Below are positions 1-34,703 of a DNA stretch of 34,703 bases, piece after piece (position 1 is the stretch's first letter; each line of letters starts with the position of its first letter). Location: the NCBI GenBank assembly GCA_018821305.1, contig JAHJMN010000107.1, forward strand, positions 1-34,703, in the 5' to 3' direction. Source of the stretch: Myxococcota bacterium. GTDB taxonomy: Bacteria; Myxococcota_A; Polyangia; HGW-17. A model generated the notes under the pieces. It was not told the origin of the DNA. It did not search any database and worked only from the letters and a program-made list of their open reading frames with translations. Position numbers and translations under genes: made by a program.

Positions 1-7
1 AACTAAT

Positions 8-164
8 TAGTTCGTGTCCTGAAATTCAATTTTTATCAAAATTGAGCATGTTTACGAAAACATGCTATTCAGAACACTATAATAATTACAAGGCCTTCAT
101 TCTTAATCTCCTGTGCAGGAATTTGGCCTAAACTTGAAAACTTGGTATTACAGGACATTAACTA
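8..164 (+). repeat. Family B inverted-repeat element, copy B1
   Basis: The left end reads TAGTTCGTGTCCTGAAAT (from 8). The right end, read on the other strand, is TAGTTAATGTCCTGTAAT (to 164), so the element has imperfect terminal inverted repeats starting with TA. Inside are two AT-rich hairpins: TCAATTTT/AAAATTGA (26-45) and AGCATGTTT/AAACATGCT (45-66). The same left end recurs at 21023 and, decayed, near 32432. The last TA (163-164) is also the first TA of element A1. No coding capacity is seen. A MITE-like non-autonomous element is the likeliest reading; a transcribed structured RNA is possible. Confidence 0.6.
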
Positions 165-408
165 GACCGCTTTCGGAGTAAAAGGATCGAAATCTAAAAA
201 GTGAATATTTTCAAAAACAATTTGTAATTATTCTTTGATGTTGAATGTTTATGACCTGATCCTGATCCTGTTTGCCTGACTATCTGAGTCCCTGTTAAAA
301 AATTACAGGGAAACAGGAAATCAGTAGCAGGAACAGGAAAACAGGCGGCTCATTCCTGAAGATTTTCTTTAAAACTAGTCGCAATCGTATTACTCCGCAA
401 ACGGTATA
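163..408 (-). repeat. Family A inverted-repeat element, copy A1 (246 bp)
   Basis: The ends are TAGACCGCTTTCGGAGTAA at 163 and, on the opposite strand, TATACCGTTTGCGGAGTAA from 408. They form terminal inverted repeats with TA at each outer edge. The centre (about 255-345) is a CCTG/CAGG-rich imperfect palindrome around CCCTGT...ACAGGG. Related copies lie at 7617-8007, 23284-23499 and 34563 onward, always between genes. The copy inside the 7.6-kb locus has the same length, 246 bp. TA edges and no ORF suggest a MITE moved by a Tc1/mariner-IS630 type transposase; that is inference, because no transposase is in the window. Confidence 0.75.
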
Positions 409-423
409 ATTAATATTTTATCA

Positions 424-463
424 AAATTTATCATTTATTTTGAAAGCCTTAAATGATAAATTT
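424..463. promoter_or_regulatory. 14-bp perfect inverted repeat upstream of hprK
   Basis: AAATTTATCATTTA (424-437) and TAAATGATAAATTT (450-463) are exact reverse complements with a 12-base spacer, ending 17 bases before the hprK start. It lies outside repeat A1. It could be a repressor operator or a leader hairpin for the PTS operon. It is not followed by a T-run, so an intrinsic terminator is unlikely. Confidence 0.5.
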
Positions 464-480
464 ACGACGCAGGTAGAAAC

Positions 481-1449
481 ATGAGCAGACTTACGGTTAA
501 ACAGCTTTTAGAAGATGGCGGAAAATCCCTTGAACTTTCACTAGTTGACGGTTCTGACGGCCTCTGGCACGACCTTTCAGACAGCAGATATTTCAAAGCA
601 GGATTGTTGCTTACAGGACTTGAGATTAATAAAGGTAAGCATGGAATAGTTATTTTAGGGTTCACAGAAATATCTTTTCTGTCCAACCTGCCGGACAATG
701 AAAAGCTTTTTCAAGCATGCACCACTCTTCTTGAAACGGAGCCTGCATGTATAATTATTACTAAAAATCAGGAGATTCCTACTCTCCTAAAAAAAATGTC
801 TCTTGAAGCCAGTATTCCTCTTCTCACCACACCTAAAAAAACCGGTGATTTTCTTGATTGTCTGGATTCGTTTATTGATGAATATACAAAAGAAATTACA
901 AGAATGCATGGTGTTTTAGTTGAAGTTCTTGGTATTGGAGTTTTTCTTACGGGGCCAAGCGGAATTGGGAAAAGTGAAGCTGCATTGGAACTTGTGACAA
1001 GAGGTCACAGGCTTGTAGCGGATGACACTGTTGAAATTCAAAAACATCACCCTGATGTGTTGGAAGGCAGAGGTACACCAATAATCAAGCACCACATGGA
1101 AATACGTGGACTTGGAATAATAAATGTTCCTTTCCTTTTCGGTCCAGCCAGCGTCAGGGACAGAAAAAAAATTGAAATTGCTATTCAACTTGAGGAATGG
1201 GATGGAACAAAGGAATATGAAAGGCTTGGAAGTGACGAAAAACATCTCGAAATACTTGGTATAAAAATTCCACTCATAATCCTGCCCGTACGACCAGGTA
1301 GATCTCTTGGAACAATCATCGAAGTTGCAGCAAGAGATCAGTTGCTTAAACAAAGAGGAATTAACAGTTTTCAGATGTTTCAGGAAAAGCTCAACGAAGC
1401 TCTTATAAACCATGTTCCTGAGGCTGTTATAGAACAGGATATTGAGTAA
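481..1449 (+). CDS. hprK: HPr kinase/phosphorylase
   Basis: A 322-residue protein of normal family length. It phosphorylates HPr on its regulatory serine and, in the bifunctional enzymes, removes that phosphate. The N-terminal half (about 1-130) is the DRTGG-like domain. The catalytic half carries His143 in RMHGVLVEVLG, the P-loop GPSGIGKS (158-165), Asp181-Asp182, the HprK signature EIRGLGIINV (207-216) and a C-terminal VRPGRSLGTIIEVAA segment. A weak AGG ribosome site precedes ATG 481. It is first in a run with rapZ, ptsH, ptsI and a PrsW-like gene, and its substrate HPr is two genes downstream. In many Proteobacteria hprK follows rpoN-hpf-ptsN; here repeats lie upstream and the window ends before any such genes could be seen. 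Confidence 0.96.
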   Translation: MSRLTVKQLLEDGGKSLELSLVDGSDGLWHDLSDSRYFKAGLLLTGLEINKGKHGIVILGFTEISFLSNLPDNEKLFQACTTLLETEPACIIITKNQEIPTLLKKMSLEASIPLLTTPKKTGDFLDCLDSFIDEYTKEITRMHGVLVEVLGIGVFLTGPSGIGKSEAALELVTRGHRLVADDTVEIQKHHPDVLEGRGTPIIKHHMEIRGLGIINVPFLFGPASVRDRKKIEIAIQLEEWDGTKEYERLGSDEKHLEILGIKIPLIILPVRPGRSLGTIIEVAARDQLLKQRGINSFQMFQEKLNEALINHVPEAVIEQDIE

Positions 1450-1450
1450 A

Positions 1451-2296
1451 ATGAGATTGGTTATTGTAACCGGAATAAGCGGTGCAGGTAAATCGGTAGC
1501 ACTGAGATCTCTTGAAGATCTCGGTTTTTTTGCCGTTGACAATCTTCCCGTACCTCTAACTAACGGGTTTGTTCAACTTCTGGTAAGAGATGGAGAGTTT
1601 GATAAGGCTGCCATAGCTATTGATATCAGAAATGCGGATTTTCTCAATCAGTGGGCAGAAGTTAAAAAATCAATCGAAGACCAGAATCATACAGTCCAGA
1701 TCCTATTTCTTGAGGCGGATCGGGATATCATTCTGAATCGTTTCAAAGCAACCCGGAGACCACATCCTCTTGGCGGGATGGATCTACTTGAGACTATTAC
1801 AAACGAAAGAAAATTACTCAAAACCCTTCGAGATGACGTAACCTGGGTTCTTGATACATCAGATCTCACAGTTCATGAATTACGCGGTAAAGTTTTTGGA
1901 ATATTCAATGATCTGGAAAAACCAAGATTAATAATAAACGTTTGTTCCTTTGGCTTTTCATCCGGCTTACCGATGGAAAGTGATCTCGTTTTTGATGTCC
2001 GTTTTCTACCTAATCCGTATTTTATTTCTTCGTTGAGGGAGCTTACTGGAAAAGATAGACCCGTAGGCGACTATATTGAATCAAAAGAAATTTTTGTGGA
2101 ATTTTATTCAAAACTTGAAGATTTCATTATTTTTCTGATTCCACAGTATGAAAAAGAAGGGAAAAGTTATCTCTCAATAAATATAGGATGTACTGGGGGA
2201 AAACACAGGAGTGTCTATACTGCAGAAAAAATTGCTTCCACTTTGAGGAAGTTGAATTATAAAGTATCTGTAAACCACAGAGATATTTATAAATAA
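1451..2296 (+). CDS. rapZ: RNase adapter / nucleotide-binding protein RapZ (YvcJ)
   Basis: The family binds nucleotides and, in enterobacteria, delivers small RNAs to RNase E; in Bacillus the homologue YvcJ is a GTPase linked to competence. Visible are the P-loop GISGAGKS near the N-terminus, the RRPHPL segment after the Walker B-like FLEAD, and the C-terminal GCTGGKHRSVY motif that is nearly invariant in the family. The start at ATG 1451 leaves one base after the hprK stop. An in-frame TTG at 1442 would add three residues and overlap hprK, but gains no conserved residues. At about 281 residues it has normal length. The pairing hprK-rapZ next to HPr is common in Proteobacteria with a regulatory PTS. 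Confidence 0.94.
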   Translation: MRLVIVTGISGAGKSVALRSLEDLGFFAVDNLPVPLTNGFVQLLVRDGEFDKAAIAIDIRNADFLNQWAEVKKSIEDQNHTVQILFLEADRDIILNRFKATRRPHPLGGMDLLETITNERKLLKTLRDDVTWVLDTSDLTVHELRGKVFGIFNDLEKPRLIINVCSFGFSSGLPMESDLVFDVRFLPNPYFISSLRELTGKDRPVGDYIESKEIFVEFYSKLEDFIIFLIPQYEKEGKSYLSINIGCTGGKHRSVYTAEKIASTLRKLNYKVSVNHRDIYK

Positions 2297-2311
2297 TTTG
2301 GAGAATCAGTT

Positions 2312-2584
2312 GTGAGTAATACACATGAAAAAGATGTTGTTCTTGTAAATGAACAGGGTCTTCACACAAGGCCTGCAAGAATTCTGGTTGAAAAGACAAC
2401 CCGATTTAAAAGCGAAATAGAAATAATACTTAATGACTATGTCGCCAATGGAAAAAGCATTATGGGTCTACTTGGACTATTGGCATATAAGGGCTGTAAA
2501 CTTAAAATAAGGGCTACCGGTGAAGATGCTGAGGAAGCAGTGAAAGAGATTGCAACTCTCATTGAAAGTGGATTTGATGAATAG
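2312..2584 (+). CDS. ptsH: Phosphocarrier protein HPr
   Basis: A small (90 aa) phosphocarrier that accepts phosphate from EI on a histidine. His18 sits in QGLHTRPA, the equivalent of His15. Ser49 in NGKSIMGLLGL is the equivalent of Ser46, the target of HPr kinase. Both sites being intact fits the hprK gene upstream. It starts with GTG at 2312, supported by GGAG at 2300-2303; the ATG inside the reading frame would cut off conserved sequence. It lies 15 bases after rapZ and 6 bases before ptsI. Confidence 0.96.
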   Translation: MSNTHEKDVVLVNEQGLHTRPARILVEKTTRFKSEIEIILNDYVANGKSIMGLLGLLAYKGCKLKIRATGEDAEEAVKEIATLIESGFDE

Positions 2585-2590
2585 GTAACC

Positions 2591-4381
2591 ATGAGTGAAA
2601 TAAATATATTCGTCTCAGGCAAGGGAGTTGTTCCAGGAATATCTATAGGTAGAGCCTATGTGGTTCAACCCAGACTGGTTTCAAATATTCAACGCAATAT
2701 AAGTGAAGGTGAAATTCCTATAGAAATACAAAGATTTAATATTGCTATTGATAAAAGCTATGAACAACTTGAAGCCCTGAAACAAAAAATAGGAGATGAA
2801 TATCGGGATCCCGGACATATACTCGAAGCACATCAAATGATGCTTAAGGACGAAGAATTACGCAAAGACGTGATTCAGTTTATCAGTGACAGACTCATTA
2901 ATGTAGAGTGGGCTATTAATCTCGTAATGGAGAAATGGGAAAAGATATTTCTTCGTGTTGAAAATGAGTATTTTAACGAACGACTCAGTGACTTACGATT
3001 TGTGACCTATAGAATTTTACGAAATATTTCCGGTCTCGAGTGTTTTTCACATGATCCTCCCCCTGATGCTATCGTTATTGCTCCAGAACTAAGTCCGGTA
3101 GAAACAATTCAGTTTTGTAAAAATGCTGTTACAGCCATTGTTACGGAAAAAGGTGGAGCTACTTCTCATACGGTAATAATCGCAAAATCATTTGAAATTC
3201 CAACTGTTATCGCAGCAAGGGGCATACTTGATCTTATAAAAAACGGAGATCTTATTCTGGTAAACGGCAATACGGGCGAAGTTATTATTAACCCCGATGT
3301 AAATCATGTCCGGGAATACCGACGTCGTATGATTAAGATTCTGGCCATGGAACAGAATCTTATAAATGAGAGCCATACTGCTGCTGTTACCATGGATGGG
3401 GTGGAGCTTACAGTATACGCTAATGTTGATTTTGCAGAAGAAATTGAAAAAGCAATAACTCATGGAGCAGAAGGAATTGGTTTATATAGAACAGAATTCC
3501 TCTTTTTATCAAACATTAATGAAGCGATGAATGAAGAGCTCCATTTCAGGGATACCTTGAATCTGATGGAAAAATGGAAGGGCGGCCCAATTACCATCAG
3601 GACTTTTGATCTTGGTGGCGATAAATTTCCTACAGAAGGTGGAGTTCTAAACGAACCCAACCCGGCTCTAGGTCTACGCTCAATAAGACTTGCATTAAAA
3701 AACAGGAAACTTTTTAAAGCACAGATCCGGGGAATACTCAGAGCCCACAGTTCAATGCCTGAAGTTAAACTTAAGATTATGTTCCCTCTGATTTCTTCCT
3801 GGGATGAACTTAACGAAGCCAAGGATGTTTATTATGAATGTATGGAGGAGTTGACTCAGGAAGGACATGAACTAAGCGAAAACATTTCTATTGGAACAAT
3901 GATCGAGCTTCCTTCTGCCTGCATGATAAGTGATATTCTGGCTAGAGAAGTGGATTTTTTCTCCATTGGATCAAACGATCTTATTCAGTACTCACTGGCT
4001 GTTGATCGAGCAAATGAAAATATTTCTTACCTATACAGACCTCTACATCCCGGCGTATTGCGAATGTTAAAATTTACCATCGATAGTGCATTAAATGCCG
4101 GAATCGAAGTTTCCATATGTGGTGATATGGCAACTATGCCCATAGGTGCTCTTATACTTATGGGGTTTGGTTTAAGAACATTTTCAGTTCCTCCTTCATT
4201 TATACCACATCTTAAAAAAATGTTCCGTCAGGTGTCCGCCGCAGAAATCAAAGACCTCTCCGAACAAGCATTAAATATGGCATCACATCACGATATCAGC
4301 GAGTTTTTCAGAAATAAACTTGGTTCAAGGCTTCAGGAAGAAATCTGGCCCGAAGAGGGAGAACAGGATTCAGTTAAATGA
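2591..4381 (+). CDS. ptsI: Phosphoenolpyruvate-protein phosphotransferase (PTS enzyme I)
   Basis: Enzyme I moves phosphate from phosphoenolpyruvate to HPr. The 596-residue product is slightly longer than the usual ~575. His193 in GGATSHTVIIAKS is the phosphorylated histidine. The PEP-binding barrel shows RTEFLFL, FDLGGDKFP, the metal/PEP segment GSNDLIQYSLAVDR and the catalytic cysteine region SICGDMA. No EIIA, EIIB or EIIC gene is in the window, so this EI-HPr-HprK set may serve regulation rather than sugar uptake. Its stop overlaps the start of the PrsW-like gene by four bases. Confidence 0.97.
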   Translation: MSEINIFVSGKGVVPGISIGRAYVVQPRLVSNIQRNISEGEIPIEIQRFNIAIDKSYEQLEALKQKIGDEYRDPGHILEAHQMMLKDEELRKDVIQFISDRLINVEWAINLVMEKWEKIFLRVENEYFNERLSDLRFVTYRILRNISGLECFSHDPPPDAIVIAPELSPVETIQFCKNAVTAIVTEKGGATSHTVIIAKSFEIPTVIAARGILDLIKNGDLILVNGNTGEVIINPDVNHVREYRRRMIKILAMEQNLINESHTAAVTMDGVELTVYANVDFAEEIEKAITHGAEGIGLYRTEFLFLSNINEAMNEELHFRDTLNLMEKWKGGPITIRTFDLGGDKFPTEGGVLNEPNPALGLRSIRLALKNRKLFKAQIRGILRAHSSMPEVKLKIMFPLISSWDELNEAKDVYYECMEELTQEGHELSENISIGTMIELPSACMISDILAREVDFFSIGSNDLIQYSLAVDRANENISYLYRPLHPGVLRMLKFTIDSALNAGIEVSICGDMATMPIGALILMGFGLRTFSVPPSFIPHLKKMFRQVSAAEIKDLSEQALNMASHHDISEFFRNKLGSRLQEEIWPEEGEQDSVK

Positions 4382-5718
4382 TTGGATTGACAATAGCCCT
4401 TACCGTCGCACCATCAATACTTCTTTTTCTTTTTATTTACACCCACGATGAACATCCAGAACCAAAGAGCCTCATTGGAAAAATTTTACTTGGAGGTGTT
4501 ATCAGCGCTATTCCAGTCCTGATTTTTGGTGCAATTGTTAAAGGTATTTTGCCAGGACCTACGGATCCCTTTGGAAAAGCAATGTATATCTCGTTTGTTC
4601 TCGCTTCAATACCGGAAGAATTTTTTAAAATGGCTGTGGTAATGATGATTGCCTGGAAAAGCCTGTCTTTTGACGAACCATATGACGGTATAGTGTACGG
4701 AACTGCATCTACACTGGGGTTTGCAACTCTTGAAAATATTTTATATGTAGCCCAAGGCGGGTTCTACTTTGCCGTTATACGTGCTGTCACCGCAATACCA
4801 CTGCATGCTTTTTGCGGGGTTATCATGGGATATTTTATCGGGAGGGCTAAATTTTCAAAGTCAACTAACTCTATTTCTTTATTTCTTTTTTTCGGACTAT
4901 TAATACCAATTCTCCTCCATGGTTTCTACGATTTTGGGGCTTTTTATTCGGAGTTTGCCAAAGAACCGATTGGTGTTGTTATTTTCCTGCTTACACTTGC
5001 TCTGACTATCACACTTGGTGTTGTTCTTCTAAAATCACTGGAAAAAAACAGTATTCGTTATCTAGCCTCATATCACAATATTCCTCTTGAACCGCTGAAG
5101 GCTGCTCTTCCCAAGGGGGTTCATACAGAAACTGTTCTGCCTCGAATAATTTCGTTCTTTGCTCAGACCTCTCCTGCGGGTTCCTGGCCGGATCCTGCTC
5201 TATTTCAGCAGCGTATAATTGATAATCCAGATATTGTTGATAATGCGCCCATCAGACGAACCAGAGGTTTTATGGGGTTTTTGTATGTTCTATTTTCACT
5301 TTTTATTGTCATTGCAGGAGTCATTTTCCTATTTGCCGGGTTCAGTGAAAATTTCCGTCCTTCAAACGGCAAGGGTGAGTTTACGGAAGTGTCCAGAATA
5401 TTAATATCAATTACTGGATTATTTATAATCCTGAATGGTATTTTACTATTTATAAAAGGAGCTTTCCGGAATAGAGAGATCAATTATTATCGTGGGACTG
5501 GAGCCAAGATCATGATCGTACTCGGTTTTATACTAACTGTTCTTTTCGGTTTGGCTACCTCTGGAAATTTAAGAGATAAAGCCACCAGTGATGAACTTCA
5601 AACGGCGTTAGTTACTGGCGTTCTGTCGGGAGTTTTCTTGTTTTTATGGCTCATTGGTTTTTTAATGGTCAAAAAAGTCCCGAAAAAAGATTCAATAATT
5701 AAAAAAGAATATATTTAG
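4378..5718 (+). CDS. prsW: PrsW-family intramembrane metalloprotease
   Basis: A 446-residue polytopic membrane protein. PrsW in Bacillus cuts the anti-sigma factor RsiW. The family motifs are all present in order: the EE pair in SIPEEFFKM, FDEPYDGIVYGTASTLGFATLEN, the histidine in LHAFCGVIMGY and LHGFYDFGAF. After these comes a soluble stretch (about 220-295) and a C-terminal part with three further membrane segments not needed for the core. The ATGA overlap with ptsI implies translational coupling, an unusual place for a PrsW gene. Its TAG stop (5716-5718) is the first three bases of repeat element B3. The substrate is unknown. The symbol names the family only. Confidence 0.85.
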   Translation: MIGLTIALTVAPSILLFLFIYTHDEHPEPKSLIGKILLGGVISAIPVLIFGAIVKGILPGPTDPFGKAMYISFVLASIPEEFFKMAVVMMIAWKSLSFDEPYDGIVYGTASTLGFATLENILYVAQGGFYFAVIRAVTAIPLHAFCGVIMGYFIGRAKFSKSTNSISLFLFFGLLIPILLHGFYDFGAFYSEFAKEPIGVVIFLLTLALTITLGVVLLKSLEKNSIRYLASYHNIPLEPLKAALPKGVHTETVLPRIISFFAQTSPAGSWPDPALFQQRIIDNPDIVDNAPIRRTRGFMGFLYVLFSLFIVIAGVIFLFAGFSENFRPSNGKGEFTEVSRILISITGLFIILNGILLFIKGAFRNREINYYRGTGAKIMIVLGFILTVLFGLATSGNLRDKATSDELQTALVTGVLSGVFLFLWLIGFLMVKKVPKKDSIIKKEYI

Positions 5719-5778
5719 TTACTGTCCTGAAATACAGTTTTCCAAATTTTTCGTAAGTTTTTCCCCCAGGACAGTAAC
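5716..5778 (+). repeat. Family B short palindromic element, copy B3
   Basis: TAGTTACTGTCCTGAAAT at the left and CAGGACAGTAAC at the right are inverted repeats around about 35 bases. The same pair of ends forms the right-hand part of copy B2 (21106-21168). The element begins in the stop codon of the PrsW-like gene. As RNA it would make a stem at the 3' end of the PTS operon, so it may also act as a terminator or mRNA-end stabiliser. Confidence 0.6.
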
Positions 5779-5785
5779 CGCTTCT

Positions 5786-5813
5786 TCAAGTTTTTTCGAC
5801 TTACAACCGATGT
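5786..5813 (+). promoter_or_regulatory. Possible sigma-28 (FliA-type) promoter
   Basis: TCAAGTTT (5786-5793), 12 bases, then ACCGATGT (5806-5813). The sigma-28 consensus is TAAAGTTT, 11 bases, GCCGATAA, so the -35 matches 7 of 8 and the CCGAT core is kept, with a spacer one base long. It lies just upstream of a gene for a flagellar-rod-like protein. Confidence 0.4.
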
Positions 5814-5831
5814 CATATTCTGGAGGGTAAA

Positions 5832-6101
5832 ATGATCAGTGCCATGTCTTCCGCACTTTCTGGAATAAACAGATCACATCTTATGATGTATGCGGCTTCA
5901 TCCAATATTTCCCGGTCTAATATTGAAAATGCTCAATCTATTGAAATTTCAGGGGACAGTCTAGTGAAAACCAGTGATACCATAGATATATCAGAGCAAG
6001 CCATAAAAATGATGCAGGCACAAATGGTTCAGTCAGCTCAAATTCCGGTTATAAAAACCGCAGATGAGATGAACAAAACTCTCCTGGATATTATTGCTTA
6101 G
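5832..6101 (+). CDS. Minimal flagellar rod/hook D0-like protein
   Basis: Only 89 residues. The N-terminal part (SAMSSALSG ... NISRSNIENA) resembles the start of flagellar rod proteins such as FlgC and FlgG. The C-terminal part (DISEQAIKMMQAQ ... VIKTADEMNKTLLDIIA) resembles their C-terminal helix. The large central domain of true rod proteins is absent, so only the two helices that pack together in the rod (the D0 part) remain. ATG 5832 has a strong GGAGGG site at 5822-5827. A sigma-28-like promoter lies upstream. No other flagellar structural gene is in the window. It could be an accessory rod component or a protein using the same helical packing; function is not known. It converges with pssA, overlapping by four bases. 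Confidence 0.7.
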   Translation: MISAMSSALSGINRSHLMMYAASSNISRSNIENAQSIEISGDSLVKTSDTIDISEQAIKMMQAQMVQSAQIPVIKTADEMNKTLLDIIA

Positions 6102-6952
6102 TCTTCAGTTCGATGGGTTTCTATTTTCCATTGCATGACATCAGTAATCGGAATATACTTCATATCCTTTGTTTTCTTGTCGGTTAAATGAAAAACTATT
6201 GAAATTAAAAGAAATTCAAGCGCACTGATCATTATAAATTCAGGCAGGGCACGAATTACAAACATAAAATAAAGCGTAAACGCATGAACAGCAAGATATA
6301 TTCGCTTCCATTTAATTTCTGGTGGTTTAAATTTGGGAACCTTGAGAGGAGACAGCATTCCTATCGCAATTAACGCTCCCCAAATTGCCAGTACTGTAAA
6401 CAACCAGTGTCCGTTATTGTTTTTAAGCATGGGGAGAAAACGCGGATCATAAAAAGACGTTGTATAGCCACTACCGGGAAAATATTTCAGTAATAAGAGC
6501 ATGGGAGAAAGAATAAAACCAGCAGCTACCGGCATTGGAAAACCCTGAAAAACATCATCAAATTCTCCAGCTTGAGCAACTATATTATATTTTGTAAGCC
6601 TCAGGCAGGAAGCAATTACCCAGAAAACAGATATTCCAACAGGAACAACTTGTAAAATGCCTGAGCGAAAGTGGGGACTTCCAGAAGATACGATTGCATA
6701 AAGGAGTATAGCTGGGGTTACTCCGAAGGCAACAATATCCGCCAGTGAGTCTATCTCCAGACCAAAACTTGAACTGGCGCCAAGCTTTCGGGCTGTCATA
6801 CCATCGAATCGATCCAATAACATACTTAGAAAAGCCAGCCATGCACCGGTGTGTATTTTGCCTTTCATAGCATACGTAATTGAAATAATGCCTATAGAAA
6901 GACTTGTTAACGTTAAAATATTTGGTATGATATACCTTATTTTTTTATTCAT
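6098..6952 (-). CDS. pssA: CDP-diacylglycerol--serine O-phosphatidyltransferase
   Basis: A membrane enzyme that makes phosphatidylserine, precursor of phosphatidylethanolamine. The CDP-alcohol phosphotransferase signature DG(x)2AR(x)8G(x)3D(x)3D is present intact in DRFDGMTARK ... GLEIDSLAD (about residues 47-70). Several hydrophobic segments follow, as expected of the 284-residue length. The early position of the motif and the segment SLADIVAFGVTPAILLY fit PssA rather than PgsA. It is translated from an ATGA overlap with the upstream adenosyltransferase gene. No phosphatidylserine decarboxylase gene is seen here. Confidence 0.9.
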   Translation of the reverse strand: MNKKIRYIIPNILTLTSLSIGIISITYAMKGKIHTGAWLAFLSMLLDRFDGMTARKLGASSSFGLEIDSLADIVAFGVTPAILLYAIVSSGSPHFRSGILQVVPVGISVFWVIASCLRLTKYNIVAQAGEFDDVFQGFPMPVAAGFILSPMLLLLKYFPGSGYTTSFYDPRFLPMLKNNNGHWLFTVLAIWGALIAIGMLSPLKVPKFKPPEIKWKRIYLAVHAFTLYFMFVIRALPEFIMISALEFLLISIVFHLTDKKTKDMKYIPITDVMQWKIETHRTED

Positions 6953-7488
6953 TGATCTCCTGTGCTTATTTGCTCAGTTTCATGTTTTCTTGCTAGCAGG
7001 AATAGTAAATCCGAGAGCCTGTTTAGAAAAGTAAGTATAGAAGTATCTCCATCGAGGGGCTTGTATTTTGAAAACAAACTGACAACTCGACGTTCAGCCC
7101 GACGGCAAACGGTGCGGGCCAAATCAAAATAAGCACTGATTTCGTTGCCTCCTCCTGGAATAATTAATTTTCCCGGAGAAAATCCAGATTTTTCCAGAGA
7201 ATTTATATAATTTTCCAACCTGGCAACATCTGCAGGACCGATAAAAACAAGGGGCATCTCTATCGGTTTATCCAAGGCAAGTTCAGTATTTATTTTAAAA
7301 AGATTTCGTTGAATTTCAATAATTTGCAAAGAATCTTCATTTTTTAGTAGGGATCTTAGAAGGCCCAGTAATGAAGATAATTCATCAACTGTTCCAATGG
7401 TTTCCAACCTGATATGGCTTTTGGGAAGCTTTACATTTCCAATGATGGAAGTAATGCCTTTATCGCCTTTACGTGTAGTAATACTCAT
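6949..7488 (-). CDS. pduO: Corrinoid adenosyltransferase, PduO type
   Basis: It transfers adenosyl from ATP to cob(I)alamin, giving the B12 coenzyme used by radical mutases. Family motifs are clear: TRKGDKGITSI at the N-terminus (ATP loop), GTVDELSSLLG, RTVCRRAERR and LNRLSDLLFLLAR. Its 179 residues match the small single-domain PduO/MMAB class. The ribosome site GAGG lies about 12 bases before ATG. It is first in a two-gene unit with pssA; the functions are unrelated, so the link may only be shared transcription. The gene name denotes family, not propanediol use. Confidence 0.92.
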   Translation of the reverse strand: MSITTRKGDKGITSIIGNVKLPKSHIRLETIGTVDELSSLLGLLRSLLKNEDSLQIIEIQRNLFKINTELALDKPIEMPLVFIGPADVARLENYINSLEKSGFSPGKLIIPGGGNEISAYFDLARTVCRRAERRVVSLFSKYKPLDGDTSILTFLNRLSDLLFLLARKHETEQISTGDQ

Positions 7489-7616
7489 ATCTTAAAAAAA
7501 CACCTCACCAATCTGTATAAAAAAATAAAGAAAAAATCAAGGAGTTCGTTTGTAGGTGGGCTGCCTGGAAATGTCTTTTTCTAACTTTTAAATGATTGAT
7601 CTTAAAATTTTTTATC

Positions 7617-8007
7617 TATACCGCTTCCTGAGAAATGTGATTGTGAATTATTCTAAAGAAAATCTTCAGGAAAGAGCCCCTCTAAACCGCTTGCGGAGTA
7701 ATACGATTGTGACTCGTTTTAAAGAAATGCTTCAGGCGAAAGCCCCTGATTTTCCAGTTGCTGCTACTGCTTACCTGTATCCCTGAATATTTTTAACAGG
7801 TAATCAGGGATACAGGAAAACAGGGTCAGGAACAGGGCCTAACAATCCAATATCAATTAATAATTGAAAAGAATGTAACTTTGAATTAAATTTCCCAATT
7901 TCGATCCTTTTATTCGGCAAGCGGTCTAATATCAATAGAAAATTACAAAGACTGGAAGCAAATATTCACTTTTTAGATTTCGATCCTTTTACTCATGAAG
8001 CGGTCTA
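7617..8007 (+). repeat. Family A element A2-outer, split by a second element
   Basis: The left part (7617-7682) starts TATACCGCTTCCTGAG. The right part (7929-8007) ends TCATGAAGCGGTCTA. Together they match the two flanks of element A1, but about 100 bases of the CCTG-rich core are missing and a complete second copy (7683-7928) sits there instead. It fills most of the 562-base gap between the adenosyltransferase and PP2C genes; the rest (7489-7616 and 8008-8050) shows nothing else. Confidence 0.65.
7683..7928 (+). repeat. Family A element A2-inner (246 bp), nested
   Basis: A full-length copy lying inside another copy. The left end is TAAACCGCTTGCGGAGTAA (7683). The right end, on the other strand, is TAGACCGCTTGCCGAATAA (7928). 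The length, 246 bases, equals that of A1, in the opposite orientation. The core palindrome (about 7745-7840) has CCTGTATCCCTGA paired with TCAGGGATACAGG (7775-7787 and 7804-7816), a perfect 13-bp stem. The 64-codon ORF over this element (7592-7786) is not taken as a gene. Confidence 0.75.
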
Positions 8008-8050
8008 GAAGAATCTAAAATGAGCAAAAAGTTGTTTTTGCAGAAAAATA

Positions 8051-9241
8051 CTACTGTTTTTTTAATGTAAACATTGCAACACTGAAATCATCTGCAATTG
8101 GACCAAGACCATCAAAAAATGATTTGAGAGATCTTTGAAGATTTTCTCCAGTTTCCAGAGAAGAAAAATACACTTCCTCTAACATGCTTACAATAAATAA
8201 TTCCGCAATTATATATTCGCGAAGATAATCATCAAGTCCCGTTTCGTCGCGGGCATCATTATAAGGCGCTCCAAGCATCCACGCCAGAGCAGGATGGGAG
8301 CGCGACAGTACAGTGTCTGCATCGTCACCATCTTCATTTTTAAAGGAACCCGGATTTCGATAAAATTGAAACAGTGAATTGGTATCCAAATCAACGGTAG
8401 CGGCAAGTTTTTTTTCAGAAGGAGTTAAAGTATCATAAATAGATGCAAGAAATGACATTATCTCAGGATTCTTGCTTACCTGATAATATGAAACACTTTT
8501 TTCACAATCAGGTCTAAGTTCTGGAAATTTATTATACACCGCCCCAGGGAGATATACACGGGCAAAATCAGGAAAAAAAACAGCTACTTTAGAATCCTGA
8601 AGGTCATCGTCTACGAGTCTAACAACATCTTTATCCGAAAGTTTTCCGTATCCATCACTCAAGGTCACTAAAAATACTGTTTCGGACTGAGGTATTACTG
8701 TTGAAAAAACTGTAAGATCCAGGTTTTTACCGTATTTCCATTGTCTTGTAATTATACCAGGATCATTGGCAACGGAATGAAGAGCGGTGAGAATCTGAGC
8801 TTCAATAATCTCCTCACCACCACGAACTACGCTTCTGCCGATAGCTGCGGGCGAATCACCAACGCAAATTCCATCTATTATTGATGTTTGACAGTCAAAT
8901 CTAAGAAGACTTATTGTTGTCGCCCCCATTCCACTGTATTTTTCGTTATTTATCGAGTTTTTAAACCAGTCTGCAATTTGATGAATATCTTCAGGTGAAC
9001 TTTTTCGACAATAAGATTCCAGATCCCATTCAAGTTCCCGACTGATATTAACAAGATCTTTATCTTTTTCTCTGGATTCACTAACTCCATCAAAAGTCAC
9101 TGCAATATGAAAACGATCTTTTGCGTATGAAAAAACTGTTGCGCTGTCATGGAGGGGATGGTTTCTCTGGGGATTATTCACATCATTAATTTTTAATTTA
9201 TAGAACGCCGGTTCTATTTTCCATGGATAATCTGAACGCAT
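8051..9241 (-). CDS. PP2C-like serine/threonine protein phosphatase
   Basis: A 396-residue soluble protein with the scattered metal-site motifs of the PPM/PP2C fold, in order: TFDGVSES (Asp51-Gly52), GMGATTISLL (104-112), ICVGDSPAAIGR (GDS at 128-130), LVTLSDGYGK (SDG at 195-197) and a late DDFSVAMFTL (about 385-394). A large insert of roughly 180 residues with no motif I recognise separates SDG from DDFS, making it longer than a plain 240-260-residue phosphatase. No signal peptide or membrane segment is seen. No partner kinase is adjacent. A CTGGAG site lies 11 bases before ATG. The upstream promoter region has an unusual dyad (9306-9337). Confidence 0.75.
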   Translation of the reverse strand: MRSDYPWKIEPAFYKLKINDVNNPQRNHPLHDSATVFSYAKDRFHIAVTFDGVSESREKDKDLVNISRELEWDLESYCRKSSPEDIHQIADWFKNSINNEKYSGMGATTISLLRFDCQTSIIDGICVGDSPAAIGRSVVRGGEEIIEAQILTALHSVANDPGIITRQWKYGKNLDLTVFSTVIPQSETVFLVTLSDGYGKLSDKDVVRLVDDDLQDSKVAVFFPDFARVYLPGAVYNKFPELRPDCEKSVSYYQVSKNPEIMSFLASIYDTLTPSEKKLAATVDLDTNSLFQFYRNPGSFKNEDGDDADTVLSRSHPALAWMLGAPYNDARDETGLDDYLREYIIAELFIVSMLEEVYFSSLETGENLQRSLKSFFDGLGPIADDFSVAMFTLKKQ

Positions 9242-9305
9242 AAAATTCCGTTCTCCAGCCTCGGGTTACCTATTCCACTACAAAATGCTGAAATCAATGC
9301 ATCGC

Positions 9306-9337
9306 ATTATAAACTGAACCTTCAGTTTTATTGACAA
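9306..9337 (-). promoter_or_regulatory. Promoter with spacer dyad upstream of the PP2C gene
   Basis: Read on the minus strand: TTGTCA (9332-9337), 20-base spacer, TATAAT (9306-9311). The spacer holds an 18-base palindrome, AAACTGAACCTTCAGTTT (9311-9328). Overlong spacers with a dyad between -35 and -10 are typical of MerR-family targets. A plain operator or a weak terminator for phaR is the alternative. Confidence 0.45.
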
Positions 9338-9441
9338 TTAAATATAAAAAACGTTGAAAAAAATTCAAAGAAAAATTTGAAAACTCGCATTTCAGTCAAG
9401 CAATTTCGGAAAGAAGTTAAGGAAATGCAAGAGGACATTAA

Positions 9442-9960
9442 CTATTTATTATCGAGTTTTGATTTTAGTTCTGAAACTAGTTTTTCCAATTGGGAGATTC
9501 GTTCTTTAAGGTTGTCAACTTCTCTGGAAATGAGGGATGCTGGAAGTTCTATTACACTATGTATTTGATTTTCTACTGATTTTTGCCATTCCTCAAAACG
9601 ATTCTGATAAGATTCAACCGTTTCCCGTAGTTCATTGAGTCCGGGAAAATCCTGAACCTTTTGATCGACTTCTCTGCGAACTGAAGCGACAAATTCCGTT
9701 GATGAAGATGCCTGAGAACGGATCAGGTCTACAAGGGCCTTTAATGGAAATAGTTTCCATTTTTTTTCCTGATTCCGGATTACCTGCAAAAGAAAATCGT
9801 GGGTCAGATCTTCACCAGTAGTGTTATCAAGAATCTGAACCATAATATTTTCTTTTATAAGAGCTCCGATTTCCTTGACAGTTATGTACCTTGATTCGGT
9901 AGTATCATAAAGTTTTCGGTTCGGATATCGTTTGATTACTCTTGGAGGAATTTCAGTCAT
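9442..9960 (-). CDS. phaR: PHA synthesis regulator-type DNA-binding protein (PhaR-like)
   Basis: The N-terminal ~60 residues (VIKRYPNRKLYDTTESRYITVKE..., then VQILDNTTGEDLT and FLLQVI) are the PHB/PHA accumulation regulator DNA-binding domain. After it, the 172-residue protein lacks the second PHB_acc domain of classical PhaR and instead ends in a heptad-rich, probably coiled-coil tail (about 100-170) resembling phasin-type helices. No PHA synthase, phasin or depolymerase gene is in the window, so the regulated process is unproven. The ribosome site ACAGGA lies before ATG. It sits 41 bases downstream of the unknown exported-protein gene on the same strand. Confidence 0.82.
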   Translation of the reverse strand: MTEIPPRVIKRYPNRKLYDTTESRYITVKEIGALIKENIMVQILDNTTGEDLTHDFLLQVIRNQEKKWKLFPLKALVDLIRSQASSSTEFVASVRREVDQKVQDFPGLNELRETVESYQNRFEEWQKSVENQIHSVIELPASLISREVDNLKERISQLEKLVSELKSKLDNK

Positions 9961-10001
9961 GGAAAATATCCTGTATCTGAATTTGTACCATGAGTGAGGA
10001 G

Positions 10002-11306
10002 TTACTTGAAGCGATAAAAATGCTTTTTCAATAAATATCTTATCTGAAAAATATTATCTATTATTATCCCGCCCGCATAAATTTTTATGTCTCTTTGATT
10101 AACATCAACAAAATCAGTTTTCTGATAACATCGTGGAGCTAAAAAGCTTCTTTTTTTTGTTAAAATCCAAACACCCTCCTTTTCAATGTATCTAGCACGA
10201 CTTTGAAAAATAGTTTTACCAGATAATTTTGAGAGTACACTTCCTTTTAAATCCTGTTTGTTGAGGTAAATCAGCAAACTATTGCCGGAAAAGACAACAG
10301 ATACGTCATCAGGCAAAGCAGATAGATCTGTTTCATAACATGGTACTTTTGTATATTCCTGGTTACTTCCCGCCTGTAGTAATTTTCTCTTATACCTTTT
10401 CTTAAAAGATAGAAAAAGTAGGTTGAATTCTGTTTTAAAGTCCAGATTTTCTTTACTGGATAGATCCAATAATTTTGAGATATATAAAAATTGTCTATAT
10501 TCATCAATATATCCAAGATCAATATTTTTAAGTAAAAAATAAAATTTTAATTCAGCAATCTTAAGCAAGCGCCGTAAAAAAATATTTGTTGATACATCCC
10601 AGCGAAAGAGCTGTCTTATACCCGGAGCGGGTATTCTACTTCTGGAGGAAAATGCGTAATTAAGGAGAACAGATTCCTTATCTACACTTACAACCTCCAT
10701 TAGTAAATACCTGAACTCACCGCGATCATTAAACCTCAGTAAACGAGTTTTGCCGGATGGCATAAAAATCTGTTCAACTGAATTAAACTGCAGATCCTGA
10801 AGTAAGGCTACTTTTTTGTTGTCTGGTTTTAAAAATAAAAATTTCTGTGTCCAATCAATTATAAACGATATTGAAGTTTTCCTTGTCCGATTGAAACGAT
10901 ACCTTAAAGTCAATTTTTTATCTGATAAATCAAATCGAACATAACCACCATCGGAAACTTTTGAGTCAGAGGAATAACTGGTACTTGATTTAAATAAATG
11001 CACATAATCCGGGCCCGTTCCAACGAGGGAAAAATTTTTCAATGATTTTTTCGAAACACATGGAGCAGCATTTACAGAATACTTCCTATTGCCATTTTGA
11101 AAAATGCGATCGGCATAAAGACAATGGTTTTTAACCCCAGTTATCATACTTGTAAAATCTGCGATATCTGATTTCCAGACAGATTTAAAATTTTTGAATG
11201 AAGTCTTTTCCTCTGGAAAATCAAAACCAGGGATAAATACAAATGAATCGTAAAGGCCTTCTTTATTCGAAGAACCTAACATCAATAAAGCAATTAAGTA
11301 TTTCAT
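10002..11306 (-). CDS. Exported protein of unknown function
   Basis: I do not recognise this 434-residue protein. It opens with a short signal-peptide-like segment (MKYLIALLMLGSS), has no later obvious membrane segment, and is rich in Lys, Phe and Tyr, with several predicted beta-type stretches. There are few cysteines and no catalytic motif I can name. It begins four bases after the comEC stop, with AAGG six bases before ATG, so it is probably co-transcribed with comEC, and phaR follows 41 bases on. A role at the envelope in DNA uptake is possible only by location. Confidence 0.75.
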   Translation of the reverse strand: MKYLIALLMLGSSNKEGLYDSFVFIPGFDFPEEKTSFKNFKSVWKSDIADFTSMITGVKNHCLYADRIFQNGNRKYSVNAAPCVSKKSLKNFSLVGTGPDYVHLFKSSTSYSSDSKVSDGGYVRFDLSDKKLTLRYRFNRTRKTSISFIIDWTQKFLFLKPDNKKVALLQDLQFNSVEQIFMPSGKTRLLRFNDRGEFRYLLMEVVSVDKESVLLNYAFSSRSRIPAPGIRQLFRWDVSTNIFLRRLLKIAELKFYFLLKNIDLGYIDEYRQFLYISKLLDLSSKENLDFKTEFNLLFLSFKKRYKRKLLQAGSNQEYTKVPCYETDLSALPDDVSVVFSGNSLLIYLNKQDLKGSVLSKLSGKTIFQSRARYIEKEGVWILTKKRSFLAPRCYQKTDFVDVNQRDIKIYAGGIIIDNIFQIRYLLKKHFYRFK

Positions 11307-11310
11307 TTTG

Positions 11311-13215
11311 CTACCTTATTTTATAATAATACGATGAATTGTTAATATATATTATTTTTTTGCCGTCAACTTCCATTTCCACTTTTGATTTATCGTGGAA
11401 TTCCGGATTCCCAGTAATGATTTCTGTTTTAAAAATGATGTTATCTCTGAAAACATTTCCAGATGAAGTCTTTCTCCCATGATGACCAGCTTTCAGAACA
11501 TCAACATTTAGTTTATCTATTTTATTTAATAATCTGCCTTCGGCTTCCACTTCAAGATCTCCCATAAATAGTATCGATTTCCCGGATAATCCCACGTTAA
11601 GCACCAGTGAATTATTGTTTTCACTGAGGCTGTGTGTCCACATTGAGCGATTGATTGAATTTATTGAAATATGTCCGACTTGAAGACTTTCGGGAGCAGT
11701 ACGAAAATGTGATTCAGGACAAAGAATTTTCAGATGCTTCCTTTTTTGTATATTTCCATTATCAAAAATAACCGGAACATTAACACTGTTGCACAGATAT
11801 TTGAGTGAATTAATATGATCAGCGTGATAATGTGTTAAATATAAATATCTTACTGAGGAAAACCCCTTTTCAATGAGCCACTTGACTGAATATTCTGAAC
11901 CAATATCAACCATTATTCTATTGTGTTTCGCTGTTATAATTGAGGATTCTCCCCTCTTTGATGCAAAAAAGACGACACCCTGAAATTCCGATTTTCTAAA
12001 ATGCAATGATATTATTATTACGACAAATATCCCCGTGATAATAATTGCCCAGCGTCTAAACCCAGATAGAAGAGCACCGCAATAAATACTAAATGTTGAA
12101 ATTATTAAAATTGTAAAACCTGATAGCAATCCAACTTCGGGTAAATTCATCCTTATTGAAGTCAGTATAATTTCAATGTTGGTATATAAATATTTGAGAA
12201 TTTCCTGAGGAAATACAAGTAATGGTGAGATTAAAATCACAATTATGCCAGCGGGAATGACTATTACTGTAAATATTGGCACCGCAATAATATTTACATA
12301 AAGACTGAAGGGAGATACTGTATTGAAAAAGTAGAAAATGAAGGGAGCTGTTCCAATTGTTGCACCAACTGTAGCCATCAGATATTTTCCCATAAAATCT
12401 TTTGCAGAATTTGCCGTCCACAGCATCATTCCAACTGCGGAAAAACTAAGAATAAATGGTATTTTATAGAAACACCAAGGGTCGGAAATAAATATCAAAA
12501 GAACTGCTGAGAAATAAAACTGAAGGGGTGTCCCAAGGCCATAATACCGGCGAAGAACAATCATGGCAGATCCCATTATTCCTGCTCTGATACTTCCTGT
12601 GGAATTTCCAGTCTGGTTAATATAAATCCATATTGCTGGTATCAGTACAACAAGTTCCAGATAGATCTTTTCAATCCTTATGAAAAAGCTTAAGGGAATA
12701 TAAAGCAAGCGGCAGATCAGTAAGACAAGGGTAATCAGAATTGCAACATGAAGACCACTTATTGCAAAAAGGTGGGATATCCCGAGATTTCTGAATAGAT
12801 TTTCACTCTGGATACTTGGTTTTCCACCCCAGGTCATACTTTTTAGGGGATGTACGCGCTGCCTTTTTTTGCACTTTGATGAAAAATTATCCCTTTGTGG
12901 ATCAAAAACAGCGCCCTCTTTAACACATCTGTAATTCGAGTGTTTTTTTATTCCAGTCTTCTCAACGGTATTAACCACCCAATTGCCCATATTATAATAA
13001 CTTGATATTACAATGTTATTATTATTACTTTCGGATTGTATTGACCAGTATGTATAAAAACAAGTAAGACCTATCAGGAATACGGTCAATGATAAACCAA
13101 TCATGGATTTTCTAAATATAAATAAATATATTAAAATACAACTGGTTAAATAGAAATGGCTGAAATAGAAACCTGAAATAAAACTGATGATGACGACTGG
13201 TAGAAAATATGACAT
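11311..13215 (-). CDS. comEC: DNA internalisation protein ComEC/Rec2
   Basis: The inner-membrane channel for single-stranded DNA in natural transformation. The 634-residue protein shows the expected order: N-terminal membrane segments and a short OB-like part, the Competence domain (FAISGLHVAIL, then GNSTGSIRAGIMGS) with many hydrophobic helices, and a C-terminal metallo-beta-lactamase domain with THYHADH (about residue 460) and AGHHGRKTSSG (about 573). It is shorter than the usual 700-800 residues, mainly in the N-terminal OB region. It is transcribed divergently from the small gene at 13258, with only 42 bases between them. Confidence 0.92.
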   Translation of the reverse strand: MSYFLPVVIISFISGFYFSHFYLTSCILIYLFIFRKSMIGLSLTVFLIGLTCFYTYWSIQSESNNNNIVISSYYNMGNWVVNTVEKTGIKKHSNYRCVKEGAVFDPQRDNFSSKCKKRQRVHPLKSMTWGGKPSIQSENLFRNLGISHLFAISGLHVAILITLVLLICRLLYIPLSFFIRIEKIYLELVVLIPAIWIYINQTGNSTGSIRAGIMGSAMIVLRRYYGLGTPLQFYFSAVLLIFISDPWCFYKIPFILSFSAVGMMLWTANSAKDFMGKYLMATVGATIGTAPFIFYFFNTVSPFSLYVNIIAVPIFTVIVIPAGIIVILISPLLVFPQEILKYLYTNIEIILTSIRMNLPEVGLLSGFTILIISTFSIYCGALLSGFRRWAIIITGIFVVIIISLHFRKSEFQGVVFFASKRGESSIITAKHNRIMVDIGSEYSVKWLIEKGFSSVRYLYLTHYHADHINSLKYLCNSVNVPVIFDNGNIQKRKHLKILCPESHFRTAPESLQVGHISINSINRSMWTHSLSENNNSLVLNVGLSGKSILFMGDLEVEAEGRLLNKIDKLNVDVLKAGHHGRKTSSGNVFRDNIIFKTEIITGNPEFHDKSKVEMEVDGKKIIYINNSSYYYKIR

Positions 13216-13257
13216 ACTCTATTCTCGGCAGAATATTTGTGAGGTTTCATATTTAAA

Positions 13258-13476
13258 GTGAGCGAAAATCAAAACATCAAAAACGAAGAAGAAAATATTG
13301 TAGAAAATCAGGAAGATATTTCAAATAATAATGTCTATCCTTTTTACAGGTCCCTCGTTAAATACACTGTTTACGGAGCAATTCTTGCTGCCTTTTTGTG
13401 GATATTTATAAGTATAACAATTCAAGTATTTAAACCAGATTTAGCTCCCTCAAGAGATTTTTCTACTTCCGAGTAA
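13258..13476 (+). CDS. Small single-pass membrane protein, unknown
   Basis: The 72-residue product has an acidic, Asn/Glu-rich N-terminus (1-28) and one hydrophobic segment (about 34-56, TVYGAILAAFLWIFISITIQVF). The start is GTG with GAGG 13 bases upstream, a rather long spacing. It lies between divergent comEC and a convergent helicase gene. The clean membrane segment and acidic head suggest a real gene, but no family is recognised. Confidence 0.6.
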   Translation: MSENQNIKNEEENIVENQEDISNNNVYPFYRSLVKYTVYGAILAAFLWIFISITIQVFKPDLAPSRDFSTSE

Positions 13477-13492
13477 AAATTCTTGAGAAAAG

Positions 13493-15040
13493 CTAATTTG
13501 CCAAGAGTGCCACACTGTCAAATAGTTCCATAAACATTTCTTTTGTGTGGGCATTTACTGAAGTTTTTAAAAAGGCATTTTTTAAATGAGATAGAAACAG
13601 TTGAAAGTTCTTTGATGGTTTCTGAATTGTTTTAGCTGATTTCTGAATCGAGCGCTCCAGAGCCTTTATTGAAATGCCGAAAAATACTGCGGTCTCCACT
13701 GGATAATCATTAAATTTTTTTAAAATAATAGAGGTATTATCAATATTATTGTAATTTAATGAACCAGATTCAATCAGAAAGGCTATATTTAAAATAATCA
13801 TTAAATCAAATGGATAAATTTCTACCATTTCCGTCAGTTCCTTAACAATTTTTAAAAATTTGCACCAACTCTCCAATGGAATGTTTTTTCCAATCAGATA
13901 ATCGAAAAATACACTATCGACTTCACCAATTCTCAGATCATTTAGCAGTTTTCCCCATCTCACTTTTCTAAAAACAGGCACCATTTCAAGTTTTTCGGAT
14001 GTTTTAAACCAGTTTTCGTTTGAAAAAGCAAGACATCGTAAAGCCAGTTCATCCGTATCTATTTTCAAAGAAACATGACTGATGCTTTTTGTAGAAGCCA
14101 AAATTGCGGGCTTTCCTCGTCTCCCTGCTCTGCCGGATATCTGAATGATGTCGTTTTCACTTAGAGAATGAGCAGAAGGTATGGATGTATCTGTAAAAAT
14201 AACATGAGAAAAGGGGAGATCAATTCCCTGAGCAAGCGCCGTAGTAGAAACCAGAACTCTGGTATTTCCTGATGTTACACTATTGAGAATTATATCTTTA
14301 GTGTCCACAGGAAGTCCCGAATGGTAATAATTTACTTCTATTCCAGTTAAAGTGCCTAAAGATCTGCTTAAAGACTCTGCACGCCTTCTCGTTGCTGCAA
14401 AAATTAAAAAAATTCCATCAGGATACTCCTGAATAAAATTAACGATGTCATCTATTTTTTTTCCAATATTAATTATATCACACCTGAAAATATTATCTTT
14501 TACCACATAGTCGGCAGGCGAAATCAAATCTCTTATGTGTTTAACATAATTGAAGCCCGCAAGAATAATTCTTGAGGACCGATTTTCATTAAAAAGACAA
14601 ATGTCTAAAATTGATGTTCGCCGGGTAGTTGTTAGTATGTTCTGAGCTTCATCTATAATAATTAAGTCAGGTTCAAAAGCCATGAAATTAAACGCATAAT
14701 ACTCCCATGTTGTAAAAATTGTTATTTTGTTGCCATCGAAGATAAAAGCATCGCCTTCATGATTGAGTCCGGTAATAAACAAAGTTCTGTCTTCCGGAAA
14801 TAGCTTTCGAAATTCATGGTATTTCGATTTTGCAAGCGTCCGCAATGGAAAGAGTAAAATTGAAACTTTAATTTGAGGCTCACTACAAATTGCAAATAGA
14901 GGAGCCGTCTTGCCACTTCCACAGGGTGCATCAATGAAAATATGCTTTCTGGAGTATTGAAATTTATTGATTATTTCTTTCTGGAAGGGATGGGGCGCAT
15001 TACCCTTGAGTATATAATCAAGGGTTTCAAGAGAACTCAT
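13493..15040 (-). CDS. Superfamily 2 DEAD/DEAH-box helicase
   Basis: A 515-residue helicase core. Motif I is APCGSGKT (38-45), motif II IIIDEAQ (DEAQ at 130-133, in place of DEAH), motif V STTALAQGIDLPFSHVIF (265-282) and motif VI QISGRAGRRG (300-309). The motif V/VI pattern is that of Ski2/Hel308-like enzymes, and the C-terminal part (about 330-515) is helical. No accessory zinc or RNase domain is seen. The gene starts within the last bases of the upstream exported-protein gene (four-base overlap). Substrate, DNA or RNA, cannot be told. Being near comEC recalls ComFA, but the zinc-binding N-terminus of ComFA is absent. Confidence 0.88.
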   Translation of the reverse strand: MSSLETLDYILKGNAPHPFQKEIINKFQYSRKHIFIDAPCGSGKTAPLFAICSEPQIKVSILLFPLRTLAKSKYHEFRKLFPEDRTLFITGLNHEGDAFIFDGNKITIFTTWEYYAFNFMAFEPDLIIIDEAQNILTTTRRTSILDICLFNENRSSRIILAGFNYVKHIRDLISPADYVVKDNIFRCDIINIGKKIDDIVNFIQEYPDGIFLIFAATRRRAESLSRSLGTLTGIEVNYYHSGLPVDTKDIILNSVTSGNTRVLVSTTALAQGIDLPFSHVIFTDTSIPSAHSLSENDIIQISGRAGRRGKPAILASTKSISHVSLKIDTDELALRCLAFSNENWFKTSEKLEMVPVFRKVRWGKLLNDLRIGEVDSVFFDYLIGKNIPLESWCKFLKIVKELTEMVEIYPFDLMIILNIAFLIESGSLNYNNIDNTSIILKKFNDYPVETAVFFGISIKALERSIQKSAKTIQKPSKNFQLFLSHLKNAFLKTSVNAHTKEMFMELFDSVALLAN

Positions 15041-16332
15041 TTCATATGAACTCGAAATTTTGTGAGGAAGGTAATCTTTCGTCCATTTCCAGCATCAACG
15101 GAATTGCGAATAGCTTTTTCTTCTCCTCCAGCTCCTCTAACAGTAAAATGAAGTCGGGAGTTAAATAACTGCTCCAGAAGATTTTCTTTTATTATTATTG
15201 CACTTTTACCAGGACAGGATTTCTGAATAACTTCAGAAATTAGATTCCGCGCAAAATTACTATCATATTTTAAATATATCGCAGGGCTTTTATCGCGACG
15301 AATTCTGTTCATTCTCCCTGTAAAACATACAAAATGCTTAGCTTTTCGAATACCAGGTATAATATTGCAGCGTTTATGATTCAGCGGTATTCCCTTTATC
15401 GATAGTGCACCACATGCCTTGATTGCATTACCTACTGGTACAATATAAAGATCACCTGAAATTGAGTATTTAAATGAAACACCACCAGTTATTCCGTCGG
15501 CCTCTGATTCCATACGAATACGAAAAATCCCACATTGCTGAAGACTTTTTGCAGCTAATGAGTTGAATTCCGTATCCACCGGAAAATCACGTTGATACAT
15601 TTTTATGGCTTTTTCCATTAAATTACGTCCAGTTCTGTAATCCATATCAACGCTGCACAGCCTCATTGAATTGGCCATAAAAAGATTTACCGCATTTATA
15701 TATCTCAATTTTCTGGTTCTATCGACCTTCCACAGTAACCATAGAGATTTCAAAGAAGTCATGGATGTGGATTGTCTAATAATGTTTTCTACTTCTTTCC
15801 ATCGATCATCAATGCACTTATCAAGGTCCTTTTGATATTTTTTGACATTAAGACCAGCGGGAAGATACTTTGCGATATATTTCAGAGTTGAAATATGGCC
15901 TTCGGATGCTGAACACAGTTTTAGTGTTTTTGTTCTTATGGAATTGAGACAAGTAGAGCTATAGTTTCGTATTTTGTGTCTGGTTGCTTTAGATGCCGCA
16001 ACTGCGCTCTTTTTATATATGTTTTCCAGGTTTTCATAATGCGCTGGTTTTAATGATTGGTTGCATGCTTTATTTTCAAAAACTGCCCAATCAATATAGC
16101 ATTTATCTAACAAAACTCTCCAGCGACTCCGACTGAATGACTTGGGATCGTTTCGTCTCATGCTCATTGCAGCATCAAGGATCTGATCAATACCTTTAGA
16201 ATAATCACCTTTTTTGCAGAGAGATGCACCTTCACGGACGGAATCCTCCAGAACATTTGTATTTCTACCGAAAGCTGGAAGTGAGATAGTTAATATTATT
16301 AAACATACTACAAGGCTTATTGTTTTAAGCAT
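15037..16332 (-). CDS. Exported cysteine-rich protein, unknown
   Basis: I do not recognise this 431-residue protein. A signal peptide (MLKTISLVVCLIILTISLPAFG) is clear. The mature part is basic and mostly helical, TPR-like at the start (REGASLCKKGDYSKGIDQILDAAMSM), and holds about a dozen cysteines that could form disulfides in the periplasm. The C-terminal third turns more beta-like. GGAGG lies only four bases before ATG. Its stop overlaps the helicase start by four bases, an odd pairing of an exported protein with a cytosolic helicase. Confidence 0.75.
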   Translation of the reverse strand: MLKTISLVVCLIILTISLPAFGRNTNVLEDSVREGASLCKKGDYSKGIDQILDAAMSMRRNDPKSFSRSRWRVLLDKCYIDWAVFENKACNQSLKPAHYENLENIYKKSAVAASKATRHKIRNYSSTCLNSIRTKTLKLCSASEGHISTLKYIAKYLPAGLNVKKYQKDLDKCIDDRWKEVENIIRQSTSMTSLKSLWLLWKVDRTRKLRYINAVNLFMANSMRLCSVDMDYRTGRNLMEKAIKMYQRDFPVDTEFNSLAAKSLQQCGIFRIRMESEADGITGGVSFKYSISGDLYIVPVGNAIKACGALSIKGIPLNHKRCNIIPGIRKAKHFVCFTGRMNRIRRDKSPAIYLKYDSNFARNLISEVIQKSCPGKSAIIIKENLLEQLFNSRLHFTVRGAGGEEKAIRNSVDAGNGRKITFLTKFRVHMK

Positions 16333-16425
16333 AGCTCCTCCGGGACAACAAATTAACTTGTAAGTACTACCTCAATTTGTCGTGTGCAACAATGAAATTT
16401 ATTTATTTTTCAGATTGATTTAATC

Positions 16426-18516
16426 TTAGCGAATGAGGGGAGCAATAACGAGGGCAACAACACTCATGAGTTTAATGAGAATGTTGAGAGAAGGACCTGA
16501 TGTGTCTTTGAATGGATCGCCTACGGTGTCGCCAGTTACTGCAGCTTTATGTGCATCACTGCCTTTTCCGCCATGATTTCCGTCTTCAATATATTTTTTA
16601 GCATTGTCCCATGCACCACCAGCGTTGGACTGGAATATTGCAAGAAGAACACCTGATACGGTTACTCCAGCGAGAAGTCCACCAAGTGCATTTTTACTGA
16701 TAAAACCAACTACAACAGGGATAATAACTGCAAGAAGACCAGGGAGAATCATCCGTTTGATAGCGGCCTTTGTTGAGATTTCAACACAGGCAGCATAGTC
16801 AGCTTTTGCAGTACCTTCCAGAAGGCCTGGAATTTCTCTGAACTGACGTCGAACTTCGACGATCATCTCATTTGCAGCCTCTCCAACAGCGGTCATGGCA
16901 AGAGCACTGAAAAGGAAAGGAAGCATACCACCAAAGAACAGACCTGCCATAACTATAGGATCCGTAACATCGATGGCCTTAATATTGGCCTGCATACGGA
17001 AAGCAGCAAAGAGAGCAAGAGCCGTAAGGGCAGCAGATCCAATGGCAAATCCTTTACCGATTGCGGCAGTAGTATTACCAACAGCATCAAGTTTGTCTGT
17101 ACGTTCACGTACTTCTTTGGGAAGTTCGGACATTTCAGCTAAACCACCAGCATTGTCGGCGATAGGACCATAAGCATCAACAGCCAACTGAATACCCGTT
17201 GTAGAAAGCATACCGAGAGCGGCAATAGCGATGCCATAGAGGCCAGCAAATTTATATGAAATGATGATTGCAGCAGCAATATAGATGGTTGGAAGAGCCG
17301 TGGAAATCATTCCAGTTGCAAGACCAGCGATGATGTTTGTAGCAGCTCCTGTTTCAGAAGCCTTTGCAATTTTGTGTACTGGAGATTTATCTTTTGAACA
17401 GTAGTATTCTGTGGTGATTCCGATTGCGAGACCAGCAAAGAGACCACCAATAGTTGCTCCGATAATTTTAAGAGCATTAATTTTAATTCCACCATCAAGA
17501 ACAATTTCTTTTGGAATAAGTATGAAAGCGATAACTGCCGTAGCTACCAGCATAAGGCCAGCTGCACCAAAAGTACCAATGTTCAGAGCAGTCTGGGGAT
17601 TTCCACCTTCTTTGGTTTTTACAAAGAAAGTACCAATAATAGATGCAATTATTCCAGCACCTGCAAGAATGAGTGGAAGTAAGACGAGATTCATTGCTGC
17701 GCTTTTGCCCGTAGCGACAAAAGAAGCTCCGAACGCTAGAACCATGGCACCAACAATTGAGCCAACATAGGATTCGAAAAGATCTGCGCCCATACCAGCT
17801 ACGTCACCAACGTTGTCACCAACGTTGTCAGCTATAGTTGCTGGATTGCGTGGATCATCCTCAGGGATTCCAGCTTCAACTTTACCAACCAGATCCGCTC
17901 CAACGTCAGCAGCTTTGGTATAGATACCACCACCAACACGAGCAAACAGAGCAATAGAGGAAGCACCAAGGCTGTACCCGGAAATGATTGTAACTGCCTT
18001 GTAAAGAGCAATGTCACCTTTTCCAAGGAATCCGAAACTGTAATATCCCATTAAAAGAAGCCCAAGTCCCATAATCCCAAGACCTACAACGGTCATACCC
18101 ATTACGGAACCACCAGAAAATGCTACTTTAAGAGCTTCATTCAGGCCTTGTCTAGCCATATTTGTAGTGCGAACATTTGCTTTTGTGGCCACTTTCATGC
18201 CAACATAGCCTGCGAGGGCACTGCACAAAGCACCTACTACAAATGATAATGCAACAAAGGGGTTTTTGTAGTTAGCAAGATCTTTTTTGCCAAAAGAATT
18301 TGCAAGAACAAGAATTATTGCAACACTGAGTACAAACCAGAATAGAATCTTATATTCGCTTTTTAAAAAAGCCATTGCTCCTTCGCGAACATAACCGGCG
18401 ATTTCCTTCATACGATCAGTGCCTTCGTCAACAGCATCTATCTGTTTTGCCTTCCAAAAGGCAAACAGTAGAGCCAGAATTCCGAAAACAGGAATTACAA
18501 AAATTAGATTGGACAT
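16426..18516 (-). CDS. hppA: Membrane-bound pyrophosphatase, K+-dependent type
   Basis: It couples pyrophosphate hydrolysis to pumping of H+ or Na+ across the inner membrane. The 696-residue polytopic protein carries the substrate-site segment [19 protein letters not shown] and the motif [10 protein letters not shown] (about residue 475-485). Alanine directly after GNTT, rather than lysine, marks the K+-dependent branch; the pumped ion cannot be decided by eye. AAAGGAGGA lies seven bases before ATG, one of the best ribosome sites here, fitting high expression. It is probably its own unit: pth ends 72 bases upstream, and 93 bases follow before the next gene. Confidence 0.96.
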
Positions 18517-18588
18517 GTAAAAATCCTCCTTTACTTGTGTTGAAGTTTGAAATTATTAGAAAATTCCGAAGAATTGAGAATCATTGTT

Positions 18589-19155
18589 TCATCCGTTGAA
18601 CGTATTCATTGCATAGGTCGGACCTTTTAGCAATAGTGCTAAAGCAGCTTTTGTTCCTTTAACCAAAATTTCATTTAATTCAATACGTTCTGAAGGAGAA
18701 AATTTACCAAGAACATGTTTTACCATGTCATTTGCGGGCCTTCCTACTCCAAGGCGGATACGAATAAATTCTTTACTTCCGATCTGCTCAAAAATACTTT
18801 TTAAACCATTGTGTCCTGCAAGTCCGCCCCCTATTTTTATTTTCATTTTCCCAAACTCAAGATCCACTTCATCATGAAGAACAACAAGATGATTCACTTC
18901 ACAATTGGAGTTTTTTAGTGCTTTTTTTACAGAAGAACCAGAGAGATTCATATAGGTTTGTGGAAAAAGCAGGTGGACTTTCACGCCTGATGCTGTGCCT
19001 GTAGTGTAAAGACCATCATATTTTTTACGAAAAGAAGGTGCACCAATCTCTTTGGCAATACTTTCCAGAAGCATTGCTCCGATATTGTGCCTGGTTGAGG
19101 AGTATTCAGCTCCGGGATTACCCAGTCCGACAATCAGGTATGATTCCTGTTCCAT
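18589..19155 (-). CDS. pth: Peptidyl-tRNA hydrolase
   Basis: It recycles peptidyl-tRNA by cutting the ester bond. The 188 residues match the bacterial Pth family: LIVGLGNPG at 7-15, catalytic His23 in TRHNIG, HDEVDLEFG (about 95) and GGGLAGHNGLKS. It lies 15 bases after rplY, the classic prs-rplY-pth order of many Proteobacteria. Confidence 0.96.
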   Translation of the reverse strand: MEQESYLIVGLGNPGAEYSSTRHNIGAMLLESIAKEIGAPSFRKKYDGLYTTGTASGVKVHLLFPQTYMNLSGSSVKKALKNSNCEVNHLVVLHDEVDLEFGKMKIKIGGGLAGHNGLKSIFEQIGSKEFIRIRLGVGRPANDMVKHVLGKFSPSERIELNEILVKGTKAALALLLKGPTYAMNTFNG

Positions 19156-19170
19156 ATTATGGATTCAGTA

Positions 19171-19755
19171 TCAGGCTTCTTCGCCTTCATTTTTCTCAGT
19201 TTTAGCACCGGAAAGCATAATTACAGCCTGTCTTGGATTGAGATTTACAACAAGACCTTCTGGAAGATTAAGATTTTCAATTCTTGTTACTGTATCAATT
19301 TTGAGTGGAGTAACATCAAAACTGATAACTTCCGGTATTTCAGAAACTTTACAGGTAACAGGAAGTTCACGAAGTACCTGACGGAGTTTACCACCAAGCT
19401 TTTGACCTTCGGCTTTACCAATGATTGTAAAGGGAACTATTACCGTGTGTTTGTCTTCGGGCTCAAGCCGAAGGAAATCAACATGTAGTATTGTTCCTGT
19501 GAGAGCATCGATAGCGGCTTCTCTGATGATTACTTTTTCTGGAGTTTTTCCATCAACGGAAATCTGGAAATAAGTATTACGCTTTTTTGAAGGATCAAGA
19601 AATTTTGCCAGTTCGTTTGGATTGAACTGTACTTTAACTTGTTCTTTTTTCTTGCCGTAAAGAATACCGGGAGCCATCCCTTTTGCTCTGAGTCTGTTAT
19701 TTTCGTTTTTGCCTGCGCCTGTCCTTGAGGACACATTAAAAGTCTTTAATTCCAT
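19171..19755 (-). CDS. rplY: 50S ribosomal protein L25/general stress protein Ctc
   Basis: It binds 5S rRNA. The long (Ctc/TL5) form has an N-terminal L25 domain (about 1-95, with RTGAGKNENNRLRAKGMAPG) and a C-terminal beta domain (about 96-185), followed by an acidic tail EKNEGEEA. The start chosen is ATG 19755 (MELKTFNV), which has GAGG nine bases upstream and matches where the family begins. An in-frame ATG 27 bases further up would add residues not seen in the family. About 194 residues. Confidence 0.94.
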   Translation of the reverse strand: MELKTFNVSSRTGAGKNENNRLRAKGMAPGILYGKKKEQVKVQFNPNELAKFLDPSKKRNTYFQISVDGKTPEKVIIREAAIDALTGTILHVDFLRLEPEDKHTVIVPFTIIGKAEGQKLGGKLRQVLRELPVTCKVSEIPEVISFDVTPLKIDTVTRIENLNLPEGLVVNLNPRQAVIMLSGAKTEKNEGEEA

Positions 19756-19807
19756 AGCCAAATACCTCGCTGTATCATACAAACCAGTTGTTTTTTAATA
19801 AAAGCAA

Positions 19808-20749
19808 CTAAATAAATAGTGAACTTATTGAATCTCCATGGTGAATTCGCTTAATTGCCTCACCAAGAATTCTTCCTACGGAAAGTTGAACAATTTTTTC
19901 ACTCTCAGCACCATCGGAAAGGGGTATAGTATTTGTAACCCAGACCTTACGGAGAGGAGAATTGTTAATATTTTCTACAGCCTTGCCGGAAAATATTCCA
20001 TGTGTAGCAAGGGCATATACTTCAAGTGCACCGTGATCCTCAACAGCCTGGGCTGCTTTAGAAAGAGTACCTGCTGTATCGATCATATCGTCGATAATGA
20101 TTGCCTTCTTACCAGCTACTTCACCGACAATATTCATAATCTCGCACTGATTAGCCACTGGCCGTCTTTTATCAATGATAGCAAGAGGGCACCTCAGACG
20201 CATGGAAAACTCACGAGCTCGTTCAACACCACCAGCATCGGGGGAAACGATTACCAGTTCCTCACTGCGGAAATTCATACGAATTTCATCTAAAAGAACT
20301 GGTAATCCATGAAGGTGATCAACAGGAATATCAAAAAATCCCTGGATCTGCCCCGCATGGAGATCCATCATCAGAACGCGATTAGCACCAGCCATTGTAA
20401 TCAAATTTGCAACGAGTTTGGCACTTATAGGCGTCCTTGGTTTTACTTTTCTATCCTGTCTGGCATAACCAAAATAGGGCAGAATACCGACAATGGAACC
20501 AGCACTGGCTCTTTTCAAGGCATCTATGATGATAAGTAGTTCCATCAGATGCTCGTTAACAGGTTTACAGGTCGGCTGAATGACAAAACAATTAACCCCG
20601 CGAATATTTTCGTTAATACTGCAGAAGGTTTCACCATCTGCAAACCGACTTATTTTAATAGAGCCGGGCGCAATTTCCAGATAACTGCAGATTTCTTCAG
20701 TTAATTGGATGTTTGCGTTACCAGAAAATACCGCCAGTGACTTAAGCAT
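19808..20749 (-). CDS. prs: Ribose-phosphate pyrophosphokinase
   Basis: It makes PRPP from ribose 5-phosphate and ATP for nucleotide, His and Trp synthesis. Motifs in the 313-residue protein: PYFGYARQDRK (flexible loop/ATP site), DLHAGQIQGFFDIPVDHL, VSPDAGGVERARE and the PRPP loop IIDDMIDTAGTL. It follows tRNA-Gln by about 30 bases and shares its promoter (20874-20902). Confidence 0.97.
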   Translation of the reverse strand: MLKSLAVFSGNANIQLTEEICSYLEIAPGSIKISRFADGETFCSINENIRGVNCFVIQPTCKPVNEHLMELLIIIDALKRASAGSIVGILPYFGYARQDRKVKPRTPISAKLVANLITMAGANRVLMMDLHAGQIQGFFDIPVDHLHGLPVLLDEIRMNFRSEELVIVSPDAGGVERAREFSMRLRCPLAIIDKRRPVANQCEIMNIVGEVAGKKAIIIDDMIDTAGTLSKAAQAVEDHGALEVYALATHGIFSGKAVENINNSPLRKVWVTNTIPLSDGAESEKIVQLSVGRILGEAIKRIHHGDSISSLFI

Positions 20750-20781
20750 CTGCGACCTCGATCCGGAGCCATGCTGCCTTG

Positions 20782-20852
20782 CTGGGCCGGAAGGATTCGA
20801 ACCTTCGATGCGGGGACCAAAGCCCCGTGACTTGCCGCTTGTCGACGGCCCA
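20782..20852 (-). tRNA. tRNA-Gln (UUG)
   Basis: The minus strand folds as a full cloverleaf: acceptor TGGGCCG/CGGCCCA, D-arm GAC...GTC, anticodon stem CGGGG/CCCCG with loop CTTTGGT (anticodon TTG), four-base variable loop and T-arm GAAGG/CCTTC with TTCGAAT. The U1-A72 pair and discriminator G73 are typical of tRNA-Gln. The 3' CCA is not encoded (the next bases are CAA), so it must be added afterwards. It sits directly upstream of prs. Confidence 0.95.
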
Positions 20853-20873
20853 ATATCCCCCGAAACGGATTAG

Positions 20874-20902
20874 TGTATAAAGGGAACCAAGTAAAAAGTC
20901 AA
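20874..20902 (-). promoter_or_regulatory. Sigma-70 promoter of the tRNA-Gln-prs-rplY-pth unit
   Basis: On the minus strand TTGACT (20897-20902), 17-base spacer, TATACA (20874-20879). The expected transcription start, about 20867, falls just before the tRNA 5' end at 20852. Confidence 0.8.
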
Positions 20903-21022
20903 CTACTGATTGAACTTTTTAGAGAGTTTTATCCACTGGATAGAAAAAATTAAATGCAAAAGGTGATCTCTTTAATAGTGGCAATTTTCTTTTTCTCAGA
21001 CAAGTTCAACTCGAGGACTATT

Positions 21023-21168
21023 TAGTTCGTGTCCTGAAATTCGCTTCGCGAAGGATTTTATTAAAAATCCTAACAGGCCACTATTAATATTTTCACCACC
21101 TTGCGGTTACTGTCCTGAATCAAAAACTGGCAAAAAGTCTGATTTTGGGTATTTCAGGACAGTAACTA
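21023..21168 (+). repeat. Family B composite element, copy B2 (146 bp)
   Basis: The left end is TAGTTCGTGTCCTGAAAT. The right end, on the other strand, is TAGTTACTGTCCTGAAAT. Inside are hairpin 1 TTCGC-TTC-GCGAA (21040-21052), hairpin 2 AGGATTTT/AAAATCCT (21052-21071), then a TAACAGGCCACTA block shared with copy B4. A second inner copy of the end (GTTACTGTCC..., from 21106) pairs with the right end exactly as in copy B3. The minus-strand gene at 21107-21622 runs into this element and stops in it. Confidence 0.7.
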
Positions 21169-21622
21169 TATAACAATATTTTTTCATTGATTCAGATTTT
21201 TCCTCAAGAAAGCGTAAAAACGATTTACCTGAAGCATTTCTCTGCTTTTGATTGTCAGCATAATAGGGAGTAGGGGAACTTTTGAAATCAGATCCATCTG
21301 CGACATCAGACACATCGTTAATATCGGAAACATCTGTAATATCCTCGATATCCTGAACATCACCATCAATAATATCCGAAGCATCAACAATATCCGCGTC
21401 TGAAATTACATCGTTAATATCGGAATCGACAATATCCTGAATATCCAAAATATCATCAGTATCGGAATCAATCGCCGCATCGGTAGTAATTATTGAGCAA
21501 CTGCCATTCAAACATTTTTCCGTTGAAGCACAGTCAGAATTTCGAAGACAAGGATTCCCCGCGGGATCGCAAGATGAAAATAATAAAAACATAACCGAAA
21601 GAATTTGAAGTAAATTTTTCAT
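21107..21622 (-). CDS. Asp-rich lipoprotein with Cys cluster, 3' end replaced by a repeat
   Basis: The 171-residue product starts with a lipoprotein signal (MKNLLQILSVMFLLFSSC, Cys18 with Asp at +2). A cysteine cluster follows, NPCLRNSDCASTEKCLNGSC (25-42), a pattern common in myxobacterial and bradymonad surface proteins. Residues about 48-113 are a low-complexity chain of Asp-Ile/Asp-Val units that may bind Ca2+ or act as a spacer. The last ~20 codons and the TAA stop are encoded by repeat B2, so the original C-terminus was probably lost or changed when the repeat arrived. It starts within the end of the upstream gene (ATGA overlap). Confidence 0.7.
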   Translation of the reverse strand: MKNLLQILSVMFLLFSSCDPAGNPCLRNSDCASTEKCLNGSCSIITTDAAIDSDTDDILDIQDIVDSDINDVISDADIVDASDIIDGDVQDIEDITDVSDINDVSDVADGSDFKSSPTPYYADNQKQRNASGKSFLRFLEEKSESMKKYCYIVTVLKYPKSDFLPVFDSGQ

Positions 21623-22191
21623 TGTCCATACCTTGTAATTGGGAAGGAAAACCCGATACTGAGATCAATTTTTGAGATGGTCGTATTTTCAGGCAAATCG
21701 CTTCCCCATAAAAATATTCCTAAAGATAATTTTAAATGGACCACTATTTTTCCAAGATCTGTATGAAATAAAACTCCTACTTCTGGTCCAAATAAATTAT
21801 ATTCAGATATTTTAACATGTGCGCCTCCATATATTGTAAAGCCCATGTAATCTCCCATTTTTGCTGTATATTCAATTTTAGGAACAAGTCCGAGAGTTGT
21901 CCTTGATTCCAATTCAACATTAATTTCCAGTGCATATACTGGAAAATCTTCATCATCAAAACGGGCACGTATGTCTGCAGATACAAAGGCTGGACTTCTT
22001 TTTGTGTGAGAAGTATCAGTCTTTCCGGTAGTAAAACCCGACCCTGCACCAAAGCGACCATCGAAGGTAACGCTCTGAGCCTGTACAACACCAGGGAAAT
22101 AACAACATATATAATATATAGTAATGAGAGCAAATATTAAATGTACATTTCTGTACATAAAAACATTGGTGTAATTTTTAGTATAGCCCAT
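21619..22191 (-). CDS. Exported beta-rich (outer-membrane-like) protein, unknown
   Basis: About 190 residues. I place the start at ATG 22191 because GGAG lies seven bases upstream; the reading frame is open to 22272 but those starts lack a good site. A long basic n-region leads into the hydrophobic core LIFALITIYYICCYFPG and a VQAQS cleavage site. The mature part is made of alternating hydrophobic stretches with glycine turns (FDGRFGAGSGF, MGFTIYGGAHVK, IVVHLKLSLGIFLWG, IDLSIGFSFPI) typical of a small beta-barrel. Its stop overlaps the next lipoprotein gene, so the two are probably made together at the envelope. Confidence 0.68.
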   Translation of the reverse strand: MGYTKNYTNVFMYRNVHLIFALITIYYICCYFPGVVQAQSVTFDGRFGAGSGFTTGKTDTSHTKRSPAFVSADIRARFDDEDFPVYALEINVELESRTTLGLVPKIEYTAKMGDYMGFTIYGGAHVKISEYNLFGPEVGVLFHTDLGKIVVHLKLSLGIFLWGSDLPENTTISKIDLSIGFSFPITRYGQ

Positions 22192-22252
22192 TTCAATCTC
22201 CGCGTTTTTCACAGATCGAGTCTTTTTGAAAAAAAACTTCATTTTTCGCATT

Positions 22253-22274
22253 TTTTGTACGTATATGTACAAAA
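22253..22274. promoter_or_regulatory. 22-base palindrome, likely operator
   Basis: TTTTGTAC (22253-22260), GTATAT, GTACAAAA (22267-22274): perfect 8-bp arms. It lies 61 bases upstream of the beta-barrel gene start and about 240 bases upstream of the sigma-54 promoter at 22513, so it could serve either gene, as repressor operator or as an activator site. The rest of the 378-base gap (22192-22569) is AT-rich, with the sigma-54 promoter at its right end. Confidence 0.5.
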
Positions 22275-22484
22275 CATCGAATTATATGTTCTATAACGTA
22301 CAGGAAAATCGAATAGAGTTCTTTATTCGCGTTTTCTGATTGTTCGTTTATGTGCATTTTATAAAACATTTATTCTTTTCCCTATTGAAAAGATATCGAT
22401 CCTCAAGGATTTTGTTTTTAATTAAATCGAAATATTTTTCCTCAAATGTGAATTTATATTTCAATACAACGAGTTACAAAAAAT

Positions 22485-22498
22485 GTCAACTTTTTGAC
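22485..22498. promoter_or_regulatory. Short inverted repeat next to the sigma-54 promoter
   Basis: GTCAA, four bases, TTGAC, ending 14 bases before the -24 element. It may be a binding site for a regulator; at this size it could also be chance. Confidence 0.25.
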
Positions 22499-22512
22499 CT
22501 TTCCTGTCAGAA

Positions 22513-22528
22513 TGGCACGGACGTTGCT
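22513..22528 (+). promoter_or_regulatory. Sigma-54 (RpoN) promoter
   Basis: TGGCACG, four bases, TTGCT: an essentially perfect match to the -24/-12 consensus TGGCACG-N4-TTGCW. Transcription would start near 22540, about 30 bases before the ATG at 22570. This excludes the earlier in-frame ATG at 22537 as a useful start. Confidence 0.85.
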
Positions 22529-22569
22529 TACCTGTTATGCCGCTGATTAATGAGGAAGGAGTCCACACC

Positions 22570-23274
22570 ATGATTAATGCTTCAATATCAAAAAATAACG
22601 AAATTCTGGAACAACATTTACCTCTTGTTAAGAATCTCGCATGGCATTACGCCTCTAATCTTCCACCGGAAGAAAGGGAAGAAATTTTCAGTGCTGCCAC
22701 CCTTGGGCTTGTTGAAGCATACAACCGCTACACGCATGAGAAACAAACTTCATTCTGGACTTACGCTCAAAACAGAGTAATAGGAGCAATCCAGGACGAT
22801 CTCCGGAGAAGAGATCCACTAACTCGTTCTCAACGACGAAAAGTAAAAACTGTTGAGAGAGCATTCACCGAACATACTCGTTTACATGGGGAACTCCCTT
22901 TGGAAGAACAACTCAGTGTTGTTACTGGAATGAGTATTGAAGACATTCGTAAAGCAAAAACCCTCAAACAGGCTGTTCAATTTGTCTCCTTTGAAGAATA
23001 CGAAACCAGAGAAGACGGATCTACTTCCTCCAGAATAGCTGATGATTCCGCAATTGAACCGGAACAGGCGGTTATGGACATCGAAAGAAAAACAGTTCTC
23101 GCTGATATGGTTAATTCATTGCCTGAAAGGGAGAAGGTTGTCGTTGAACTTCTCTACTACAGTGGAAAAACTCCCAGAGAAGTTTCAGATCTACTAGGAG
23201 TTACAGAGGGTAGAGTAAGCCAAATCAATAAAGCTGCCGTTGAGAGACTTCGAAAAAGGGCGTCTTCTCTTTAA
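22570..23274 (+). CDS. RNA polymerase sigma factor, FliA/WhiG (sigma-28) type
   Basis: About 234 residues with regions 2, 3 and 4 in order. Region 2 reads HLPLVKNLAWHYAS ... AATLGLVEAYNRYTHE, followed by the sigma-28-like AIQDDLRRRDPLTRSQRRK. Region 3 contains GELPLEEQLSVVTGMSIEDI. Region 4 reads LPEREKVVVELLYYSGKTPREVSDLLGVTEGRVSQINKAAVERLR, split here by a helix-turn-helix. The start is ATG 22570, with AGGAAGGAG at 22553-22561; the sigma-54 promoter at 22513 supports this. Members of this group drive late flagellar genes or sporulation and stress genes; no anti-sigma factor (FlgM) or flagellar operon is adjacent. Repeat A3 follows the stop. Confidence 0.88.
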   Translation: MINASISKNNEILEQHLPLVKNLAWHYASNLPPEEREEIFSAATLGLVEAYNRYTHEKQTSFWTYAQNRVIGAIQDDLRRRDPLTRSQRRKVKTVERAFTEHTRLHGELPLEEQLSVVTGMSIEDIRKAKTLKQAVQFVSFEEYETREDGSTSSRIADDSAIEPEQAVMDIERKTVLADMVNSLPEREKVVVELLYYSGKTPREVSDLLGVTEGRVSQINKAAVERLRKRASSL

Positions 23275-23283
23275 ATATTTCAC

Positions 23284-23499
23284 TATACCGCTTTCTTAGT
23301 AATACGATAGAGCCCCTGATTGTCCTGTTCCTGCTACTGAGTTCCTGTTTCCCTGAAATTTTAAACAGGGACACAGGTAGTCAGGCAAACAGGATCCCGG
23401 TTCAGGTCATAAACATTCAACATCAAAGCATAATTACAAATGACAGGATGAAAACAAGTACTTTTCCCGTTTCGATCCTTTTATTCCGCAAGCGAACTA
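23284..23499 (+). repeat. Family A element, copy A3 (216 bp, internal deletion)
   Basis: The left end is TATACCGCTTTCTTAGTAA. The right end, on the other strand, is TAGTTCGCTTGCGGAATAA, more decayed. Compared with A1 it lacks about 30 bases just inside the left end (the AAAGAAAATCTTCAGGAA part) but keeps the CCTG-rich palindrome (about 23318-23405). It starts 9 bases after the sigma-factor stop and could act as that gene's terminator. It fills most of the 256-base gap. Confidence 0.7.
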
Positions 23500-23530
23500 A
23501 GAAGGAGCAGGAAAAGCCTGCACCGAAGTT

Positions 23531-24622
23531 TCAGTCATCTTTTTCATGAAGAATTCTGTAGTGGCACCAGGATGGTTGATTTGTCTCGGGATCCCAGATG
23601 TGAAGTGAATTCCCCTGACAAACGGGAAATTCAGGACAATTCTCACAAATCCCTTTTTTCATCCAGACTCGATCACGGAAAATATCGTAGCGATTTTCCC
23701 ATACATTGACAAATGAATCAGTCTTTATGTTGCCCTGAGCAAACCACTGAGGTAAGTTAGGACATGCAGAAATGGTTCCGTCTGCCATAATCCCACTTAT
23801 ATTAACACCAGCCCTGCAAAAGTAAGGCGTATCTCTAAGTTTGTTTTCATAGTCCCAACCAAGCCAACCTTCTTCACTTAGATTTACATGAAAATCTTCT
23901 TTTTTTCCACGCTCCCGCAGTTTTATCATCTCAGGAATTAACATCCGAAAATGATCCGGGGTCAGCAGAACATCTTCATTATTTTTTGCGCGACCTATTG
24001 GAAAAATATTGAAAACACGCCAATGAGTCGCTCCGGAATTAGTAACTATCTGATATGTTTCCTCAAGAAATGGTATTAATCGGGGAGTTACACATGTAAT
24101 GGCTTCAACAACTGGAATTCCCTCTTCTTTTAAAAACCCCAGAGCAGAAACAGCTCTGGAAAAAGAACCACTTCTGTTTCTTAGCCAATCATGAATTATT
24201 TCTGGTCCATCAAGAGATACAACAATACTTGATATACCTGTTGCGGATATTATTTGGGCAACTTTTTTATTTAGAGCCCAACCATTGGTAACCATGCCCA
24301 GCCTGAACCCCAGGTCCCTTGCTTTTGAAAGAATTAAAAAAAGATCTCTTCTAACGAGGGGCTCTCCACCCGTAACTACGAGCATTATTTTGGATGCGTC
24401 TTGATGATCAGCTATTTCCCGGAATGTTTTGAGAATAACTTCCTTATCAAGCCCCTTTATGGAAGCATCCGCAGTGCAATCAGAACCGCAATGAAGACAT
24501 GATAAATTGCATTGCCGAGTGGTTTCCCAAAATAGATATCTAAGTTCATGAAGTTCTATTTCAAATTTGGTGTATAGTTGCCAGCGATGATTAAGAAATG
24601 AGTGGACAACGCTTTGAAACAT
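23531..24622 (-). CDS. Radical SAM/SPASM protein (resembles the rSAM/lipoprotein-system family)
   Basis: About 363 residues. The start is set at ATG 24622 because GAGG lies six bases upstream; a TTG at 24634 overlapping the previous stop is the alternative. Cys38, Cys42 and Cys45 (CNLSCLHC) bind the radical SAM cluster, and GGEP follows at 85-88. The C-terminal SPASM domain has Cys269, 287, 326, 329, 335 and 353 (CRAG, ACPNLP, GICENCPEFPVCQGN, WCHY), enough for auxiliary clusters. The phrases LHELRYLFWETTRQCNLSCL, SLDGPEIIHDWLR and NIFPIGRA recall TIGR04133, known from Bacteroidetes beside a lipoprotein; I recall this without a search. SPASM enzymes usually modify peptides or proteins. The substrate is not evident. 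It is last in the grpE-dnaK operon. Confidence 0.85.
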   Translation of the reverse strand: MFQSVVHSFLNHRWQLYTKFEIELHELRYLFWETTRQCNLSCLHCGSDCTADASIKGLDKEVILKTFREIADHQDASKIMLVVTGGEPLVRRDLFLILSKARDLGFRLGMVTNGWALNKKVAQIISATGISSIVVSLDGPEIIHDWLRNRSGSFSRAVSALGFLKEEGIPVVEAITCVTPRLIPFLEETYQIVTNSGATHWRVFNIFPIGRAKNNEDVLLTPDHFRMLIPEMIKLRERGKKEDFHVNLSEEGWLGWDYENKLRDTPYFCRAGVNISGIMADGTISACPNLPQWFAQGNIKTDSFVNVWENRYDIFRDRVWMKKGICENCPEFPVCQGNSLHIWDPETNQPSWCHYRILHEKDD

Positions 24623-24630
24623 ATCAAACC

Positions 24631-25128
24631 TCAAAACTTCATAATAAGAATCCAGAGGAAGAATAAAGCGATAATTATCATGAAAAATATATATAGCCAG
24701 TTAGTTTTTTTTCTCTTGTTTTCCTCAACAGAACTGAGCATAGACATTTGAGCAAGGATCGTCAGTTGTCGAATTCTCCTTGAAGTATCAACATCCCCTC
24801 GCATTGATAATTCTTTATAAGCCGCCGTAGCCTCACTAAGAGCATTATTTTTAAAGCATTTTTCCATAAAACTATCATGCTCTGGACTATCAGGGGAGAG
24901 AGTTTGAATGGTATTCCATTCAGTTTCGAGATCCGGAAATATTAGAAAAATTTTTTCTGCAGGGGTACTTAGTTTTACTTCATTTGAAATCAATGGCTTT
25001 ATATATATATTGTTATAGTCTACATTCTGTGAACAGAAATTGCAATGAAAACAGATACTTTTACCACTTAATTCAACTGTAGGATTCTTGTTTTCCTTCT
25101 GGCAATGGGGACACTGGAAGGTAATCAT
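24631..25128 (-). CDS. Zinc-ribbon, tail-anchored membrane protein, unknown
   Basis: The 165-residue product starts with a zinc-ribbon-like set of cysteines (CPHC at 6-9, then CFHCNFC with Cys26, 29, 32). A mostly helical cytoplasmic part follows, and a single C-terminal hydrophobic segment (about 143-163, WLYIFFMIIIALFFLWILIM) preceded by KRKK. That topology puts the zinc ribbon in the cytoplasm. ATG follows the protease gene's TGA with no gap, and its own TGA lies at the rSAM start. It is perhaps an adaptor holding the rSAM enzyme, the protease or a substrate together; no family is recognised. Confidence 0.75.
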   Translation of the reverse strand: MITFQCPHCQKENKNPTVELSGKSICFHCNFCSQNVDYNNIYIKPLISNEVKLSTPAEKIFLIFPDLETEWNTIQTLSPDSPEHDSFMEKCFKNNALSEATAAYKELSMRGDVDTSRRIRQLTILAQMSMLSSVEENKRKKTNWLYIFFMIIIALFFLWILIMKF

Positions 25129-26106
25129 TCAGTTCATCCTCATGGGGACAGGCATAAAAATAATGATGAAAACAACTACAATTACCCAGAATGTAATATG
25201 ATTAGTTTTTGTAAGAGATCCTTCTGATACCGGAGGATGGGCAGCTCCACCAGAAAGTTTTCGGATTACCAGCAACATTATGGGCCAGATAAACCATGGA
25301 ATAGCTGAACTTATACCGGACTGAAATGATTTTATAAAAGACGGTGCCTGACCAGATAACCCACTTAAATCAAACCAGACATATTTAAGATACGAAGAAA
25401 AAAAACTGTCAAATGTTACATAAACAACAATTACAACCCCAAAAACGGGAAGAAACCTGTGTAAAAGATCTGACAGATCATTGTATTTATTGCCAAATTT
25501 CCCGTGAGCAATATGACCTCCATCAAGTTGTCCCACGGGGATAAGATTGATCATAGTTATTAAAAGACCTATCCATCCAGCAAAAGCGACTGGGTGCATC
25601 ATTATATCTCGGTTTCCCGATGGCAGCAGTTCACCCTTTATAATATATTTTATAAGTAAATAGAAAATTGAATTTCCTTCACTCATAAGTTCATAATTTC
25701 GATTCAAGGGAATATCAGAAACAGTGGACATACTGATTCCTGCAATCAATACAAAAAAGGCAGCAACAAGTCCGGCCAGAGGTCCAGCAGCACCTATGTC
25801 AATCAAAGCGGACGGTTTTGTAACCGGATCTTTCATTTTTATAACCGCCCCCAGTGTGCCAAGTCCCAGGGGTGGCGGTAGCGGAATAAAATATGGTGGA
25901 GAAACATCAACCCGATGTTTTTTTGCAACAAGATAATGACCCATTTCATGAGTCAAAAGAATAAACATCAGAGGTAAAGAAAACCATAACCCCCGGTACC
26001 ATTCATTTAAAGAAGCCCCAGAATAACCCATTCCTGTAATAGTAGTGGTTGCCAGCGTAATTAAAAAAAGAACTGCCGGAGTGAACCATTTTGAAGTATA
26101 TATCAT
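25129..26106 (-). CDS. Site-2-protease-type M50 intramembrane metalloprotease
   Basis: A polytopic membrane protein of 325 residues. The zinc site is HEMGH (53-57), with the distal aspartate motif GQLDGGH (192-198). The GPLAG segment (108-112) and [20 protein letters not shown] loop (70-89) are those of the EGY/S2P-like branch, which lacks the PDZ domain of RseP. Further membrane helices follow, including one at the C-terminus. The ATGA overlap with dnaK means the two are co-translated. Such proteases cut membrane-bound anti-sigma factors or leftover signal peptides; the substrate here is unknown. Confidence 0.88.
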
Positions 26107-27926
26107 TGCTCTTTATCAGAAAACTCGCGGTAGATTACTTCACTGAATAGATGTGCACTGGCTTCAAGTCGCATTACAGCATCTTTAAGTGTATCCAGAT
26201 CCTGACTGTCTATTTTATTGCGACACCATTCAAGATCAGCTCTTATATCATTTATTTCTTCTTTACTTAAAAGCTCCTGATATTCATCAAGTGCCTTTTC
26301 TGTTGTATATACAAGTGTTTCTGCTTGATTACGAAATTCAGCTATCTGTTTTTTACGACGATCTTCATCCGCATAAAGTTCAGACTCGGTCTTAATTTTA
26401 TCGATCTGGTCATGCGTCAGCCCCGATGTTGGTGTAACTTTAATTTTCTGCTCACGCCCAGTTCCAAGATCTTTTGCACTGACATTAAGGATACCATTTG
26501 CATCAACTTCAAAAGTTACCTGAATCTGCGGAACACCTCTCGGAGCCGGTGGTATTCCAAGTAATTGAAATGTTGCAAGACTTTTATTATCTTCCACCAT
26601 TTCACGTTCACCCTGAACAACATGAATATTTACAAAAGGTTGGTTATCAAGTGCCGTAGTAAAAACTGTACTCTTCCTCGTGGGTATAGGAGTATTCCGT
26701 GGAATAACTCTTGTGAAAATACCTCCGGAAGTCTCAACACCTATTGATAAAGGGACAACATCCAGGAGTAAAATATCTTCAACTTCGCCGCCAAGTATCC
26801 CGCCTTGAATACAAGCACCAATAGCAACAACTTCATCCGGATTAAGACCTTTAAACGGTTTTTTTCCGAAGAATTTTTCTACTTTTTCCTGTACAAGTGG
26901 CATTCTTGTTTGACCACCAACAAGAAGAACCTGACTGATGTCCTTAACAGAGACTCCGGCATCAGCGATAGCTTTTGCACAGGGTTCAAGTGATTTTTCA
27001 ACAAGATCCAGAGTAAGGTCTTCAAACTCTTCTCGGGTAATTGTAGTCACAAGATGCTGTGGTCCGGCATCATTTACAGCAAGAAATGGTAAATTTATAT
27101 CTGTTTCCGGTGAGGAACTCAGTTCCATTTTTGCCTTTTCTGCCGCTTCTTTAATACGCTGAAGAGCCATTTCCTGACCGGAAAGATCCACACCTGTACT
27201 GTCCCTGAAAACGGTCATGAGATACCTTACCAGTCTCTCATCAAAATCTTCACCCCCAAGAAAAGTATCGCCATTAGTAGCTCTGACTTGAAACATCCCC
27301 ATACTTATCTCAAGGATAGAAATATCAAAAGTACCACCTCCGAGATCATATACAGCAATTATTTCACTATCATTTTCATTATCAAGACCATATGCCAGAG
27401 CTGCACTTGTAGGTTCATTAATAATGCGCTTAACATCCAGCCCGGCAATTGTCCCGGCGTCACGAGTTGCCTGTCTTTGAGCATCATTAAAATAAGCTGG
27501 AACAGTTATCACTGCTTCAGTAACAGATTCTCCAACAAAATCTTCAGCAATTTCTTTCATTTTTTGAAGAATAATGGAACTTACTTCAATGGCGCTCAGT
27601 TCTTTTGCACGGATTTTTACGTGAGCATCACCATTGGAAGCTTCAACGATCTGATAAGGGCAGGTTTCCCTCATTTTCTGCACTTCATCGTCAGAAAATT
27701 TCCTGCCCATTAGTCGTTTGACAGAATAAACTGTATTCTCTGCGTTGGCAACATGTGCCCGTTTCGCAAGTTGACCAACGAGTCGTTCACCTGTTTCTGA
27801 ATAACTCACCATGGAAGGTGTCGTTCTGGAACCTTCAGAATTAGGGATGACTATGGGTTTTCCGCCCTGCATAAGTGAAACACAGGAGTTTGTTGTTCCA
27901 AGATCTATACCGATGAGGACACCCAT
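26103..27926 (-). CDS. dnaK: Molecular chaperone DnaK (Hsp70)
   Basis: 607 residues: N-terminal ATPase domain ([14 protein letters not shown] at 5-18, [21 protein letters not shown] at about 137, [12 protein letters not shown] at about 193, [12 protein letters not shown]) and substrate-binding domain ([14 protein letters not shown], then [15 protein letters not shown]). It is shorter than the ~640 of E. coli DnaK, with a cut-down lid, and ends EFSDKEQ without the EEVD-type tail. grpE lies three bases upstream and GGAGG eight bases before ATG. No dnaJ is present; the next genes are a membrane protease, a zinc-ribbon protein and an rSAM enzyme. This may be a second, specialised DnaK of the genome; that is inference. 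Confidence 0.96.
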
Positions 27927-27929
27927 TGA

Positions 27930-28670
27930 TTATTCCTCCAGATCAGAATCGTTTGTTGAAATTTCTTTTTCGGTGGATACGATTTCTTCACTCTCAGTGT
28001 TTTCTGAGGGACCAGGTCCTTTTGAAACAACTACTCTTGCTGGTCTAATAAGTCTATCACCGAGAATATATCCCCGTTGCCACTGGCTGATTACAGTCCC
28101 GGCACCGTATAAATGACTTTCATCCTGAGCCATTGCTTCATGCAGATTTGGATCAAATTTTTTCCCAAGCGCTTCAACTGGAATAATATTCCATTTTTCA
28201 AGAGCATTATTAAATTGTTTGAGCACCATATCGAGACCATTCATTAATGACTCAATATTGGAGCTTTTCTGAGCGTGGTCATAGGCCATCTCAAGATGAT
28301 CAAGCACAGGTATAAAAGATTCCAGAAGATCCGACTGAGCTCTAAATACAGTAAGATCCGAAGATTTTTGTGTACGTTTTTTGAAATTTTCAAATTCCGC
28401 AGCAATACGCATTTTCTGATCAATCTCAAAACTGAGTTTTTCCTGCAGAATTTCAACTTCGCGCATAAGTTTTTCTTCCAGATTTTCCTGTTTTTCTTCG
28501 GTAATCAATTCCACGGAAGAAATATCATCGTCTTCATTGAAATTATCAAGGTCATTCAATATTTCCTTTTCAATTTGCTGAGTAAGACTTGGTTCTGAAG
28601 TTTCAGGTACACCATCTGAATCTAAAACCCGTGTCATTTCATCAGGTATATTGTCATTGAAATCAGACAT
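27930..28670 (-). CDS. grpE: Nucleotide exchange factor GrpE
   Basis: Releases ADP from DnaK. In the 246-residue product the first ~75 residues are an acidic, low-complexity extension, followed by a coiled coil (about 75-115, EFENFKKRTQK at its end) and the GrpE core: FIPVLDHLEMAYDHA, FDPNLHEAMAQDES and a beta head ending ILGDRLIRPARVVVSKG. An acidic tail follows. GGAGG lies 12 bases before ATG. It heads the chaperone-protease-rSAM operon. No CIRCE element is seen upstream. Confidence 0.95.
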   Translation of the reverse strand: MSDFNDNIPDEMTRVLDSDGVPETSEPSLTQQIEKEILNDLDNFNEDDDISSVELITEEKQENLEEKLMREVEILQEKLSFEIDQKMRIAAEFENFKKRTQKSSDLTVFRAQSDLLESFIPVLDHLEMAYDHAQKSSNIESLMNGLDMVLKQFNNALEKWNIIPVEALGKKFDPNLHEAMAQDESHLYGAGTVISQWQRGYILGDRLIRPARVVVSKGPGPSENTESEEIVSTEKEISTNDSDLEE

Positions 28671-28800
28671 AGCTAACTATTACCTCCGATAAATCGTTCG
28701 TGTCCGGTATTTTGGGATAGTACACTGTTTCCGGCAAAGATCCGGTTTTCAAATATGAGAGTATAATACCGAATTCATTTAAACAAAGTACACAAAATAC

Positions 28801-28860
28801 GAAAAGAAACAAGTTTTTGAAGACAGGAAAAGCCCCTTTTGGAAAAGAAACAGGTTTTTA
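28801..28860 (+). repeat. Direct repeat upstream of grpE
   Basis: GAAAAGAAACAAGTTTTT (28801) recurs as GAAAAGAAACAGGTTTTT (28842), 41 bases apart, with one mismatch in 18. It lies in the 242-base gap upstream of grpE and downstream of the gene at 28913. It may be regulatory, or a small duplication. Confidence 0.35.
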
Positions 28861-28912
28861 AATACCAATTCTCCCATTACAATATTTTCAGTTTAATCAT
28901 GATATAAGAAAG

Positions 28913-29461
28913 TTATGGAGTGTGCTTTAGATATACATCAATTGAATCATCGGACTGGGATGCAATTGAAAAAACAATAATGCTTGCAGTAATTACTACC
29001 GCACCAGTCCAGAACATCCAGTTTTTCCACCACGGGGGTTTTTCAGTTGAAGTTTTTGGCTTTTCGGTCTTCACTCCTGAAAGAATTTTAATGACTTGAC
29101 TTGGCAGGCTTTGTCTCTGTGTTGGAAGGGCATATGGACCGTAATTTCTATTTGTGGTAAGTATAAAAATACCTTTTGAAGTCAAAACGACCAGATATCG
29201 AAGTTTACGATTCACAAGTTGCTTCTGAAGAAGAGATATTGAAAGTTTATCCGGGAAAGAGCAACAGGATTTGAGTGTTGTAACGAGAGCCTGCTTTTCT
29301 TTGTCCGGAAAAACTGTCTCACCTCCGGGAGTTACTGTTGTCAGTATATTTATTCCTGTTTTTACACGCTCAACAGTCCCTGCGTCCTTTAAATCAAGAT
29401 TAATAGTTTCAATCAGGGGAAGTGGCGCAGTTGAAAGAATTAAAATAAAAAGTATGTTCAT
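28913..29461 (-). CDS. Exported protein with C-terminal membrane anchor, unknown
   Basis: 182 residues: a signal peptide (MNILFILILSTAPLPL), an exported domain of about 110 residues (VERVKTGINILTTVTPGGE, SCCSF, YLVVLTSKGIFILTT), a Lys/Pro/Thr linker (KTEKPKTSTEKPPWWKN) and one membrane helix (about 150-168). No family is recognised. It is last in a three-gene unit with the TPR-PEGA protein and the FG-GAP lipoprotein, separated from the latter by five bases, so an envelope role is likely. Confidence 0.7.
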   Translation of the reverse strand: MNILFILILSTAPLPLIETINLDLKDAGTVERVKTGINILTTVTPGGETVFPDKEKQALVTTLKSCCSFPDKLSISLLQKQLVNRKLRYLVVLTSKGIFILTTNRNYGPYALPTQRQSLPSQVIKILSGVKTEKPKTSTEKPPWWKNWMFWTGAVVITASIIVFSIASQSDDSIDVYLKHTP

Positions 29462-29466
29462 ACAGA

Positions 29467-30732
29467 TTAATTCCTTGGATCATCCTGAGGAAGACGATCT
29501 CCCTCAAGTCCTGTAATGTAAAAAAGATAAACAGAGTTCATTCCACCGATAAACAGTTCATTGCGCTGTGGATTAAATTCCGTTGGAACTGCTGCAAAGG
29601 AAGAACCGAAATACTTTTCATTTTCAGGTGTTTTGATGGTTATGGCAGGAGAAAGGGGCGATGTTAAAATCGGAGTAACATGAATATAAACTTTAGAAGA
29701 ACTACTTCCTTGAGGATCTGAGGATATAACCTCATTAACGCCATCATTGTTTATATCAGAAATCACAAGTCGATGTCCTGTACTTTCATTATTTACATAC
29801 AGTGCTGATGACGGAGAAATGGGATAATCGCCGGACTCTATTCCACTGTAAAAAATATAGATCTGCCCAGATACAGCCGCTGCAATATCAGTTCTACCAT
29901 CGGAATTGAGATCTCCAGCCTGAATATTCACTACTTCATCCCCAGGATGAGAAGCATCACCACGCATGAAAAGCCATGGTAACTGACTGCCAGGAGAAAA
30001 TTCCACTGATGTACTTACCAGAGCTAAAGCCCAAATATTTTCTCCTGTATCACGACCACCAATAGCAAGAAAAGTTTCTTGTTCTGACTTCACAAAACGA
30101 ATAAAAGAATCACCATCAACAGGTTGAGAAAAACCTTCCGGAACTTCCAGCGAAACTCTTGTTGAATCGCCTGATTCCTGAATGTTTACAGAAGGATATA
30201 CAATAAATCCATTATTCGAAGAAGTGGCTACCATTATAGTATCTCTTGCTTCAAGAATATCAAATGCACGTCCATACCCAGGCATGGTTGTATTATCGTT
30301 AAGTGTTTTTATAATTGTAGCTGAATACCCAGTCTCTTCATCAAAACTGATTCGCAGAAAATGAATTTTTTCCTGTGATGAAACAGCAATGCGGTAATCG
30401 CCGCCTTCAGATGTTAAAGGAACAATTCCAGTAATATCAAGTGTGACACCATCTGTGAACATTACTGGATGTCTGGTAATAACATTTTCAGCAAAATCAA
30501 CCAGAATGAGTGGGTTGGGACTCGAACCACCGATGATGATCTTATCTGTAACTGTATCCCCCGTATTAGTTTTAAGTACTGATATTACTTGACCAAAATT
30601 TGCCCCACTGAATTCATCAGGAGACTCAATAACCATTACCGTTGCAGAGTTTTTAAGATCCTCAAACACACGCCAGTCACAGGCAATTAGATTGAGAGAA
30701 AAAATAAACGCGAGGATTAATGATGTTTTCAT
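29467..30732 (-). CDS. FG-GAP/VCBS-repeat lipoprotein
   Basis: 421 residues. The lipoprotein signal ends in a perfect lipobox LIAC (Cys18, Asp at +2). The mature part is beta-rich with repeated blades like a beta-propeller. Two Ca2+-loop motifs of the FG-GAP/VCBS type are clear: AGDLNSDGRTDIAAAV (about 270-285) and SDINNDGVNEVISSD (about 325-340). Such domains usually bind proteins or glycans at the cell surface. It lies seven bases after the TPR-PEGA gene. Confidence 0.78.
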   Translation of the reverse strand: MKTSLILAFIFSLNLIACDWRVFEDLKNSATVMVIESPDEFSGANFGQVISVLKTNTGDTVTDKIIIGGSSPNPLILVDFAENVITRHPVMFTDGVTLDITGIVPLTSEGGDYRIAVSSQEKIHFLRISFDEETGYSATIIKTLNDNTTMPGYGRAFDILEARDTIMVATSSNNGFIVYPSVNIQESGDSTRVSLEVPEGFSQPVDGDSFIRFVKSEQETFLAIGGRDTGENIWALALVSTSVEFSPGSQLPWLFMRGDASHPGDEVVNIQAGDLNSDGRTDIAAAVSGQIYIFYSGIESGDYPISPSSALYVNNESTGHRLVISDINNDGVNEVISSDPQGSSSSKVYIHVTPILTSPLSPAITIKTPENEKYFGSSFAAVPTEFNPQRNELFIGGMNSVYLFYITGLEGDRLPQDDPRN

Positions 30733-30739
30733 TGTAACC

Positions 30740-32380
30740 TCAAAACTTTACTGTCAGAGAAACACCAGAAGATTCTCCGCTGAAATATGGGGTAATCCCA
30801 ACACTTGTTGTTCCAATATTTATGGTTTGATCAATTGTCGAATCCGGGCCAGAATCTGCAAATGTTCGGTAGATTGCAATAACAAATGCAAGTGCACTGA
30901 CTCCATAAAGTGCGTTGGCAGCAATTGAGTAAATTTTGCCATCCTGAAGTCTTGAGTCATTGCTGTACACAGGCACTCCATTCTGGATATCCTTTTTGTA
31001 ATCATCCTCCATTTTTTTGGATAACCCTCCGAGCCAGACGGCGCCACCTATAGATCCAAGCCCTATGACATATGCTGTTATTGCTCCGGTACGATTAGGA
31101 GCACTGTTTAAAGTAACATTGTAGTTTTTATGATCTCCAGGCTCTAAATCAATGCCTTTTTCAACAGATTTCATTCCTTTTTTTGAAATTCGCATCCGAT
31201 GCTTCCCGCTTTTCACGGGAATTTTAAGGCATGGTGCAACACATATGGTTCGACCATCAATTTTTACGGAAGCATTCCGGACATTTTTGCCAAAAACGCT
31301 GATGAAGGATATAGGTGTTTTTTTAAGATTGTAGTTAAATTGATTAGATTCCCCTACTTTAACAACGATATCTTTATATATCTCATCATACCCCTCACGA
31401 TAGATTAAAAGTTTATGTGCCCCTGGTTTTAAAAATCCACTCCAGGGAGTTTTACCTATTGGACCCGTTTTCTTTGATCCAGGATAAATAAATGCATCGG
31501 GAACATCCGTACTTATTTGAACCCATGCAAGATTTGTATCTTTAGTTAGAGAAACAAATATTTCCATAAAGCGATTTGATGTAACGGAGATTTCCTTTTT
31601 AACTGTTTGAAATCCTTTGTGTTTGAAAATAATTATATGTTTTCCTTTGGGTATACTTCCTTCCCATGGAGTTTTACCCAGCATATTCTTTTCATCATTC
31701 AGATAAAGCTCTGCTCCAGGAGGATCGCAAGAAACACTAACTACGCTCTGAGTTTCAATGGGGGGAAGAATAATCACCGGTTTTTTGACATCAGGGGTTT
31801 TACCGTCGGGCTTTTTCACATCTGGAGTTTTGCCGTCGGGCTTTTTCACATCTGGAGTTTTGCCGTCGGGTTTTTTGACATCGGGAGTTTTACCATCGGG
31901 TTTTTTGACATCTGGAGTTTTACCGTCAGGTTTTTTGACATCTGGAGTTTTACCGTCGGGTTTTTTGACATCTGGAGTTTTACCATCGGGCTTTTTGACA
32001 TCAGGGGTTTTGCCATCGGGCTTTTTTCCCACTGATTCTTTTTTTATTTTTATTAATTTATCTAAAAGTCTTATTCTGGCTTGAATAGAAGAAACATTCC
32101 TTGCTTTAGGAGCAGCGGAAATGTATTCAATAAAATATTTTTTTGCCAGTTCATAGTCTTCGATTTTTTCATAGCAAACAGCAGCGTTATACAAGAAAGC
32201 AGCCATGGGTTTTTCTTTCCAGGCTTCAAGAAATCTAACAGCAGCTTTTTTAAATTCCCCGGCTCCAAACAGGGCTTGACCCGCCTCAAAATTTTCCTTG
32301 GCTTTCTTAAGGGATCCCGCATGAGAAACCGAAACGGGAACAACCAGTAGAAAAGATATGAATAACAGTAATCTGGCCAT
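30740..32380 (-). CDS. TPR and PEGA-domain envelope protein with KPDGKTPDVK repeats
   Basis: 546 residues. Signal peptide (1-21), a TPR-like helical part (about 25-110, with AGEFKKAAVRFLEAW and KIEDYELAKKYFIEY), then eight exact copies of a ten-residue unit, KPDGKTPDVK (about 121-200). Three PEGA-like beta domains follow (about 210-280, 285-355, 357-425; each with a GKTPW or comparable turn and a KGKH/PGAH/SGKH strand), then two hydrophobic helices (about 435-455 and 490-512) and a beta tail. The KP-rich linker could span the periplasm or bind peptidoglycan through charge; this is inference. It is first gene of the envelope operon, with GGAAGG before ATG, and repeat B4 lies 52 bases upstream. 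Confidence 0.8.
   Translation of the reverse strand: MARLLLFISFLLVVPVSVSHAGSLKKAKENFEAGQALFGAGEFKKAAVRFLEAWKEKPMAAFLYNAAVCYEKIEDYELAKKYFIEYISAAPKARNVSSIQARIRLLDKLIKIKKESVGKKPDGKTPDVKKPDGKTPDVKKPDGKTPDVKKPDGKTPDVKKPDGKTPDVKKPDGKTPDVKKPDGKTPDVKKPDGKTPDVKKPVIILPPIETQSVVSVSCDPPGAELYLNDEKNMLGKTPWEGSIPKGKHIIIFKHKGFQTVKKEISVTSNRFMEIFVSLTKDTNLAWVQISTDVPDAFIYPGSKKTGPIGKTPWSGFLKPGAHKLLIYREGYDEIYKDIVVKVGESNQFNYNLKKTPISFISVFGKNVRNASVKIDGRTICVAPCLKIPVKSGKHRMRISKKGMKSVEKGIDLEPGDHKNYNVTLNSAPNRTGAITAYVIGLGSIGGAVWLGGLSKKMEDDYKKDIQNGVPVYSNDSRLQDGKIYSIAANALYGVSALAFVIAIYRTFADSGPDSTIDQTINIGTTSVGITPYFSGESSGVSLTVKF
31781..32020 (-). repeat. Eight 30-bp tandem repeats inside the TPR-PEGA gene
   Basis: Eight contiguous 30-base units encode KPDGKTPDVK eight times. 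The bases differ among copies only at third positions and at a few wobble sites while the peptide is unchanged, so selection holds the peptide. There are no spacers, so this is not a CRISPR array. Confidence 0.95.
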
Positions 32381-32431
32381 TTTAACCTTCCACCGGAAAT
32401 AAAATCCGAAATTGTTTAAATATAATCTATC

Positions 32432-32649
32432 CGGCTCGTGTTCTGTATTTCGCTTTGCGAAGGGTTTTAATAAAACCCTTAACAGGCCACTACCAGTAAA
32501 TTCAACTATAGCGCTCTTGCGGTCACTGTCTACAATGTATTTCCGCAGGAAATCGTCAAAGACGACAACTTTTTTCGCAGAAAACAGTGAGAGTCCTGAG
32601 CAAAAAATCTACGGAAATTTTGAAAAACTATATTTCAGGACAGTAACTA
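32432..32649 (+). repeat. Family B composite element, copy B4 (218 bp)
   Basis: The left part (CTCGTGTTCTGTATTTCGC...) aligns with B2. Hairpin 1 is TTCGC-TTT-GCGAA (32449-32461). Hairpin 2 is AAGGGTTTT/AAAACCCTT (32460-32480). Then comes the shared TAACAGGCCACTA block. The right end is ATTTCAGGACAGTAACTA. The middle (about 32530-32630) is longer than in B2 and carries TCGTC/GACGA. The rest of the 613-base gap (32381-32993) shows an AGAAATTG/CAATTTCT stem at 32662-32687 and the PilZ promoter at its right end; nothing else is seen. Confidence 0.65.
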
Positions 32650-32944
32650 TCTCCGTAAAATAGAAATTGTTTTTTCAGCCAATTTCTATATTCGGACATG
32701 GGCTATCCTGATGCCAACGTTCATTGAGAATCGTCAGTTCAAAACAGCGACTAACGTCTTATTGTATTACTACCATTTGTAGGGGAAAGTTCAAAGTTTG
32801 ATTTGCATTTATATTATGTATTGAGAGAGGATCTGACGGATCTATATGCCAGAAAAAAAACAGGTTCGTTAAATATAAAATTTACTTAATTGCTAGAAGA
32901 TTGATAATATGTATGTTTTTTGTTTTCAAAAAAGTATCCTACAT

Positions 32945-32973
32945 TTGACTTCATTTGACCACTTGTGTATACT
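32945..32973 (+). promoter_or_regulatory. Sigma-70 promoter of the PilZ gene
   Basis: TTGACT (32945-32950), 17-base spacer, TATACT (32968-32973). The predicted start near 32980 leaves a leader of about 14 bases with GGAG before ATG 32994. Confidence 0.8.
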
Positions 32974-32993
32974 TGTAGTAGATGGAGTAAGTC

Positions 32994-33329
32994 ATGGAAA
33001 ATCGAAAATTCGCCCGGTTTCAGATTATGGTTCCTGTGAGTGTTTTAACAGACGACTACGGTGTTTTTGATGCCGTTGCCGTAAATATTTCAAAAGGTGG
33101 TGTTTTTATTCAAACATTCGATCCTTTGCCCCTCGGAACACAGGTAATTATTGAATTTGGATCCGAAGAAACATTGAGAGCCTCTGGAGTTGTAAGAAGC
33201 CATTACTATATGACTTATCGGTCAAATCCTTCTGATGGGACTTGTACCGGAATGGGAATTGTTTTTCACGATTTTCTGGAAAGTGATTCAGTTATTAACG
33301 GAAAGGAAATCCATTTTCAAACCCACTAG
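32994..33329 (+). CDS. PilZ-domain protein (c-di-GMP binding)
   Basis: A stand-alone 111-residue PilZ domain. Both ligand motifs are intact: RxxxR as R4KFAR8, and (D/N)xSxxG as NISKGG (31-36), followed by VFIQT. The beta-barrel strands continue to VVRSHYYMTY and GMGIVFHDF. It therefore probably senses cyclic di-GMP and passes the signal to motility, secretion or envelope machinery by contact. It is transcribed alone from a good promoter; the lipoprotein gene after it is 147 bases away. Confidence 0.9.
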   Translation: MENRKFARFQIMVPVSVLTDDYGVFDAVAVNISKGGVFIQTFDPLPLGTQVIIEFGSEETLRASGVVRSHYYMTYRSNPSDGTCTGMGIVFHDFLESDSVINGKEIHFQTH

Positions 33330-33476
33330 GTATACTATAGTTAATTTTCAACTCTGCAAAACCCACGATTTTCTGTACTTTTAATAATTTTAAACTAATA
33401 ATCTTTAAAACAGTGCCGTAAAAACGTTGATTGTTTGTTGCGTTTATAAAGACTACACTGACGATAAGAGGTTTAC

Positions 33477-34565
33477 ATGAAATCAATTTTTCAGATAGTT
33501 CTTATGGTTTTTGTTTTTTCATGTTCTTCAAAATCCACGGAAAACAAAAATCCCCCTGTTCCAAATACAACTAATAATATTCAGCCAATGGCGCTCAAGA
33601 ATCCCGATGGAGGCAGCCCAAATACTAAAGTTACAAAACCGGATGAAAAGCCTGATAAAGCTCCAAAGCCAGATACGAAAAGACCCGATCGTTTTGTTGA
33701 TCACATCAACCGCATGAATAACTGTTTCAAGAGATCAGTTGAAACTGTTAGAAAAGAAATCGAAAAAGATGTCCATGTTATGGGTCGAGTTACTCATGGT
33801 GAACTTAAAAAATTAGGGAAAATTTGCGAGAAAAATCTTATAGATATTATAAATACTTATGATGATATGACGGTCTATTATCAGGAATTTATGCTTGCAA
33901 GCGCCGCTTTTCTGGATGTCTATTTTGTGACTCTTGAAAATCTTGTACTTCCCAAAGAGGCACCTGGAAAACTGGATCTCGGTAGTTGTGATAAAAAACT
34001 CGTGGATTCTTATAACAAACGTGCTCTTAAGAATAATGATTTTGTGGGAGTAGCAATACTGGAAACTCGTCCACCTCAGGAAAAATCAACTGTAGACTTA
34101 AGAACATATGGTGATGAGGCTTTCAGAATGGGTGATTTTATAATTAAGGAAATTCACAAGTGGAATATCAGCCATTCTTTTGATATTGTCCCGGGAAATG
34201 ACCGCCCTTCATGGATGTTCCATATGCGTCGGGAATTTGTTGCAATAAAATTTCTTTCGGACAGAATTCTACGAAAAATTAATTATTTCAAAACCATCGA
34301 TTGCATCAAAGGGTTTGCAACGAATATGAAAGCAGACGAGGCAGCAACCAAAAATGCAACACCTCCTCGAACATGTACAACGGTAAAAGTAAAATCAGAA
34401 AACTTTATAAAAAGTGTCAATGCATGGATTATTGAATGGAAAACTCAAGTAACGGGGGGAATGAAGGCATATCCTGTAGTAAATCAAGGGTTTAAAGAAA
34501 AAACAGAGAAAGCATTTTCGACAGTCAAGTCACTTGTATCAACGCTGCCCCCGCCTGTCAACTAG
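33477..34565 (+). CDS. Lipoprotein of unknown function with Lys/Pro-rich linker
   Basis: 362 residues. A lipoprotein signal (MKSIFQIVLMVFVFSC, Cys16 with Ser at +2, so outer membrane by the usual sorting rule). A low-complexity linker (about 20-78, with KPDEKPDKAPKPDTKRPD) recalls the KPDGKTPDVK linker of the TPR-PEGA protein. The rest is a helical domain (about 80-355) with paired cysteines (NNCFKR, GKICEK, GSCDKK, DCIKG, RTCTT). It may be DUF3829-like, but I am not sure. AGAGG lies before ATG. The TAG stop is the first three bases of repeat A4. Confidence 0.75.
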   Translation: MKSIFQIVLMVFVFSCSSKSTENKNPPVPNTTNNIQPMALKNPDGGSPNTKVTKPDEKPDKAPKPDTKRPDRFVDHINRMNNCFKRSVETVRKEIEKDVHVMGRVTHGELKKLGKICEKNLIDIINTYDDMTVYYQEFMLASAAFLDVYFVTLENLVLPKEAPGKLDLGSCDKKLVDSYNKRALKNNDFVGVAILETRPPQEKSTVDLRTYGDEAFRMGDFIIKEIHKWNISHSFDIVPGNDRPSWMFHMRREFVAIKFLSDRILRKINYFKTIDCIKGFATNMKADEAATKNATPPRTCTTVKVKSENFIKSVNAWIIEWKTQVTGGMKAYPVVNQGFKEKTEKAFSTVKSLVSTLPPPVN

Positions 34566-34703
34566 ACCGCTTCCTGAGTAAAAGGATCGAAAACTGAAAA
34601 CTGAATATTTGATTACAGTTTTTGTAATATTATTTTGATATTGAATACTTACGCACTGATCCTGATCCTGTTTGCCTGATTACCTGAGTCCCTGTTAAAA
34701 TAT
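34563..34703 (-). repeat. Family A element, copy A4 (cut by the window end)
   Basis: It begins TAGACCGCTTCCTGAGTAA and follows A1 almost base for base, including the CTGATCCTGATCCTGTTTGC block, to the end of the window. Same orientation as A1. Its first TAG is the stop codon of the lipoprotein gene upstream. Confidence 0.75.

Follow-up and report, generated by a model that had tools for sequence, protein, structure and literature searches.

In standard accounts, the cascade from sigma-54 to sigma-28 belongs to the flagellum. The non-flagellate myxobacterium Myxococcus xanthus has a FliA-like sigma factor, SigF. This factor is described as a regulator of S-motility genes in PMC9548883, which cites Ueki et al. 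2005, and it provides a possible precedent for non-flagellar use, likened to the factor examined here by description; no statement on the sigma-54 dependence of sigF was found in the literature searched. In Vibrio cholerae, fliA is RpoN-dependent and falls in the FlrA/RpoN early class (PMC3930126). As appears to be the case at the present locus, a FliA-type gene is transcribed there by sigma-54, giving a sigma-54 to sigma-28 cascade; however, the V. cholerae cascade targets the flagellum, whereas the gene described here lies outside flagellar clusters and is retained by relatives in which no flagellar genes were detected. What would be new, judging from sequence, is a cascade uncoupled from flagella whose promoter and upstream array are conserved. 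We consider it likely that an activator and sigma-54 switch on a second, non-flagellar FliA-type sigma factor for a different programme.

The window (the whole stretch of DNA analysed, 34,703 nucleotides) corresponds to contig C125 in a draft genome of 5.2 Mb (G000) from an uncultured, myxobacterium-like species, whose close relatives with names are bins of uncultured Deltaproteobacteria/Myxococcota. Orthologues of the sigma gene were compared in six genomes of the family (G000, G001, G002, G004, G006, and G007), of which G001 belongs to the same genus. The features of the promoter and gene were as follows:

22485 to 22498, no strand: palindrome GTCAA-N4-TTGAC just 5′ of the −24 element, kept as GTCA-N6-TGAC in G001 only
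22513 to 22528, + strand: sigma-54 −24/−12 promoter element TGGCACG-GACG-TTGCT, by consensus match and conservation
22539 to 22540, + strand: predicted transcription start, about 12 bases past the −12 GC, from standard sigma-54 geometry
22553 to 22561, + strand: ribosome binding site AGGAAGGAG, by sequence, serving the ATG at 22570
22570 to 23274, + strand: gene for a FliA/WhiG-family sigma factor (P0001, 234 aa), a paralogue of flagellar FliA, assigned by Pfam, TIGR02479, and clade

The promoter element (TGGCACGGACGTTGCT) matched the sigma-54 consensus TGGCACG-N4-TTGCW, which agrees with that of PMC7910581, at 12 of 12 positions on the + strand, with GG at −24, GC at −12, and the standard spacing all present. 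It was the sole match in the window at two or fewer mismatches (about three expected by chance) and lies 57 bases from the ATG at 22570; an alternative upstream ATG at 22537 coincides with the predicted transcription start. Genome-wide, three exact sites were found, and the 30 sites with at most one mismatch compare with 14 in a reversed control, such that the motif by itself is only moderately convincing. Sites matching at 10 or more of 12 positions, with GG and GC held fixed, numbered 6 per 32 kb of intergenic and 20 per 270 kb of coding DNA in sampled sequence, a ratio that is only indicative because the sample was partly picked around such matches. The strong evidence is conservation: a site matching at 10 to 12 of 12 positions was found at a similar position upstream of all six orthologues, while the rest of the upstream DNA had diverged, and the shuffle P-value was ≤0.005 for each. 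A sigma-54 promoter 57 bases before a FliA/WhiG-type gene, as reported in the preliminary description, is confirmed on the basis of this conservation. That the site is real but minor or accidental, with the gene expressed chiefly from another promoter, appears highly improbable; the genome has many sites with one mismatch, most of them within genes, but this one is kept in the six orthologues and in independent lineages, and a search of the + strand ahead of the sigma gene found no sigma-70-like promoter.

The product, P0001, is a compact protein in which Pfam detected sigma-70 regions 2, 3, and 4, with region 3 exactly at the cut-off. Its score of 185.8 bits against TIGR02479 (FliA/WhiG) was by far the best among sigma families and narrowly missed the cut-off of 189.6; we therefore term it FliA/WhiG-like, a divergent relative. 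When solved structures were searched, WhiG- and FliA-type factors ranked first. In a tree with long branches, and with deep placement correspondingly unsure, P0001 and its five family orthologues grouped in a clade of their own, which excluded the flagellar FliA encoded by G000. No adjacent anti-sigma gene was evident among the small open frames at 23270-23540. In each of the six genomes the sigma gene adjoins tRNA-Gln and prs, and in none is it near flagellar genes; the gene upstream of it differs in G002 and in G004, G006, and G007. Two further family members, G003 (77% complete) and G005 (73% complete), had no detected orthologue. Relative to G001, the sigma gene and two neighbours (window 21107-23274 versus L044 9500-11587) are inverted, the promoter having moved along; this inversion may be genuine or may have arisen during assembly. 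Elsewhere in the window, a protein with a tandem PDGKTPDVKK repeat is encoded at 30740-32380, and a row of genes at 481-4381 resembles, from reading of the translations only, HPr kinase, RapZ, HPr, and PTS enzyme I.

The preliminary description had the cascade standing alone, without flagellar genes, FlgM, or an enhancer-binding protein; at the level of the genome this was not supported, as all of these are encoded on other contigs. The search for flagellar genes that it had suggested located rod genes in both G000 and G001, a separate flagellar FliA gene beside flgF/flgG (C172 in G000, C72 in G001), and FlgM on C77 of G000. Near-consensus sigma-54 sites precede flgA-, flgD-, and fliD-like genes (named by sequence resemblance), and sites of the sigma-28 type lie ahead of flagellin in G001 and of MCP-like genes in G000 (the loci of the two kinds of site being C77, C3, C25, and C109 of G000 and C19 of G001). 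A classic flagellar hierarchy thus seems to exist elsewhere in these two genomes. These sites, together with the conservation in P0001 of residues that we take to be the −10 contacts of Escherichia coli FliA, would suit a factor belonging to that hierarchy, whose gene sigma-54 would transcribe alongside those for hook and rod and which would share late flagellar and chemotaxis promoters with FliA. We regard such a role as quite unlikely, as it runs counter to (i) the separate clade of P0001 and its orthologues, apart from flagellar copies; (ii) the position of the gene, away from flagellar genes in all six genomes; and (iii) the retention of gene and promoter in four relatives, G002, G004, G006, and G007, in which no matches to flagellar rod genes or FlgM were found (drafts 92%, 88%, 87%, and 70% complete, respectively). 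Because of the last point, flagellar motility, one of two targets entertained at the outset, is unlikely. The other, some different programme, fits best.

The association was also examined across the class, using 30 FliA-family genes with loci from this and related genomes, with flagellar genes defined by coordinates as those near rod genes. Of the 15 genes lying outside flagellar clusters, 14 were preceded by a sigma-54-type site matching at 10 or more of 12 positions, versus 0 of the 15 inside, where the 15 non-flagellar genes represent about four lineages and not 15 independent cases, the threshold was picked after an earlier listing of sites, and the flagellar FliA genes appear to sit within gene clusters, in which a promoter of their own is less expected. 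At G015:C200, G039:C197, G054:C1, G052:C77, G014:C119, and G031:C63, FliA-family genes are followed on their own strand by FlgM-like frames; despite such a frame, G039 (94% complete) had no flagellar rod match. It is possible, and we suggest it only tentatively, that FliA-family paralogues of the class were repeatedly taken up for a non-flagellar programme under sigma-54, in some cases along with a neighbouring FlgM-like gene. Were this so, FlgM-type control must in some of them work without flagellar secretion.

GTAC words were found to be clustered upstream of the sigma gene, and dyads of the form TGTACA-N4-TGTACA precede all six orthologues. Those of the window, with offsets measured from the sigma-54 site, were as follows:

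22142 to 22157, no strand: dyad TGTACATTTCTGTACA at −371, a perfect match near the start of a divergent gene, its offset not kept in all relatives
22256 to 22271, no strand: candidate enhancer dyad 1, TGTACGTATATGTACA, at −257, offset shared with G001, G004, G006, and G007
22287 to 22302, no strand: candidate enhancer dyad 2, TGTTCTATAACGTACA, at −226, offset shared with G001, G006, and G007
22341 to 22356, no strand: candidate enhancer dyad 3, TGTTCGTTTATGTGCA, at −172, offset shared with G001, G004, G006, and G007

The offsets were near constant in five of the six genomes, at about −258/−227/−174: −257/−226/−172 in the window, −259/−228/−174 in G001, and −260/−228/−176 in G004, G006, and G007 where detectable, some of the dyads being weak; those of G002 were −243/−203/−152. 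Shuffle P-values ranged from 0.002 to 0.018, except for 0.15 in G004, which has weaker dyads, and are optimistic because the test was devised after the repeats had been noticed in the same sequences. Genome-wide rarity of the exact form, GTACA-N4-TGTAC, provided a check independent of shuffling. It occurs once in G001, at the sigma gene. G002 has two copies, one at the sigma gene and one within a gene, and G000 has three, of which the copy at the sigma gene is the sole intergenic one and the other two are within genes. No exact copy was found in the genomes of G004 and G006. The conserved dyads are a candidate enhancer for the sigma gene. Upstream activator sites of the NifA type have the form TGT-N10-ACA, which the dyads contain; the resemblance is in spacing only, and no NifA-like activator was identified for them. 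Enhancers are usually found 80 to 150 bases upstream (PMC7910581), and the dyads are somewhat more distant than this. It is also conceivable, though rather unlikely, that they serve the divergent membrane-protein gene (21619-22272), beside whose likely start the perfect dyad at 22142-22157 is found, or a repressor, instead of an enhancer-binding protein of the sigma gene; against this, the offsets from the sigma-54 site remain similar although G002 has a different upstream neighbour, as do G004, G006, and G007.

Turning to the sigma-54 machinery, G000 has one RpoN, on another contig, and 18 matches to enhancer-binding proteins, about 17 of them convincing, likewise on other contigs. An enhancer-binding protein of about 945 aa (hydrophobic N-terminal part, GAF, and AAA+) seemed at first to be restricted to genomes that have the sigma gene; broader searching recovered it from G005, G008, G010, and G011 as well, and it was rejected as the activator on this distribution. 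Another enhancer-binding protein gene (G000:C204:36056 and G001:C75:64159) is preceded in both genomes by a sigma-28-type site and is found, within the family, only in these two flagellate members. The preliminary description had also suggested a search for sigma-28 sites; classic sites, TAAA-N14-16-GCCGATAA, were enriched in none of eight family genomes. With one mismatch allowed and N15 spacing, 55 sites were counted in G000 versus 38 in the control and 36 versus 30 in G001, and there was no excess in the non-flagellate G004, G006, and G007. A conserved GCCGATAAT promoter between prepilin-peptidase-like and PilZ-like genes in G006 and G007 was considered as a target and rejected: it can also be read as sigma-70 TTGAAA-17-GATAAT, and in other genomes the orthologous upstream regions carry a TATAAT-like sequence in place of GCCGATAAT. 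Several pattern and distribution searches were made for a regulon, an activator, and an anti-sigma factor, and the sigma-54 site and the dyads were the only features to withstand scrutiny.

In the mechanism that we favour, an enhancer-binding protein at the TGTACA-N4-TGTACA dyads, 170 to 260 bases upstream, would become activated, and RNA polymerase with sigma-54 would then transcribe 22570-23274 from the −24/−12 promoter at 22513-22528. The product would be a second sigma factor of the FliA/WhiG type, separate from the flagellar FliA that this genome also encodes, and this second factor would direct a non-flagellar programme. We infer that promoter and dyads function in these roles, that the dyads are bound by a single dedicated activator, and that the regulon is non-flagellar. 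A flagellar-type cascade has apparently been reused to switch on another gene set, since a conserved sigma-54 promoter and upstream sites precede a second, non-flagellar copy of FliA. The host group is known for surface motility and development, and the conserved dyads would offer a direct route to the activator and its signal. If true, repeated non-flagellar recruitment would make this cascade a general regulatory module.
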